Shown here: positions 1-64,000 of the stretch, piece by piece | Position numbering within the stretch: position 1 is the stretch's first letter | How the letters are laid out: each line of letters begins with the position of its first letter | Source: Planctomycetota bacterium | GTDB taxonomy: Bacteria > Planctomycetota > Planctomycetia > Pirellulales > Pirellulaceae | Direction: 5' to 3' | Assembly (NCBI GenBank): GCA_027619595.1 | Contig: JAQCHP010000002.1 | Span: forward strand, 1 to 64,000 | DNA length: 64,000 nucleotides | Program-made: the position numbers and the translations under genes | Notes under the pieces: model-generated | The model's input: the letters and a program-made list of their open reading frames with translations, nothing else | Databases searched by the model: none | What the model was told of the DNA's origin: nothing

Positions 1-146
1 CGTGGAACGTCCAACGCGACGGAAGGAAGGCGAACCCCGTATGCAACGAATCCGAGACCGTGTCCGACGGGTCGCCTATCTCTCCTTGATCACTAAGACA
101 CCAAGGAGGCCTTGGGGCGAACACGGAAAATCTAAAAAATGGCAAA
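1..146. repeat. Palindrome-bearing dispersed repeat, copy 1 (truncated by window edge)
   Basis: This segment matches the reverse complement of 16241-16381 at roughly 90 percent identity by eye. It holds a short perfect palindrome, CCAAGG-AGG-CCTTGG at 101-115. An overlapping alternative hairpin pairs CTCCTTG (82-88) with CAAGGAG (102-108). The match begins at base 1, so the true outer boundary is not visible. The second copy lies just upstream of a REP-associated HUH transposase, which suggests a REP/BIME-like mobile palindrome. An open frame runs through both copies but resembles no protein I know. Confidence 0.75.
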
Positions 147-523
147 TAATTCCGAATGCCATTACCCCGGCAATGCTCTTTCGTACACGTCAACAAACGA
201 AATCGGCTCTTATCGCCCGCAGTAAAACTGTAGCAGTGATCGTTTCGGTGGCTTTCGACCGAGAGGCACAACTCAGACCGACGTTTTCAGCAGCGCCCAC
301 CTCCCGGCCTCGGAATGACGAGCAGAAAGGAGCAACCAACGGAAGGCGTTTACGACACCATTCTGTCGAAATCGAAAAACTTTTCGACGTTTCGCAGCAG
401 CCAAATCCACCCGCAGGCAACCGTCCATTCCAACAAGCATCCATTCAAATAAGCAGGCAGGCAGGCAGGCATTCCAACAAGCAGGCAACACGACGTTTTT
501 TATTGGTAAGAAATCGGACGGAG
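147..523. other. Gene-free stretch with short tandem repeats
   Basis: No convincing gene is seen between the repeat and the 3' end of the SPFH gene. Frames through it are low-complexity or lie antisense to the SPFH gene. Near 425-490 the unit CATTCCAACAAGCA occurs twice, with a diverged copy between, around a short GCAG tandem run at 453-470. Confidence 0.5.
425..490. repeat. Short tandem and direct repeats
   Basis: CATTCCAACAAGCA appears at about 426-439 and again at about 470-483, with a diverged CATTCAAATAAGCA between them. A GCAG/AGGC tandem of about 4.5 units occupies 453-470. This looks like replication slippage in a non-coding stretch between the palindromic repeat and the SPFH gene. 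No function can be assigned. Confidence 0.55.
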
Positions 524-1489
524 TTAATCGTGGGAGGTGCCCGTATTGACGACCGGCTGTGTATGCCTATCACTACACAAAACCACCAAAAGGTTTGCAA
601 CCATTGCCGCGCGCTGTGGGCCATCCAATTCCACAATCTTGTCCCGCGACAAATGTTCGAGCGCCATCTGCACCATGCCCACGGCCCCTTCCACGATTTT
701 GGTTCTCGCCGCTACCACGGCCTGAGCCTGTTGCCGCTGCAGCATTGCAGCGGCAATTTCCGGGGCATAGGCCAGGTGGCATATGCGGGCTTCAATCACC
801 TCGATCCCCGCTTTCTCAAGACGTGCCTGAATCTCCAAACGCAGTTGATCACAAATATCAGCTGTGTTGCCTCGAAGTGATACTTCATGATCGTCGCTGT
901 CATACGGATGTTGGGCAGCCAAACTGCGAAGCGCAGCTTCACTTTGCACCGCTACAAAGTCCTCGTAGTCATCTACTTCAAACAAAACCTCTGCTGTGTT
1001 GACGACTCGCCAGACCACGACTGCCGTAATGTCGATAGGATTTCCGTCACGGTCATTTACCTTGGATGGCCTACCTGCCGATCGAGTCTTGGCATGTAGA
1101 ACCTTGCCGGTAGCATCCTTCGTTTCTGGTGTCGTCGTGGAACCAGTCTCAAAAATCCGCATGCGGAGTGAGATCCGTTTCTTGCTGTAGAACGGATTGA
1201 CCCAATAAAATCCCGATCGCGCAATGGAACCCTTGTAATCGCCAAACAATAGCATGACACGAGCATCGTTGGGCGCTACGGCCTGAAAGCCGAATAACAT
1301 CGTCAGAGCGAGGCCGGCAAAGACCACTGTTCCGCACAACCCTACGGCCATTCCTGGCCCCCGCAGAGTCCCCGTGTCGGCAAGGGCAACAGTCGACCAA
1401 AGTAAGGCTACAGCGGCCATTCCGAACGCCGTTACCATCACAAGAGGACCCCATCCAGATATCGCTCGTAGCTGTTTTTCCTTCACCAT
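524..1489 (-). CDS. SPFH/Band 7 domain membrane protein
   Basis: A 321-residue protein with two N-terminal hydrophobic segments (about residues 13-35 and 46-68). They are followed by a Band 7/SPFH core that begins near FGFQAVAPNDARVMLLFGDY and includes IDITAVVVWRVVNTAEVLFEV, then an Ala/Gln-rich C-terminal helical part (AAAMLQRQQAQAVVAARTKI). This order is typical of bacterial stomatin/prohibitin-like proteins, which form oligomers on the inner membrane and often organise membrane domains or proteases. The start is an ATG with only a weak purine-rich site ahead (AGAGAT). It is the last gene of the minus-strand run that starts at rhaA, 38 bp beyond the methyltransferase gene; a functional link to rhamnose use is not evident. 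Family assignment is firm; the cellular role is unknown. Confidence 0.88.
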   Translation of the reverse strand: MVKEKQLRAISGWGPLVMVTAFGMAAVALLWSTVALADTGTLRGPGMAVGLCGTVVFAGLALTMLFGFQAVAPNDARVMLLFGDYKGSIARSGFYWVNPFYSKKRISLRMRIFETGSTTTPETKDATGKVLHAKTRSAGRPSKVNDRDGNPIDITAVVVWRVVNTAEVLFEVDDYEDFVAVQSEAALRSLAAQHPYDSDDHEVSLRGNTADICDQLRLEIQARLEKAGIEVIEARICHLAYAPEIAAAMLQRQQAQAVVAARTKIVEGAVGMVQMALEHLSRDKIVELDGPQRAAMVANLLVVLCSDRHTQPVVNTGTSHD

Positions 1490-1527
1490 GTCTATCTCTG
1501 CAAAACGATGAATACGGCTTACATCAG

Positions 1528-2247
1528 TTAAAGTGTTGTTGGTAGCTTTCGAAAAAGAATGACATCATCGCTAACGACAAACGATTTTGCATGCAAATGC
1601 TGTGCAAGCCAGTCGAATGACTCCAAGGCAAAAAAACTTACATGTGTTGGATCACGTTTGTAGTGCCACGTTTCGAATAGAAGGGTATCGCAGACCCGCT
1701 TCGTCATGATTCCTAACCAACCGCCAACGTGTAGCAGGGACCATAATTTGACAAGCTCGGCGCCAGGGCAATGTAAATGTTCCACTACCTCACTGGCAGT
1801 AATAAAATCATACTGTTCGCACAATACCGACTCATCCGGGGCGTAAAATGGGTCGTAGATCCGCATTTCGTGACCGATTTCAGAGAACATTTTCGACAAG
1901 GTTGGACCTGGCCCCGAGCCAAAATCAAGACCAAAACTGTGGGCGGATAAACGTTCTCTCATCGGCCGAAATAGGCGATCAAGAAAACATCGGTACCGGA
2001 CGTCCGCTGGATCGTTTTGGTGGCAATCATAGCGAAGCCGCTCCTGTTCTCGGCTTATCCAATCGCTTGGATCAACGAACACGAGTCGACAGCGGCCACA
2101 CCGAAAATAGTTGCGTGAAGCATCGTTGTGAAACCAAGCCGCAGCGGCACCACAAAGCGTGCACGCTGGCACTACAGTGTGCACGACCGATGTTATGATT
2201 TCTTGCCGTACGCGCGGTGGCGGTATCAGTTCGTTTTTAGCATGCAT
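1528..2247 (-). CDS. Zinc-ribbon class I SAM-dependent methyltransferase
   Basis: A 239-residue protein. Two CxxC pairs (C29/C32 and C50/C53) form a probable zinc ribbon. They are followed by a Methyltransf_23-type Rossmann domain with SAM-binding motif I GLDFGSGPGP (106-115) and a post-motif EVVEHLHCPG. The HYKRDPTHVSFF segment near the C terminus is common in methyltransferases acting on sugars or small molecules. Its start overlaps the end of the DUF1805 gene by 22 bp, so the two are probably co-transcribed. A GGTGAGG purine-rich stretch lies about 11 bases before the ATG. The substrate cannot be told from the sequence. Confidence 0.8.
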   Translation of the reverse strand: MHAKNELIPPPRVRQEIITSVVHTVVPACTLCGAAAAWFHNDASRNYFRCGRCRLVFVDPSDWISREQERLRYDCHQNDPADVRYRCFLDRLFRPMRERLSAHSFGLDFGSGPGPTLSKMFSEIGHEMRIYDPFYAPDESVLCEQYDFITASEVVEHLHCPGAELVKLWSLLHVGGWLGIMTKRVCDTLLFETWHYKRDPTHVSFFALESFDWLAQHLHAKSFVVSDDVILFRKLPTTL

Positions 2248-2558
2248 TCCAAGGCCGCCTCACCTTTCATGCCAACAATAATTCCCATCTTTCCCGCGGA
2301 TTCGCTGACTTCAGCAATGCGAGCCGTAAGCAGATCTTCCGGCTCGCAGAGTGGGTGCTCGGGCGTGCCTCGGGCAATAGCGATTGCCATCCCAAAGCGT
2401 GTCCCGATTGAACAGTCGTACAGACCGCAACCGATAACGCCACGATCTGTATGGATTGCACAATATTGCCCGCCAGGCCAGCGGTAGCTGGAACCGAGCA
2501 CTTCGCCATAAATCGTCTTGATTACTCGCTGACTAGCGCTCAATTTCTCAACACTCAT
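2226..2558 (-). CDS. DUF1805 (YunC-like) protein
   Basis: A 110-residue protein resembling the DUF1805/YunC family. The family fold is suggested by GGQYCAIHTDRGVIGCGLYD and by the C-terminal AGKMGIIVGMKGEAALECM, which matches the usual GI-VGM-G-EALE ending. I chose the ATG at 2558 because AAGGGA sits 9 bases ahead of it; a GTG at 2582 would add eight residues. The gene overlaps the methyltransferase gene by 22 bp and follows the GH78 gene after about 80 bp. The family has a known structure but no established biochemical role that I can apply here. Confidence 0.75.
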   Translation of the reverse strand: MSVEKLSASQRVIKTIYGEVLGSSYRWPGGQYCAIHTDRGVIGCGLYDCSIGTRFGMAIAIARGTPEHPLCEPEDLLTARIAEVSESAGKMGIIVGMKGEAALECMLKTN

Positions 2559-2639
2559 ACGACTCGATCCCTTGTAAATCACATGACAGAGAATTCAGCC
2601 AACAATGCACATCTTTCCATCCTTATTGGATTGCACGTT

Positions 2640-5561
2640 CTATCGTACATCAAATCGATACGTGCCACTGGACACCTCCGCAGTCACCAATTCGTCGTCC
2701 ACAGAAATCACATTGACCCCCGACGCTTTGACCAGAGTCGTCCCACTCTCTTGAATTGACTGACCTTTCCCTTTCGGAAGGTAAATCGTTCCCGTGGTGT
2801 TTGGTGGCAAAGCGACTCGAATCGTAAGTAATCCATTCGCACGCGACCATTCGCTCAGTATTGTTCCCCTCGGATGGGCATAACGAGCCTTAACCCAGTG
2901 TAATGTGGGGACGTTCGGGTCGATGTTCTGGCTTGCGACCGTCGGGACTCCTGGCCTAAAAACGATGTTTTGGTAGCCTGGGCCGTCGGAGTCTATTCCT
3001 GCTAAGTCCCGGTAAGCCCACTCCATCACCGCACCGAAGGCATAGTGACTAAAGCTGTTCATTGCCGCATTGTTCTTTCCGGAGACACCGTCAAACCCAA
3101 ACTTTTGGGTGTAGCTATCCCATCGCTCCCATACCGACGTTGCGCCGTTCTCGGCTTCGTAACCCCACGACGGAAAACGTCGACTCTGGAACAGGCGACA
3201 CGCGAGATCGTGCTGTCCAGCAGAAGTTAAGACTGGCAATAGGGATTTGGTGCCGAGAAATCCTGTTGCCATACGCGTTTCGTTTGCGTTGATTCGAGCC
3301 GCTAAACGATTTACGGTCAACGTGATCTCTCGCTTGTCCACAAAAAGTCCACACGACAAGGCCAATACATGAGCCGTCTGCGTTTCAATCCGTAGCGTAC
3401 TATCGTGTTCTAGGTATTGATCCCGAAAGCTCGCTCGCAAAGTCGACAAGCGATCGCGGTAGATCTCTGCGAATTTGGATTCACCAAGGGCATCCGCCAG
3501 CTGCACCATGAGTTGGCAGTCGTGCGCATGGTAACAGAGATCAATGTACTCGATTGGCGTTTCCTCACCGACATTGAGCCAATCTCCCCAAGTATTGCCG
3601 AGCTTGACGCCCCGAAGTTGAGGATCCGCCGCGACACGCCAATCCATGAACCGACACATCGACTGCCATTGACGTCGAATGACGCGTGTGTCGCCGTATA
3701 CCTTCCAAATGGTCCATGGACAAATGATCCCTGCGTCCGTCCAGGCGGTACCATGCGTGGCACCCGGCAAGCCATGGGCCATGGGATACGGGGCGTAGTC
3801 AGGGTAGGCACCCGAGTCGCGCTGGGCTTCTCGCACGTCATCTAGCCACTTTGTAAAAAACGCAGCGACATCCGCATTATAACTTGCTGTACGCACATAC
3901 GCTTGAGCGTCTCCCATCCAACCAAGACGCTCATCGCGTTGCGGGCAATCAGTTGGTATGTCGATAAAATTCGCCATTTGTGTCCACCGACCATTTTGCC
4001 AGAACTTTGTCATGACATGATCGGAACATGAAAAGGTGCTGTCGTACTTGGTGTCGCTGGTAAGCACGAGTCCCGTTACCGTGTCTAGGTCTGGTGATGT
4101 GCTTAGTCCAGTGACTTCGACGTATTGGAAGCCGTGATATGTAAACTGAGGTACCCATTGTTCGGGGGCACCCGTGCCTGCGCACACGTAATTGTCGGTA
4201 GCGCGAGCCCTTCGCAGATTCTCGGTCATCAGCCGACCGTCGGAATGCAACATCTCGCCGTAGCGCAACTGAATCTTCTGTCCATTGGCCCCTTGTGTCT
4301 TTAGACGTACTACTCCGGCAAAATTTTGCCCCAGGTCAAAAATATAGACTCCGGGCTGCGGTTCCGTGATTTTGTTAGCCGGCAGTTCCTGAACAACCTT
4401 TACCGGAACTCCTGGATGCGATTGCATGACCGGTGGTTTGCGGAAGCCTAGTTCGACCTCACGATCACCCAAGGTATCGGAATACAGTGCCTTAACGCTA
4501 CCGTTTTGGCTAGATTCGACCGCCGGTACCCAAGACCAAATATCACGCACCCGACTCAGTTCCAGAAACTCCTGTGGCGACGCACACCACAGCGGGTCGA
4601 CATTTCTGGCATCAAACGACTCCCCCATGATTATGTCAGCTTCTCGGATCGGACCGTCGGATGTAACTTGCCAAGTCGAATTGGTCACTATGGTATCACG
4701 TGATCCGTCGGTGTATTCGATCTCGATCTGTACGAACAGCGACGGCGTCTTTCCGTAGAAGTTCTTGCCGGACTTGTTGGGGCCATAGCCGACTAAGAGT
4801 CCGTATCCAACGTAGCCCGCGTACCAGCCTTCGGTCACTATAGCGCCAACGCAATTTTCACCATCCAAGATCGACTGAGTCACGTCGAAGCCTTGATAGT
4901 AGGCTCGTTGATGATAGTCACTCCATCCTGGCAATAGGAATCCGTCACTGACTTCGTTTCCATTGATGTACAAACGATAATTTCCTAACGCCGACGCATA
5001 GGCGATTGCCCGGCGCACTTTTTTGAGAGCGGTAAAATCTTTGCGAAAGTGTTTAGCTGGTGGCAATTCCAGCGATTCTCGACTGTTGTGCACGGACGAC
5101 GTATCGATATGGGAGATCCATTGAGCCGACCAGTCATTTTTGTGCAGCAACCCCATTGACCAGTGTGCAGGAGGGCACCATGGCGACTCGCGACCTTCTT
5201 GATCCCATATTTTGACGGTCCAAAAGCACGATTGTCGCGATTGAAGTTCTTTGCCTTCGTAGGGGACGTTCATCGAATTTCCGCTGGGAACTCTACCAGA
5301 GTCCCACAGATCGGGCTGTGCGGACTGTAGGAGTTCAACTGAAGAGGCTACGCGAATTTGACGAGCCGACTGGCGGGCTCCGCGCGGCGGAACCGGCCCC
5401 CCATCCACGCGCCATGACAGTCGTGGTGAGGAAGTTTCGATGGCCAGTGGCTCAGTGTGGTACTCGCAACGCAAGTCCATCGGTTGAAGAGCCGCCTGGC
5501 TCTTCGCTTCACGATGAACAAATACAAGTACCGACAGCACAATCAGGTAGAACGGCTTCAT
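2640..5561 (-). CDS. Secreted alpha-L-rhamnosidase, GH78
   Basis: A 973-residue glycoside hydrolase family 78 protein predicted to release terminal alpha-L-rhamnose from polysaccharides or glycosides. A signal peptide covers about residues 1-22. An Ig-like N domain follows (PMDLRCEYHTEPLAIETSSP is typical), then a lectin-like Bac_rhamnosid_N region (about 180-350), a concanavalin-like domain (about 390-500) and the (alpha/alpha)6 barrel (about 505-850). The barrel has the family hallmark DCPQRDERLGWMGD at 538-551 and GATSVWERWDS around Glu812, carrying the expected acid/base residues. A C-terminal beta-sandwich ends the protein. It lies 15 bp downstream of a second GH78-like gene and two genes downstream of rhaA, consistent with a rhamnose-utilisation operon. 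No strong ribosome site precedes the ATG, so translational coupling is possible. Confidence 0.95.
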   Translation of the reverse strand: MKPFYLIVLSVLVFVHREAKSQAALQPMDLRCEYHTEPLAIETSSPRLSWRVDGGPVPPRGARQSARQIRVASSVELLQSAQPDLWDSGRVPSGNSMNVPYEGKELQSRQSCFWTVKIWDQEGRESPWCPPAHWSMGLLHKNDWSAQWISHIDTSSVHNSRESLELPPAKHFRKDFTALKKVRRAIAYASALGNYRLYINGNEVSDGFLLPGWSDYHQRAYYQGFDVTQSILDGENCVGAIVTEGWYAGYVGYGLLVGYGPNKSGKNFYGKTPSLFVQIEIEYTDGSRDTIVTNSTWQVTSDGPIREADIIMGESFDARNVDPLWCASPQEFLELSRVRDIWSWVPAVESSQNGSVKALYSDTLGDREVELGFRKPPVMQSHPGVPVKVVQELPANKITEPQPGVYIFDLGQNFAGVVRLKTQGANGQKIQLRYGEMLHSDGRLMTENLRRARATDNYVCAGTGAPEQWVPQFTYHGFQYVEVTGLSTSPDLDTVTGLVLTSDTKYDSTFSCSDHVMTKFWQNGRWTQMANFIDIPTDCPQRDERLGWMGDAQAYVRTASYNADVAAFFTKWLDDVREAQRDSGAYPDYAPYPMAHGLPGATHGTAWTDAGIICPWTIWKVYGDTRVIRRQWQSMCRFMDWRVAADPQLRGVKLGNTWGDWLNVGEETPIEYIDLCYHAHDCQLMVQLADALGESKFAEIYRDRLSTLRASFRDQYLEHDSTLRIETQTAHVLALSCGLFVDKREITLTVNRLAARINANETRMATGFLGTKSLLPVLTSAGQHDLACRLFQSRRFPSWGYEAENGATSVWERWDSYTQKFGFDGVSGKNNAAMNSFSHYAFGAVMEWAYRDLAGIDSDGPGYQNIVFRPGVPTVASQNIDPNVPTLHWVKARYAHPRGTILSEWSRANGLLTIRVALPPNTTGTIYLPKGKGQSIQESGTTLVKASGVNVISVDDELVTAEVSSGTYRFDVR

Positions 5562-5576
5562 GCGTTGGCAATCGCT

Positions 5577-7463
5577 TCAATTGGACGAATTGGAAACAAG
5601 GACTTCGATGTTAGGAGGTGCCCGAAATACCGTCTTGATCGAACCATCCGTTTGTTTGTCGTGACGCACATGGATGGCGCCATGAGGAGTAGGAAATGTC
5701 CCCTCGGCAAACGATAGATGTCCGAGATTCGGAGCGATTTCTACTTTGCAGCACCCTGGCGCGAGAGGTCGGACGCCGAGCACGTTTTGTGTTAACCAAG
5801 CCGTCGGACCACCCGCCCACCCGTGGCAAAAGCTATGGCGAAATCCTAGATAGCAGTGCGCGCCGAAATCCCCATGTAGGTCCTTTTTTCCAGCGGGAAG
5901 AAGTTCATCGATGCGACTTGCTTGGGTTGTCCACTGAAGGTCAAAATCTTCCCAAAAAGTAGTTGCGCCGAAATCGATCATCCCACCCCAATATTGACTA
6001 ATGAAATCGAGCGCGGTATCGATATCGCCCGACTTTGCCAACGCATTCAATACATAAAAACCATAGAAGGTGCTCAAATCGCTGGGGCCACCTTGTTTAA
6101 TTGCTGCGGCAACCTCCCGAGGGTCACGAAGTCCGGCTAACGCCAAGAGTGCGGCAGGTGACTTGCGCCCGCTCGCTGGCGGCACGTGTTGCCTAAGGTC
6201 CTTGACCGTGCTTTCACACATGGCCGCAGTTGCGCGATCGCCAAGGACTTCCATGAGCCTCGCTCCGCTCTGCATTGACATCGCCATCATCGCCTGCAGA
6301 CCCTCGTGAACAGCCGCTTCGTTTTCAAAGGTTGGCCAATCGAGGAATCGCATGCCATCCAAGGTCTCCATTCCGTCCGCGGCGACAAAATGTGATATTC
6401 GCTTGAGCAGCGCTGCCAAGTAAGGCTGCTGCGCCCGGAGATACTCCAAATTCCCTTGATACAAGTACCAGTCTTCATGAATGATCACCCACCACATCGA
6501 ATACGAACTGATGCCGTTCATCCATTGATTGACGGGTGTAACGTCTCGAATCAGATCCAGGCTGCGCGGAACAACCTCGTTGTAGCCAAAGACTGCATTG
6601 ATAACACTCACTTCGGGATGCATGTCACCGAGCCAGACAAGTCGATCACGCTTGATACCATCCCAAAGGTAGTCCTGCATATTGAGGTGTACGGTATATG
6701 CACCGGTGTTCCAAATCGTGTTGAGTCGTTCGTCCGAGCACTGAAATGACCCGATGTAAGGAATGTCGCGCAGGGTGAGCAGTGCGCGAACCTGGCTAAT
6801 TTGAACCTCTAGCTTCTGATCGACCGCATCAATTCGAACGAATCGAAATCCACTAGGGCCGATCGTAGTTTTTCCGAGCCAAGGGAGCGTGACGATTTGA
6901 TCGCGAATCGCGTGATCATTTTGCGAGCCGCGTTCGTTGAGTTCCGCCATTGTCTCAGTCACCGATTCCCCGAAACGAACGCGGACCGTACGCGGTTCCT
7001 TACTGGGTGTCATCGGAGTAAAAATTTCAATCGATCCAGCAATCTCCTTGCCAAAATCAATAACAAGCCCACTTCCTGGCTGGAGTTGTACAGGTTGGGT
7101 TGGCTCCACGAGAACTGCCTGGCCGTTTTTCGGTTGCAATAAATGCTCTGCGTATGTGACGCCCTCATCCGACGTCCAGACGATCCTTTGCGGTTGAATG
7201 ACAAAGGTTGTAAGTGGACTTTTATTCGTGGCGATTGCCACTTCGGGTGACTGGCCCATCACCGAGAAAGAACAGCGCTCGCCGGGAAGAAGCCCCAAGA
7301 TCGCGACAAACAAGACAAAAGCGTGATAGTCACGTCGATTCCAATAGCACAAGAAATTGACACCATGGATTGACTTCATCTTCATCGTAAACCACAAATG
7401 CACAACTTTATCGAGACGGCCATATGGCGAGTCGCTACCGCTGCGAAAGCACTTCCGATTCAT
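5577..7463 (-). CDS. Divergent GH78-type alpha-L-rhamnosidase-like protein
   Basis: A protein of up to 628 residues with a rhamnosidase-type six-hairpin barrel. It is shorter than and clearly different from the neighbouring GH78 enzyme. The catalytic-region hallmark is present in variant form, [13 protein letters not shown] (268-280), and FWEDF appears further on at the position of the second catalytic motif. The first methionine gives a 46-residue stretch ahead of a hydrophobic segment ([14 protein letters not shown]). The Met at residue 27 (7385) may therefore be the true start of a shorter signal peptide. The upstream end overlaps rhaA by 29 bp. The substrate is probably a rhamnoside, by family and context; a related six-hairpin specificity cannot be excluded. 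Confidence 0.85.
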
Positions 7464-8700
7464 ATTTCCTGACCTCGTTTAACCATGACTGAGCCACCGG
7501 CACACCTGAAATGACGCAGTACTGATCCCAAATTGCGCCCCAGGGCAAGGACTTCGATTCTTCCATGAGTGCAAGTCGAGCGGTTAAGTCTCCCGCTTGC
7601 TCTGCGGACCGCACTCCCGGCGGCTCAAGCAGCGCTAGCAGAATGGACTTGAGCGTATTACGGGTTCCGATCACCCAAGCCGCGATTCGATTGATGCTTG
7701 CATCGAAGAAATCGAGACCAATTCGCGTCCGCCCGAGCAAATTATTCCTGACCACCTCGGCAGCTATCGATTGCAAAGCGTCGTCTAGTACCACGACGTG
7801 ATCACTGTCCCATCGGACACCGCGACTCACATGGAGCAGTACTTCGGGAACATACAACAGCACCGAAGAGATTTTATCCGCAATTCCCTCCGTGGGATGG
7901 AAATGGCCAGCGTCAAGGCATAGCACCTTTTGATTCTTGATGGCATAGCCCAAATAAAATTCGTGGCTACCCACGACGTAACTTTCACTTCCTATTCCGA
8001 ATAACTTACACTCAACCGCATCCAATTGGTGCTTAGGATTAATTTTCTTCGCAAATACTTTATCCAATGAATCTGCTAGGCGCTGGCGCGGTGCAATTCG
8101 GTTGGCGGGAGTGTCCTTGTAGCCATCGGGAATCCAGACATTTGTCACGGTTGTGGACCCCAGTAATCTCCCCATGACGGCGCCGATTTCCCGTGAAGCA
8201 ATACAATGATCGATCCAAAACTGTCGAATCCCCTTGTCAGTGTGACTTAATGTAAAGCCATCGGCGGCCTTCGGATGGGAGAAGCAAGTCGGATTAAAGT
8301 CCATACCAATTTTGTTCGCTTTGGCCCAGTCGATCCACACCTTGAAGTGTTTTGGTTCAATTTCATCACGATCGACTTTTCTGCCACCAAACTCACCGTA
8401 AAATGCGTGCAGATTGAGTCTGTGTTTTCCCGGGATGAGCGACATCGCTTTTTGCAAATCCGAGCGTAGTTCATCTGCGGTGCGCGCCTTTCCGGGGTAA
8501 TTCCCCGTAACGGCAATGCCGCCGCTCAATCCTTCACCAGAATTCTCGAATCCGCCAACATCGTCGCCTTGCCAACAGTGAAGCGATATCGGAATCGTAG
8601 ATAATTTTCTCAGGACTGCATCCGTGTCAACGCCGATTTCGTGATATCGGGCCGCGGCAAACTTGTACGCTTGTGCAACTTGTCTTGAAGATTGTGTCAT
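7435..8700 (-). CDS. rhaA: L-rhamnose isomerase
   Basis: A 421-residue cytoplasmic enzyme converting L-rhamnose to L-rhamnulose. Strong resemblance to enterobacterial RhaA runs end to end: [69 protein letters not shown] and [18 protein letters not shown]. These include the expected metal ligands (Glu, Asp and His of the [14 protein letters not shown] and DSDH segments). The ATG at 8700 gives the usual family length; an in-frame start at 8763 would add 21 unconserved residues. It leads the minus-strand run with the two GH78 genes. rhaB, rhaD and a rhamnose transporter are not seen in the window. Confidence 0.97.
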
Positions 8701-9048
8701 CGCGTGCTGGATCTTCTGAGGTGGATTTTCGTGTGCAGATAATGAGTTTAAAACTTCAAGCAATAGTGGAAGACCGTTTGGGCGATGGAGTCCAACGCCT
8801 TTCCCGCATTCCCAACCGCTGACGACCCATTATACGCTCATTTTGCGTTACATGAACGTGGTCTCGCGGTGAAAGCACGAGGTAAGGGGAGAGGTTGCAG
8901 CCGTCGCGCCAAAGCAAGAACTTGCGGACGGTCGTTGGGGCGGGCAATGGCCCAGACAAGAGCCGTCCATCCCGATCCCTCGACGGCCAGGGAAGGAGGG
9001 GGGCTGCGACCAATTTTGCCCTTCCGCCCCTGCCATGCACTTGAAGAA

Positions 9049-9246
9049 CTACAGCAGTCGAACGTTCTCAGCAGCTGGACCTTTGGGGCCACGACCTTCT
9101 GTAAACGAAACCCGCTGCCCCTCCTGTAATTCTTCGAACCGCACACCGTCGAGACTTGAAGAATGGAAAAAGAGATCCTTGTCTCGGCCGGTGTCAATAA
9201 ATCCGAAACCACGGTCGGTGAGTTTTTTGATGGTGCCTTCTGACAT
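9049..9246 (-). CDS. Cold-shock domain protein
   Basis: A 65-residue CspA-type nucleic-acid-binding protein with RNP1 (RGFGFID) and RNP2 (LFFHSS) motifs and the family C terminus GPAAENVRLL. The ATG at 9246 gives the standard Csp length, with AAGGA 10 bases upstream; extension to 9312 would add a Cys-rich stretch not found in the family. It acts as an RNA chaperone in the cytoplasm. It stands alone between rhaA and the DUF1501 gene on the same strand. The roughly 285 bp downstream holds only G/C-rich sequence without a clear gene. Confidence 0.95.
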   Translation of the reverse strand: MSEGTIKKLTDRGFGFIDTGRDKDLFFHSSSLDGVRFEELQEGQRVSFTEGRGPKGPAAENVRLL

Positions 9247-9369
9247 TGGTGGCAAATCCTTGTGTAAAAGCGTTCTCGCTGCGTCGCACGAACAAAGTGT
9301 TCGGCAGATCACCCAGCGCTCCCATCATAGTCGGACGCAAGCGGGAACGTCAGGGAGGCAAAACGTCCC

Positions 9370-10806
9370 TTAACTCACGATCTCTCGCACGACCCGTCCG
9401 TGGACATCGGTTAGGCGAAAGTCCCGTCCGGCATAGCGGTACGTCAGCTTTTCATGATCGAGACCCAACAGGTGCAACATCGTCGCATGCAGGTCGTGGA
9501 CATGGACCTTTTTCTCTGTTGCGGCAAAGCCAAAATCGTCGGTGCTTCCATGAACATATCCCCCACGGACTCCGCCACCGGCCAACCACACGCTGAAACC
9601 ATAGTGGTTGTGATCACGTCCGTTCAGTTCTGGCAGTTCGGCCACGGGCGTACGACCAAATTCGCCACCCCAAAGCACCAACGTGCTTTCGAGCATACCA
9701 CGCTGCCGCAAATCGTGCAAAAAAGCGGCGATCGGCTGATCCCAATCGTTGGCAAGTTCCCGAAGTCGCTTCTCAATGTTTCCGTGGTTATCCCACGGCT
9801 GACCAGAACCGGACCACAGCTGCACAAAACGAACTCCTTTTTCGAGTAACCGCCGTGTCGTGAGAAGCTGTCGACCATTCTGGCCGTCGCCATACATTTG
9901 CTGGATGTATTGTGGTTCTTGAGAGATATCAAACGCATCTGACGCTTCGCTTTGCATGCGATAGGCAAGCTCAAAGGACTCGATGCGAGACTCCAACTGT
10001 GGATCGCGTTGCCTCGTGGTAGAGTGTTGTTCATTTAGCAACTTGACCAAATCGAGACGCTTCCGCTGTTCCTGCGGCGTGCAATTCGTATTCTGGATAT
10101 TTTCAATCAATTTCTGCACATCCGTGTGCTGCGAATCGATGTACGTCCCTTGGAATGCTCCAGGCAGAAAACCTGACCGCCAGTTTTGCGTATTGACGAC
10201 TGGGTAGCCGCCAGGGCACATGGCAATAAATCCAGGTAGATTCTGATTGACGGAGCCGAGCCCGTAAGTAACCCAAGCCCCCATACTCGGGCGCGGCAAT
10301 CGTCCATCGCCGCAATTCATTAACATGAGTGATGGCTCATGGTTGGGCACGTCGGCGTGCATGGAACGGATAACACACATATCATCGACGTGAGCCGCAG
10401 TTTTTGCGAAGAGTTCGCTAACTTCAGTACCGCATTGACCGGCCTTTTGAAACCGGAAGGGAGACCGCATGGCTGCGCCGGTTTTTCGTTCAGTGCGAAG
10501 ACTCGACGCAGGAAGCGATTTCCCATGATACTTGTCCAGCATCGGTTTTGGATCGAAGGTATCGACCTGCGACGGTCCACCGTTCATGAACAGATGCACA
10601 ACGCGTTGTGCCTTGGCAGCAAAGTGAGGCGGTTTCGGCGCTAACGGATTCCCTGGTGGCAATCCAGCGAACGCCTGAGGGCCGCCCGCCAACAATCCCG
10701 AAAGGGCCAGCATCCCAAAACCAGTACCGCTTCGCTGAAGCAGTTCTCGCCGCGACAATAGTGACCCTGCCGTTGAATCTATTTCGTGGGACATGTTGGA
10801 ACTCAT
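9370..10806 (-). CDS. DUF1501 Tat-exported protein
   Basis: A DUF1501 protein of about 478 residues, a family abundant in planctomycetes and related to the sulfatase/alkaline phosphatase fold. It has a Tat signal (LSRRELLQRSG) and the hallmarks VVHLFMNGGPSQVDTFDPKP, WGGEFGRTP and GRDHNHYGFSVWLAGGGVRGG. The start is ambiguous: ATG codons at 10860, 10806 and 10794 are all in frame. I prefer 10806 or 10794 because they place the twin arginines near the N terminus. The 10860 start would overlap the DUF1553 gene by 23 bp. It follows that haem protein in one transcription unit, the usual planctomycete pairing. No substrate is known. Confidence 0.93.
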   Translation of the reverse strand: MSSNMSHEIDSTAGSLLSRRELLQRSGTGFGMLALSGLLAGGPQAFAGLPPGNPLAPKPPHFAAKAQRVVHLFMNGGPSQVDTFDPKPMLDKYHGKSLPASSLRTERKTGAAMRSPFRFQKAGQCGTEVSELFAKTAAHVDDMCVIRSMHADVPNHEPSLMLMNCGDGRLPRPSMGAWVTYGLGSVNQNLPGFIAMCPGGYPVVNTQNWRSGFLPGAFQGTYIDSQHTDVQKLIENIQNTNCTPQEQRKRLDLVKLLNEQHSTTRQRDPQLESRIESFELAYRMQSEASDAFDISQEPQYIQQMYGDGQNGRQLLTTRRLLEKGVRFVQLWSGSGQPWDNHGNIEKRLRELANDWDQPIAAFLHDLRQRGMLESTLVLWGGEFGRTPVAELPELNGRDHNHYGFSVWLAGGGVRGGYVHGSTDDFGFAATEKKVHVHDLHATMLHLLGLDHEKLTYRYAGRDFRLTDVHGRVVREIVS

Positions 10807-10837
10807 GAAGTGTGGCGATAGGTCTGAACGCGGAGTC

Positions 10838-13699
10838 TTAGTCAACAAAAATGAATTCATTGGTCAACAACAGTCCCTGAGCGTACTGCATCCAATCGGC
10901 GTGTGTCGGCTGGTCACCCACAAATTGCTCCGCGAACTGCACCTCTTCGAGATTGGCGGCGCGACTAAATAATAATTCATACAGCCGTTGAACCCTGCTA
11001 GGTGTAGCATTCACGACCGACACATCGGACCTCGCCAGAAGATGTTTGGCGGCAGCGTTTACGAGAGGGCTATTCATCCAGAACAACGATTGTTGCGGCA
11101 CTGTCGTTTGGCTACGTTGGGGGCTGGATGTATCGGGGCTCGGAAAATCGAACGTGCGGTACAAGCCCGGCAGATATTCGCGATCTACATAGCAATATAG
11201 TGTGCGCCGAGTCGTTTCGGCGGAAGCTAAGTCCTTCGTGCCGACTCCTCCCATAGTACGATCCAATCGGTTGGCCACCTCCAACAAGGAATCTCGCATC
11301 GCCTCAAAATCTAGTCGACGACGATTGAAACGCCACAGCATCACATTCTCTGGATCGATGGCGTGCATCCCTTCTCGGTCGTCACTGAGCTGTTGATACG
11401 CAGCAGACATCATGATTTCTCGATGCAATGTCTTAATGGACCAGCCATGTTGCATTAACGAGGCAGCCAAGTAATCGAGTAGCTCAGGATGTGACGGCGG
11501 CGCACTGCGTAGACCAAAATCGCTTGGAGTACTGACCAACGGGACTCCAAAATGATATTGCCATATTCGGTTAACAATCACTCGGGCAGTCAACGGATTT
11601 TTCTCGTCCGCAATGGCCTGAGCCAACTCCAATCGACCGGCTGCCTGCTTAAAGGGTTCTCGTTGTGTTGGCGAAAGGACTTGTAAGAATTGGCGTGGGA
11701 CGGTTCGACCTCGCTGATTGGGATTGCCACGCAGAAAAACGTATGGTTCCTGAATGGGTTGAAGATCGACCAAGGTCATCGCACGTGGCGGCAATCCCGG
11801 CTCTTTCGCCCGACACTCCATGATGGCTTGGTAGAGCTTCTTTCGCGCGTCTTGCGACGGGCGATCGGGGATGATCTCATACCCAAATAGATTGAATTGC
11901 CCGTTCGCTGGAGCATCTGGTCCGTATAGTACTTGTCGGAGCAATTCTCGGTCAGGATCTGGTAGCACGATGGGAGTAGGTAAATTTGCCTTCGTTGCCG
12001 ACTCCAGTGTTTGGTGCCACTCATCGTCGATCGCAACTAAAAGCTGGCCGTATCGTCCCGCCAAGTCCGCAACGGTCAAAAGCGGTTCCTTGGTCAGCGC
12101 TTTGATTACCCATGGATTTACAGGCTGGGAGGGATTTGCCAAAGTCTGCATGTGGGCAATCCAAGTGCGTGACCGTTCGGCAAAGTCTTCTTCGGGAATT
12201 GCGGTTAGTGCATGCCACGGTGCAAAGATAGGCGAGTGCACGCGGTTAGCTTCAGCAAGATACGCTTGATAATACGCCAGCATCATCGGATTTAGGTCTT
12301 CAGCATCTGCTATCAACATGAAGTCCTCGATCTTGGGCTTGCCTCGTTGTTGATAGGCTGCGAGCAAATACTCACCCACACGGCGTCGAGCGCCCTGGAC
12401 GACATTAGCGAGTTTGCCATGTAAGAAATCGTCGAGATTCTGCTCGTGTTTGTGCAACTCTGCTTCAAAGGCAGCGTATTGTTCCGTCCTGGGCGGGTCG
12501 ACGATCAATGGCGGGACAATCGGCTCGATCGAATTGCTGAACACGCCATACAATGAATAGTAATCGGCAGCAGGAACGGGATCGAACTTGTGGTCATGAC
12601 AACGAGCACAACTCACGGTAAGGCCGAGCATCCCTCGGGTGACGACATCGATTCGGTCGTCGACGATATCGGGCACATTCTTCAAAAATAATCCGCCGCA
12701 GGTAACAAAACCTAAGGCAGCCAGAGGGCGACGATCAGTCCCGAGCGGCAACTGATCAGCGGCCAATTGCTCAACGATAAATCGGTCATACGGCAAGTCT
12801 GTATTAAACGCACGAACAACGTAGTCACGATACGTATAAGCCCAATTCATATTGGATTCTTCTTCGAAGGCGTATCCTTTGTTGTCTGCGTAGCGTGCCA
12901 CGTCCAGCCAAAATCTGCCCCATCGCTCACCATAGGCTGGCGATGCTAAGAGTCGATCGATTTGTCGCGAGAAAGCTTCCGGCGATGAATCGGCAGTAAA
13001 CGATGCCAGTTCACTTGGGGTTGGCGGCAGTCCAGTTAAATCGAAAGTGGCGCGGCGCAACAAGACCGGTTTACTAGCTGCCTCCGATGGCACCAACCTA
13101 TGTCGCAGCAACGATACCAAGATCCAACGATCAATTTGGCCTCGTGACCAAGTGTCATTGGGTACGGCGGGCGTCTTAGGCAGTTTTATTGGCTGAAAGG
13201 CCCAATGCGCGCGGTGTTCATCACTCACCGTGAAATGTGATTCCTGGGTGACTGAAGGACCGGCGACTAATTCGGGTGCGTTGTCAGGCCACGGCAGTCC
13301 AAGTTCAATCCACGTTTCGAGGTGCTCAATTTGTTTCTCTTCCAGCCTGCGAGTGGGGGGCATCTTGAGCCCTTCGTGACGGACCGCTTCCATCAAGAGG
13401 CTATTCACTGGTTCACCTGAGATCACGGCTGGTCCGCTTTCGCCACCTTCTATAAGCGACGCCCTTGAGGTAAGTCGAAATTCGCCCTTGATCTGCGTCT
13501 TACCGCCATGACATTCAATGCAATGCTCCATCAAGAGCGGTCGGATATGGCGTTCGAAAAATTCCGTACCTTGCGACGATGTGTCGCCCGCGAGACACAT
13601 TGCAGCACTCGACAAGGCGACGGCAGCCATGACGAGTAAGCGTACGTTATCTCCCAAAGAGTTCGACACAGCTCGCTGTATTCTCTGAATCGGTTCCAT
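10838..13699 (-). CDS. PSCyt1/DUF1549/DUF1553 c-type cytochrome protein
   Basis: A 953-residue exported protein. A hydrophobic N-terminal segment (about 20-38) precedes a planctomycete cytochrome c domain with a single haem site CIECH (60-64). A DUF1549 region follows (about 165-380, with YGERWGRFWLDVARYADNKG and LGLTVSCARCHDHKFDPV), then a C-terminal DUF1553 region (about 660-930, with NPLTARVIVNRIWQYHFG and DFEAMRDSLL). CARCH in DUF1549 is a second CxxCH. The downstream partner is a DUF1501 protein. The pair recurs many times in planctomycete genomes and its reaction is not established. Location is inferred to be the periplasm or cell surface. Confidence 0.95.
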   Translation of the reverse strand: MEPIQRIQRAVSNSLGDNVRLLVMAAVALSSAAMCLAGDTSSQGTEFFERHIRPLLMEHCIECHGGKTQIKGEFRLTSRASLIEGGESGPAVISGEPVNSLLMEAVRHEGLKMPPTRRLEEKQIEHLETWIELGLPWPDNAPELVAGPSVTQESHFTVSDEHRAHWAFQPIKLPKTPAVPNDTWSRGQIDRWILVSLLRHRLVPSEAASKPVLLRRATFDLTGLPPTPSELASFTADSSPEAFSRQIDRLLASPAYGERWGRFWLDVARYADNKGYAFEEESNMNWAYTYRDYVVRAFNTDLPYDRFIVEQLAADQLPLGTDRRPLAALGFVTCGGLFLKNVPDIVDDRIDVVTRGMLGLTVSCARCHDHKFDPVPAADYYSLYGVFSNSIEPIVPPLIVDPPRTEQYAAFEAELHKHEQNLDDFLHGKLANVVQGARRRVGEYLLAAYQQRGKPKIEDFMLIADAEDLNPMMLAYYQAYLAEANRVHSPIFAPWHALTAIPEEDFAERSRTWIAHMQTLANPSQPVNPWVIKALTKEPLLTVADLAGRYGQLLVAIDDEWHQTLESATKANLPTPIVLPDPDRELLRQVLYGPDAPANGQFNLFGYEIIPDRPSQDARKKLYQAIMECRAKEPGLPPRAMTLVDLQPIQEPYVFLRGNPNQRGRTVPRQFLQVLSPTQREPFKQAAGRLELAQAIADEKNPLTARVIVNRIWQYHFGVPLVSTPSDFGLRSAPPSHPELLDYLAASLMQHGWSIKTLHREIMMSAAYQQLSDDREGMHAIDPENVMLWRFNRRRLDFEAMRDSLLEVANRLDRTMGGVGTKDLASAETTRRTLYCYVDREYLPGLYRTFDFPSPDTSSPQRSQTTVPQQSLFWMNSPLVNAAAKHLLARSDVSVVNATPSRVQRLYELLFSRAANLEEVQFAEQFVGDQPTHADWMQYAQGLLLTNEFIFVD

Positions 13700-14148
13700 G
13701 TCGTTCGGGCGGGGGCTTCACGGGAGGAGACATTTCGTGACAATATCAGATATGGCGACTAATCAGCGCCGACTAAAGGATCGGCGAGGTAAGTTGATTA
13801 TAATGGCTCAACGCGTAGTTGGGCGGATGATGGAAACGCCATGTTCAGAAGTGCGAACTGAGTAATGTGGGAGAGAAGCTGTGCTATGTCCCGAATCCCA
13901 GTGTTTTCTTCGGTCGGGAAGTATAAAAGGTTGATTTCGGAGACGCGGCGGGAAAACCTACTATCGATATAGCTATTTACCAGCTGTTCATTTGCATCTG
14001 CAGGGGACGGTTCAGATTGTGTTTCGACTGGTAGTAGCAATCGGTTAGAATCGCCGCAACCTCTTTTTCGATGCGCGTGCACACGAAGAAGCTAGATCGC
14101 CAGCCCCTTGCACATATCCCACTTCAACTTTCCAAGGGAGTCATATCA
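13700..14148. other. Divergent intergenic region without a convincing gene
   Basis: This 449-bp stretch separates the divergent DUF1553 and CBM9-like genes and must carry both promoters. A minus-strand frame at 13798-14082 (94 residues) is open but matches nothing I know, has no good ribosome site and overlaps the likely leader of the plus-strand gene. An AT-rich TTGATTATAATGG lies at about 13793-13805; I cannot assign a -35 partner to it. Confidence 0.4.
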
Positions 14149-14928
14149 ATGTGTTTTCTGATCTATAGATTCGCTAGCGTTCGACGGTGGATCCCAATAC
14201 TTGCGCTCATCTGCGGTTCATGTCGCATCGGACTGTCAGCAGAGTCAGCCGAAACATTTTCGGTGAAGGAACCAGAACTGTCAGTAAGCAAGACGGAAGA
14301 ATTTGAAGTCGATGGAAGTGGTACGGCGAACGCATGGAATTCAGTGGAGTGGATACCGCTGAACCTGCAAGACTGTAACCCCGGCCGTGATCGAAGAGAC
14401 TACGAGACCCGAATGAAGGTGCTCTATTCCGAGACCGGATTGTATGTCCTCATGGAAGCCACTGATTCCTTAGTCACTTCGACCATGCGAGAAGACTATG
14501 CTCACCTCTGGCTGGAAGACGCGTTCGAAGTATTTCTGTGGCCCGACGCAACCTATCCTCTCTACTTTGAATATGAAATCTCGCCACTGGGATACGAGCT
14601 ACCGATTATGGTACCCAACCTTCACGGTAAACAGTTAGGTTGGCTCCCCTGGAACTACGAAGGAAAACGTCGCATTCGCAAAGCTACGTCGGCCAAAGGT
14701 GGAAAACTCGAATCGGGGGCTACAGTGAGCGGGTGGTCGGCCGAATTTTTTATTCCATTCGAGCTCTTGCGTCCGCTCGGAAATGTTCCTCCGCAGCCCG
14801 GCGCCAAGTGGCGAGCGAATTTCTATCGTATCGACCGTGACGCTGGTGGTCTCACCACCTTTGACTGGGCGCCAGTCGGGGAGAACTTTCACGACTTTCG
14901 CGGTTTTGGCACACTTATCTTCAAGTAG
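14149..14928 (+). CDS. Secreted CBM9-like (DOMON-fold) carbohydrate-binding protein
   Basis: A 259-residue protein resembling carbohydrate-binding family 9-like proteins. The opening VDGSGTANAWNSVEWIPL matches the usual VDG...W pattern. Inner segments KVLYSETGLYVLMEATDS, WLEDAFEVFLWPD, ANFYRIDRD and FDWAPVGENFHDFRGFGTLIF follow the family. The ATG at 14149 has AAGGGA 9 bases ahead and gives a signal peptide (RRWIPILALICGSCRIGLSA). Family members bind sugars at the cell surface or sit on xylan-active enzymes. This one stands alone with no catalytic domain. It lies between the haem/DUF1501 pair and a secreted beta-propeller gene. Confidence 0.85.
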   Translation: MCFLIYRFASVRRWIPILALICGSCRIGLSAESAETFSVKEPELSVSKTEEFEVDGSGTANAWNSVEWIPLNLQDCNPGRDRRDYETRMKVLYSETGLYVLMEATDSLVTSTMREDYAHLWLEDAFEVFLWPDATYPLYFEYEISPLGYELPIMVPNLHGKQLGWLPWNYEGKRRIRKATSAKGGKLESGATVSGWSAEFFIPFELLRPLGNVPPQPGAKWRANFYRIDRDAGGLTTFDWAPVGENFHDFRGFGTLIFK

Positions 14929-15007
14929 GCACGGTAGCGCCAAAATTACTTCAGTGACGGGCCAGTAATACCCAACGCGGCGGCGAGGAATGTCTATAGT
15001 GCGCCGA

Positions 15008-16012
15008 TTACTTGACTCGAACGAGTTTCATAATCCGTCCCGACACGTTCCAATCTTGTACGTACAGGTTGCCGTCCTGGTCCCAATAGGATCCGTGAGT
15101 ACCACTAAAAACACCTTCAATCCATTGATCCTGCGGGATATCATAGCTACCACCTTTCTCGGGATCTGGATTATGTCCCAAAACGGCGATGATCGTATTC
15201 GACTTATCAAGAATGACGACTCGGCCCTTAAGGTCCGGCACCGATACGAAGTCTCCCTGAACGGCCGCGGATGTCGGCATTCCAAGGCCCGTGACAACCT
15301 CTTCAATAAATTCGCCTTCGAGACTGTAGTGCACGAGCCGCCCTTTGGGTTCGTGATTGCGATCGCACACCAAGAGTCGTGGGGGTTCATAGCGTGTATC
15401 CAGCGTCATGCCATGCGCGGTATTAAACTGCTGCAGTCCGTTTCCCTTCGAACCAAAGTGCGTCAGATATTTGCCGGTTTTGTCGTATTTGAAGATATGA
15501 TTGCTGGCGTAACCGTTCGATAAGAAAATGTCACCATTGGCCGCGATAGTGATGGCTGTAGGGCTGAACTTATCCAAGTTGAGCCCCGATTCTTTGGGAA
15601 ACCCCAATCGCAGAACGATTTTTCCACTCTTGATATTGAATTTAATTCCTTCGGCATTGTTGTTACGGGCTCCGTAGATGAATTCGCCGTCGGCTTCTTG
15701 GCGGATTTCCATATCATGAATGTCGGAGTAGTCCTTACCGAGGAACGAATGAATCACCCTACCGCCTGGAGAGAAAACAAAGACACCTTCGTTGGCGCTT
15801 GTGTGAATATTGCCTGCTGAATCGACAACGACAGCACCGTGAGTGGGACCAATGGCGGAATGACCATCGGGACGAATCCCCCAGCCGGGCACTGTATCGA
15901 ATGTCATCGCTCCGCATCCCATGCGTACTGGCTTAACAGACTCTGTTGCCATGATTCGACACGTCAAACACAGAGAGGCTATAAGGGCGAGACAACTAGT
16001 ATTTATTCTCAT
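15008..16012 (-). CDS. Secreted NHL-repeat beta-propeller protein
   Basis: A 334-residue protein with a signal peptide (MRINTSCLALIASLCLTCRI) and repeated NHL/SMP-30-type blades. Examples are GAVVVDSAGNIHTSANEGVF, AITIAANGDIFLSNGYASNH, IFKYDKTGKYLTHFGSKGNG and GSYWDQDGNLYVQDWNVSGR. Such six-bladed propellers occur in exported planctomycete proteins; some act as peptidyl-alpha-hydroxyglycine lyase-like or ligand-binding domains. No catalytic assignment is possible here. The Met at 16012 gives a normal signal peptide; 16033 would add seven residues. It is convergent with the CBM9-like gene, 80 bp apart. Confidence 0.85.
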   Translation of the reverse strand: MRINTSCLALIASLCLTCRIMATESVKPVRMGCGAMTFDTVPGWGIRPDGHSAIGPTHGAVVVDSAGNIHTSANEGVFVFSPGGRVIHSFLGKDYSDIHDMEIRQEADGEFIYGARNNNAEGIKFNIKSGKIVLRLGFPKESGLNLDKFSPTAITIAANGDIFLSNGYASNHIFKYDKTGKYLTHFGSKGNGLQQFNTAHGMTLDTRYEPPRLLVCDRNHEPKGRLVHYSLEGEFIEEVVTGLGMPTSAAVQGDFVSVPDLKGRVVILDKSNTIIAVLGHNPDPEKGGSYDIPQDQWIEGVFSGTHGSYWDQDGNLYVQDWNVSGRIMKLVRVK

Positions 16013-16240
16013 TTTCGGGACTCCGGATGGCACTTGCGCGGATCTAGAAATCGTGCAAGTGTTGCTTGGTGAAGTTCAGCTGTGAAAATCGTCGTGCGCA
16101 AAAAGTGCATCTGCGAACTAAGTATTGGCGGGAACTAGACGCACGTCAATCAGGGTAACCCGAGTCTTTTTGTGGACAAACATCGTCGGCGCTGACTTAC
16201 CAAAACAAAACATTCACGCTGTGATTCCTCCGCCTTTGCG

Positions 16241-16381
16241 ATTTTTTTGAATTTTCTGCGTTCGCCCCAAGGCCTCCTTGGCGTCTTAGTGATCAAGGAG
16301 GGATAGGCGAACCGCCGGACACGGTCTCGGCTTGGTTGCATACGGGGTTCGCCTTCCTTCCGTCGCGTTGGACGTTCCACG
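16241..16381. repeat. Palindrome-bearing dispersed repeat, copy 2 (inverted relative to copy 1)
   Basis: This is the reverse complement of 1-146 at roughly 90 percent identity by eye, with differences scattered along its length. The palindrome CCAAGG-CCT-CCTTGG is kept at 16267-16281. It ends 59 bp before the start codon of an HUH transposase of the REP-associated family, the usual place for a REP/BIME palindrome. The right edge (GTTCCACG) coincides with the left edge of copy 1 at base 1. Confidence 0.8.
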
Positions 16382-16440
16382 CGACGAACTGTTGGATTCC
16401 AGTGGCCGATGGTCGCTCATCACAGCGAAGGGAAAGTGCT

Positions 16441-17565
16441 ATGGCAACGCCTCGAAAAGATGTCTTTGATCCGCATGTCGTCGGGATATATCACTGCATG
16501 ACCCGCTGCGTACGGCAACTCTTCTTGATCGGCCGTGATAAGAAAGCGAAAATAGAGAACGCAGGGAGGTGGAAGTACTGCGAATTTCGGCTCGAATACC
16601 TGGCTGGGATATTTGCAATCGACGTACTTGACTTTGCGATACTCTCCAACCACATCCATACCAGTCTGCGGAACCGACCCGATGTCGTGAAGGAGTGGTC
16701 AGATCAGGAAGTGGCTCGACGCTGGCTCAAACTTCATCCGACCGAGGCCAAGAAAAAGAAGAAGGAAAAACTAAATCAAAAAGAGATCACGGAGCAGGAT
16801 ATCGCCGATGCGGTGGCAAACGCCAAATTAATGACCAAGGCTCGGCGCAAATTGAGTTGCATATCCCATTTCCAAAAGACATTGTTGGAGCCGATCGCGA
16901 AAGAGTTCAATCGCCGTGACGGTAAAAAAGGGCATTTTGTGGCCGAGCGATTCCGCTGCAAGCGCATCGACGACGATGGTGCGCTTTTGGCGTGCAGCAT
17001 CTACATCGCATTAAATCCATTTCGGGCGGGACTTGGTGATACGCTGGAGGCTCATCCTCATTCGTCGTATTCACGGCGGCATCACGGGAAGGCCGACTGG
17101 CTTGCTCCGTTGTTTTTGGATGAACGGGCCTGTGCGTACGGCCAAGTGGCGATGATTACGGTAGGCCAGGATGGTGTGAAGCGACTGCATTCGCCAGCGA
17201 ACGTGCTGCCGGCGCCCCGTTGTTCGGAAAAGGGGATGGTTCCGCTGCGGTGGTCCGATTATCAGTCGATCGCTCAATGGACGGCCAGGTATATCCGTTA
17301 TCGTCGGGTGCTGAGCCAAGCGGAAAAAAACGCCGTGGTTGTCCCGGAACCTATCGCGAAGCTTCTTGAATCGCTGGGAATTGACCCGAAGTTCTGGCTC
17401 GACACGATTGATCGTTACGCGGAACTCTTTCACCACTTCGTGGCGTCGCCGAACCAACTCGATGCAATCGCGCGCAGGCTGAACCGGAAATATGTGAAAG
17501 GAGTTCGGGCCTGCCGTTCGCTATTCCTGCCGACGGAGGCAACGACGACCGATCTTTCCGGCTAA
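16441..17565 (+). CDS. REP-associated tyrosine transposase (HUH/Y1 family)
   Basis: A 374-residue Y1-transposase-like protein of the RAYT group. The HUH motif is HIH at 71-73 (LSNHIHTSLR). The nucleophile candidate is Tyr188 in CSIYIALNPFRAG, matching the family YIxLNPxRAG motif. A Lys-rich insertion (about 100-136) separates the two and a long C-terminal part (about 200-374) is added. Typical RAYTs are 150-250 residues; this longer form resembles planctomycete relatives. I chose the ATG at 16441, where the family-like sequence starts; an upstream in-frame Met at 16336 lies inside the repeat. The protein probably recognises and moves the neighbouring palindromic repeat. It is an intact frame. 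Confidence 0.88.
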   Translation: MATPRKDVFDPHVVGIYHCMTRCVRQLFLIGRDKKAKIENAGRWKYCEFRLEYLAGIFAIDVLDFAILSNHIHTSLRNRPDVVKEWSDQEVARRWLKLHPTEAKKKKKEKLNQKEITEQDIADAVANAKLMTKARRKLSCISHFQKTLLEPIAKEFNRRDGKKGHFVAERFRCKRIDDDGALLACSIYIALNPFRAGLGDTLEAHPHSSYSRRHHGKADWLAPLFLDERACAYGQVAMITVGQDGVKRLHSPANVLPAPRCSEKGMVPLRWSDYQSIAQWTARYIRYRRVLSQAEKNAVVVPEPIAKLLESLGIDPKFWLDTIDRYAELFHHFVASPNQLDAIARRLNRKYVKGVRACRSLFLPTEATTTDLSG

Positions 17566-18538
17566 TGGCCGGTCGTTCGCGCCAATTTTAATCGACGGCA
17601 AGAGCCTTCAGTGCTCAGCGTGCGCGCACTCATGGAGCTCGAAAGCCATTCCAAGTGCGGAAAGGCCGCCAGCGGCCAGAATTTCTGTCCGCCAACCTCC
17701 GCCACGGTCGATCTCCTGCCCTGTCGGTCAATCCACCCTCGCCATTCAGCCCATTTTCCATCCCCGCCGCCATCCATGACTGTCTCCTAATAATCCTGAC
17801 TGTCCTGGTCTTTTTCCCGCGATAGGCCGTCCCCCAAACGCCCCGTTCGATATCTGCTGGCTGCACAGCATCAATCGTGACAAACACGATGGTGACTGCC
17901 TCTGCCTTTCTGCTGCCTTTCTGTCTCTGCCTTTTCTGTGTCGCGACACACCAATAGTCCGATTTAGGGCACTGCACATTATGTTGAAACAGTGTTCCGC
18001 GATCGCGCTGGAGTTCGTTTACCGACCTGGAACGCCGTCTCTCCAGTGTGCGCTCGTATTCAATATTTGTGGGTGGGGCCTATTCATTTTCGTTGCGAAA
18101 TACCGGTTGTGAATTGCTGAAATGTTCGAAGGGCGCCTACGTAGGTTGTCATTTTTCTGGAGATTTGGCTTCAGAATTATGACTGACTTTGTCGGTCGGA
18201 TGAGTCTCGCGTCGTTTCGGTACGCTCGATACGGTGAGTTAAAATTTGTGCAAGGCGAACCAGACATTTGTACCGTGAGTTGCGCAGCCTGTTGATCAAG
18301 ATTTTGTCGCCCCGAAAACTTTGCCCAAATGTGCTTCCTGCCTTGCAAGGACTTGGAAAACTGCTCCAATGAGCACGACTGGCCAGGCAACTCGACTCAG
18401 ATGCGAGTGGATATTCGTGTTCGCAGAGTTGGATCTGGTAGTCGGGCAAGTCAATTTTTATTGATCAACTTCGCGACTCAAGGTGGCGTATCGACGGCCT
18501 CGAGAGAGCGAAGTCATTCTTTGCGTGGGAGGACTATA
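17566..18538. other. Gene-free stretch with short repeats and a small hairpin
   Basis: About 970 bp without a convincing gene. It holds a small perfect hairpin GGCCGC-CA-GCGGCC at 17664-17677, 100 bp after the transposase stop. It also has a direct repeat TGACTGTC at 17777-17784 and 17797-17804 (20-bp period), and a pyrimidine-rich run of repeated CTGCCTTTCTG units near 17897-17939. Open frames through it lack ribosome sites and recognisable sequence. The stretch may be decayed mobile or repeat DNA downstream of the transposase. Confidence 0.5.
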
Positions 18539-19825
18539 ATGTCCGAGTCGAGTGACGTTCCTGAGATTTCGAGCCTAAGGGAATTGACGTCGGTGCAATG
18601 GAAGACGGGCACTGCTGCCGTATTGGGTTGGTTGTTCGACGGCCTTGATATGCACCTCTATACGCTTGTTGCGATCCCGTTTGTTGCAGAATTGCTTGGG
18701 GTTGGGCGCAATGATGTATCCGTCGGGCGATACGGTTCGATTATTCAAGCGTCTTTTCTCGTTGGCTGGGCGCTGGGAGGCGCATTCTTTGGTGTCATCG
18801 CAGACCGTATCGGACGAAGTCGTGCGTTAGTGCTGACGATCCTAACTTACGCCTGTTTTACCGGCCTGTCATACTTCGCCCAAACTTGGTGGCATTTGCT
18901 TATTTTTCGTTTCTTGGCGGCGCTTGGAATCGGTGGCGAATGGGCAGTTGGAGCATCTCTTTTATCGGAAACTTGGCCGCGTAGCTGGCGTCCCTGGCTC
19001 GCGGCGGTTCTGCAGTCCGGCGTCAATGTCGGCGTCATCCTGGCTTGTGTCGCGGCATACCTTCTCGCTGAACACACGCATCGTACTGTGTTCCTCGTCG
19101 GGATCTTGCCGGCATTTCTTGTGCTATGGATTCGTAAGGCGGTGCCAGAACCGGAAGAATGGCATCAAGCCCAATCACACTCTGAAATTCGCTCCACGGG
19201 GATCGGTGCCCTATTTCACCCTGGCGTGCGACGGACAACGCTGTTAACAACGACGGTGTGCGCGCTTGGCCTAACAGGGCATTGGGCCATCATGTTTTGG
19301 TTCATCGCGCACCTCCGAAGCCTGCCTGAGTACGCTGACTGGACCGATGCCCAACGTAGCACACTTGCCAGTCAAGCACTTTTGTTGATGATGTGCACAT
19401 CGATCATCGGAAACTTCTTGTCCGCGATAATTGCACGAGGCATAGGATATCGATTGGCGATCGTCCTGATATTTCTTGCCTATTTCGCCACATGTTCATG
19501 CGCCTATGGCTGGCAGCGAGCGGGCGACGATTTGTGGTACTGGATAATACCAATAGGTATCTGCCAAGGGGTGTTCGCGCTATTTACAATGTACTTGCCA
19601 CCCTTGTTTCCTACGCTGATTCGTTCGACGGGTGCTGGATTTTGCTACAACATCGGCCGTCTTGCCGCCGCTGTGGGTACGGTATTTTTCGGACTTGTCT
19701 CTAAAGTGGGTGACTATCGGTACGCGCTGTTCTACGCAGGATTTCTTTTCCTGCCAGCAGCGGCAGTTGCTTGTTTCTTGGATGAGCCACCAGACGAACT
19801 GGCGCCCATCGCACCTGTCGAGTAG
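18539..19825 (+). CDS. MFS transporter, organic-acid/sugar-acid type
   Basis: A 428-residue major facilitator with about 12 hydrophobic segments. The N-terminal GWLFDGLDMHLYTLVAIPFV and the loop GVIADRIGRSRALVLTI (motif A type, after the second helix) match the AAHS/SHS/NanT-like branch that imports aromatic, dicarboxylic or sugar acids. The ATG at 18539 is chosen because GGGAGG lies 6 bases ahead; 70 residues of open frame further upstream do not look like protein. It is convergent with an FAH-family enzyme gene, 20 bp apart. The substrate is unknown; a sugar acid is a reasonable inference from that neighbour. Confidence 0.9.
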   Translation: MSESSDVPEISSLRELTSVQWKTGTAAVLGWLFDGLDMHLYTLVAIPFVAELLGVGRNDVSVGRYGSIIQASFLVGWALGGAFFGVIADRIGRSRALVLTILTYACFTGLSYFAQTWWHLLIFRFLAALGIGGEWAVGASLLSETWPRSWRPWLAAVLQSGVNVGVILACVAAYLLAEHTHRTVFLVGILPAFLVLWIRKAVPEPEEWHQAQSHSEIRSTGIGALFHPGVRRTTLLTTTVCALGLTGHWAIMFWFIAHLRSLPEYADWTDAQRSTLASQALLLMMCTSIIGNFLSAIIARGIGYRLAIVLIFLAYFATCSCAYGWQRAGDDLWYWIIPIGICQGVFALFTMYLPPLFPTLIRSTGAGFCYNIGRLAAAVGTVFFGLVSKVGDYRYALFYAGFLFLPAAAVACFLDEPPDELAPIAPVE

Positions 19826-19845
19826 ATAACCGGAATCTAAACTCC

Positions 19846-20700
19846 CTATCCTTGAATCACGGAATTTACTAGCGTCCCGATGCCGTCGATACTCATGGTT
19901 ATCAGATCGTCAGGTTGAAGCGTAAATTCGCGCGGTGGCACAATGCCAGTACCGGTAAGTAGGAACGCGCCGGTGGGGAAGCTGTTGTCGCGACCTAGCC
20001 AACTCACGAGATCTTCCGGTGTGCGAGCCATTTGTGCAATTGATGTGGTACCCTCGAACACGACTTGTGATTTGCGTGTAATGTTGAGATGAATGTGTAC
20101 GTCAGTAAGCTTTTGCACCGACCCCGCTAAAGTAATGCAGGGTCCGATCGCGCAGCAGTCTCGATAAACCTTGGCTTGCGGTAAATAGAGCGGATTTTCG
20201 CCTTCAATGTCGCGACTGCTCATGTCGTTGCCGATCGTGTAGCCGACGATTTCGAGTCGTGAATTAAGCGCCAGGGTAAGTTCGGGTTCGGGTACGTTCC
20301 AATGAGAATCGAGGCGAATGCGTACCGGTTGCCCCAGACCGACAACTCGATGCGGTGTAGCTTTGAAAAATAGTTCCGGTCGAGGTGACGTATAAACACG
20401 ATCGTAACACGATGCAGCCGCCTCCGATTCTTCCATGCGGGCAGTTTGGCTACGACGGTAGGTCACTCCGGCAGCCCAGACTTCTTGGTCATCCACGGGG
20501 GTGAGAAGTTGATCTGCGGACACGATCGCCGCTTCTGTTTGTTCGAGCCACTGAGTTACCTGATCTGTTAAATCCGTAGCTTCGAGCCACTGCCGCAGTG
20601 ACTTGCCATCTGATCCAATCGCATGCCGCCACGGCCCTTTCCCGTCGGATACGGCGATTGCTGAGTTTCCTTGGGGCCGCTTGTATTTAGCCAACTTCAT
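19846..20700 (-). CDS. FAH-family enzyme, 2-dehydro-3-deoxy-arabinonate dehydratase-like
   Basis: A 284-residue fumarylacetoacetate hydrolase superfamily protein. The segments [47 protein letters not shown] and [20 protein letters not shown] carry the expected metal ligands (Glu of EPEL, Asp of GNDMSSRD) and resemble archaeal KdaD-type 2-dehydro-3-deoxy-D-arabinonate dehydratases. The closely related acylpyruvate hydrolases remain possible. The ATG at 20700 is preceded by AAGAGAT-like purines; a GTG directly before it is the alternative. The enzyme would be cytoplasmic and act in non-phosphorylative pentose or sugar-acid catabolism. Confidence 0.82.
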
Positions 20701-20771
20701 CACGGATCTCTTTCTTCAGATAGAGCGTTGTGCAGGCGACGAACGCAGTAACCGTACTTGGAATGATAACC

Positions 20772-21596
20772 TTAAATCGTGTGTCTTGTTCGTTGACGTT
20801 GAGACTCGTAAAACAGGATGGCAGCTGCCACGGAGACATTCAAGCTGTCCACATGACCAGCCATCGGAATTGATACCGGGGTTACCGCATGGTGGTTCCA
20901 GATTTCGGAAAGGCCATTTGCTTCGCTCCCTAAGACAATCGCTGTAGGTCGAGTCAAATCAAACTCGTCATACGTCTTTTTCGCATCGACTCGGGTGGCA
21001 AGGATTTGTATTGAGTAACTTGCCAGTTTCTCCAGCGTGATGGCAGCGGATGCGATGTATGTTGGCAGCGAAAACACAGCGCCGGTACTGGCTCGTATGA
21101 CGTTCGGATTGTAAAGGTCGGCGATCGGATTCGTAACGATGAACGCATCCACACCTGCGCCGCCGCCGGTCCTTAACATCGCACCCAAGTTCCCGGGCTT
21201 TTCAATTCCATCGACCACTGCGATTAATGGATTATCTGACAGTTTCCAGACCGCGTCTGTCAGCGGCGGCATGACAGCGACAGCCACACATTCGGCCCTA
21301 CGTTCACCATATCCAAGTTGATCGTAGAGATGGGCTGCCAGCACAAGCCACGTCGCATCCGTTGATTCACTCCAGTCGTTTAAGTCGCTATACTGACTTG
21401 GAAATGGTCTCTCCGTTTGCAAGTCTTCGTGGGTATAGACCTCTAGAATCGTCACGCCTGCCTGCACAGCTCGTCCAAGCTCGCGCACTCCGTCAATAAG
21501 AAATCTTCCGGAACGTCGTCGGTCGCGTGAGCTTCTGAGTCGCAACGCAGCACGAAATCGGGGGTTCTGAGAACTTGATATATGAAGTGATCGCAT
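20772..21596 (-). CDS. TrmH/SpoU-family RNA 2'-O-methyltransferase
   Basis: A 274-residue SPOUT methyltransferase. The N-terminal substrate-binding domain shows SSQNPRFRAALRLRSSRDRR and GRFLIDGVRELGRAV. The knotted catalytic domain carries motif 1 KPGNLGAMLRTGGGAGVDAF, motif 2 AIVLGSEANGLS and motif 3 IPMAGHVDSLNVSVAAAILF. Family members methylate a ribose 2'-OH in tRNA or rRNA; the exact site cannot be told. It follows the preceding RNA methyltransferase gene by 6 bp and is likely co-transcribed with it. Confidence 0.93.
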   Translation of the reverse strand: MRSLHISSSQNPRFRAALRLRSSRDRRRSGRFLIDGVRELGRAVQAGVTILEVYTHEDLQTERPFPSQYSDLNDWSESTDATWLVLAAHLYDQLGYGERRAECVAVAVMPPLTDAVWKLSDNPLIAVVDGIEKPGNLGAMLRTGGGAGVDAFIVTNPIADLYNPNVIRASTGAVFSLPTYIASAAITLEKLASYSIQILATRVDAKKTYDEFDLTRPTAIVLGSEANGLSEIWNHHAVTPVSIPMAGHVDSLNVSVAAAILFYESQRQRTRHTI

Positions 21597-21602
21597 CGAC
21601 GG

Positions 21603-22514
21603 CTATGGTTCTGAAATAGGAGATGTACCGGGCCATCGGACAACGACCCCACTGGGTAGACTGCGTCCGTCGGCCGTCACAATCCGCATGTCGCAAGATT
21701 CCACTAACCTCAATCCATGAGCCGAATGAGCCAATATCGGCGAAACTGCTTCACGAAGTTTTTGAGGGTCCCATCCCATCGTGTGGCAACTCAGCATCAA
21801 AAAACCGTGTTCAGGCCGCCATAGGTTTTGGCACGCATCCAATAATACGCTAAGGTCCCGTTCGAACTTCCAGCGTTCGCCGCGAATTCCATGTCCGTAG
21901 CTAGGTGGGTCCAGGATAATTCCATCGTAGAGTCGATGTCGACGGATTTCACGCTGCACAAACTTAATCGCGTCATCTACAATCCAACGGATGGGGGCGT
22001 TAGCAAACCCAGATCGGGACGCGTTATGTTGTGCCCATTCGACGACACTCCGTTGTGAGTCCACATGCACCACTTGCGCGCCTGCCTGTGCCGCTGCGAG
22101 CGTACTGCCGCCAGTGTACGCGAAAAGATTGAGAACTTGCAGCGGGTGGGGACTCTGACGGATCCGGGACTGTAACCAGCTCCAATTCTCGAGTTGCTCG
22201 GGAAAGATTCCCACCTGCCCCGCAGCGGTGGTTCGTAGCTCGAATTTCGATTCCTGCCACTGGCATGTCCAAGGAGGGACCAGCGACGGTTGCCATACAC
22301 CCTCGTCGGTTCCTTCCGCGACGAACCTCACCGAGGCTGACATCCAGGCCGACGGGTTCCGGACCGCGTGCCGTTCAAGCCCTGCCGCCGGCCGATCGAC
22401 AACGGTCTGACCAAACCGTTCCAGCTTGCGACCAGCGCCGAAATCCAATAATTCATAGTCAAAGTCGCTTTTTGCTGCCTGCTCTGGGTAGTCGCGCACG
22501 GAAAAGATGCTCAC
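21603..22514 (-). CDS. Class I SAM-dependent rRNA methyltransferase, RlmI/RlmK-like
   Basis: A 303-residue methyltransferase with SAM motif I VLNLFAYTGGSTLAAAQAGA, an acidic ribose-binding residue in VVHVDSQRSVVEWAQHN, and motif IV GIILDPPSYGHG. This is the layout of the SAM-dependent methyltransferase domain of 23S rRNA m5C enzymes. It lacks the N-terminal PUA domain of E. coli RlmI and is about 95 residues shorter. The start is a GTG at 22514. It is divergent from the LRR-PDZ gene and 6 bp upstream of a SPOUT methyltransferase gene. Confidence 0.9.
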   Translation of the reverse strand: MSIFSVRDYPEQAAKSDFDYELLDFGAGRKLERFGQTVVDRPAAGLERHAVRNPSAWMSASVRFVAEGTDEGVWQPSLVPPWTCQWQESKFELRTTAAGQVGIFPEQLENWSWLQSRIRQSPHPLQVLNLFAYTGGSTLAAAQAGAQVVHVDSQRSVVEWAQHNASRSGFANAPIRWIVDDAIKFVQREIRRHRLYDGIILDPPSYGHGIRGERWKFERDLSVLLDACQNLWRPEHGFLMLSCHTMGWDPQKLREAVSPILAHSAHGLRLVESCDMRIVTADGRSLPSGVVVRWPGTSPISEP

Positions 22515-22554
22515 AATGGATATGGAATCGACTATCGTCGCGGAGTTAGTACGG

Positions 22555-23829
22555 ATGGCCGGGCGGGAAGCATTGACGATCGTGATGGCCTTGTGCTGTT
22601 GCTGGGCGGTAACCCCAGCTCGGTGTCAGGATACCACGCGCCCTTCCGCAGCAAAACCGGCAGACGGAACAGGTGCCGCGGGGAATTCAGTGTCGGCTGG
22701 TGGTGCAACGCAATCCGCCGATGAAGCGGGGCAGACCGACGATAATGCCCGTTCGTTGTTAAGCGACGAGGCTCTCTCTTTTTGGGCCAAGGAGTTGGAA
22801 AGCCCCCAGTATTCAGTGCGTTCCGCGGCGACGGACCGACTGATGGACCTGACACCCGAGCAATTGCCAAAGTTTGTTGCGTTATTTCTTGAGGGGAGCC
22901 TCGAGTCGATCCAGCGCGGGGCGCTCGTCCTGCAACATTTGGCGCTTTCTGGTAGCGATGCCCAACAACGGGCCGCCCGTCAGATCTTGGGTGAACTATC
23001 GCGTTCCGGCCCTTCACTGTTGGCGCAACGGGCCCGGGAATCGCTGGACGCAGTTGCGCGTGAGAAACGTCAGCGAGCTATCGTAAAACTTACCGCCGCC
23101 GGTGCCCAATACCACAACGATAGCAACAGCGTTCCCGAATTCATGGTACGGGCACAGCCTTTGCCAACCATACGGTTCGGAAGAACATGGCGTGGTGATC
23201 TCCCTATGCTGGAATTGCTTTCCTGCGTTCAGGAAGTGGAGCGAGTTGTGCTCGAAGGTCCGCAAATTGATGATCGATGGATTCCCTACATCGCCCAACT
23301 GCCCAGGCTAAGAACGCTCACAATTCGCAAGGCCAGTCTAACGGATGAAGGACTCGTCCCGTTGCAGAACGCTGCCTCGTTGCGATCGCTCGAAATCTAT
23401 TATACCGATCTGACGAATAGCTCAGTTCCCACCCTAGGTAAACTCAAACTCGAAGTCCTCACGATGTTTGGGAACAAGCTGACTAAGGACCAGAAAGACG
23501 TGCTAAGCGATGCCATTCCGACCGCCAAGGTCGACCTGCGGCCGGGCGGAGCCTTTCTTGGGGTTGGGCCACCGCAGCAGGGAGAAAATGGCGATGGCTT
23601 ACGTGGCTGCCACGTCTATGTCGTATTGCCAAAATCGGGCGCGGAGCGAGCTGGCATTCAACGACAAGACATTATCGTCAAATACAACGGAACCGAAGTG
23701 AACAATTTTCTGCAAATGACCGAATTAATCGGTCGGCAGCGACCTGGCGATGTCGTTCCAATTCAAGTACTCCGTGACGGTCAACCATTGGTAGTCGAAG
23801 CCACCTTGGGTGAGTGGAGCGAAAAGTAG
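22555..23829 (+). CDS. Exported leucine-rich repeat and PDZ domain protein
   Basis: A protein of about 424 residues. A signal peptide (MAGREALTIVMALCCCWAV) is followed by a low-complexity linker, a helical region with HEAT-like character (YSVRSAATDRLMDLTPEQLP), three to four leucine-rich repeats (RLRTLTIRKASLTDEGLVPL, ASLRSLEIYYTDLTNSSVPT) and a C-terminal PDZ domain (FLGVGPP, AERAGIQRQDIIVKYNGTEV, GDVVPIQVLRDGQ). I prefer the ATG at 22555 (GGAG 9 bases ahead, clean signal peptide) over 22507 or 22516. No protease domain is present, so PDZ probably acts as a binding module. It is divergent from the rRNA methyltransferase gene. Confidence 0.85.
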   Translation: MAGREALTIVMALCCCWAVTPARCQDTTRPSAAKPADGTGAAGNSVSAGGATQSADEAGQTDDNARSLLSDEALSFWAKELESPQYSVRSAATDRLMDLTPEQLPKFVALFLEGSLESIQRGALVLQHLALSGSDAQQRAARQILGELSRSGPSLLAQRARESLDAVAREKRQRAIVKLTAAGAQYHNDSNSVPEFMVRAQPLPTIRFGRTWRGDLPMLELLSCVQEVERVVLEGPQIDDRWIPYIAQLPRLRTLTIRKASLTDEGLVPLQNAASLRSLEIYYTDLTNSSVPTLGKLKLEVLTMFGNKLTKDQKDVLSDAIPTAKVDLRPGGAFLGVGPPQQGENGDGLRGCHVYVVLPKSGAERAGIQRQDIIVKYNGTEVNNFLQMTELIGRQRPGDVVPIQVLRDGQPLVVEATLGEWSEK

Positions 23830-23867
23830 AAAGTCTCTATCATGACAAGCCATCTGCGGAATGGGAG

Positions 23868-23893
23868 CTAGTCCGGCGAACGAATCGGACTAG
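23868..23893. other. Perfect inverted repeat upstream of purE
   Basis: CTAGTCCG (23868-23875) is repeated as CGGACTAG (23886-23893) around a 10-base loop. It lies 35 bp before the purE start codon and 39 bp after the LRR-PDZ stop. It could be a terminator stem without a strong U-run, or an operator/leader hairpin for purEK. Confidence 0.6.
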
Positions 23894-23927
23894 TTGACGA
23901 TTTGGCACAAGCAAGGGGAGAACAGCA

Positions 23928-24422
23928 TTGACTTCCAAGGACGCCCCGAAAGTCGGCGTGATCATGGGCAGTAAATCGGATTGGGAAACGATGCGCCACG
24001 CAGTGGACGTCCTTGAACAATTCGGTGTTTGTCACGAACATCGCGTTGTATCAGCGCATCGGACGCCAGAATGGATGTGCCAGTACGCCAGTAGCGCGGA
24101 AGAGCGTGGACTGCACGTGATTATCGCGGGAGCAGGAGGCGCGGCCCACCTCCCTGGCATGGTTGCCGCACAGACAACATTGCCTGTGCTGGGAGTCCCC
24201 GTTCAGAGTCGGGCGCTGTCGGGGCTCGATTCGCTCTTATCGATCGTGCAGATGCCAGGGGGTGTTCCCGTCGGTACTCTTTCGATTGGTGAGTCGGGTG
24301 CCATCAACGCCGCCCTTCTTGCCATTCGTATCCTGGCAAATAGTGACGCTCGACTGCGAGCCAAGTTACATGCGTATGCCGAAGAACAGCGACAACGTGT
24401 GCTGCAGGATTCGAATCTATGA
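23928..24422 (+). CDS. purE: N5-carboxyaminoimidazole ribonucleotide mutase
   Basis: A 164-residue class I PurE, which rearranges N5-CAIR to CAIR in purine synthesis. Conserved blocks are [66 protein letters not shown] and [14 protein letters not shown]. The start appears to be TTG at 23928, with AAGGGGAG 7 bases upstream; no ATG is available near the family N terminus. It overlaps purK by 4 bp. The presence of purK supports the N5-CAIR route. Confidence 0.97.
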
Positions 24423-25570
24423 CCGACATCATTTCGCCTGGTTCCACCATTGGCGTGCTGGGCAGTGGTCAATTGGGGCGTATGTTTGCCATCGCGGCAC
24501 GACGCCTGGGATATCGGGTCCATGTCCTATCTCCAGACCAGGATACTCCTACAGGCCAAGTGGCTGATCTTGAAATCAACGCCGACTACCTCGACTTGGA
24601 TGCCATCGAGCGATTAGCACGTTCGGTGGATGTTGTTTCGTTCGAATTTGAAAATGTTCCTTTCGAGACCGTTCAGGTGGTGGAAAGGTTTGCGCCCGTG
24701 CGCCCATCAGGGAATGTTCTACACATCACACAAAACCGATGGCGTGAAAAGTCATTCCTTAAGCAGGCTGGCATACCCGTGACGCCTTTCCAACACGTTC
24801 AGTCGCTGGATGAATTGAAACGGGCGTTCGCAAATCAGAAAAATCGACCTGGCGTATTGAAGACAAGCTCGTGGGGTTACGACGGTAAAGGGCAAGTGCC
24901 GGTAAGGGGTGTTAACGACTTAGAAAACGCCTGGAAATCTCTGCAAACTGACGACGCGATTTTGGAAGAGTTTATCGACTTCAGTTGCGAAATATCGGTG
25001 ATTGCCGCCCGTAGCATTAAGGGAGACGTGGCTGCCTATCAGCCCTTCGGCAATACGCACCAAAACCATATTCTCGATATCACGGTTTCTCCAGCGCAGT
25101 TGCCAGCATCGGTTGCTGCGCAGGCCGAACACATTGCGGGCCAAGTTTTGACGCAACTGAATGTCGTTGGTGTGTTATGCGTCGAGTTTTTCGTGACATA
25201 CGATGGACAATTGCTGGTCAATGAATTAGCTCCGCGACCGCACAATTCTGGACACCTTACTATCGATGCCCATGTTTCATGCCAGTTCGAGCAGCAAGTA
25301 CGTGCCGTGTGTGGGCTACCGTTGGGTTCGATACGTCAACTACGACCAGCAGCCATGGCGAACTTATTAGGGGACCTTTGGTCTGACGGCGAACCGAACT
25401 GGGATGCTGTCTGCGGATTCCCCGAAGTCAAGCTGCATCTCTATGGCAAGCAACATCCACGCCCTGGACGCAAGATGGGGCACTTAGTAGCGACCGCGGA
25501 TTCCGTCGAGCAGGCTCAGGCGATCGTACAAGATGCCCGTAACGCGTTTACTGCGAAAACTTCTGCGTAG
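24419..25570 (+). CDS. purK: 5-(carboxyamino)imidazole ribonucleotide synthase
   Basis: A 383-residue ATP-grasp enzyme that makes N5-CAIR from AIR, bicarbonate and ATP. It shows the N-terminal [20 protein letters not shown], the ATP-grasp segments [13 protein letters not shown] and [17 protein letters not shown], and the C-terminal [17 protein letters not shown]. Its ATG overlaps the purE stop (ATGA), so translation is coupled. It is convergent with the DUF1552 gene, 20 bp apart. Confidence 0.97.
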
Positions 25571-25590
25571 CCGGTGATCGTCCAAGCCAC

Positions 25591-26904
25591 TTACACGTCC
25601 GCTAGTCGTTCTTGCGAATCGCCAAATGCGGGTAGGTGAATCCCAAACTTGTCCATTAAGGACAAGTAAAGACTGCACATCTTTCGGTTGGGTTGTTCCA
25701 GGTAGTCGAGGATCCGTCCACCACTTAACTGGCCGCCACCTCCGCCAACCAGGACACACGGAAGATTCTTTGCATCATGACCGCCATGCAACATACTGGA
25801 AGAAAGCATCAAGACCGAATGATCCAGGGCCGTCCCTTCCCCCTCTTTGATTGCGTCTAGCCTTCGCGCAATGTACGCCAGTTGTTCGAGGAACGACTGG
25901 TTGACCTTAAGGAAATCGTCATCGTTTCGATGGGACAGTTCATGATGTCCGACTTCGACCCCCAGGTGTGGAAACTGGAGATAACTGTGATCATTGTTGA
26001 GCTTGAGCGTACAGACGCGTGTGGCGTCGGTCTGAAATGCCAGTACCAGAATATCGCACATGAGTCGCATATGTTCGGCAAGGTTCTGCGGGATTCCGTC
26101 GGCCGGACGTTGCACGATCGAACTATCAAAAGTTGGTCGCCATCCCTGCAATTCCCCTTGCTGTCCGGCTCGCTCCAGTCGCTGTTCCACTTCACGCACC
26201 GAATTCAAGTATTCATCCAGCTTTAGTCGGTCGTTGGCGCTGATCTTGCGTCGAAATTGCGCCGCCTCGATTTGAACCGCGTCGAGTACGCTGCGATCAC
26301 CCCGTTCGGCAGTATTCTTGAACAGACGATCAAACGCCAATGCTGGATAGAGTTCCAAGGGGGTAGGTGCCGTGGGAGAACTCCAAGAGATGTGCGAGCT
26401 ATAGAGCATCGAATAGTTCTTGTGGAGGCCTGGATTCGACCGTTCGCAGCCGAGTACCAAACTTGGAACTTTGGTCGATTGGCTGTACTGCTGCGCGATG
26501 ATTTGGTCAAAACTAGTGCCCGATCGGATCTCGCCGCCCGAGGCCAGCGGTGCGCCAGAAAGCAAATTGCCGGTCATGGAACTGTGGATATTGCCTTTGA
26601 GCGCTTCGGCGTTAAAGAGCCCTCGAATAAAGACCATCCGTTCACGAAATTCGGCCAAGGGTTGCAGTACCTTGCCCAATTCCATGTCTTTTCCTTGCCC
26701 TTTCGCCCACCATTCGCCACGATGAAAGCCGTTCCCCGCGAAAAGTACTGCCAGACGCATGGGCGGCTGGCTGTCACGAGCGGCTTTCCCACTTGGCTCG
26801 TCTCCCCAGACTGGCGCCGATTCCAGCCACGGTAGGGCCATCGTAACGCCGATTCCACGTAGAAAAGTGCGTCGCGCCAAACGATACGATTTTGATGGTG
26901 CCAT
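25591..26904 (-). CDS. DUF1552 Tat-exported protein
   Basis: A 437-residue DUF1552 protein with a Tat signal (ARRTFLRGIGVTMALPWLES). Family-type segments are RLAVLFAGNGFHRGEWW, SMTGNLLSGAP, SFDQIIAQQ, SLVLGCE and HGGHDAKNLPCVLVGGGGG. DUF1552 is almost always found beside a DUF1592-type haem protein in planctomycetes, as here (28 bp upstream gene end). It is analogous in position to DUF1501 in the 9370-13699 pair but a different family. The biochemical role is unknown. Confidence 0.94.
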   Translation of the reverse strand: MAPSKSYRLARRTFLRGIGVTMALPWLESAPVWGDEPSGKAARDSQPPMRLAVLFAGNGFHRGEWWAKGQGKDMELGKVLQPLAEFRERMVFIRGLFNAEALKGNIHSSMTGNLLSGAPLASGGEIRSGTSFDQIIAQQYSQSTKVPSLVLGCERSNPGLHKNYSMLYSSHISWSSPTAPTPLELYPALAFDRLFKNTAERGDRSVLDAVQIEAAQFRRKISANDRLKLDEYLNSVREVEQRLERAGQQGELQGWRPTFDSSIVQRPADGIPQNLAEHMRLMCDILVLAFQTDATRVCTLKLNNDHSYLQFPHLGVEVGHHELSHRNDDDFLKVNQSFLEQLAYIARRLDAIKEGEGTALDHSVLMLSSSMLHGGHDAKNLPCVLVGGGGGQLSGGRILDYLEQPNRKMCSLYLSLMDKFGIHLPAFGDSQERLADV

Positions 26905-26932
26905 GGTCGGTTAGTTCCTTCTTAATGAGGCG

Positions 26933-29900
26933 TTATTGGCCGCCTGAACGTTTTTGGCAAAACTGTGGACTGAGTACGATCGATTTCACGGCAGTCGATA
27001 CACGAAATTCGGCATTCGCCAATTGTCGTTGTAGATCTTCGAGTAGCGGGGTATCGGATAGTTGCACTTCTCTACCGAGGGCATAACCCAGTAGCTTGCG
27101 GCAAAACTGCTGGATCATAGCATCGCGGCGCTGATTCATCAGGTAGTCACGTAAACCCGGCAGACCGTCGATAGGCTGGCCGTCAGGAAGGACGGTTTGT
27201 GTATCAATCGGTACGCCCGGCGGATTCTGTTTGCGTTGACGTCCAATCGCATCATATGCCTCCAACGCAAACCCGATGGGATCGATTCGCCGATGACACT
27301 TAGCACAGGCAACATCGCTGCTGTGGCGTTCAATCATTTGCCGTTCGGTTAAGCCCTCCGGGACAGAGTCACTCAGTTGCGGTACGTCCTTCGGTGGCCG
27401 CGGTAGCTTCTCGCCCAAGAGCACTTCACTCACCCAATTTCCGCGCAAAATAGGGCTTGTTCTCGATGCACCCGACTGCTTCGACAAGGTGGCCGCGAGG
27501 CCCAGTACGCCTCCACGACCATACGCTCGAATCCCTTCCACACGTTCCCAGGCTCCCGGCGCGATTTCTTTCTGAAATCCATAAAAATTTGCTAGTCGGT
27601 CGTTGACGAAGGTATAGTCGCTATCGAAGACGTCGAGCAGCGACCGATCTTGTTGAAACACGTGCGTAAGAAATGCGATCGATTCCTCATACATGTCGCC
27701 CCGCAGTTCGGCGAATTCTGGATAGAGCTGTTCGCTCTTGGTTTCTGTCAGTGGAAATTCGTGGACATGGAGCCACTGGCAGCCGAATTCGGTGGCCAGC
27801 CGCCGGATTCGCGGATGTTTGAGCATCCGAACTGTCTGTTCCGCCAGGACATCCGGCTCATGCAGTCGCCCCTCGGCAGCGGCTTGCCGAAGGGAGCTGT
27901 CGGGTTCCGACGACCATAGAAAATAGCTCAGTCGACTCGCCAGTTCCCAGTCCGAAACGGGCATGGGCTCGCTTCCGTCGGTTGAATTTTCGATCCGAAA
28001 TAGAAATGGAGACGCACAAAATATTCGAGCGAGTGTCAACCGAAATGCCTCGTCATGACCAAGCCCTTCCGTGCGCAATTGGCGATAAAGTGAACGCAAC
28101 GTCTCTGCTTCTGTCGTTTCCAGCGGCCGGCGGTAGGCACGATGGGCGAATTCGATGAGCCGTTCCAACTGCGGTTGTTCAGCGTCGATAAGACGTTGAC
28201 GAAAGAGCTCGGCCCGCCGCTCGACGGGCTCCAAGAGAGCGTCGAATGCCCCCTTTTGAGAGTGTCCCCGTAGAGTTTCCACGAACGAATCAAGTACGTC
28301 GGAGAGCTTGATCGGTTCGTGAGAGACGAAGAGTAGCTCTTCCCACAACCGATCGATTTTGCGCGCGGCATGCTGGTCAAGGACAAGCCGTTTCAAATGT
28401 TCGTCATCCCGGTAAAATTGAGTGAGTGTGAGCAACTCGTCCGTTGGCACGACTTGTGGGTAGCAGAGTGAGGGGGGGAATAGTCGGCGATGTGATTCCA
28501 TCGCAGATTCCCAGTTAGTCCGATGAACGCTGTCGTGTGCGAGCAAGATTGGTCGTTGGAAGGAAACCGTGCGTTGGTCGGGGTACAGCGCGGACACGGA
28601 TGACAGTGTCACAGTATTCACACTGGGGAGGAGGCCCGGTGGTGGATCGGCAATTCCCGCAACCAAGTCGACTTGGACACTTCCATCGCGACCCGTTTCG
28701 GGATCCATTTCCGCTGTGACAACCAATTCCTTACCGGCGGCCACGGCGCGCGGCAACCGGACCGTGATCACCCCAGGCGCCTTGACCGATAAGGACGCGA
28801 TGTCCATTGCCTCTCCGTTGACGCGAATACCAAATTGATTGCCTTCAATTCCTCGTAAATCGTCGATCGATTGGATCAGTACGTCAGGCTGATTCTCAAC
28901 GACAAGTCGTGGTTTGCGCCAGATCACGTCGTCGTGTGTGTTTCCATCCCCCGCGTCGGTTGTAACGAAGGAAACAATAAAGTCGTCTCCCTCGACAAGT
29001 CCAGGTTCGACCGTTGTGTCCTTTGCATCGATCGGTGGAAACTTCAATCGCATTTCGTGGTGTGACACAATCGGGCTTTCAGGTTCTAGCCAGCGGGAGC
29101 GACTCCCTTTGCGGCCCAAGTGCGATATGGAATTGAACGTCCAAAGTCCCCGTTGCCAACTGGAAATCGATTTCGCGAGATTTGGCACGTCATCGACAGT
29201 TGCATCGCGCCACTTTTGGCGGAGTTCGTCAAGAAGAATTGAGGGTTCGTTTGCATTGAGGCTCAACCACAGGATCTCCAAGTACTTGGCGTTTAATCGT
29301 CGGGCGGCTGCGACATCCGCAATCGACCGTTCGCCACTGCGCAGCGCAGGCCGTTCAGCAATGGTTGCCGTCAAGTATTGTTCCAGTGGCAAGTGTCCCA
29401 ATTGTCCCATTCCGCAATTGCCGTGCAAGTTCATCACACCCACCGACGTACCGATACCAAGTTCTTCGGTATGAACGTACTGTCGATAAAAGTCGCGAAT
29501 CTCGGCTAGGACTTCTTCGGTCCAGTCGCGGGGCGTTGTCGATGGGGAAAAGCGAAATCCGTCAGGCAAGAGCACTACGTGGCGGGCTATTTCCTTGCCG
29601 GCGTCGAAATACTTGCCGAGCAACGCTGGGGACATCGAAAGCGCGTTTCCAGCGTTCGTAAATCCTTCGCCGGCCGCGCTATCGGCAGGGAACTCCCGCG
29701 CAGGATCCAGTTCGATGCCGGTAAGATCCCGAATCGTCCATGTATATTCGGCATTGTTAAGTCGTCTCAATGCTACCGGTCCCGGATCACCCGCTTGGTC
29801 CAGCGACTCAGTGCGTAGGTAACGCTCTAGCCATTCCCGCAGTTGTTGTCGTTCATCGGGAGTTGGCTGAGGCTCGTTTGCCGGAGGCATTTCATCAGTC

Positions 29901-30277
29901 GCGATTTGTTCGGCGACTTTGATCCAGGCGCTTACCTTTGTACGGACCTCGGTGAGCGTGGAGAATTGTTCGAGGTCAAGGTCCGCTTGTGTTTCATGTG
30001 ACGAGTGGCACTTGAAGCAGTAGATTTCTAGCATGGGTCGGACGACTTGCCGATATTCGGTCGTCAAGACTTCCCACGGTAAGGATTCTACGGCCAAAAC
30101 CTGATCCGTTACCCAAGATACTGAGAAACAGAAGTAAATGAATCCGGCAACTGTCCATCGCCAAGTCGCGTGTGTCGGTTTCTTGGTCAGCGATGCGGGG
30201 TGGTTCACTAGGTAGGCTTTCGCAGAGTCGGTGGTCGCGGCTGCTATTGGTTTCGAGTCGGCATCGGAATGTGACAC
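26933..30277 (-). CDS. DUF1587/1595/1592/1588/1585 c-type cytochrome protein
   Basis: A 1114-residue exported protein. A membrane or signal segment (about 43-60) precedes a cytochrome c-like domain with CFKCH (87-91). A DUF1587 region follows (LRRLNNAEYTWTIRDLTGI), then a long insertion with a beta-sandwich or CBM-like look (about 400-640). The rest is DUF1595 (AHRAYRRPLETTEAETLRSL), DUF1592 (SRLSYFLWSSEPDSSLRQAA), DUF1588 (LSKQSGASRTSPILRGNWV, then CAKCHRRIDPIGFALE with a second CxxCH) and DUF1585 (FCRKLLGYALGREVQLSD). The start is a GTG at 30277 and is uncertain. It is followed by the DUF1552 gene. The activity is unknown. Confidence 0.94.
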   Translation of the reverse strand: MSHSDADSKPIAAATTDSAKAYLVNHPASLTKKPTHATWRWTVAGFIYFCFSVSWVTDQVLAVESLPWEVLTTEYRQVVRPMLEIYCFKCHSSHETQADLDLEQFSTLTEVRTKVSAWIKVAEQIATDEMPPANEPQPTPDERQQLREWLERYLRTESLDQAGDPGPVALRRLNNAEYTWTIRDLTGIELDPAREFPADSAAGEGFTNAGNALSMSPALLGKYFDAGKEIARHVVLLPDGFRFSPSTTPRDWTEEVLAEIRDFYRQYVHTEELGIGTSVGVMNLHGNCGMGQLGHLPLEQYLTATIAERPALRSGERSIADVAAARRLNAKYLEILWLSLNANEPSILLDELRQKWRDATVDDVPNLAKSISSWQRGLWTFNSISHLGRKGSRSRWLEPESPIVSHHEMRLKFPPIDAKDTTVEPGLVEGDDFIVSFVTTDAGDGNTHDDVIWRKPRLVVENQPDVLIQSIDDLRGIEGNQFGIRVNGEAMDIASLSVKAPGVITVRLPRAVAAGKELVVTAEMDPETGRDGSVQVDLVAGIADPPPGLLPSVNTVTLSSVSALYPDQRTVSFQRPILLAHDSVHRTNWESAMESHRRLFPPSLCYPQVVPTDELLTLTQFYRDDEHLKRLVLDQHAARKIDRLWEELLFVSHEPIKLSDVLDSFVETLRGHSQKGAFDALLEPVERRAELFRQRLIDAEQPQLERLIEFAHRAYRRPLETTEAETLRSLYRQLRTEGLGHDEAFRLTLARIFCASPFLFRIENSTDGSEPMPVSDWELASRLSYFLWSSEPDSSLRQAAAEGRLHEPDVLAEQTVRMLKHPRIRRLATEFGCQWLHVHEFPLTETKSEQLYPEFAELRGDMYEESIAFLTHVFQQDRSLLDVFDSDYTFVNDRLANFYGFQKEIAPGAWERVEGIRAYGRGGVLGLAATLSKQSGASRTSPILRGNWVSEVLLGEKLPRPPKDVPQLSDSVPEGLTERQMIERHSSDVACAKCHRRIDPIGFALEAYDAIGRQRKQNPPGVPIDTQTVLPDGQPIDGLPGLRDYLMNQRRDAMIQQFCRKLLGYALGREVQLSDTPLLEDLQRQLANAEFRVSTAVKSIVLSPQFCQKRSGGQ

Positions 30278-30434
30278 GCCGTAGGCGGGAATTGCGTCTT
30301 TCCAGTGTACAAGACTGGCCGGAAAAGAGCAACTTTTCCCGGGTTCTGCGATCGAGTGAAATAAGATCGAGGCCTGCAGTTTGTCTGCTATAATCGGACG
30401 AGGCCATTGATTCCTGCACAGGAGAAGCCCAAGG

Positions 30435-31544
30435 ATGCTACGCTACTCGAAGTTGATTTCTGGCACGACCTGCGCGGCGATCGTAGGTGGGGTGGCCGCC
30501 TGCGGCGCTGTGCTTTGGTGGCATGATTGGCAGTTTGGGGAAGGGTCCGGCAAAGTGCTGTCTGTCGCGGGAAGTGAGAACCCATCGGCAGGGAGAATCG
30601 AATCGAATGGTCGCGGTCGGTCCGGGTTTCTCCCGGTCGCTGCCAAATCGGATGATGACGCGAATCCGATCAACGGCGATCGTGCGTATGACATGCTGAA
30701 AGCATTGTGCGACATAGGACCGCGTCCTAGCGGTTCGCCGGGGATGCAGCGGCAACAGAAATTCTTGACCGAATACTTTCAAGGGTTGGGATTTTCCGTC
30801 GAGCGGCAGGAATTTCCGGCAGTCCATCCGCTCACGGGAAAGCCCGTCAAAATGACCAACCTCATCGTGCCGCTCTATCCCCAATTACAGGAGCGGATCT
30901 TATTGTGTGCGCACTACGATACACGCCCCTTTCCAGATCGAGATCCTATTCCTGGGGGGAGGCGTGGCAGATTTGTCGGAGCGAACGATGACGCAAGTGG
31001 CGTGGCCGTTTTGGGGGAATTGGCCCACCATCTGCGTGATTGGAATCGCGAATTTGGTATCGACATCGTGCTATTCGACGGGGAAGAATTGGTGTTCGAT
31101 GAGCGTGGTCTCTATTTTTTAGGATCGGAACATTTTGCGCACCAGTACGTCAAGAATCCGCCCGTACACCAGTATCGATGGGGGGTCCTGCTGGATATGG
31201 TAGGCGACGCGCAGTTGGGCATTTTCCAGGAAAAAAACAGCGTTGCATGGCCTGATACGCGCGGTCTTGTGCAGGATATTTGGAGTACTGCAGCTCGCTT
31301 GGGCGTGCGGGAGTTTATTGCTCGTCCAGAGTACGAGGTGCGGGATGACCATTTTGCACTCCGAAATATTGCTAGGATTCCAACCTGCGACATTATCGAC
31401 TTCTACTATCCTCAGCCCCCTGAAGGACAGAGTTATTGGCACACACGCTCGGATACACCCGATAAGTGCTCTCCGGACTCGCTGGCTAAGGTGGGGTGGG
31501 TACTGTTGGAATGGCTGAAACAAGTTCGCGTGCCCCCTCAATAG
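30435..31544 (+). CDS. M28-family zinc peptidase, glutaminyl cyclase-like
   Basis: A 369-residue protein with an N-terminal membrane or signal segment (about 10-29) and an M28 zinc domain. The metal-binding blocks are LLCAHYDTRPFPD, GANDDASGVAVLGELAHHL (182-200, Asp ligand), LFDGEELV (Glu ligand) and the late Y-WHTRSDTPDKCSPD (His ligand). The spacing and the single-zinc pattern with GANDDASG...DGEE recall glutaminyl-peptide cyclotransferases as much as aminopeptidases. AGGAGAAG lies 8 bases before the ATG. It is divergent from the DUF1592 gene. Confidence 0.87.
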   Translation: MLRYSKLISGTTCAAIVGGVAACGAVLWWHDWQFGEGSGKVLSVAGSENPSAGRIESNGRGRSGFLPVAAKSDDDANPINGDRAYDMLKALCDIGPRPSGSPGMQRQQKFLTEYFQGLGFSVERQEFPAVHPLTGKPVKMTNLIVPLYPQLQERILLCAHYDTRPFPDRDPIPGGRRGRFVGANDDASGVAVLGELAHHLRDWNREFGIDIVLFDGEELVFDERGLYFLGSEHFAHQYVKNPPVHQYRWGVLLDMVGDAQLGIFQEKNSVAWPDTRGLVQDIWSTAARLGVREFIARPEYEVRDDHFALRNIARIPTCDIIDFYYPQPPEGQSYWHTRSDTPDKCSPDSLAKVGWVLLEWLKQVRVPPQ

Positions 31545-31635
31545 CGTTCGGTGCCGGGGCGATCATGCAACGTTTTTGCTATGATGCCGCGTTCGTGGCT
31601 CATGCTAGCGGTGCACTTCGTGTTCAGGATTGACA

Positions 31636-32046
31636 ATGAACGGGTCGCATTTATTTTCAGTCTTTTTGTTGGTCTTGTCGGCCGGAATGATGTGGTTTCA
31701 TGTTAGTTTCTGGCGGTCCAAACGAAGCGAGAGTGTGCTGGAAGCTGAGCATCACTTTTTTTGGCGACAGTTTCTGAGACGCACAGGTACGAGCGGGTTA
31801 ATTGGGATCATTGGATTGGCTGTATTGGCCAGTCACGCGTTCACAAATCCGACGACCAGTGGTTTCTATTGGTACTGGGCCGGGTTGATGGCCGTCGTCA
31901 TTGTTCTGGGGATTTTGGCACTTGCCGACATGCGAAGCACACATCATTATTCAAGGGAAGTTCTGCCGAAGATTGTTCCTCATCGATTTCCCACGCCACT
32001 TCCTGAAAAAGCGAAGCGGCCCACTGTAGGCAACGGCGATCATTAG
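31636..32046 (+). CDS. Small membrane protein of unknown function
   Basis: A 136-residue protein with three hydrophobic segments (about 5-22, 50-66 and 78-97) and a hydrophilic C terminus. An AGGA site lies 7 bases before the ATG. It is the first of two small membrane-protein genes ahead of the addB-like gene. I do not recognise the family. His-rich patches (EAEHHFFW, STHHYSREV) are visible but too short to interpret. Confidence 0.7.
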   Translation: MNGSHLFSVFLLVLSAGMMWFHVSFWRSKRSESVLEAEHHFFWRQFLRRTGTSGLIGIIGLAVLASHAFTNPTTSGFYWYWAGLMAVVIVLGILALADMRSTHHYSREVLPKIVPHRFPTPLPEKAKRPTVGNGDH

Positions 32047-32064
32047 TTGTTTTTGAGGCTCAGA

Positions 32065-32715
32065 ATGGATCCCCTTCACTTTGTTGTGGCCACGATTCCG
32101 CTTGCGATCTACTTCGCCTGCATTGGCTTGATAAATCTCATCGGCCGTCCTTTAGTTGTGTCCGGTGTGGGGGACGCATCGCTATTGGCACTCGCACTAT
32201 CCGGGTGGGTCTTAGTTGGTCCCATGGAATTGTTCTTACCTGATGACGCGGTCGCTCAATATGGTGTATGGGTATGGCTCCCTATCGCATGCTTGTACCT
32301 GCTGATGGTACTGTTAGTGATTCTACTCATGCGACCACGTTTAATCGTATATAACGTATCTAGCGATCAATTGCGCCCATTATTGGCGCAGACGGTAGTG
32401 GAGATGGACGATCGCGCGAGGTGGGCTGGTGATTGTCTTAATATGCCGCAGCAGGGAGTGCTCTTGCATTTGGATGCACAACCCGGCATTCGTCAGGTTC
32501 AACTGACGGCTGTGGGTGGCCGACAAGACATGGAAGCATGGCGACGGCTGTCGCGTGCTCTATCCTTTCGAACTAAAGAGATGCCCATCAAGGCAAATAC
32601 TCGCGGTGCGATATTTCTTCTGGCTGGGATAATGCTACTCCTAACCGTTGGCATTATATGCGTTACCCGCTCCACGGAGGTCGCTGCGGCATGGCGCGAA
32701 ATTTTGTTGCGTTAG
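32065..32715 (+). CDS. Membrane protein of unknown function
   Basis: A 216-residue protein with about four hydrophobic segments (residues 6-27, 38-55, 70-92 and 180-200) and a soluble part between the third and fourth (about 93-175). The ATG at 32065 has GAGG 6 bases ahead. It starts 18 bp after the previous membrane-protein gene and ends 37 bp before the addB-like gene, so the three may form one transcript. I cannot name a family. Confidence 0.72.
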   Translation: MDPLHFVVATIPLAIYFACIGLINLIGRPLVVSGVGDASLLALALSGWVLVGPMELFLPDDAVAQYGVWVWLPIACLYLLMVLLVILLMRPRLIVYNVSSDQLRPLLAQTVVEMDDRARWAGDCLNMPQQGVLLHLDAQPGIRQVQLTAVGGRQDMEAWRRLSRALSFRTKEMPIKANTRGAIFLLAGIMLLLTVGIICVTRSTEVAAAWREILLR

Positions 32716-32752
32716 AACTTGGTTGCCACGCAATTAACACGATGCTCGAACG

Positions 32753-35518
32753 ATGAATGCTTCCCGTAGATTCTTGGGATGGCACGAACCTCCTCTTATT
32801 ACCGCTGCCGCTGCGTTGTGTGAATCTTACCGACGGAACGGCGCTTTCAACTTAACGAATGCAATTGCAGTGGTTTCTGGTGTCATGGCGGGCAAGATTC
32901 TACTGGAACAGTTAGTGTTCTATGCGGAAGAGCACGATACAGCGTTGTTTCCCCCACGCATAATAACTCCCAGTCAGCTTCCTGAATGTCTTTACGCGCA
33001 GCGTCGTCCTTTTGCCTCGCCACTCGTACAGCGATTAGCTTGGTCTTATTCCCTCCGGCAACATAAGGATCTGGACAGGCACTTTCCTCAGCGGCCCGCC
33101 GAGGAAGATGCTTTAGGATGGTTGGAATTGGGCCAGCAGGTAGCAGAGCAATTTGAGAGCCTCGGTGCGTCCGGAAAGGATTTCAGTGATGTTTTTCAAA
33201 CAGTTTCCCGTCAGAAATCATTGGGCGATCTACGTCGATGGAAGTTCCTCATGGAAGTACAGTCGACTTACCTCGCACAGCTGGAATCAGCCAGGTTAAC
33301 GGACCGTATTCATGCACGCGTCGACTCCGTGCGTCGCAAGGCATGTCGTACCGATCGAGACATCTTGCTAATCGCTGTGGCCGATCTCGATGGATACTTG
33401 TGCGAGATGGTAAGGCAAGTTGGGGGACGGGTGACGACACTCATCGCGGCGCCTGATTCGCTAGGCGACGCTTTCGATGATCTTGGTTGTATCCTACCGA
33501 CTGCCTGGGAAGATAGGGGTGCGAGTGTCCGAGATAGTCAAATCACTTCAGTCGATGGAGCGCGGGAGCAGGTGGGCGAGGTCTTGCGGTGTCTTGCTGA
33601 TTGGGCCCCCAGTTGCTCCATTGAACAAGTTTGCGTATCCGTACCTGACCCTCGGCTGGTCAGGGAACTCAAGAGTCAGCTGTTGGAATGTGGTATTCCC
33701 ACGCATTGGTGGATCGACAAAACGGTGGGCGAAACGATGCCCTGGCGACTCGTCAGTCTTCTCGGCGAATATTTGCAACAGCCTCGATTCTCGGATTTTT
33801 CCAGTCTTCTCCGACACCCTGATCTGGAAGCTTGGTTACAGTTGGATCCGCTGACATCGCATCACTTGTGCCAAGCGGACCGTTACGTTGCGGGTCACTT
33901 GCCGACGCACGTTGGCACGTGGCTAGGTGCACACAGTCATCGATCCGAGTTGGAGGAAATTCACCAACAATTGGAGTCGGCACTGGCGGTCATGCGGCTG
34001 CCTGCAGCCAAGATGTCGACGTGGTCGGAACGCATTGGGGAGTTGTTGACCCAGATCTATGGCGATCGTGTCGTGCGGAGTGACGGTAACGACGACGTGG
34101 GGTTAGACGCATTCTTGACAGGAGTAGGAGACGTCCTGAACGAAGCGAAACGAACGCCGAAACACATGGAGCGTCCGATACTTGGGTACCAGGCCTTGCA
34201 GATTTTGTTGCGACTGATTGAGGGAAGGAGCATTACGAGCGACACGCCGCCTGGCTCGGTTGAGGTTGTTGGCTGGCTGGACGCTCCCCTGACGACCGCT
34301 TCACGGTTGATTTTGACGTCGTTCAACGAGGGTTTTGTTCCCCACTCCGTCGTGCGAGATCCGTTACTTTCGGATGCTTTGCGAGCGGAACTTGGGGTGG
34401 TGGACGATCAGCGGCGATACGCACGGGATGCATATCTGTTTGAATTGATGTTGCAGACAAAGCAGAAAATAAATGTAGTCGTTGCAAAACGGGATGTACA
34501 AGGACATCCGCGTGTGCCTAGTCGGCTGTTGCTAACTGGCGATGGCGAAACGATTACGAGAAGGTGCCTACGTCTATTTCAGGAGGTCGCGGCGGTCAAC
34601 TCCGTGGCCGACTACCTCGCCCCAGACCATGTTCCTCCCGTTCTGTCGCCGAGCATCGTGCCAGTTCCACAAAAGTCGCCCGAACCACTTGCTGTGATGA
34701 ACGTAACTGCGTTTCGCGATTATCTCAATTGTCCCTATCGGTTCTATTTAAAGCATGTGCTGAAGCTGGATCCATGTCACGATGAATTCGAAGAATTGCC
34801 GCCGAGTCTGTTTGGGACAATATTACATGGCGTGCTAGAGCGGTTTGGCGTGAGCGACGTTCGTACGAAGGACGATGCGAGAGAAATCGCGGATTACTTG
34901 CGAGACACACTGACGGACCTGGTCTATGAGCGATTCGGCCCGAGCCGTTCTCCGGCCGTCGAGATTCAGATCAGAGTCATGCAACATCGGCTGGATGCAT
35001 TTGCGGAGTGGCAGGCAAGGCGTGCGCAAAACGGTTGGCAAATTCACTTGGTCGAGGGGAGTTTTGGGCCGGAAGAGCACCGGCTTACATTGTCCGACGG
35101 TCAAAGCATGGGGCTCCGCGGCCGCATCGATCGTATTGACTGGCGTCCCGAGACTGACGAGTGGGAGGTATTGGACTACAAGACGTCGGATGCCGGTGGT
35201 TCGCCCCAAGAGACACATCGCAAGAACGGAGAATGGATCGATCTTCAGTTGCCCCTCTATCGGTTAATGGTTCCTCAACTGGGGATTCCGGCGGATCAAA
35301 TGCGGCTTGGTTACATACTGCTGCCGAGAGATACAAAAAAAGTCGGTGACTGTATGGCCGACTGGACGGAAGACGACTTTCAATCGGCACATCGAGTAGC
35401 GTGTGAAGTGGCAGAAAGAGTTCATGAACAGGTGTTTTGGCCGCCGACGGCAGATCCGAAGTTTGATCTGCCCGAGTATTCGGCGATTTGTGGTCAGCGA
35501 ATGCCGTTGCAGGAATAA
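32753..35518 (+). CDS. AddB-like PD-(D/E)XK nuclease subunit
   Basis: A 921-residue protein of the AddB/RexB type. The C-terminal RecB-family nuclease domain begins at VTAFRDYLNCPYRFYLKHVL and has the catalytic core GRIDRIDWRPETDEWEVLDY with KTS following. The middle holds inactivated helicase-like blocks, such as LILTSFNEGFVP. There is no Walker A motif, as expected for many AddB proteins. The four-cysteine iron-sulfur cluster of Bacillus AddB is not evident: apart from the NCPYRF cysteine, only one Cys lies near the C terminus. Two bases separate it from the addA-like gene. The pair would process DNA double-strand breaks for recombination. Confidence 0.85.
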   Translation: MNASRRFLGWHEPPLITAAAALCESYRRNGAFNLTNAIAVVSGVMAGKILLEQLVFYAEEHDTALFPPRIITPSQLPECLYAQRRPFASPLVQRLAWSYSLRQHKDLDRHFPQRPAEEDALGWLELGQQVAEQFESLGASGKDFSDVFQTVSRQKSLGDLRRWKFLMEVQSTYLAQLESARLTDRIHARVDSVRRKACRTDRDILLIAVADLDGYLCEMVRQVGGRVTTLIAAPDSLGDAFDDLGCILPTAWEDRGASVRDSQITSVDGAREQVGEVLRCLADWAPSCSIEQVCVSVPDPRLVRELKSQLLECGIPTHWWIDKTVGETMPWRLVSLLGEYLQQPRFSDFSSLLRHPDLEAWLQLDPLTSHHLCQADRYVAGHLPTHVGTWLGAHSHRSELEEIHQQLESALAVMRLPAAKMSTWSERIGELLTQIYGDRVVRSDGNDDVGLDAFLTGVGDVLNEAKRTPKHMERPILGYQALQILLRLIEGRSITSDTPPGSVEVVGWLDAPLTTASRLILTSFNEGFVPHSVVRDPLLSDALRAELGVVDDQRRYARDAYLFELMLQTKQKINVVVAKRDVQGHPRVPSRLLLTGDGETITRRCLRLFQEVAAVNSVADYLAPDHVPPVLSPSIVPVPQKSPEPLAVMNVTAFRDYLNCPYRFYLKHVLKLDPCHDEFEELPPSLFGTILHGVLERFGVSDVRTKDDAREIADYLRDTLTDLVYERFGPSRSPAVEIQIRVMQHRLDAFAEWQARRAQNGWQIHLVEGSFGPEEHRLTLSDGQSMGLRGRIDRIDWRPETDEWEVLDYKTSDAGGSPQETHRKNGEWIDLQLPLYRLMVPQLGIPADQMRLGYILLPRDTKKVGDCMADWTEDDFQSAHRVACEVAERVHEQVFWPPTADPKFDLPEYSAICGQRMPLQE

Positions 35519-35520
35519 GC

Positions 35521-38500
35521 ATGCCAGTCCCCGATATGGATCATCAAGTTATTCGCGCGTCTGCTGGCACGGGCAAGACGTTTCAATTGACGAATCACTA
35601 CCTTCGCCTTTTATCGCTTGGCGTGCCGCCAGATCGTATCTTAGCGACTACGTTTACGCGTAAGGCAGCTGGGGAGATACTCAACCGAATTCTCTTGAGA
35701 TTGGCAGAAGCTGCTAGTGATCCGGAAGACGCGAGTCGTCTGGCTAGTTCGATTGGTATTCCCCACCTAACGCAGGCAGAATTTGTCACGATGTTGTGTA
35801 ACGTAGTTCGTAGGCTGCATCAATTACGAGTCAGCACCATGGACAGCTTGTTTGCACAAATCGTAACAGCGAGTGCCTGGGAACTGCGGCTTCCTGCTGG
35901 TTGGAGACTGGCAGAAGAATTTGAAGCCCATCGACTCCGCGACGCCAGTATCATGGACGTCTTGAGTGGTGAAGCGACCAAGGATATCTCGCGCATCTTG
36001 CAGCTAATTCGCCGGGGTGATTCGTCGCAATTTGTGCATCGCGACCTGCGTAAGACGGTAAGTGAGCTACATTCGGCATTTCGCCAAGGCGACCCCGAGT
36101 GCTGGACGTTCGTGCAGCCGCAAAGGACTTTGAGCCCGACGGAAAAATTGGAATTTGTTCAGCGTTTGCGCAGCGTGCCGTTGTCCAATTCGGTCAAGCT
36201 CAACAGTGCGCGCGAAAAAGATTGTCAGAGGTTTGAAAATGAAGAATGGACGGAATTTGTAAAGTTCGGTATTTCGGCGAAAGTTGTGGCGGGAGAGTCA
36301 AAATATTCTAGAATCGACATACCAGCGGAACTTATCGAAGCGTACCTGCCGCTAATCAAGCACGTTCGGAGCGCCGTTCTGACGGAGATAGCGACGCAGA
36401 CTGCCGCCACCTTTGAATTAATGCAGAAGTACGATACCGCGTTTCGGCGGCAACAGCGGATGTCTCGCATTTATCGATTTGAAGATATCGTCGACATCCT
36501 CAAAACGGTCAGGGAGTCGCCGGACAGTTTGATCCAAGGGTTTCAATTGGAGTATTCGATTGACCATTTATTGCTCGACGAATTTCAGGATACGTCATTA
36601 GATCAGTGGGATATTCTGCTCCCCTTGGCGGAACGAATTGTCGCCGGTCCGTCAGTTCAACGTCCCGGCAAGCTGGCATCGTCGCTATTTTGTGTCGGTG
36701 ATGTGAAACAGTCGATTTACGGCTGGCGAGGTGGCGAACCGCAGATTCTGGCGAACCTGTCGCGTCAACTACCGTTGATTCGTGTGACGGAGTTGAATCA
36801 AAGTCGGCGATCTTCGCCCGTGATCATTGCGACGGTCAATCGGTTGTTTACCGGCATGCGACAGCACGCGGATCTGGAGCAATACGAAGAGCCGGTGCGT
36901 GAATGGTGCGATTCATTTCCCGTTCATGGCACGGCAATTTCGGATTCCCCAGGGTATGCGGAATTGCGTACAGGGGGCGACGGATCGGGAGACGCATCGA
37001 CCCTCCCCGTAGCTGCTGAATTGGTGGCAGCCTACGTAAACCGCGGGATACACCGGTCGATAGCGGTATTGGTTCGCAACAATTCCGGTGTGACGCACAT
37101 GGCCGATGAATTACGTCGTCTGGGGATTTCGGTAAGTGAGGAAGGTGGTACAACCCTTTATGACGCACCTGGTGTTACGTTACTGTTGTCATTTTTTCGC
37201 TGGCTAGATCATCCGGACGACGGTCCGAGTCGTTTTCATTTGTCAAATTCTGTTTTGGCGGGCAACTTACGACTAAACGAAGGGACGATAGCGTTCGCGG
37301 TGGCAAGTGGGTATCGACGGCGCTTGCTGGAGGAGGGCTATGGAGCCGTCGTGCTGGAATTGGCTCGCCTGTTGGCACCGCAGTTCACTGCGCAGGAACG
37401 ACTTCGACTGCAGCAATTGGTAGGTCTGGCGTTTTCCTACGAGCCACATGCGACGTTACGACCGCGCGACTTCTTGCGATTTGTGGAGGCCCAAAGGGTT
37501 GCGGAATCGGTAGTGGCGTCGGTACGCGTTATGACAATCCATCAGTCGAAAGGGCTTGAGTTTGACGCAGTTGTGCTGCCACAATTGCACGAAAAACTTG
37601 CCCGAGCGAGTGACCCCTGTATTGTCGGACGAGATGAGTCTACCGGTCCCGTTCGACGGATTTCCGTATCTAGAAGCCGGGAATTATCGCCGCTTCTACC
37701 GGTGCCGCTCCAACGCGACTATGCGATGCAGCTCAGGCAAGAGACGCAAGAGGCGTTGTGCACGCTGTATGTCGCAACTACGCGTGCTCGCCATGCCCTC
37801 CATCTTGTCGTTCCGCCGGCGGCTAGTGCGGAAAAACAATTATCAAAAACAATCGGCGGTTTGGTGCGTGCATCACTGGTCGGTGCCACACCAATCCACC
37901 AGTGGAACGAGATTGTTTGGTCGGACGGCGACGCGAGGTGGTATGAATCGGGAATGTTGCCACCGATTGCCGAACCTGCCGTAACAGTTCGATTGCCTCG
38001 TACGATTAATTTTGCGAAAGAAGTAGCCCGTCCCCATGTGTGGGTCCGTCCTTCGGAAATGACCGGGCACACTCGATCCCTGGGTCGCGACCGGTTGCGC
38101 GGGAAATCCAGCGAAGCAGCACAGCTTGGAACTTTGCTACACGCTTGGTTCGAACGGATTGATTGGCTGGAGGATGGGATTCCAGGGCCGGAAGTGTGGT
38201 ACGAAATCTCAACGGCGCTGGGATATCCTAGCGATGTCGTCGAACGCGCCAAATCTCAGTCACAGGATTTGTTGGTAAACCCAAGCGTGGCCAATCTTTT
38301 TCGTCGATCGACCTACGAGCATGCTCCGGACGCGTTGCCAGACCAAGTATTGGCGAATTCGACGAAAGCTGCCTGGGAAGTCGAGCTATGGCGCGAACAG
38401 AGATTTGCGGTTCGCGACGACAATCGATTCATCAGCGGCATCATTGATCGCGTAGTCGTGACTTGTGGTACTGACGGTCCCGTAGCCGCCGAAGTAATTG

Positions 38501-38781
38501 ATTTTAAATCAGATGCGATTGAAAACGAACAGCAGTTGGTTCAGAAAGAGACACGCTATCGGTCGCAAATGGACGCTTATCGTTTTGCGGTGCAACGACT
38601 TTGCGGCTTGCGATCTGACCAAGTTACGACGAAGCTGTTATTTCTCTCGTGCGGGAAGGTGCTGTTAGTCCCTGGTCCCGTCGACGAAGATCCGCGCAGC
38701 GGACGCAACCCGGTTCCAGATTCAAAAACAACTCCGCGTTTGACGACTACTCAGCTGGGGTTGCCGTTTGAGGAGGACTAG
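35521..38781 (+). CDS. AddA-like UvrD-family helicase-nuclease
   Basis: A 1086-residue superfamily 1 helicase with a fused nuclease. Walker A is ASAGTGKT (13-20), followed by TTFTRKAAGEI (motif Ia), LLLDEFQDTSLDQWD (motif II), GDVKQSIYGWRGGEP (motif III), VMTIHQSKGLEFDAVVLP (motif V) and YVATTRARHALHLV (motif VI). The C-terminal PD-(D/E)XK nuclease has GIIDRVVV and AEVIDFKSD. I chose the ATG at 35521, 2 bp after the addB-like stop and preceded by AGGA. With that gene it forms a probable AddAB complex for resection of broken DNA ends. Its last 35 bp overlap the end of a convergent gene. Confidence 0.92.
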   Translation: MPVPDMDHQVIRASAGTGKTFQLTNHYLRLLSLGVPPDRILATTFTRKAAGEILNRILLRLAEAASDPEDASRLASSIGIPHLTQAEFVTMLCNVVRRLHQLRVSTMDSLFAQIVTASAWELRLPAGWRLAEEFEAHRLRDASIMDVLSGEATKDISRILQLIRRGDSSQFVHRDLRKTVSELHSAFRQGDPECWTFVQPQRTLSPTEKLEFVQRLRSVPLSNSVKLNSAREKDCQRFENEEWTEFVKFGISAKVVAGESKYSRIDIPAELIEAYLPLIKHVRSAVLTEIATQTAATFELMQKYDTAFRRQQRMSRIYRFEDIVDILKTVRESPDSLIQGFQLEYSIDHLLLDEFQDTSLDQWDILLPLAERIVAGPSVQRPGKLASSLFCVGDVKQSIYGWRGGEPQILANLSRQLPLIRVTELNQSRRSSPVIIATVNRLFTGMRQHADLEQYEEPVREWCDSFPVHGTAISDSPGYAELRTGGDGSGDASTLPVAAELVAAYVNRGIHRSIAVLVRNNSGVTHMADELRRLGISVSEEGGTTLYDAPGVTLLLSFFRWLDHPDDGPSRFHLSNSVLAGNLRLNEGTIAFAVASGYRRRLLEEGYGAVVLELARLLAPQFTAQERLRLQQLVGLAFSYEPHATLRPRDFLRFVEAQRVAESVVASVRVMTIHQSKGLEFDAVVLPQLHEKLARASDPCIVGRDESTGPVRRISVSRSRELSPLLPVPLQRDYAMQLRQETQEALCTLYVATTRARHALHLVVPPAASAEKQLSKTIGGLVRASLVGATPIHQWNEIVWSDGDARWYESGMLPPIAEPAVTVRLPRTINFAKEVARPHVWVRPSEMTGHTRSLGRDRLRGKSSEAAQLGTLLHAWFERIDWLEDGIPGPEVWYEISTALGYPSDVVERAKSQSQDLLVNPSVANLFRRSTYEHAPDALPDQVLANSTKAAWEVELWREQRFAVRDDNRFISGIIDRVVVTCGTDGPVAAEVIDFKSDAIENEQQLVQKETRYRSQMDAYRFAVQRLCGLRSDQVTTKLLFLSCGKVLLVPGPVDEDPRSGRNPVPDSKTTPRLTTTQLGLPFEED

Positions 38782-40366
38782 CGGCTGCCGGCGGGGGCGT
38801 GGCCTTATAGTCTATATCTAACAACCGATACTTGAGGTTGTGCAATTTGACAACGTCGAGGAGTGGGAAATTCTTGGGGGGGAAACCATCTGGATCATCG
38901 AGGTCGGCCAGAAGTTTCTTGTAGCGTTTGATTGCTTCCACAATATCTTCACCCTCGGACTCTTGCGCCAGCTTTGGGTAGTCTTTGAAAATGCCGGCCC
39001 AGGCGATCCAAGCCTTATCGTAGAGTTCACGGGCTTTTTCGAGTTCAAGCTTTCTACGTGCTCGGTCTGCATCGTAGACAAGACTTCGAGCTAGAATTGC
39101 TTCCGGCTTTTGTTCGACTTCACATCGAGTCCGCCAATAGTCGTGATTGACGATTCCGCGATAGCGTTCGGTGAATTGGGAATACTGTTCGGTATCCCGA
39201 AGACGGGAGGCAATTACGTTCACTTTCCCAATTTGCGTGGGGTTCCCCCGTCGAATGACTTCGTCGTAGGTAGTTTCGATGAACTCTGACGCACTGGCCG
39301 CCAACTGTTGTTCAGCGTCGGAACGTTTGTCGAGCGGTTTCTCCATGGCGAGTCGTTGATCTTCGGGCAGCGATTGTGTCTTTTCCTTGATGATCTCCGC
39401 CAGAGTAATTCCGCAGAGGGATTCCAATTCGGCCTTTAGATCGATCACTTCCTTTCTGCGCCGTTCCAGATCGGCGAGTCGGATCCCGAAGCCGACACTG
39501 GTGGGTATTTCGCGATTGGAATATTTTTGCCAGGCATCACCGGCACGCGCCCAAGCTTGTTGCGCGTATTCGTTGAGATATCCATCTTCCTCAATGGCAA
39601 CGGCGTGGCTTACCAGCGCCATGGGAGCCTTGGAGTAAAAGACCAACGGGCTTTGTCCTCGCAGCGTGCGGCGTTCGGCCGCAGATTCAGCCGCCGCATG
39701 CCATTGATTCGACAGAAGCCAGTTGTCGGGTTTGCCGTCTGGTCCGGCGGTATCTCGCATGGAGATGTAGTCCGGCATGCGTCGGTGGAAGTCTTCGTCG
39801 TCTCGAAAGAGTCGTCTGTACTCCTTCTTTTCATCGGCCTTACCGATTTTGTGTCCGGTGTACCAACCAATTTGAGCAAGCAGCCGAGACTCATCGCGAT
39901 TGTATTTGGTTCCTCCAATGATGAAATCGATACCTTTGGTCACCCACAGGTATCGTTGGCGGTAATCGTCGAATTCTACGGAAACGTTGTAGCTGAGGTT
40001 CCAAGCCTGAAAGTCCCATACTTTAATAAAATGCGGCTGCAGCTTTGTAATTTGGTTGCAGGTTGCGGAAAGCTTGTCCCATTTTTCTTTCTTTTTGTAC
40101 TCGTTGGCCCGCAACCAAAGGATATTCGCTGCAATGCCCTTCATGCCGACAGCGGCCAAGCGAATGGACTCTCCCGCCGGATCGATTTCGCCCAGTGCCG
40201 CTTCGGCCAAACCGTTGTTGCGACGTACTTGTGCCAGGATTCCTCCACCGCTGATTTGCCCGTCTTGATTACGACGGTCGGGCATGCTGAGGTAGGAGAT
40301 TGGGATAAGCAGTACCGCAATGAGGCACAAATAGACAATCTTGCGACGAAAGGATGAGTTCTTCAT
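38747..40366 (-). CDS. Membrane-anchored protein of unknown function, third gene of ABC exporter operon
   Basis: A 539-residue protein with one N-terminal hydrophobic segment (about 9-27) and then a long, mostly helical soluble part with TPR-like features (ANILWLRANEYKKKEKWDKL, YDKAWIAWAGIFKDYPKL) and a Pro/Ala-rich tail. It starts inside the permease stop codon region (4-bp overlap) and so is translationally coupled to an ABC-2 exporter. The conserved-looking opening LAAVGMKGIAANILWLRA suggests a family confined to planctomycetes, but I know no function. It is probably anchored in the inner membrane and faces the periplasm. Confidence 0.8.
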   Translation of the reverse strand: MKNSSFRRKIVYLCLIAVLLIPISYLSMPDRRNQDGQISGGGILAQVRRNNGLAEAALGEIDPAGESIRLAAVGMKGIAANILWLRANEYKKKEKWDKLSATCNQITKLQPHFIKVWDFQAWNLSYNVSVEFDDYRQRYLWVTKGIDFIIGGTKYNRDESRLLAQIGWYTGHKIGKADEKKEYRRLFRDDEDFHRRMPDYISMRDTAGPDGKPDNWLLSNQWHAAAESAAERRTLRGQSPLVFYSKAPMALVSHAVAIEEDGYLNEYAQQAWARAGDAWQKYSNREIPTSVGFGIRLADLERRRKEVIDLKAELESLCGITLAEIIKEKTQSLPEDQRLAMEKPLDKRSDAEQQLAASASEFIETTYDEVIRRGNPTQIGKVNVIASRLRDTEQYSQFTERYRGIVNHDYWRTRCEVEQKPEAILARSLVYDADRARRKLELEKARELYDKAWIAWAGIFKDYPKLAQESEGEDIVEAIKRYKKLLADLDDPDGFPPKNFPLLDVVKLHNLKYRLLDIDYKATPPPAAASPPQTATPAE

Positions 40367-42294
40367 GCGGCAATCTCCCGCGATTTGAACAGAAAGTATC
40401 CCGCGACACTCACAAGGATGAAGAACGCACCTGCCATGAACAGATGCTGCAGTACATAGTCTGTCGGAATATCGAATCCAGGGGCAATGATATGTGTGGT
40501 GGCAAAGTTTTCAAAGTTGGGAAGCACGGCGGTGATCCCACGCATTCCCAGCAATAGCACCCAATCGATGGTCTTAATTACGGAATCTAGCCAACCAAAT
40601 CCCAAATCGATGGAAAGGTTAAGTTGTGTTAAGACGCGAATTAACGCTTCGATCGGACCGCCGCCCTCAACCTGTTGGAACACGAGTTCGGTCACGAAAG
40701 TGCTCATGTAGCCCATGACAAGACTCGCCGCCGCAGCCAACATCGCTACCGGACCACTCAAAACGGTGCTGAACATGACGCCGAAGCAGATGACGATAAA
40801 CATTTGGCACCATATGCTGACATAACTCTTGATAAAGTTCAGCCAAAAAGGTCTGTCGGCTGCGCGGAGATAGACATCGTTGCGGGCCACACCGAAATAC
40901 TGCTGTCGGTCTTCACACTGAATCCACACCTCAATTTTGCCATCGTGAACGAGATCTTTCATTAGATCGCCGTTATCGGTCGTTCCGTCGGGCCGTTGAA
41001 GTTTTAATTTCCAGGGGATCGCCTCTTGTTTGGGATAAAATTCGCTGGGCTCGAAAATAAACGGTGTACTGCGTTGCCGAGCCTGCTCATTCGGCACGTT
41101 CGGGTCAGGGTTTTTCAAGGTGATGGAACCTTGAATCCGCTGGTCAATGATCCCTTTGTAGGTTCGGAAGACGCGAATGGTCATTTCCAAAGGGAGACCA
41201 TGGGGGTATTTGTCGCGGGGGAATCGTTCTTCGGTAATGTTGTCGAATGTAAAAATAGCGGCTGCCAGGGTCCCTCCCGCCACATAGCTGCGATATCCCC
41301 ATTCGCTGCCGACATTGATTCCTTTGACCGCGTCGTTACCGGCGTCGTCTTTGAAACGCAACGTACCGGCAACCGGCACTCGCGCTTGCAGCATTCCAAT
41401 GGGTGGGCCAAAGCGGAATTTGTCGTTTTCTTCGATGACGGAATGCTGATGCGCCATCGCGAAATCGGTTTGTAGGGAACCATCGTCGTTTTGTTGGATC
41501 GAGTGTCGATGGAAATGATCGTGCGTGGTGCGACGTCCGTCGGCGGAACCGTCGTTGGTATTGGGGCTCGCTAATCCCTTCGCCTTTTCCGGCTCGGTAA
41601 CAATTTGATTTTCCCCGGCCGCCTGCTTGTCGCCGGTCGGGCTCAGGTCGCCGGATGGGGTGTCCTCGGCGTCATGCTCGGCCTCAAACTGCTGCAGGTT
41701 ATGTCGATGGTCGAGGCCGCGAACTACAAAGACGTAGCTAAACCCACACATCATCGCCAATAGCATCGTTCCCACGAGTGTGAATCCCAGCATGCGTCCG
41801 AGCAAGATTTCCCAGATTCGCACGGGTTTCGTGACAATCGTGTAGACCGTGCGGTTCTTAATGTCGTTGGGCAGGCTGAATGTACTGATAAAGATGCCAA
41901 GTACAAGTACCAAAAAATTAGATGTGCTTAAGACAAAGCTAATGTAGAGCTGCGCGGGGTCTTCTGAACTGCGATCGAGGAACCAACCGGCAAACAACAG
42001 GATTACAACGAATACGGCAAAAGCAATGAGGATCTTTCGGCGAATGGCTTCTTGCACGGCGAGCCATGTCATGGCGCCCAGGCGACGGGGAGAAAGCTGA
42101 GTCAAATCTGAAAGGCCTTCGAAGACATTCCGCGCAACAATTCCAAACGCTTCGAGCGGCCCCTTTCGAAGCACCGCGATGAGGAACCCCGTGAGCAGAC
42201 CGAGGGCGGTTAAGAGGATCGCTAGGAATAGGACTACCGGACTGTTGACGAGTAGCCATTCCGAAAGCGAGAGAATGTCTTTCTCCAATACCAT
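40363..42294 (-). CDS. ABC-2-type permease with large His-rich extracytoplasmic loop
   Basis: A 643-residue permease. Hydrophobic segments lie at about 20-42, 88-106, 118-140 and 166-190, and again after about 490. Between them is a roughly 290-residue insertion (about 192-485). The LPNDIKNRTVYTIVTKPVRI segment after the third helix is the usual cytosolic coupling region, which places the insertion outside the cytoplasm. It begins with a disordered stretch carrying nine histidines between 196 and 284, including HDHFHRH (258-264) and HQH (282-284). A beta-rich domain follows. This hints at metal binding, as in NosY/NosF-type systems, but the cargo is unknown. It lies 47 bp after the ATPase gene. 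Confidence 0.85.
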   Translation of the reverse strand: MVLEKDILSLSEWLLVNSPVVLFLAILLTALGLLTGFLIAVLRKGPLEAFGIVARNVFEGLSDLTQLSPRRLGAMTWLAVQEAIRRKILIAFAVFVVILLFAGWFLDRSSEDPAQLYISFVLSTSNFLVLVLGIFISTFSLPNDIKNRTVYTIVTKPVRIWEILLGRMLGFTLVGTMLLAMMCGFSYVFVVRGLDHRHNLQQFEAEHDAEDTPSGDLSPTGDKQAAGENQIVTEPEKAKGLASPNTNDGSADGRRTTHDHFHRHSIQQNDDGSLQTDFAMAHQHSVIEENDKFRFGPPIGMLQARVPVAGTLRFKDDAGNDAVKGINVGSEWGYRSYVAGGTLAAAIFTFDNITEERFPRDKYPHGLPLEMTIRVFRTYKGIIDQRIQGSITLKNPDPNVPNEQARQRSTPFIFEPSEFYPKQEAIPWKLKLQRPDGTTDNGDLMKDLVHDGKIEVWIQCEDRQQYFGVARNDVYLRAADRPFWLNFIKSYVSIWCQMFIVICFGVMFSTVLSGPVAMLAAAASLVMGYMSTFVTELVFQQVEGGGPIEALIRVLTQLNLSIDLGFGWLDSVIKTIDWVLLLGMRGITAVLPNFENFATTHIIAPGFDIPTDYVLQHLFMAGAFFILVSVAGYFLFKSREIAA

Positions 42295-42341
42295 AGATTT
42301 TCTCGTCGAATCTGCTGAGCTGGATTTCGTGGTTCAGGGAG

Positions 42342-43274
42342 TTATTTTTCGATCCGAGCCCGTCGGCCGGGCCGCGCTTCGCTGTCTTGTACAATACTGA
42401 GAAACAGGTCCTCCAGGGTTGTGGTTGGATTGTCGATCTTCAGTAATTTGGCTCCCGAGCGCTCGATCAACGCGCGGATCTCGTCCTGCGTTTGTGCGTT
42501 CAGGCCTTCGGCCTGTATCTGGGTAATGCCACTGACTCGCAATAGGCTGTCAACTCGCCCCAATTCCTTCAAGTCACCCTGGTGCAGGATGGCGATTCTG
42601 TCGCAAACATCCTGGACGTCCGCTAAGAGGTGGCTGCACATGAGGACTGTTTTGCCCTGTTCGCGCAAATCGATAATCAAGTCCTTCATTTCTCGTGTTC
42701 CGATGGGATCGAGACCGGTGGTCGGTTCATCGAGCACGATAAGTTCAGGATCGTTGATGAGTGCTTGCGCAAGGCCAATGCGTCGCGTCATACCTTTGGA
42801 GTATTCTTTCAATTGTCGACGTTTGGCCCATCCTAAGCCGACCATGTCGATGAGGTGGGCGATTCGCTCGCGCCGTTCCTTTACCGACATTTTGAACAGT
42901 CGTCCATAAAAGTCGAGCGTTTCTTCGGCGTTCAAGAACTTATAAAGGTAGGATTCTTCGGGCAGGTAACCGATCCGCTCATTCTTATTCACTTGGGTGG
43001 CCGGTTCGCCAAACACGAGTGCCTCGCCACTGGTGGGAAAAAGCAATCCGAGCAGGAGCTTGATCGTCGTGGTCTTGCCAGACCCATTGGGACCGAGCAA
43101 ACCAAATATCTCTCCGCGACGTACTTCAAGATCAAGTGCCTTGAGGGCGTTCACCTTGGGACGCCCCCAGAAGTCGCGGTAGACCTTGCTGAGATTGCGT
43201 GTTTCAACGATGACTTCACCCATCGTGGGTGTTGCCTCGGTCAATGGACGCGGTTCGGTGGCCGAGTTGCTCAT
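42342..43274 (-). CDS. ABC transporter ATP-binding protein
   Basis: A 310-residue ATPase of the ABC-2 exporter class. Walker A is GPNGSGKTT (61-69), the signature is [15 protein letters not shown], Walker B is [13 protein letters not shown] and the H-loop is VLMCSHLL. An extended C-terminal domain (about 230-310) follows, as in CcmA/NatA-type subunits. It is the first gene of the three-gene operon with the His-rich permease and the 539-residue protein. A three-unit CARTGGA repeat lies just upstream (43291-43341) and may be regulatory. Transport direction is inferred to be export. Confidence 0.94.
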
Positions 43275-43290
43275 AGGTTTTCCGGGCCCG

Positions 43291-43341
43291 CAGTGGAGCG
43301 ATTAAACACAATGGAAATAAACAAACACAGTGGAAACAAAT
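43291..43341. repeat. Three-unit direct repeat upstream of ABC operon
   Basis: CAGTGGA, CAATGGA and CAGTGGA occur at 43291-43297, 43309-43315 and 43328-43334, 18 and 19 bp apart. The last two lie in a 19-bp tandem unit (43304-43322 and 43323-43341) agreeing at 16 of 19 positions. The array ends 16 bp ahead of the ATPase start codon on the minus strand, in an A/T-rich setting, the usual place for an operator. Confidence 0.55.
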
Positions 43342-43671
43342 ATAAATACCGTGCAGGGAATCTCAAGAGAACGAAAACGTTCACCAACCCATCTGAGGCC
43401 GGTCATGGGTCGGTAAGGAACACGATTGCGGCACATGGGGCTCAGCGCCGCCTCCCGGGGAGAATGATTTCCTCGGCCAAAAAGAAAACGACGGCACGAC
43501 GCCCCGCAAATGATCAGCGGCTCGCACCGATTCCACATACACCGATTCCTTACTGACAACGCGCCGATGGGCCCCATTCGGTACGTAAAGCCTAAAGATA
43601 GAGCGAACGGACCCAGAATGCAAGAATCTACCCCCCCGGGCAGCCCTAAATTGTTTGGGTGCGGCTAGCAC

Positions 43672-43701
43672 TTGACACCGCCCTGGTGCGGTCGCTATCT
43701 T
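43672..43701 (+). promoter_or_regulatory. Sigma-70-type promoter with internal inverted repeat
   Basis: A perfect -35 box TTGACA (43672-43677) is separated by 18 bp from TATCTT (43696-43701), which matches four of six -10 consensus positions. It lies 61 bp before the DUF1559 start codon. The spacer contains ACCGC and GCGGT as an inverted repeat around six bases (43677-43692), a possible operator. Confidence 0.6.
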
Positions 43702-43762
43702 AATGTTTCTGTTGATACCGAGTCTCAGTAAGTTTCTGTTCTTGGTCGAGGAGCCGTTTGAG

Positions 43763-44776
43763 ATGATTCGACGTTTAAGGCCTGCGTTTACGTTGGTGGA
43801 ACTTTTAGTCGTGATTGCCATCATTGGCATTCTAGTGGCTTTGTTGCTACCGGCCGTGCAGGCAGCTCGTGAGGCGGCTCGACGTAGTTCCTGCGCCAAT
43901 AACGCACGCCAGGTCGTGTTGGCGGTGCATAATTTCGAATCGGCAGTGCGTAGTTTTCCGGCCAGTCGGAACGGAGCTGGCGGTTGGTCGGCTCAGGTCG
44001 CTCTGCTGCCGTACTTGGAGGAGTCGGCGATTGGTCAAAGCGTTGATCTGGCGGCAAACTACAACAATGCAACGCTTGCTGGTACCGCGACTCAGGTGGC
44101 TGGCCTGCGAATTGCCACGTATTTGTGCCCGTCGGAGAAAAATGACGTACAACGCGTCGATACCGCTAAGAATGAGTACAACTACCCGATAAATTACGCC
44201 GTTAACTTGGGTGTTTGGTTTGTGTATGATCCAGCGACGCGCACAGGTGGCGAGGGGACCTTCTATCCAGGGAGCCAGTTGCGGCCGGCCGATATCGTGG
44301 ATGGAATGAGTAAGTCCATCTGTCTCGCGGAAGTCAAGGGTTACACACCGTACGGACGCAACGCGGGTGCTACGGGCGACATTCCGGTCCCGTCCAACGC
44401 CGATGGAATCCCGGCTCCGAAGGAAAAGAAGTGGGGAATTGAGGTCGCTCAAAATACCGGACACACCGAGTGGGTTGACGGTCGGGCTCATCAAACCGGC
44501 TTTACCACGGTTTTCCTGCCGAACACACAGGTGCATCCGAATTGGGCGACCGATGGTACGCAGGGTCAATACGATGTCGATTGGACGAACATGCAGGAGG
44601 GCAAGTCAGAAACTGCCAAGACGTATGCGGCGGTTACCGCCCGCAGTTATCATCCCGGGGTCGTACAGGTTGCGATGATGGATGGAGCGACTCGCGCGGT
44701 CAGCAACAACATCGACTTGCAGGTTTGGCGCGCCGCGTCGACGCGAGAGGCGCAGGACGTCGGCGAGGGTTTGTAG
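43763..44776 (+). CDS. DUF1559 protein with prepilin-type N terminus
   Basis: A 337-residue planctomycete DUF1559 (SBP_bac_10) protein. The N terminus [20 protein letters not shown] is a type IV prepilin/pseudopilin leader with Phe and Glu at the expected positions, followed by [20 protein letters not shown]. The C-terminal end has the family H-X9-DG-like motif ([13 protein letters not shown]). I chose the ATG at 43763, since GGAG lies about 9 bases ahead and the leader is then of normal length. These proteins occur in many copies in planctomycetes, probably as pseudopilin-like surface proteins; their role is not established. Confidence 0.94.
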
Positions 44777-44873
44777 GCGTCTTCCCGCACGTACTCGGTG
44801 GCTGTTTTGGCTGCTCTTGCAGTGTTCATGGCTGCCTTTGTAGTGCTACTTTGCTGGCTAAGTTCCCCTGGTT

Positions 44874-45677
44874 TTATTGCAGTGATTCGGCGAGTTCTCG
44901 GGCAAATTTTGCGAGTTCGTCCAGGGTTTTCGCTCGAGACAAGGGGGTGGTCGCTTCGGCCATTCGACGGACGAATGCGGATCCGACAATTACGCCGTCC
45001 GCAACAGATGCTGCCAAGCGAGCTTGTTCGGGCTGGCTAATGCCAAATCCGATGCAGATCGGAAGTTCAGTTTGGGATTTGAGCCACGCGACGTTCTCAA
45101 CCAAGTTGGTTGGGAGGTCGCGTCGTTCTCCGGTAATGCCGGCGACCGACACGTAGTACAAAAACCCGCTGGAATTCGCTGCGATACGCTTGGCACGGTC
45201 ACGCGGTGTCGTGGGGGTGACAAGCTGAATCAGGCTCAGGTCGTGTTGCCGACAAAGCTGGGAAAACTTCTCGGACTCATCGACGGGTAGGTCCGGTACG
45301 ATCATACCAGCGACCCCTCTCTGTTTTGCCTCGGCAACGTACGTTTCAAGGCCATATCGGTAGACAATTGCGTAGCTCACCATGGTCACACACGGTCCTA
45401 CGCCAGTCGAGCTAAGTTGGCCTAGCATGTGCCATATGTCACGCAGTCGAATTCCTGCTTGGAGGGCGCGTGTGTAGGAGGCTTGGATAATTGGTCCGTC
45501 AGCAATCGGGTCGCTGTACGGTATACCGATTTCGCACAAGCTGCCGCCATGTTTGAGCAGTGTGCGAATGACATCGGCGGTAAAAGCCAAGTCGGGATCT
45601 CCGGCCGTTACGAACGGTATCAGTGCCTTTCGGCCAGAACGCTTGAGGTCCGCAAAAAGATCGTCAACGGAGGACAT
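44874..45677 (-). CDS. trpA: Tryptophan synthase alpha subunit
   Basis: A 267-residue TIM-barrel subunit that cleaves indole-3-glycerol phosphate to indole. Catalytic Glu and Asp lie in CEIGIPYSDPIADGPIIQ. Other hallmarks are IPFVTAGDPD, GMIVPDLPVDES, QLVTPTTPRDR, SGFLYYVSVAGITG and CIGFGISQPEQA. No trpB or other trp gene is seen in the window, so the gene stands apart. It is convergent with the DUF1559 gene. Confidence 0.97.
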   Translation of the reverse strand: MSSVDDLFADLKRSGRKALIPFVTAGDPDLAFTADVIRTLLKHGGSLCEIGIPYSDPIADGPIIQASYTRALQAGIRLRDIWHMLGQLSSTGVGPCVTMVSYAIVYRYGLETYVAEAKQRGVAGMIVPDLPVDESEKFSQLCRQHDLSLIQLVTPTTPRDRAKRIAANSSGFLYYVSVAGITGERRDLPTNLVENVAWLKSQTELPICIGFGISQPEQARLAASVADGVIVGSAFVRRMAEATTPLSRAKTLDELAKFARELAESLQ

Positions 45678-45940
45678 GCAATGCCTTCGACATCAAAATA
45701 CTGGAGTAGGGAATGCGGGCCTATTTTACGAGCTGGACGCGGGGCTGCTAGCGTCCCTGGGTTGTGAGGGAGTCGCCTCGCCTCGATTTTTTTGTTTCCA
45801 TCACCCCAGGCTGCCAAGTTTAACGCCCAGCTAAGACTAGATCTAAGATAATTGCGCGGCGCTTCGTTGTCGCGGCCGGTTGGGTGCCAAAAATCCTCGC
45901 ATTGTGCCGATTCCAGCGACTTTCTACGATGCGAGAACTC

Positions 45941-45981
45941 TTGCCGACAACCCTCCGTAGGGAGGTGGTCGGTTGTGGCAA
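45941..45981 (+). promoter_or_regulatory. Long hairpin in leader of kdsD-kdsC operon
   Basis: TTGCCGACAACC (45941-45952) pairs with GGTTGTGGCAA (45971-45981) with a single bulged G. An inner stem CTCC/GGAG (45953-45956 with 45961-45964) has a GTAG loop. The structure ends 63 bp before the kdsD/kpsF start codon and lies in a 367-bp gene-free region between trpA and that gene. No U-run follows, so an attenuating or protein-binding leader is more likely than a terminator. Confidence 0.5.
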
Positions 45982-46044
45982 GGACACGAGGAAAATGGCC
46001 CTCCGTATGGCCTGGAACCCATACATCTCAAGGATTGGTGCGTC

Positions 46045-47166
46045 ATGGATGTGAAAGATACCGATCGGGCAATCATCCCACGTGCCTGTGGCATCGCGTT
46101 CCAAGTGGTTCAGCAGGAAGCGACGTCGCTTGCTTTGCTAGCGGAATCGTTGAAGTCGGTCGAGTCGCCGTTGTCTCAAGCGTTTGCTCGAAGTGTTCAA
46201 CTGGTGATGAAATGTCACGGGCGTGTTGTGGTAACGGGGATTGGCAAGGCAGGCATCATTGGTCAGAAACTAGCGGCTACCTTGGCTTCAACCGGGACGG
46301 CGTCGCACTTTTTGCATGCTGCGGAAGCAGTGCATGGAGACTTGGGGAGATTTGCGTCGGGGGACTTGGCGATTGTGTTGAGTTATAGCGGGGAGACGGA
46401 GGAAATCGTTCGACTTCTGCCATATTTGAAGCAGGCTGGGATTCCGATTCTTGCGATCACGTCGCGGCAGGAAAGCACGCTGGGGCGAAACAGCCGAGAA
46501 GCATTGTTAATCGGTTCGATTTCCGAGGCATGTTCCTTGGGGCTCGCACCAAGTACCAGCACAACGTGCATGTTGGCCTTGGGCGATGCACTTGCCTTGA
46601 CCGTCAGCGAGATGCGGGGATTTCGGGCCGAAGATTTTGCGCGTTTTCATCCTGGCGGATCGTTGGGGCGAAAATTGTCTGGGGTTGTCGACGTGATGCG
46701 AGAGTGCCGCGAGTGTCGCATGGCGAATGTGAACGAATCCCTGCGGCAATCCTTGGTTCGCGAAAGCCGTCCGGGCCGACGAAGTGGTGCTATTCTCATC
46801 GTCGACGAAGACGGCGTTCTCAGTGGACTTTTTACAGACAGTGATCTGGCGAGACTGTTGGAACGGCAGTGTGATAATTTTCTTGATCACCCAATTCGCG
46901 AAGTAATGACGGAATCACCAATTACAATCCATCAGTCTGCCCGACTGGAGCATGCAGTGAGTCAGATGGTGCGGCAAAAGATTAGCGAACTCCCGGTCGT
47001 GGACGACCGTCACCGTCCGGTCGGGATGTTGGACATCACGGATCTCGTCGGACTCTTTCCGATAGAAGCACTGCCCATTGACTCCCCACAGGCCATCGTA
47101 GTTTCGTTGCCAATTTCGTCCGTCGGCTATTCCCCAGGAACTCAATCGCGGAAGCAAGCGTCATGA
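46045..47166 (+). CDS. kdsD: D-arabinose-5-phosphate isomerase (SIS plus tandem CBS)
   Basis: A 373-residue KpsF/GutQ/KdsD-type enzyme converting D-ribulose 5-phosphate to D-arabinose 5-phosphate, the first step to Kdo. The SIS domain (about 40-190) shows VVVTGIGKAGIIGQKLAATL, HAAEAVHGDLGRFASGDLAI, LSYSGETEEIV and ITSRQESTLGR. Two CBS domains follow; the second contains ISELPVVDDRHRPVGMLDIT. I chose the ATG at 46045; a further in-frame upstream start at 45973 would lie inside the leader hairpin. Its stop overlaps the kdsC start by 4 bp. Confidence 0.94.
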   Translation: MDVKDTDRAIIPRACGIAFQVVQQEATSLALLAESLKSVESPLSQAFARSVQLVMKCHGRVVVTGIGKAGIIGQKLAATLASTGTASHFLHAAEAVHGDLGRFASGDLAIVLSYSGETEEIVRLLPYLKQAGIPILAITSRQESTLGRNSREALLIGSISEACSLGLAPSTSTTCMLALGDALALTVSEMRGFRAEDFARFHPGGSLGRKLSGVVDVMRECRECRMANVNESLRQSLVRESRPGRRSGAILIVDEDGVLSGLFTDSDLARLLERQCDNFLDHPIREVMTESPITIHQSARLEHAVSQMVRQKISELPVVDDRHRPVGMLDITDLVGLFPIEALPIDSPQAIVVSLPISSVGYSPGTQSRKQAS

Positions 47167-47684
47167 AGCTCGATGTAACGTGTAGAAACGTGGAACTGAT
47201 CTTATGTGATGTTGATGGGGTGCTCACCGACGGTGGTATCGTCTTCGACAACCAGGGTATTGAAACGAAGCAATTTCACATACGGGATGGATTGGGAATT
47301 CGCCTCTGGATGCGGGCCGGGTATTCGTTTGGGATAATAACGGGACGCACGTCGCATATCGTAAAAATTCGGGCTGCTGAGCTTGGAATTCAAGAAGTCC
47401 GTCAGGGAACCGAGGTGAAACTTCCGGCGGCCCGAGAATTGTGGGAGAAATTGGGTCTTACCGCTAAGCAAGTCTGTTTCATCGGGGACGATTTACCTGA
47501 TCTGGCAACCGTGCGAGAAGTGGGTCTAGGAATCGCTGTCGGTGACGCCGTCCCGGAAGTCATCCAGTCTGCCGACCATGTAACCCGATTGGCCGGAGGG
47601 CAAGGAGCCGTTCGCGAGGTTGTCGAAATGATACTTAAGGCCAAGCAGCGTTGGACGGAATTGGTGGAGAGGTATTCTTCATGA
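47163..47684 (+). CDS. kdsC: 3-deoxy-D-manno-octulosonate 8-phosphate phosphatase
   Basis: A 173-residue HAD phosphatase of the KdsC type with catalytic DVDGVLTDGG (Asp16 and Asp18), IITGRTSHIV, the Lys-bearing GTEVKLPAARELWEKLG and GDDLPDLATVREVG. It removes phosphate from Kdo-8-phosphate in the cytoplasm. Its start overlaps the kdsD stop and its stop overlaps the next gene by 4 bp, so the three genes are translationally coupled. The absence of a cap domain is normal for KdsC tetramers. Confidence 0.95.
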   Translation: MKLDVTCRNVELILCDVDGVLTDGGIVFDNQGIETKQFHIRDGLGIRLWMRAGYSFGIITGRTSHIVKIRAAELGIQEVRQGTEVKLPAARELWEKLGLTAKQVCFIGDDLPDLATVREVGLGIAVGDAVPEVIQSADHVTRLAGGQGAVREVVEMILKAKQRWTELVERYSS

Positions 47685-50600
47685 ATCGTGGCCGACACCT
47701 GGCGCGACTTGCGCGGTCGACAGCCGATCCCTCGAGGTTCGCTAAGTTCCTGCGTGGATCGCTGGCGAGGACTTTGGGGAGTCTGGTGGTCTGCGTGTTG
47801 GCATACGGTGTTTACGCCCTTACGGTCGTGCCGTGGATCGAGCCTGTGCCTGTCCAGGATGAGTTACCCATTAGCTCTGCGGCGCCGCATACAGCATTGC
47901 CGCTGCGATACCGATCGCTGTTCGCCGCAGATGCTTGGGAACATTCGTCACTGTTTCGCTTGCAGACGCGGGATGGAATTGTACTGGCGCAAAATCTAGA
48001 GCAGTCGGGCAATCGACAGGTCAAAGTTGGGCGTTGTACGCTCGTTTGGGGTGGGTCGGCGGTTGAGGTCGAAGCACCTTTAGTCGTGTTACATGCTCAG
48101 AATGGTGCCGAGTTAACATTTGACGCGGAGACGGACTTACAACTCGGAACCATTGGAAAAATCGAAAATGCTCATCTATTTGGTACTGTACATGTGAAAC
48201 GACTACGCGCCTCGGTGCCTGAGCCCGAGCTAGAAATACAGACCAGCAACGTCCATATGGATTTAACTCGGATCTGGACCGCTGACCAGGTCGATTTCAA
48301 GTGGCGCGGGAGCGAAGGTCGCGGCAGTGGCATGGTGATTAATCTACGGGATCCGCGACTAGATGCTGAAGTTCCCTTGGACGCGCCGGCCGTGAGTCGA
48401 ATTCAATCGTTTGGGCTGGATCGTTTGGAAAAGCTACATATTGAATTGTCAAACAAACCGAGCAGTCTGCGACTTGCATCGAGTGGTACAATTGTGAGGC
48501 CGCATTGGCTCGATGTGCAATGTGCTGGGCGCACGTGGATTGATTTTGAAAAACGAGTGGCAACCCTCGATGACGATGTGCGAGTCCTTCACCATGGTGA
48601 TTATGCTGAAGCGGAGCAATTGCGTAGTGACGCCTTGTCCTTGTATTTCGAGCCAGCAAACACAGCAGCAATGGGACCGGAATCAACCGCTACGACGGTG
48701 AATCAGGTACCTGATTCGACCGCCTTTCCCAAGATGGTGTTAACTCAGTTGGTGGCGGTGGGGCATCCCGTCACCGTGAATGTACCCTCGCAAAAAGCGT
48801 CTGCAAGTTGTGATCGTTTGATCTACCGTCCTGAACAACAAGAGGTAACGCTGGAGCCAGTGTCGGAACCGCAATTTGCTTCGCGGGTCGAGGTGCGACA
48901 CGGAGACAAAGTTCTAAGTTCGCCACGCCGCTTGGTCTACTCTTGGTTGTTACCAGGGAACCGTCCGCAGTCGCTACGAATCGATGGCCCGGGCGAGTAT
49001 CGTGGTGCCCTGCCCCGTTCCGAGAAGGAAAGGAATACGGAAACGAATACTGTTGCCGGTAGCATTCCGCCCGGCGAGCTGATGGCGACCTGGAGTGACG
49101 GCCTGACCTTGGAACGACAAGGTCAAACTCTTCGCGTTACTTTGAATGCGGATGTTACCGAGGGTGTTCGTGTTCCACCGGTCGTCATTCATGGACATGC
49201 TTTGGGCGAACTACAAGCCGAATTCGTGCAGATGGATCTGGAAGAGCGATTGTTGCCGTTGGCCGGTACGTCGCCAGTCAAGCCATTTGCGGGCATGGTC
49301 CCAGTGGCTTTCTTGGCGCAAGGGCAAACATCGTTGCAATCCCCACAGATTGATTTACGTTGCACGACCTTGGAGGGAGAATTTGTTGCCCCGGTTGTTC
49401 AGCCCTCACTTCAGCAAGCGTTAGCAGGTGGATCCGGTTCCCACGAACCGGTCGGTACGCGCCGACGACAGGAGACCCAGCAGATCTCCTCACCACGATC
49501 GCGGCCGGGGCCACGACCGTCAGAACGGTGGGGAGTTCAAGGTCGAACGGTTAAAATTCAATTTGAGTCGTCAGTCGATGGCGGTTGGACTCCGGCTGCA
49601 ACTTCGGTGCACGGCGGTGTTAACGTCCAACGATGGTCTCAGGATACGGAACAGCAAAAAATGCAGTTTCGTGGCGAGCAACTCAGCCTGCGTCGTCCTG
49701 ATGCACCCGACGGCTTTGTGCACTTAGAAGGACAACCGGCACGTGTCGATTGGGGAGAAGCGATACTACAGTCCAACCAAGTTCATGTCCAAAGCGGCAG
49801 TGGAGAGATAAATATTCCAGGCCCTGGTACAGTCTGGTTGCCGCCCAGTTCCGACGCAAAGCTCTTGGCCGACCCGGTTCAAGTCAACTGGGGTGGTAAC
49901 ATGCAGCTGCAGGGTAAAGTTGCCACATTTCGTGGTGGATCTACGGGTGTAACGGCGCTCACTCAAGATGATTTGCGGCGGCTTAGAGCCGATCAATGCA
50001 CCGTCACCCTGGTAGCTCCGATGAAGCCGCCGTTACGACGTCCTAACGTGGGTCGCGGGCAGACTCGCATGGAGGTCGAGAAAATTAAACTGATAGGAAA
50101 TGTTTTCTTAGAAACTCAAACCGTGAAGGGCCAAAAACGTATGGCCCTCGACACCGCTCGACTTCCCGAATTGGAAATCGATCAACGGACCGGTGATTTT
50201 ATCAGTCACGGTCCTGGATGGGTCTCACATGTCGGGATGCATTCCGCACCAAATGGCATGCAATTCACGTCCGCGCAATCGGATGACTCGACGCGTGAGG
50301 AATTGTCGTACCTGCGGGTGAACTACGAAAGGCAGCTCCGCGGGAATCTGCGAAACTCGAAAACAACTTTTGAAGGAAACATTGAGGTAGTCTATGGGCC
50401 TGTGAAAACGTGGGGTGAGGTCTTGGAACGCGATAGCACTGTAGGGTTAGGTCCTCGAGGTGTTTTGATGAATTGCAATCAATTGCAGCTAAATCAAATA
50501 CCAGGCCGATCCGCTAGTACAGAGGCTGCGGTCTGGGAACTTGAAGCCAAAGACAATGTCCAAGTCCACTCCGAAGGGATTTTGGCCGAGGGAGATCGAC

Positions 50601-50818
50601 TCGCATATAACCAAGTTAAGGACACTGTCATCTTGGAGGGGTCGTCTCGGCGGGAAGCCGTTTTGACACGCCGACAAGAAGGCCAAGATCGTCCCAACGT
50701 ATTGAGGGCCCATCGAGTCAATTTTTCTCTTGCCACGAAAAATGTGGAGGTGGAAAGTTTCCGGGAAATCGATCTCGGCCGCATTCCCGACGCATCACTG
50801 CCGGTTGCGCTGCCCTAG
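47681..50818 (+). CDS. Giant LptC/OstA-like periplasmic protein
   Basis: A 1045-residue protein with one N-terminal membrane segment (about 31-50) and a long beta-rich periplasmic part. Several stretches resemble the LptA/OstA pattern of alternating strands, for example RVATLDDDVRVLHHGDYAEA, SCDRLIYRPEQQEVTLEP, TSVHGGVNVQRWSQDTEQQK and GILAEGDRLAYNQVKDTVIL. The N-terminal region after the anchor looks LptC-like. E. coli has kdsD-kdsC-lptC-lptA in this order, so this gene occupies the place of both transport subunits, at about three times their combined length (about 190 plus 185 residues). The ATG overlaps the kdsC stop. A role as a one-piece LPS bridge is inferred. It is not proven by sequence alone. 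Confidence 0.75.
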   Translation: MNRGRHLARLARSTADPSRFAKFLRGSLARTLGSLVVCVLAYGVYALTVVPWIEPVPVQDELPISSAAPHTALPLRYRSLFAADAWEHSSLFRLQTRDGIVLAQNLEQSGNRQVKVGRCTLVWGGSAVEVEAPLVVLHAQNGAELTFDAETDLQLGTIGKIENAHLFGTVHVKRLRASVPEPELEIQTSNVHMDLTRIWTADQVDFKWRGSEGRGSGMVINLRDPRLDAEVPLDAPAVSRIQSFGLDRLEKLHIELSNKPSSLRLASSGTIVRPHWLDVQCAGRTWIDFEKRVATLDDDVRVLHHGDYAEAEQLRSDALSLYFEPANTAAMGPESTATTVNQVPDSTAFPKMVLTQLVAVGHPVTVNVPSQKASASCDRLIYRPEQQEVTLEPVSEPQFASRVEVRHGDKVLSSPRRLVYSWLLPGNRPQSLRIDGPGEYRGALPRSEKERNTETNTVAGSIPPGELMATWSDGLTLERQGQTLRVTLNADVTEGVRVPPVVIHGHALGELQAEFVQMDLEERLLPLAGTSPVKPFAGMVPVAFLAQGQTSLQSPQIDLRCTTLEGEFVAPVVQPSLQQALAGGSGSHEPVGTRRRQETQQISSPRSRPGPRPSERWGVQGRTVKIQFESSVDGGWTPAATSVHGGVNVQRWSQDTEQQKMQFRGEQLSLRRPDAPDGFVHLEGQPARVDWGEAILQSNQVHVQSGSGEINIPGPGTVWLPPSSDAKLLADPVQVNWGGNMQLQGKVATFRGGSTGVTALTQDDLRRLRADQCTVTLVAPMKPPLRRPNVGRGQTRMEVEKIKLIGNVFLETQTVKGQKRMALDTARLPELEIDQRTGDFISHGPGWVSHVGMHSAPNGMQFTSAQSDDSTREELSYLRVNYERQLRGNLRNSKTTFEGNIEVVYGPVKTWGEVLERDSTVGLGPRGVLMNCNQLQLNQIPGRSASTEAAVWELEAKDNVQVHSEGILAEGDRLAYNQVKDTVILEGSSRREAVLTRRQEGQDRPNVLRAHRVNFSLATKNVEVESFREIDLGRIPDASLPVALP

Positions 50819-51144
50819 TCCCTTTGGTAGGAGAATTCGCGCAAGTCGTTTTTCTCGAATTTTCTTGCCACCAATGACGAATAGGTCCAGGTGCGGCTGA
50901 TGGGGCCTTGGGTCGACCCCTGAGTCAGCATGAAATCAGCCAGCAGCTCTTCGGATGAAAATGCTCCGTTCTGTTGGGAAGCTCTGGGCGGTTGTTCATT
51001 CAATACACGTGTTGCAAGCCAATACAATCTCGTTCCGATGGCAGTGCCTGCTGCAATCTGCTTGTATTCCTCCGCTTGGGCGGTCGATTCAACAGATGGA
51101 TGTAGTAAGCTCGTGCAGGAAAGGAATCGAAATGCAGCGTGCAA
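50815..51144 (-). CDS. Doubtful small antisense frame
   Basis: A 109-codon minus-strand frame fills the 313-bp gap between two plus-strand genes and overlaps both slightly. Its sequence has protein-like composition (SSEELLADFMLTQGSTQGPI, VARKFEKNDLREFSYQRD), but I know no family. The only starts near the upstream end are TTG codons without a good ribosome site. It may be a real small gene or a chance frame. Confidence 0.25.
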   Translation of the reverse strand: MHAAFRFLSCTSLLHPSVESTAQAEEYKQIAAGTAIGTRLYWLATRVLNEQPPRASQQNGAFSSEELLADFMLTQGSTQGPISRTWTYSSLVARKFEKNDLREFSYQRD

Positions 51145-53777
51145 GGCAGCTCAAAGCGGGAGTGGCTCGTCCGGCGGAAGCGTCCCGAATATGGCCCTAT
51201 CTTGTGGTGGTGTCGGCGTTTTTCGTGCTGGCAGCTCGGCTGCCTCGAGAATGCTTTCATAGCCGCAGTTTTTCTCGCGTTGCCGCGACATGCCTGTCCG
51301 ATCTTCCCTACGCGCACTGGATGTCTCGATCGTTTTCCGTGGTGGCAATTCGACTCGGCCCGACGTGGGTGAAATCACTCCCTAAGATGGCTGACGAAGT
51401 GTGCCAGCGAACTCCGGTATCGGCGGCTACGAATAGCAACCGTGGGGCATCGATCACAACGACCCAGGCACCCCCGCCCCTAGAAGACGCTCAAGAGCAG
51501 GTCAAGCCTGCCGTATCTCAACAGGACCCGCCTTTCCGCTCGGTGCCTACGTCCGTATCTCGACCGGAGCCCGCCTTGGCGAGCATCCCGGCGGAACTGC
51601 CAAACGAACCTTTGACTGTACCTTTGCCGGATGCAGCGGTGGCAGTGAGCCCAGCACCTGCGAGCCCGCTACCCGCGAAAAAAACACGGGCCGATAAAAC
51701 ACCACCAGAATGGCCCGTATGGGGCCCGATTGGTCAGTTGCAAGCGGGACTTCAGCCTTGGATTCAAACAGGCGAGTTATGGGCTGTCGAGGTTGGTGAC
51801 CTCTTAGAGAAACTATCCGCTCTACCCTGCGCGGCCACTCCGGAAACGAGATTGATGTTGGAACAACTCAGCCGGCGAGTTGCCCGTGAATCGGATGCAT
51901 CCACTGCGATCGAGCGGGGACCCGCCCGCACCAAGATACAGCACGCAATATTTCGCCAAGTTAAGGTGTGGAACTTGCTGCTGCCGACTTTGGCGATGAA
52001 TCAAACAGCGTCCGATGTAAAGGCTGCCGATGTTGACGAGTCCTTGAACACGATCCGGCGAACGGGACAACAGGTGCGTGTCTTTCTCGAGTCGCAAACG
52101 GCCGGCTTGACTTGGTCTGAGTATCTGGAAATCAATAAAATAGCGAATATCGAGGCCGACACGCTGGAATCCCAAGAGTTCGTGCGGAAGATCCTGCGGA
52201 GAATTCACCAGGGGACGCTCAACGAAAGCCAGCGATCTTGGATGCAGCGTCCCCCGTTGCGAGACTTGCATGACGCTTTGAGACAATACAACGCTCGCAG
52301 TCTTCGATCGGAAGACGTTCTGCGGAGTGTGTACGCATTTGAGGCCAAACAGAACTCCCAACAGGGCGAAGAATTGGCTCGAATCATTGATCGCCTGCTG
52401 TTGTCTGACGCGGATGAAATCCAACAGATAGGAGCAGTTTTGGAAGAGCTCTACTGTGGTCCGAATGTGCGACTATCCGTGAGTGAAGTCTTAATGAACA
52501 GACTTCTGCCGGGCGTACAATGGCGAAAGGAACCTGTTCGTGACAATGTACTCGGAGCGGATGTCAGAGGAGACAGTCTGAGTTCAACACAGTTGCGGGT
52601 AGATGTTTTGCCGCAGCGGAATGGAATTCGATTGTTGTTGGAAGCGACCGGAGATGTTCAGTCGGATACTCGTGCTCGAAAATGGCCTGTCGTTCTTGAG
52701 AATCGCGGTCACGCCAATTTTGTCGCGAGAAAAGAAATCTTCTTCGATTCCCATGGTCTGCGGATGGAAGCGGCTCAAGTAGGAGCTCAAGGGACGAATC
52801 GACTCAAGTCCATTTCCTCCGAGTTTGATTCGATTCCATTGGTCGGTTGGATGGTGCGGCAGCTCGCTAAAGAGGAGCATGAACAGCAGAGTTTGTTTAT
52901 TCAGAATCGCATGAAATCGAAGATATCGACGCAAGCTCGGCAGCGCATGGATGCGGAGCTGAGCGAAAAATCAGGCGACATACAAGAGAAACTAAACCAA
53001 CTGGTCGTAGCTCCGGTACGGCGGTTGGATTTGAATCCCAAAATATATGAGCTTGAGTCGACGGACGATCGGATATCGTTCAGTTGTCGGTTGGCGGCTC
53101 CGTGCCAAGTCGGGTCTCACACCGTTCGGCCGCTCGCCTTACGCAATAGCCTGATGAGCCTCCAGGTAAATGAAAGCGTATTTAACAACCTATTTTCCCA
53201 ACTACAACTAGCGGGTTGGCAGGGGGAATTGCCTGATTTCTTGGATCACATCGCGGAGCGACTTGGTACCGAAAAAACGGGGCATAAGCGACGTGCAGAA
53301 CTCAAAGAAGAGTTTCCGGAGGGGATCTTCCTAGCCTTGGACGCCACTTGTCCTGTGCGAGTTGTTTGCCACGATGAACAGTTGGAGTTGCGCATTCATT
53401 TTGCGAAGCTCCATGTGTCGGATCATGAATGGCGGGACTTTGTGGTACGTGGTTTTTATCGGCCCAACCTCGAGCAAAACAACGCGGATCTCGTCCGTGA
53501 TGGCGTGATTCGTTTGTCGGGTCGCAAGCTGGGAATCGGCGATCACGTAGCGTTACGTGCCATTTTCACGAAGGTACTCTCGAAAGACGATCGCTGGCCC
53601 GTCTTTTCTCAGGCGTGGCTGCGGCGCGAAACCGACCCGCAAGTTCGCGTGAATCAGTTTGTGGTACAAGACGGTTGGTTGGGGATTTCGGTGAGTGACG
53701 GCAAACCGCATCAAGAGTTGCCGCCAGTCTGGATGGCCAAGCCACCTCAACCCAATCGACACGAACCCCGTCGATAA
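51132..53777 (+). CDS. Large exported protein of unknown function
   Basis: An 881-residue protein. A hydrophobic N-terminal segment (RIWPYLVVVSAFFVLAARL, about 19-37) is followed by a Pro/Ala-rich low-complexity region (about 110-195). A helical middle and a beta-rich C-terminal part come after, including DVRGDSLSSTQLRVDVLPQR, GIRLLLEATGDVQSDTRARK and LRNSLMSLQVNESVFNNLF. I do not recognise the family. The ATG at 51132 has AAGGA 6 bases ahead; an open frame continues upstream to 50955 but is not protein-like. Coming 314 bp after the Lpt-like gene on the same strand, it may belong to the same envelope unit; this is only positional. Confidence 0.75.
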   Translation: MQRARQLKAGVARPAEASRIWPYLVVVSAFFVLAARLPRECFHSRSFSRVAATCLSDLPYAHWMSRSFSVVAIRLGPTWVKSLPKMADEVCQRTPVSAATNSNRGASITTTQAPPPLEDAQEQVKPAVSQQDPPFRSVPTSVSRPEPALASIPAELPNEPLTVPLPDAAVAVSPAPASPLPAKKTRADKTPPEWPVWGPIGQLQAGLQPWIQTGELWAVEVGDLLEKLSALPCAATPETRLMLEQLSRRVARESDASTAIERGPARTKIQHAIFRQVKVWNLLLPTLAMNQTASDVKAADVDESLNTIRRTGQQVRVFLESQTAGLTWSEYLEINKIANIEADTLESQEFVRKILRRIHQGTLNESQRSWMQRPPLRDLHDALRQYNARSLRSEDVLRSVYAFEAKQNSQQGEELARIIDRLLLSDADEIQQIGAVLEELYCGPNVRLSVSEVLMNRLLPGVQWRKEPVRDNVLGADVRGDSLSSTQLRVDVLPQRNGIRLLLEATGDVQSDTRARKWPVVLENRGHANFVARKEIFFDSHGLRMEAAQVGAQGTNRLKSISSEFDSIPLVGWMVRQLAKEEHEQQSLFIQNRMKSKISTQARQRMDAELSEKSGDIQEKLNQLVVAPVRRLDLNPKIYELESTDDRISFSCRLAAPCQVGSHTVRPLALRNSLMSLQVNESVFNNLFSQLQLAGWQGELPDFLDHIAERLGTEKTGHKRRAELKEEFPEGIFLALDATCPVRVVCHDEQLELRIHFAKLHVSDHEWRDFVVRGFYRPNLEQNNADLVRDGVIRLSGRKLGIGDHVALRAIFTKVLSKDDRWPVFSQAWLRRETDPQVRVNQFVVQDGWLGISVSDGKPHQELPPVWMAKPPQPNRHEPRR

Positions 53778-53786
53778 CCACCCTTT

Positions 53787-53800
53787 ACTCCCACAGGAGT
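53787..53800. terminator. Weak hairpin between convergent genes
   Basis: ACTCC-CACA-GGAGT forms a five-base-pair stem 10 bp past the large exported protein gene and about 50 bp before the glgC stop. CTTTGTTT follows on the plus strand and AAAGGG flanks it on the other side. It is a short stem and only a candidate terminator. Confidence 0.3.
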
Positions 53801-53848
53801 CAGTCTTTGTTTCGGCGGTAGCTGGGTAGATTGGGCGATATGCAAATT

Positions 53849-55105
53849 CTAGGGTGCTGCTAGTTCGACCGGTGCGAGATGCCGGACCCCATCAGATGAT
53901 GCGACGACGGTGATCCCCTGTTCGCTTACCGTAAAGCCCCGCTGTCGGTCGAGATCAGGATCGAAGCCGATAGCCACACCGCTGGGTATGCGAATCCCTT
54001 TGTCGATGATTGAACGGCGAATTCGAGCATGCCGTCCGACGTCGACCCCCTCGAAGAGAATAGATTCTTCTACTGTGGCATAACTATTGATTCGAACATT
54101 GGGCGAAAGGATGCTGCGGCGGACCGTTCCACCGGAGACGATCGTGCCCTGGCAAGTGATGCTGTCCATCGCTCGGCCGCACCGATCCTCATCGCCGTCA
54201 CCACTGAATACAAACTTTGGTGGCGGGAAATTAGGGTGGTATGTGCGAATAGCCCACTGCTCGTCGTACATATTCAACTTCGGATCAACCTCGATCAAAT
54301 CCATATTGGCTTCGAAATAGGCATCCAGTGTTCCGACGTCTCGCCAATAGGGAGAGCCTTTGCGATTTTCATCGCGAAACGGGAACGCGAAAACGCGGTA
54401 CCGATCGATTACGGACGGAATGATATTTCGACCGAAGTCGTGGTTGCTTTTTGGATGCGTTGCATCGAGGCAAAGCTGTTCGAACAGAAATCGGGCCGAG
54501 AATACGTAAATTCCCATGGAAGCAAAGCAATGTTCGCCGTCGCCGGGGATCGTGCGTGGTTCTGGTGGCTTTTCTTGGAAGCCGACGATGCGATTGTCAT
54601 TGTCGACCTGCATGACGCCGAATTCTCGCGCGTCCTTCTTGGCGACACGGAGTGATCCGACGGTGAGATCTGCTTGATTTTCCAGGTGGGCATCCAGCAT
54701 CCGTCGGTAGTTCATTTTGTAGATATGATCCCCGGCGAGGATGAGGACGTAGTCAGGACGTTCCTTTTCAATGGAATAAATATTTTGGTAGACCGCATCG
54801 GCGGTGCCTTGATACCACTGCTCGTCGATTCGCTGTTGTGGCGGCAGAACGTCAATGAATTCACCCAATTCATGGCAAAAGAAACGTCGCCAGCCCAAAT
54901 TGATGTGGCGGTCGAGACTGCGGGCCTTGTATTGAGTAAACACCAAGATCTTGCGAAAACCGCTATTCAGGCAATTTGATAGCGTGAAATCGATAATTCG
55001 GTAGGAACCTCCAAAAGGAACAGCAGGTTTCGCGCGATCCCGGGTGAGCGGTTCCAGCCGCGAGCCTTTGCCGCCTGCCAGAACGACCGCCATGCAGTTT
55101 TGCAT
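53849..55105 (-). CDS. glgC: Glucose-1-phosphate adenylyltransferase
   Basis: A 418-residue ADP-glucose pyrophosphorylase, the first committed step of glycogen synthesis. The N-terminal nucleotidyltransferase domain has VLAGGKGSRLEPLTRDRAKP, FGGSYRIIDFTLSNCLNSG, WYQGTADAVYQN and LILAGDHIYKMNY. The C-terminal left-handed beta-helix region contains GTIVSGGTVRRSILSPNVRI. AAGGA lies 8 bases before the ATG. No other glg gene is in the window. Confidence 0.97.
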   Translation of the reverse strand: MQNCMAVVLAGGKGSRLEPLTRDRAKPAVPFGGSYRIIDFTLSNCLNSGFRKILVFTQYKARSLDRHINLGWRRFFCHELGEFIDVLPPQQRIDEQWYQGTADAVYQNIYSIEKERPDYVLILAGDHIYKMNYRRMLDAHLENQADLTVGSLRVAKKDAREFGVMQVDNDNRIVGFQEKPPEPRTIPGDGEHCFASMGIYVFSARFLFEQLCLDATHPKSNHDFGRNIIPSVIDRYRVFAFPFRDENRKGSPYWRDVGTLDAYFEANMDLIEVDPKLNMYDEQWAIRTYHPNFPPPKFVFSGDGDEDRCGRAMDSITCQGTIVSGGTVRRSILSPNVRINSYATVEESILFEGVDVGRHARIRRSIIDKGIRIPSGVAIGFDPDLDRQRGFTVSEQGITVVASSDGVRHLAPVELAAP

Positions 55106-55218
55106 TTCTTGGTTCCTTGTCGCGCTAAATCGTCCTTAATTACGCAATGGGCATTGTATCGGCTGCAGCTAACCGCCTAAAGACGAATATTGTCGAATTT
55201 AAGGTTAATGTTGGATCC

Positions 55219-56409
55219 TTATTGCGTCTTGGTAGGTACGTAGGAATGATCGCGTTTTCGCACGACTTCTGCCTTGAGAATCTTGTCGGGATTGGGTGCG
55301 GGTTGTTTCTGCGGATCTCGACGTTGGATCTTCGCCAGGACCGGGAATCCATCGATGACTCGCCCAAAAACAGTATGGACCCCATTGAGTTGGGGTGTGG
55401 GTAGGAAAGTGAGGAAGAACTGGGAGCCTCCCGAATCACGTTGTTGCGTCTTCGCCATGCTGAGACTCCCGCGGAAATGTCGTCGGTACTCCGGCTTGTG
55501 GCACTCACAATAAATGTTGTATCCCGGCCCGCCGCTGCCGTCTCCTTTGGGGCACCCACCTTGCGCCATAAAGTGTTCCAACACGCGATGAAACGTCAAC
55601 CCGTCGTAGTAGCCTTTTTCCACTAGACTAACAAAATTCCCCACCGTTTCTGGGGCCTCGTTTTCAAATAGTTCGATGACGATCTCCCCTTTGCTGGTTG
55701 TTAACCTAACTTGAGGCAGATCATTTTGCTGAGCCTCTTTTTCGCGAATCGCTTGCTCCTGCTGCCACAAGCCGACATATTCGGGAATAATCGCGAGGAA
55801 TTGGCCGTGTTTGGCATCCAGCGTGCCATTCTGGGCGGCTTGTTTCCAATATTGGGCTGCTTCTTCGAAATGGTTCGTAGCGAAGGCCGCCATGCCAACG
55901 CCGTCCAATAGTTGCTTGTCCTCGCATTTGCCCTCGATGAGGGCTTTGGCGATCACGTATGCATCTTCGTAGTTGTCTCGCTTGATGTCGTCGATAAAGA
56001 TATCGAGCAATAGGCGGCTTAACTCGCGGTCTTGTTCGGGGTGAGCCGCGTAGGCCGATGTGGCGGTTTGTCGTAGTTGTGGGACGATCTGTTCTGCCGC
56101 CTCCAGAGCTTGTTTGACCAACTGAGATGATTTCTTCAACTCCGTTTCGCCTGATCCTTTTGCTTTTAGTTCGTCGTGAACTTCGATGGCGACTCGTAAG
56201 GCGGACAGTCCCTGTTTCCACGTTTTCAGGCTTTCCTGATAGGCAACGGTTATCGGGTCGCTGTTGGCGGGCGCAGGCGATTCCCCTCGCGCAGTGGAAG
56301 CTGCCAGTAGGCACGTGGCAGACGCCAAAACCCAGAGCAGGGTGTTGAAACCTTGCCCGCTTGGAAAACGGATCGCAGTTAAACTTGAGTCGAGTCTTAA
56401 GTTGTTCAT
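55219..56409 (-). CDS. Exported cyclophilin-type peptidyl-prolyl isomerase
   Basis: A 396-residue protein. A signal peptide (about 15-40, TLLWVLASATCLLAASTARG) precedes a helical TPR-like region with a Sel1/TPR-like piece (FATNHFEEAAQYWKQAAQNG). A C-terminal cyclophilin domain (about 235-385) follows, with FHRVLEHFMAQGGCPKGDGS, GGSQFFLTFLPTPQLNG and VHTVFGRVIDGF. The active-site Arg is in FHRV. The ATG at 56409 gives a normal signal peptide; earlier frame to 56526 is unlikely to be translated. It would fold proteins in the periplasm. It is divergent from rsmD. Confidence 0.92.
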   Translation of the reverse strand: MNNLRLDSSLTAIRFPSGQGFNTLLWVLASATCLLAASTARGESPAPANSDPITVAYQESLKTWKQGLSALRVAIEVHDELKAKGSGETELKKSSQLVKQALEAAEQIVPQLRQTATSAYAAHPEQDRELSRLLLDIFIDDIKRDNYEDAYVIAKALIEGKCEDKQLLDGVGMAAFATNHFEEAAQYWKQAAQNGTLDAKHGQFLAIIPEYVGLWQQEQAIREKEAQQNDLPQVRLTTSKGEIVIELFENEAPETVGNFVSLVEKGYYDGLTFHRVLEHFMAQGGCPKGDGSGGPGYNIYCECHKPEYRRHFRGSLSMAKTQQRDSGGSQFFLTFLPTPQLNGVHTVFGRVIDGFPVLAKIQRRDPQKQPAPNPDKILKAEVVRKRDHSYVPTKTQ

Positions 56410-56582
56410 AGCTAGGTTTCGATTCGATGCACTTGCTGGAATGGTAAATGTGCTTGTTTTTTTCTTGGCAGCGGAGAAGCCGTCTCCCAATTCTAGTGAA
56501 CTACCGGTTGCTTTTGGACCCCCCATCGTCTCGTCACGCGTTGTGTCTTGGACTAGCGTGGTAGATGCGTTGCTGATTCATT

Positions 56583-57242
56583 ATGCGTATGGAGGAGACC
56601 GTGTCAAAATTCCCATCAAAACGAAACGAGCGAGCTACTGCGGCGACCCAAGAGTTCCGCATCATTGGAGGTGAGTTTCGTGGGCGTCGGCTTTCGTATC
56701 CGGGGAACCCGGGATTACGTCCAATGAAGGATCGCACGCGGGAGGCGCTTTTTAACCGTCTTCGAAATTTTATCGAGGGGGCGCACGCGATCGATCTGTT
56801 CGCAGGCACAGGGGCCGTGGGGTTGGAGGCACTGAGCCGCGGCGCTGGGTCGATGATCGCTTTCGAAAATCACACCGAAACGGCCCGCAGCTTGCGAAAA
56901 AATATCGAAAAATTGGGCGTCACCGATCGAACACGCGTTGTTTGCGGCGATGTGTTTCCGTGGGCCGCCCAAAGTCCGATGGGCTTGGAGAATCCCACTC
57001 AGCTCGACTCCCAAACGCCATGGTGCGTATTCTGCTGTCCCCCGTACGAATTCTATCGCACTCGGGAAGCGGAAATGCTGGAACTAATTACGCAAATGGT
57101 GGCGCGGTCACCGATCGGAAGCGTGATCGTGGTTGAATCGGACCTGGAATGGCAGCCGGTGTCGATGCCATCGGAACGCACCTGGGAGTCGTATGGATAC
57201 GCTCCCGCTGTCCTGCGGATTCTGTGGCCTGAGAACGCTTAG
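56583..57242 (+). CDS. rsmD: 16S rRNA (guanine-966-N2)-methyltransferase, RsmD family
   Basis: A 219-residue RsmD-like protein. Family hallmarks are IIGGEFRGRRL, LRPMKDRTREALFNRL, the SAM motif AIDLFAGTGAVGLEALSRGA and the C-terminal YGYAPAVLRILWPE. The catalytic motif IV, normally (D/N/S)PP(Y/F), reads CCPPYEFY here, a Cys in place of the usual acid or Ser. All other family features are intact. The first ATG (56583) is used; a GTG shortly after GGAGGAG (codon 7) is another possible start. Confidence 0.9.
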   Translation: MRMEETVSKFPSKRNERATAATQEFRIIGGEFRGRRLSYPGNPGLRPMKDRTREALFNRLRNFIEGAHAIDLFAGTGAVGLEALSRGAGSMIAFENHTETARSLRKNIEKLGVTDRTRVVCGDVFPWAAQSPMGLENPTQLDSQTPWCVFCCPPYEFYRTREAEMLELITQMVARSPIGSVIVVESDLEWQPVSMPSERTWESYGYAPAVLRILWPENA

Positions 57243-57272
57243 GCCTCGGGGGTTCATGAAAGTGCTGTTGGT

Positions 57273-57719
57273 TCAGCCGCGCAGGTTGCTGCTTAGCACC
57301 GATAGGAATCGATGCAAATTGCCGACGTCGGGATCTTCCGTTTGATAGATGATCAATGATGCTAGGACTAAAGTTGCGACGAGTCCGACCCAAGTCCAGA
57401 AACCGGCAGAATCTTGCGGAGAGACGCAATCGTCCAAGATTTCCAGCCCTGCATGCACGATTTTCTTCGATTTTTCGAGGTGTACGACCCGTACTTCGTG
57501 CCAAGTGCCGCGGGTCCCTACGAGTAGCCGTTGCCCAATCTTGAGACGCGTCCCAAATCTTGGTAGGGAAATCGAAAATCCGGTCGCCGATTGATCGATC
57601 AGATCAGCCGCCAAGTCCTGGCGACCGACGCGCAGCAATACGTGCTGTCGACTGGCATAGGATCCGGGGATCCGTGCCGCCTGTCTTCGATCCGTGTCGT
57701 CCAGTATTGATTGGTGCAT
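57273..57719 (-). CDS. PilZ-domain protein with C-terminal membrane anchor
   Basis: A 148-residue protein. An N-terminal PilZ-type domain has RRQAARIPGSYASRQHV (RxxxR-like) and DLIDQSATGFSISLPRFG (D/NxSxxG), the two c-di-GMP-binding motifs. A hydrophobic segment follows near the C terminus (FWTWVGLVATLVLASLIIY). The ATG at 57719 has AGGA 8 bases ahead; frame to 57803 would add 28 residues. It probably senses c-di-GMP at the inner membrane, perhaps for motility or surface structures. It is convergent with rsmD. Confidence 0.82.
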   Translation of the reverse strand: MHQSILDDTDRRQAARIPGSYASRQHVLLRVGRQDLAADLIDQSATGFSISLPRFGTRLKIGQRLLVGTRGTWHEVRVVHLEKSKKIVHAGLEILDDCVSPQDSAGFWTWVGLVATLVLASLIIYQTEDPDVGNLHRFLSVLSSNLRG

Positions 57720-57884
57720 TTGATTATTCCTCGGGTTCGTCGAGGGATCCGTGTTAACCATAGAATTGTTCCAGGCCTCGGGGCGACCGATTACAAGACA
57801 CACCGGGCCATTCCTTGCCCCTTGGATTCGCTTAAGGGGGATTGTGTCGGTTGTGGGGATGGCGAGCCGGCGGGGTGGGTCGCC

Positions 57885-58409
57885 TCAGTCTTCAAGATCG
57901 CGTGGATGGATTACGTCTACCAACTGCCAGCGGTGGGGGGATGCAAATGCCTCCTCCCACGACTCTGCTCGGCAGGTCAATAATGCTGCCGATGCCGTCT
58001 TGAGAATGGCCGTTTCCCCGCTGAATCTTTGGACGGCTTCCTCCCATCCGTGATTGTGTCCCAGCACGAGGATCGTGCGGTGTTTCGCTGCCAACATGGG
58101 TACCATCTCGCGTATGGCATCCGGGCCAGCGAGGTAGAAGGAATTTGTGAATTCGACGGCAGCAAGATCCCAAGTGAGCGATAGGAGCCCTGCTGTTTCG
58201 CGGGTGCGAAGCGAGTCACTGGAGATGATCTTGTCGGGAATCCAACCGATCTCGGCCAAGTGTTGAGCAACCTGCGGCGTAGCGCGGCGGCCGCGTGCTG
58301 TGAGCGGACGGTCATGATCCGATTGGCCTAGCTCCTTCCAGGAACTCTTGGCATGTCGCATCACAATAAGTCGAAAGTCCACCAATGTCTTGTTCCTTGT
58401 ACCGATCAC
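57885..58409 (-). CDS. SixA-like histidine phosphatase
   Basis: A 174-residue small histidine-phosphatase-superfamily protein. The RH catalytic motif is in IVMRHAKSSWKELG, with DHDRPLTARGRR, SDSLRTRETA (second Arg) and LVLGHNHGWEEAV (second His). It lies 24 bp downstream of ppk1 and is probably co-transcribed with it. SixA-type enzymes remove phosphate from histidine phosphocarriers; here the physical link to polyphosphate kinase is notable. Confidence 0.9.
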   Translation of the reverse strand: MIGTRNKTLVDFRLIVMRHAKSSWKELGQSDHDRPLTARGRRATPQVAQHLAEIGWIPDKIISSDSLRTRETAGLLSLTWDLAAVEFTNSFYLAGPDAIREMVPMLAAKHRTILVLGHNHGWEEAVQRFSGETAILKTASAALLTCRAESWEEAFASPHRWQLVDVIHPRDLED

Positions 58410-58433
58410 GGCCGATTATCGGATCACGTTGCG

Positions 58434-60689
58434 TCAAGAGCGGGGCTTTTTCGACCGTTCCGACACAGATCTTGTCGCGCCATTCGATGGCGACGATCGG
58501 CCGGATCGCTTGTCGGATTGTCGGGATTTTGTGGGCGATTTCGGCGGAAGTATTGCGGCTGGCGGAAACTGAATCGCGGCGTTGCGTTCGTCCACAAACA
58601 TTCCGGCCAGTCGAAGTAATTCCTCTTGGCAGCGTACTTTTGGCTGGCCGTCTTGTGCATCGATATTCCGGTAATGACCGTCAGGCTCCAGTTGTCGGGT
58701 GCGTGTATTGTCTCCCAGGTACGTCGGAATGATTTCGCTCAAAATACGTTTCTTGAGTCCGCTCGATTCAATCGGAAACATAACTTCCACGCGTCGATAG
58801 AAATTGCGGGGCATCCAGTCGGCGCTTGACAAAAAAATCTGAGCCGATTCGTCTGGGCCAAATACGAATAGTCGACTGTGTTCCAAGAATCGATCGACGA
58901 TACTGGTGACTCGGATATTGTCCGATACTCCGGCGATGCCGGGCCGCAGGCAGCAGATGCCACGCACAATGAGGTCGATGGGAACACCGGCCTGGCTGGC
59001 TTGAAACAGAGATTCGATAATGGTTGGATCAACAATCGAGTTAAGTTTCGCAAAGATTCGTGCCGGCTTGCCCTTCTGAGCGCGCGAGGCTTGTTGCTCA
59101 ATTAACTCAAGAGTTCGGCGTTGAAGGTCGTTTGGCGCGACGAGAAGCTTCTTCCACGCGTGCCCTTGGGCGTATCCTGTGAGAAGGTTAAGCAGCGCGG
59201 AAACGTCGCTGGCGATTTCAGGATCGGCCGTGAATAGTCCCAGGTCAGTGTAGACCCGAGCCGTAGTGGGGTTGTAGTTGCCGGTGCTCAGGTGGACGTA
59301 CCGGCGGACTCCGGACTCTTCCTGGCGAACGACCAGCGACACCTTACAGTGCGTTTTGAGGTCCATAAAACCATACACGACATGGACACCCGACTGCTCC
59401 AATTGTCGAGCCCATCCGACGTTGGCTTGTTCATCGAAACGTGCTTGCAACTCGACAATCGCCGTCACATGTTTGCCACTGTCGGCTGCATCGGTGAGTG
59501 CTCGTACGATGGGTGAGTCTCCGCTCGTGCGGTACAGTGTTTGCTTGATAGCCAGGACTTGCGGGTCGGCTGCCGCCCGTTGAACAAATTCCACGACGGG
59601 AGCAAAGGAATCGAACGGATGATGCAGCAAAATGTCGCGACGTGCGATTGCGGCAAATAGATTTTCCTCGCGGCGCCGAAGACCGCGTGGAGATTGCGGA
59701 ATAAACGGCATGTCGCGTAAGTGGTCAAAATTCTGGAGTTGTGTCAGCGGGACGAGACCGGTGAGATCTAACGGGCCAGGAACGCGATAGACTTCGCTGT
59801 AGCAAGTTCCATCCTTTTTGCCTTCATCCCGTACGTGTTCCTGTTCGATAATGAGCTGCACAAGTTGTTGATCTGCGGAAGCCGGGACTTCCAGCCGGAC
59901 GGCATCTGCCTTGCGTCGTGCTTTCAGTCGCTCCTCAATTATATGCAATAGATCGTCGGATTCTTGATGCAGTAGCTCGACATCACTGTCGCGAGTAACA
60001 CGAAAGGTCGTCGAGCACTCGACGTCAAAGCCACCAAATATTTCGGGAAGGCGACTTCGTACAAGATCTTCAAGCAAGACAAATTCGTGCGGATGGTCGC
60101 CGCCAGCGGGGACAAGACGCGAAATAATTGACGGGACTTGTACGACGGCAAATAGTTTCTTGGGGCCCAGGCCGGTGCGGCGGGCTAACATGGCCGCCAG
60201 ATAGAGTGCCCGATTGTGGTATCGGGGACGAGGGTGGCTGGGGTCGATGGCCAGCGGAGTAAGAATCGGATAGACCGTTTCCGCAAAATATCGGTCAAGG
60301 TGTTTGCGTCGTCCGGCAAGCTCCGTGGCGTCGGCGATTCGTATACCAGTCTCATCCAACTTCGGACGTATCTGGTCGTTCCAACAAGCATATTGCCGCT
60401 GCACGAGACGATCGGTGAGCGTAGCGATCGTTCGCAATTGCGTTAGCGATGACATGCCATCTGGGTTGTAATCTTGGGGGGCGCCTTCCTCAAATGCCTG
60501 TTCGCGTAACCCTGCGACACGCACCATGAAGAATTCGTCCAGGTTGGAACTGAAGATAGCAAGAAACTTGACACGTTCGAGCAGTGGGGTCGACTCGTTT
60601 TCGGCCTCTTCCAGCACACGACGATTAAATTCCAACCAGCTCAATTCCCGGTTGATGTAGTTTTCGGACTTGAACTTGACGTGGTTCAC
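58434..60689 (-). CDS. ppk1: Polyphosphate kinase 1
   Basis: A 751-residue PPK1, which makes inorganic polyphosphate from ATP. The N-terminal domain starts with YINRELSWLEFNRRVLEEAE. The catalytic part has the HxK motif H448-C-K (LKTHCKVSLVVR) with the autophosphorylated His by homology to E. coli His435, then YVHLSTGNYNPTTARVYTDL. A later second PLD-like segment contains VRGICCLRPG. The C-terminal tail (about 715-751) is basic and rich in Ser/Lys. It starts with a GTG and is divergent from the ppx-type gene. Confidence 0.97.
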   Translation of the reverse strand: MNHVKFKSENYINRELSWLEFNRRVLEEAENESTPLLERVKFLAIFSSNLDEFFMVRVAGLREQAFEEGAPQDYNPDGMSSLTQLRTIATLTDRLVQRQYACWNDQIRPKLDETGIRIADATELAGRRKHLDRYFAETVYPILTPLAIDPSHPRPRYHNRALYLAAMLARRTGLGPKKLFAVVQVPSIISRLVPAGGDHPHEFVLLEDLVRSRLPEIFGGFDVECSTTFRVTRDSDVELLHQESDDLLHIIEERLKARRKADAVRLEVPASADQQLVQLIIEQEHVRDEGKKDGTCYSEVYRVPGPLDLTGLVPLTQLQNFDHLRDMPFIPQSPRGLRRREENLFAAIARRDILLHHPFDSFAPVVEFVQRAAADPQVLAIKQTLYRTSGDSPIVRALTDAADSGKHVTAIVELQARFDEQANVGWARQLEQSGVHVVYGFMDLKTHCKVSLVVRQEESGVRRYVHLSTGNYNPTTARVYTDLGLFTADPEIASDVSALLNLLTGYAQGHAWKKLLVAPNDLQRRTLELIEQQASRAQKGKPARIFAKLNSIVDPTIIESLFQASQAGVPIDLIVRGICCLRPGIAGVSDNIRVTSIVDRFLEHSRLFVFGPDESAQIFLSSADWMPRNFYRRVEVMFPIESSGLKKRILSEIIPTYLGDNTRTRQLEPDGHYRNIDAQDGQPKVRCQEELLRLAGMFVDERNAAIQFPPAAILPPKSPTKSRQSDKRSGRSSPSNGATRSVSERSKKPRS

Positions 60690-60762
60690 GGTAGATGCTC
60701 GAACGAATGGATTCGGATTGAGGTGGGGTTATGATCTGTATATCGGTTATGTCGTGGAATAA

Positions 60763-60797
60763 GGGGCGGCGATCGCGACCGCTCCTACTGCCGCCCC
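60763..60797. promoter_or_regulatory. Inverted repeat in the ppk1/ppx divergent promoter region
   Basis: GGGGCGGC (60763-60770) is repeated as GCCGCCCC (60790-60797) around 19 bases. The 8-bp palindrome GCGATCGC (60769-60776) lies at its inner edge. It sits midway between the starts of two divergent polyphosphate operons (60689 and 60892), a natural place for a shared operator. T-rich sequence lies only on the wrong side for a terminator. Confidence 0.55.
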
Positions 60798-60891
60798 AAA
60801 AATGGTACCATAGGCATAGTTGAATTGTACTACGCTGGTGGGCGAAGGCGCACCGTAGGGTGGGTCGTGCAGGTGGGAGAACACGGGAATT

Positions 60892-62616
60892 ATGCGTCAA
60901 ATCGCGAGCGGAAAGGGGGCAGATCCTGCCCAGCCGGAACACCGTCCGGAAATAGCCGCACACGATCCGGAATGTGCGAAAATAGAGCCCACGGGAAGTA
61001 GGCCGGGCGACCCTCTGGCCGGACCCCAGGCAGAGGTCCACCTAGCCGAAAGTGCGGGTTCGGATGAGTCTGCCAATCCTCGGCTGGCCGCGGTCGATAT
61101 TGGCAGTAACAGCGTCAGGCTGGTTGTGGCGCAGTGTCTGCCGGGTGGCCAGTTCCGCATCCTGGACGAGGAACGTGAGACGCCTCGTCTCGCTAAAACG
61201 CTCAGTACTACGGGATGCCTGAGCTCAAAAGCAATCGATATGACGATCGATACTTTGCGGCGATTTCAGAAGATTGCTCGCGGTCGAGGCGTCGAACAGA
61301 TGCATGTGATTGCGACGTGCGCCGTTCGCGAGGCAAGCAACGGGCCGGAACTTTGTGAGCGTGCCCGGTGTGAACTGGGTATCGACGTAGAGGTTATTTC
61401 AGCAGAACGTGAAGCGGAGTTGGCGTACCTGAGTGTCCAACGCTCGTTTGATATATCGGACTCCAATGTTGTCGTCGCCGATTTAGGTGGTGGAAGCATG
61501 GAAGTAGTTTTTGCCTCCCGAGGGCACATTGAGGCTATCTTTCCCACGCGGTTGGGAGTGATTCGTGTCATGGAAATGCATGACGCCACGGATGGGCTTT
61601 TTCAGGACGAAAATCCTGGAATGTTGCATGCGATCGATTGTCAGCTTAAAGACGAAATTCCCGAGCGTCCCTTTCTGCCCTATCTGCTCATTGGATGTGG
61701 AGGCACTTTTACGTCCATTGCCTCCATGATGATGGCCGCTCGCTCACAGGAAAACGACTCACGATGGGGCTACACGGTTAGTCGAGCCGATGTGCGACAC
61801 CTGTTGGATCGCTTGCAGTCGATGTCACTCAAGCAGCGCCGAGGTTATCCAGGGTTGAACGCTGACCGCGCTGACATCATTGTGGCGGGTCTGGCGATTG
61901 TCGATCGTTTGATGCGGCGTTTGCAGGTAAATCTTTTGCGTGTGCATGATGGTGGGGTGCGAGACGGGCTGTTACGCAGTATTGCGGAGGAGCGTTTGCA
62001 GCCCGAGACGTCACTCGAACAGCGCGACGCGGCCTTGGTTCGTTTTGCGGCCAGCTGCGGGGTCGAGAATCGACATGCCGAACATGTCGCGAAACTTGCC
62101 TTGCAGATTTTTGACCAGTTGCTGCCGCAGCTCAACTTGGCCGTTGAGGATCGCGACCTATTGGCCAGCGCCGCTCGACTGCAGGACGTTGGGCACCTGA
62201 TAAGCTACGAAAAACACCAGAAACATAGCTACCATTTGATTTTGCACAGTCATCTCCCGGGGTTTCGTCGTCGTGATCTCGAGATTGTCGCCAATGTCGC
62301 AAGGTACCATCGCGGGTCCCGTCCCAAAGAGAAACACGAAAATTTTCGTCGTTTGAGGCCGGACGACCAGCAACGCGTGCGCGTCCTGGCGTCCATTCTG
62401 CGAGTTGCTTCGGGACTTGATCGCAGTCATACTCAGCAGGTTGAGCAACTGCAAGCGGATTGGGCGCCGGGCAAGGTGGTATTGCGGGTGCATGCGACTG
62501 GCGATTCCGAAGTCGATCTTTGGGCAGCGCAGTTGCGAGGTACGATGTTTGAGCGGACTCTGGGTGTTACGCTAGTGATTCAGATGGTCGAAGCGACTGC
62601 CGCTTTCGAACCTTAG
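60892..62616 (+). CDS. ppx: Ppx/GppA phosphatase with C-terminal HD-type domain
   Basis: A 574-residue exopolyphosphatase/pppGpp phosphatase. The actin-like ASKHA fold shows VDIGSNSVRLVVAQ, VIATCAVREASNG, VISAEREAELAYLSVQ, VVADLGGGSMEVVFA and LIGCGGTFTSIASMMM. A C-terminal HD-like domain follows (ENRHAEHVAKLALQIFDQL, RLQDVGHLISYEKHQKHSYH), where the usual first residue of the HD pair is Gln. A hydrophilic extension of about 65 residues precedes the catalytic fold, longer than in E. coli Ppx. The start is an ATG at 60892 with a purine-rich site. It is divergent from ppk1 and upstream of the CHAD gene. Confidence 0.92.
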   Translation: MRQIASGKGADPAQPEHRPEIAAHDPECAKIEPTGSRPGDPLAGPQAEVHLAESAGSDESANPRLAAVDIGSNSVRLVVAQCLPGGQFRILDEERETPRLAKTLSTTGCLSSKAIDMTIDTLRRFQKIARGRGVEQMHVIATCAVREASNGPELCERARCELGIDVEVISAEREAELAYLSVQRSFDISDSNVVVADLGGGSMEVVFASRGHIEAIFPTRLGVIRVMEMHDATDGLFQDENPGMLHAIDCQLKDEIPERPFLPYLLIGCGGTFTSIASMMMAARSQENDSRWGYTVSRADVRHLLDRLQSMSLKQRRGYPGLNADRADIIVAGLAIVDRLMRRLQVNLLRVHDGGVRDGLLRSIAEERLQPETSLEQRDAALVRFAASCGVENRHAEHVAKLALQIFDQLLPQLNLAVEDRDLLASAARLQDVGHLISYEKHQKHSYHLILHSHLPGFRRRDLEIVANVARYHRGSRPKEKHENFRRLRPDDQQRVRVLASILRVASGLDRSHTQQVEQLQADWAPGKVVLRVHATGDSEVDLWAAQLRGTMFERTLGVTLVIQMVEATAAFEP

Positions 62617-62748
62617 GTTTGCGTGAGCAACTTCGAAGGTTGCGGCGTGGATCGCGACGAATGCGTGTCTTGAAAGCATGCTAGTTGATTTGTTTGGACC
62701 TCCATCAATTGAAGCTCGAGATCGGAACGGAAGGCCGGTGTCGACTGG

Positions 62749-63648
62749 ATGCCAGTTATGCATCAAGACGCAAAGTCACGTCCTCCTCCCGCTGCGGACA
62801 AGTTGAGCACAGAAGAGCGCCGCCCTGTCGCATTGCTCGACGCGGCTGATGCCGCCGTGGGTGAATTCTTGTCACCACTGCCGCGATTATTGCGAAATGC
62901 GGCCCGCAATTCGAAACGGAGTGGGCGTCCGATCCATCGTTTGCGAGTCGCTTTACGCCAAGCGACGACGATGCTTAATGCCTTTTGTCCCTTGATTGCC
63001 AACAAAGAATTTCGTTGGATGAAAAGGAGGATTCGCTGCATTCGAATCGCTGCCGGACGAGTGCGGGACTGGGACGTGCTCCGTGGAAATCTTGAAAAAC
63101 AGGCGATCTTGGACGGTGCGTTACGCGACTGGATTGGAGCGCAGGCAGAGCGACATCGGCGAGCGGCACACAAGCAGTTTTTGAAGGTGTTACGAGAGTT
63201 GGATCGCCGTAAAATTTCGCGTCGGGTGGCGCGAATTCGCAGTCGTTTGCGGTGGCAAGGACAGCAAACAGTTCCATTGTTCGAAGATTGGGCTCGGAAG
63301 GTGCTTTACCGCGCCGTCACCGATCTCTTGAATGCGTCGCAACAGGCGACTTACGAAATCGAAAGCCTGCACAGGCTGCGTATCACTGCCAAGCGATTGC
63401 GGTACACGATTGCGCTAGTTTGTTCCGGTTTGGACCCAGCCACGGCAGGTTCGCTGCGGGTGGCTGCGACAGAACTTCAGGAGCAGTTGGGCGTGTTGAA
63501 CGACCGGGCGTGTCAGATCCGCGATCTGCATTGCCTTTACCAGGAAGTCCCCTCGTCGCTAAAAAGTGCATTTCGCGATTTCCTGGTCATGCGCCAGATC
63601 GGTTTGGAAAGCGCAATTGAGGAGTTTCACAATGACTGGCAGGCGTAG
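62749..63648 (+). CDS. CHAD-domain protein
   Basis: A 299-residue protein with a CHAD (conserved histidine alpha-helical) domain, which binds inorganic polyphosphate. Its characteristic repeated basic helices are IHRLRVALRQATTMLNAFCP (His and Arg residues), RVRDWDVLRGNLEKQAIL and IESLHRLRITAKRLRYTIAL (second His). The ATG at 62749 is uncertain; 62758 is an alternative. It lies 132 bp after the ppx-type gene on the same strand, strengthening the polyphosphate theme. CHAD proteins often sit on polyphosphate granules. Confidence 0.9.
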   Translation: MPVMHQDAKSRPPPAADKLSTEERRPVALLDAADAAVGEFLSPLPRLLRNAARNSKRSGRPIHRLRVALRQATTMLNAFCPLIANKEFRWMKRRIRCIRIAAGRVRDWDVLRGNLEKQAILDGALRDWIGAQAERHRRAAHKQFLKVLRELDRRKISRRVARIRSRLRWQGQQTVPLFEDWARKVLYRAVTDLLNASQQATYEIESLHRLRITAKRLRYTIALVCSGLDPATAGSLRVAATELQEQLGVLNDRACQIRDLHCLYQEVPSSLKSAFRDFLVMRQIGLESAIEEFHNDWQA

Positions 63649-63822
63649 TCGTCGGTGATCCCGCCGGATGAATCCGCCGGTCGATTCCGCCTGACGGCTA
63701 ACGAGGTGGATTGCTAGAATGTCGGGATCCCAAAATCGGCTCTTCTTGGTCAGCTTCGCTGTGGATAGCTCCGCTTCAACCCGTGCTGACGCGCCGCCCA
63801 AATTATTTACCAGGTAGTTACG

Positions 63823-64000
63823 ATGAATCGAACGCTTCTAAAATCCAAAATCCATCGCGCCAGTGTAATTCGAGCCGACCTCGATTATGAGGGCAGCATC
63901 ACGATTGACCGCAGTTTGATGGAGGCAGCTGACTTGATCGATAATGAGCAGGTGGACGTCTACAATATCACCAACGGAGCACGGCTCACAACCTATGTGA
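63823..64000 (+). CDS. panD: Aspartate 1-decarboxylase proenzyme (partial, cut by window end)
   Basis: The first 59 codons of panD, which makes beta-alanine for pantothenate and CoA. The sequence aligns residue for residue with E. coli PanD. Lys9 is in [18 protein letters not shown], and the self-cleavage site is Gly24-Ser25 (YEGS), which yields the pyruvoyl group. Tyr58 is present just before the edge. AGG lies a short distance before the ATG at 63823. The gene continues beyond the window. Confidence 0.93.

Follow-up and report, generated by a model that had tools for sequence, protein, structure and literature searches.

In Escherichia coli, LptC (PF06835) is an N-terminal anchor followed by a single jellyroll, about 190 residues in length, and LptA (PF03968; LptH in Pseudomonas) is a separate, soluble and oligomerising protein; both are encoded after the Kdo synthesis genes, in the order kdsD-kdsC-lptC-lptA. 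Longer forms exist among the OstA-like proteins of Bacteroidota (PF13100), and AsmA-like proteins combine an N-terminal anchor with roughly 1000 residues of beta structure. How many LptA units make up the bridge has been stated to be unknown (PMC10094684). Planctomycetes figure in a list of phyla whose Lpt set is largely reduced (PMC8871954). LptD has been reported in them (PMC3422733), and nearly all of the lipid A genes (lpxABCDKL) are essential in Planctopirus limnophila, in a study that also cites LPS in Gemmata (PMC10632474). The elongated MlaD of Veillonella (PMC10665443) is a known case in which a single chain takes the place of several components of a lipid route across the envelope. 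A search of the open literature, with most subscription papers outside its reach, found neither a natural LptC-LptA fusion nor a planctomycete LptA or LptC.

The locus described here belongs to a planctomycete of the Pirellulaceae (GCA_027619595.1; 5.18 Mb, 96.4% complete) and lies on contig JAQCHP010000002.1 (our C224), of which the first 64,000 nucleotides, the whole stretch of DNA analysed, are called the window. The genes concerned, in window coordinates, are the following.

46045..47166, + strand: kdsD-type arabinose-5-phosphate isomerase of Kdo synthesis, with one SIS and two CBS domains (SIS, 6.8e-24; CBS, 1.9e-17; KpsF/GutQ TIGR00393, 1.4e-76)
47163..47684, + strand: kdsC-type Kdo-8-phosphate phosphatase (YrbI/KdsC TIGR01670, 8e-48), with an ATGA overlap with kdsD
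47681..50818, + strand: predicted single-chain LptC-LptA bridge protein of 1045 residues (profiles, models, neighbourhood), with an ATGA overlap with kdsC
51132..53777, + strand: protein of 881 residues, of no known family (Pfam and NCBIfam both without a match), with a hydrophobic stretch at the N-terminus

The scores of kdsD against TIGR00393 and of kdsC against TIGR01670 both exceed the family cut-offs. A first-pass annotation, made from the letters alone, had described the first three genes as joined by 4-bp overlaps, and the sequence indeed reads ATGA at 47163-47166 (kdsD/kdsC) and again at 47681-47684 (kdsC/long gene). Its central claim, that one chain of 1045 residues fills the slot held in E. 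coli by LptC plus LptA, is upheld by profiles, fold and neighbourhood, and we assign the long protein a single-chain LptC-LptA identity with high confidence.

Both ends of the long protein match Lpt families. Pfam LptC (PF06835) matches residues 128-226 (E 1.4e-6, 28.5 bits against a cut-off of 21), and LptD_N/LptA (PF03968) matches residues 889-1010 (E 1.7e-5, 25.4 bits against 20.4), whereas the stricter LptC equivalog TIGR04409 gives 32.3 bits, under its cut-off of 38. Among 41 full-length homologues, which share 20-27% identity with the long protein, LptD_N is matched at E <=0.01 in 27 and LptC in only three. The matches to PDB chains obtained with the family profile are all to LptA, at E 0.02-0.18, so that as sequence matches these likenesses must be called weak in absolute terms. 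LptA chains nevertheless match this profile at several places (344-423, 707-740 and 922-988), and comparison of the profile with itself links internal repeats at about 270-430, 430-570, 690-850 and 870-1020, from which we conclude that an LptA-type unit recurs along the chain. A strongly hydrophobic 19-mer stands close to the N-terminus in all 41 homologues. Together with the structural model, these data give the following domain map of the long protein.

47729..47824, + strand: N-terminal membrane helix, residues 17-48, preceded by an Arg-rich tail (AlphaFold2 helix; hydrophobic 19-mer in homologues)
47954..48448, + strand: LptC-like jellyroll, residues 92-256 (Pfam LptC; pLDDT 87; best PDB matches LptC)
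48503..49387, + strand: LptA-like jellyroll stretch, residues 275-569 (Omnitrophota fusion profile, internal repeat, model)
49388..49525, + strand: poorly modelled linker, residues 570-615 (pLDDT <50 at 576-610; 13-115 residues long among homologues)
49526..50242, + strand: LptA-like jellyroll stretch, residues 616-854 (fusion profile, LptA chains at profile 707-740, model)
50300..50770, + strand: C-terminal LptA/LptD_N jellyroll, residues 874-1030 (Pfam LptD_N; 27 of 41 homologues match LptD_N)

The full-length AlphaFold2 model, built from the alignment of the 41 sequences (mean pLDDT 79, pTM 0.62), places the membrane helix at the N-terminus, followed by 58 strands and little other than beta structure; the anchored, beta-rich character proposed at first reading is thus retained. 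A Foldseek search with the full model returned the LptA/LptH structures 2r19, 2r1a and 4uu4 at probability 1.00 (TMt 0.63-0.68). LptD chains were also returned, with E-values from 7e-8 to 1e-4 and probabilities up to 1.00, although their global TM is only 0.13-0.20; unrelated beta-rich proteins (beta-propeller and Rhs-type) rank high as well, and their E-values are comparable although the probability is mostly low. The N-terminal part was also modelled separately (pLDDT 87), and its four best PDB matches, all at probability 1.00, are LptC structures: 4b54_A (TMt 0.78), 4b54_B (0.71), 3my2 (0.69) and 6mjp_C. Since LptH and LptA rank below these four, the first domain is identified as LptC and not just as any jellyroll. 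The non-jellyroll fold that would have spoken against the first-pass annotation was thus not encountered.

The long protein accordingly shares with LptC the anchor and ensuing jellyroll, the profile match and the place after kdsC, but does not end after one jellyroll and runs on for some 790 residues. With LptA it shares the PF03968 match, jellyroll units that match crystal structures and the operon place, but its several units are covalently linked in an anchored chain of 1045 residues and do not form a separate soluble periplasmic protein. Because LptA-like jellyrolls continue past the LptC domain, the protein is a fusion of LptC and LptA and not a plain LptC.

Further parts of the Lpt export system were located in the same genome, as the first-pass annotation had proposed. 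They comprise lptB (327.8 bits against a cut-off of 240), LptF/G-like genes and an LptD-like orthologue of 1035 residues on contig C19, for which Pfam gives a weak match or none and which was identified through its relatives' LptD-like proteins (853 and 801 bits). The LptF/LptG-like genes are three instead of two and lie on separate contigs (C173, C179 and C263; loci L054, L056 and L055, respectively); three such matches are also seen in many relatives. A profile search of the genome yielded no other match to LptD_N/LptA, LptC or OstA_2 (PF13100), so that the long gene is the sole LptC-like and LptA-like gene detected. The separate lptA or lptC that would have contradicted the first reading was thus not found in the assembly, and at 96.4% completeness one could still sit in a gap.

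The long-protein family is widely conserved across the order, being found in 59 of 60 genomes, with homologues of 956-1309 residues. A single-sequence search detected it in 57 of these genomes, the source genome included, and the family profile added two of the remaining three; the profile did not find it in the last (G023), which is 78% complete. The neighbour of the long gene is kdsC in 39 of 40 related loci, or 41 of 42 with the two profile-found loci, and kdsD lies just beyond kdsC or adjoins the long gene in 33 of the 40; in the lone locus without kdsC it is kdsD that adjoins. Such frequencies indicate that the association of the three genes is not due to chance. The full-length family also occurs in another family group of the same class, and loci in named genomes, found through kdsD, show the same gene order in Blastopirellula, Pirellula, Rhodopirellula, Gemmata, Gimesia and the like. 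The 881-residue protein, once suggested as an exported partner of the bridge, does not share this constancy. Its reading frame starts 313 bases past the long gene, and its family, though represented in each of the 60 genomes, mostly lies at a distance from the bridge gene; the two are close here and in G003 and G034 (both with the opposite strand) and 12.5 kb apart in G024. Its place in this locus therefore looks like chance, and the partnership was dropped.

The slot after kdsD-kdsC is also informative beyond the order. In two control lineages it holds two short genes, namely an LptC of 171 and an LptA of 172 residues, encoded separately, in a UBP3 genome and products of 205 and 179 residues in Alphaproteobacteria. 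In other planctomycetotes it mostly holds anchored proteins of about 640-1835 residues, those of 641-1110 residues being frequent; a short LptA-like gene takes their place in at least one planctomycetote genome (L125, 168 residues). A group of 698-988 residues aligns to the long protein over nearly its entire length (94.9%, E 4.5e-8), and one of 1687-1835 residues aligns to it over 617-980 (82%, E 1e-5) and to the 698-988-residue group over 844 columns (95.6%). The proteins of 1687-1835 residues (at L177, L181, L200 and L209) are nearly twice as long as the protein studied here, with little or no Pfam match. Omnitrophota show the order kdsD-kdsC-X-lptB-like, in which X has 270-298 residues. 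In the two tested, of 275-298 residues, X carries LptC (1.2e-16, 8.4e-19) and LptA/LptD_N (6.8e-16, 1.7e-10) in one chain.

L178, 2925-3749: Omnitrophota LptC-LptA fusion (Pfam LptC and LptD_N)
L195, 9515-10408: Omnitrophota LptC-LptA fusion (Pfam LptC and LptD_N)

The strength of these statistics makes an LptC-LptA fusion in this slot real, and two stretches of the long protein, 232-411 (E 1.2e-11) and 645-810 (probability 93%), align with the Omnitrophota fusion profile. Both kinds of protein thus unite LptC with LptA as a single chain and occupy the same slot, but the Omnitrophota form has one LptC and one LptA unit, a signal-peptide-like N-terminus and lptB directly after it, unlike the planctomycete protein, which is best read as an LptC-LptA fusion extended by more LptA units. 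Fusion would then have come first and growth afterwards. An open reading frame resembling trigger factor follows lptB in the Omnitrophota loci. The Veillonella MlaD consists of an MCE domain and a beta-barrel, and its family and lipid both differ from those considered here.

Computation supplies the gene order, the single-copy status, the family of both ends, the fold and the wide conservation, and with these in hand we regard it as very probable that the long protein unites, as a natural fusion, LptC and a series of LptA units and would move LPS from LptB2FG to LptD. The N-terminal helix would anchor the chain in the inner membrane. Lipopolysaccharide would pass to the LptC domain from an LptB2FG extractor whose genes lie at other places in the genome, and its lipid chains would then travel through a single covalent hydrophobic groove built from about five more LptA-like units, with ATP hydrolysis by LptB as the driving force. 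At the far end, the groove would deliver to the jellyroll with which LptD begins, at the outer membrane. The C-terminal jellyroll (residues 874-1030) is expected to be the end that faces LptD. LPS as the substrate, docking to LptFG and LptD, and the number of units are all inferred. A single chain would likely form the complete covalent bridge, and it may span the periplasm alone. If LptA-like stacking is assumed, with the strands halved between two sheets, 4.8 angstrom allowed for each and a double count for long strands, the estimated groove length is about 14-19 nm, like an ordinary periplasm, a figure that reflects the strand count only, the overall course of the model being unreliable. 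The suggestion that the length suits a wide periplasm is therefore not sustained, and a pTM of 0.62 and two poorly modelled linkers leave a straight continuous groove unestablished.

The same estimate bears on an alternative that accepts the LptC-LptA fusion but takes the bridge to be incomplete, with an undetected small LptA-like protein or more copies of the chain finishing the span. We consider this possible but doubtful: a wide periplasm may exceed the 14-19 nm estimated from the 58 modelled strands, and slot proteins of 1687-1835 residues in some planctomycetotes imply that length is not fixed in the phylum, but the source genome has yielded no second LptA-like gene, and the one short PF03968 frame inspected in a relative was spurious. 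That candidate, a 221-residue frame in G022, lies inside an ORF of 502 residues and has no match to the bridge profile.

Other readings depart from the fusion in what the chain is or carries. The plan of the model, an N-terminal anchor and some 1000 residues of beta structure, is also that generally attributed to AsmA, so that a phospholipid transporter of the AsmA/TamB/YhdP kind, Lpt-like only in its anchored beta groove, has to be weighed. It is very unlikely, since no Pfam match of this type occurs in the long protein (E up to 1) or in the 41 homologues (E up to 0.01), both ends match Lpt families, the best 50 Foldseek matches include LptC, LptA and LptD but not TamB, and the gene has a fixed place after kdsC in a genome otherwise without LptC and LptA. 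Transport of a glycolipid other than LPS by a true Lpt bridge has a precedent in the non-LPS Lpt apparatus proposed for Treponema pallidum (PMC8407342), but appears improbable here, as the operon is shared with Kdo synthesis genes and nearly all lipid A genes are indispensable in P. limnophila (PMC10632474).

An LptC-LptA fusion of this kind would supply the two components missing from the planctomycete Lpt set and would explain their apparent absence. A fused chain would have a fixed number of units and thus a fixed bridge length, which bears on the question of how many LptA units form the bridge. Extended to the phylum, the balance tips slightly towards LPS crossing the periplasm in most Planctomycetota on a single covalent LptC-(LptA)n, with a lineage-specific length of about 640 to 1835 residues set by one gene, in place of an oligomer whose number of units varies. 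With chains of such different sizes in one phylum, periplasm width could be set against bridge length, and the forms of 1700-1800 residues are worth comparing with envelope images. At four loci (L067, L137, L156 and L159), kdsD is followed directly by the bridge gene without kdsC between them, and in these lineages kdsC seems to have left the operon.
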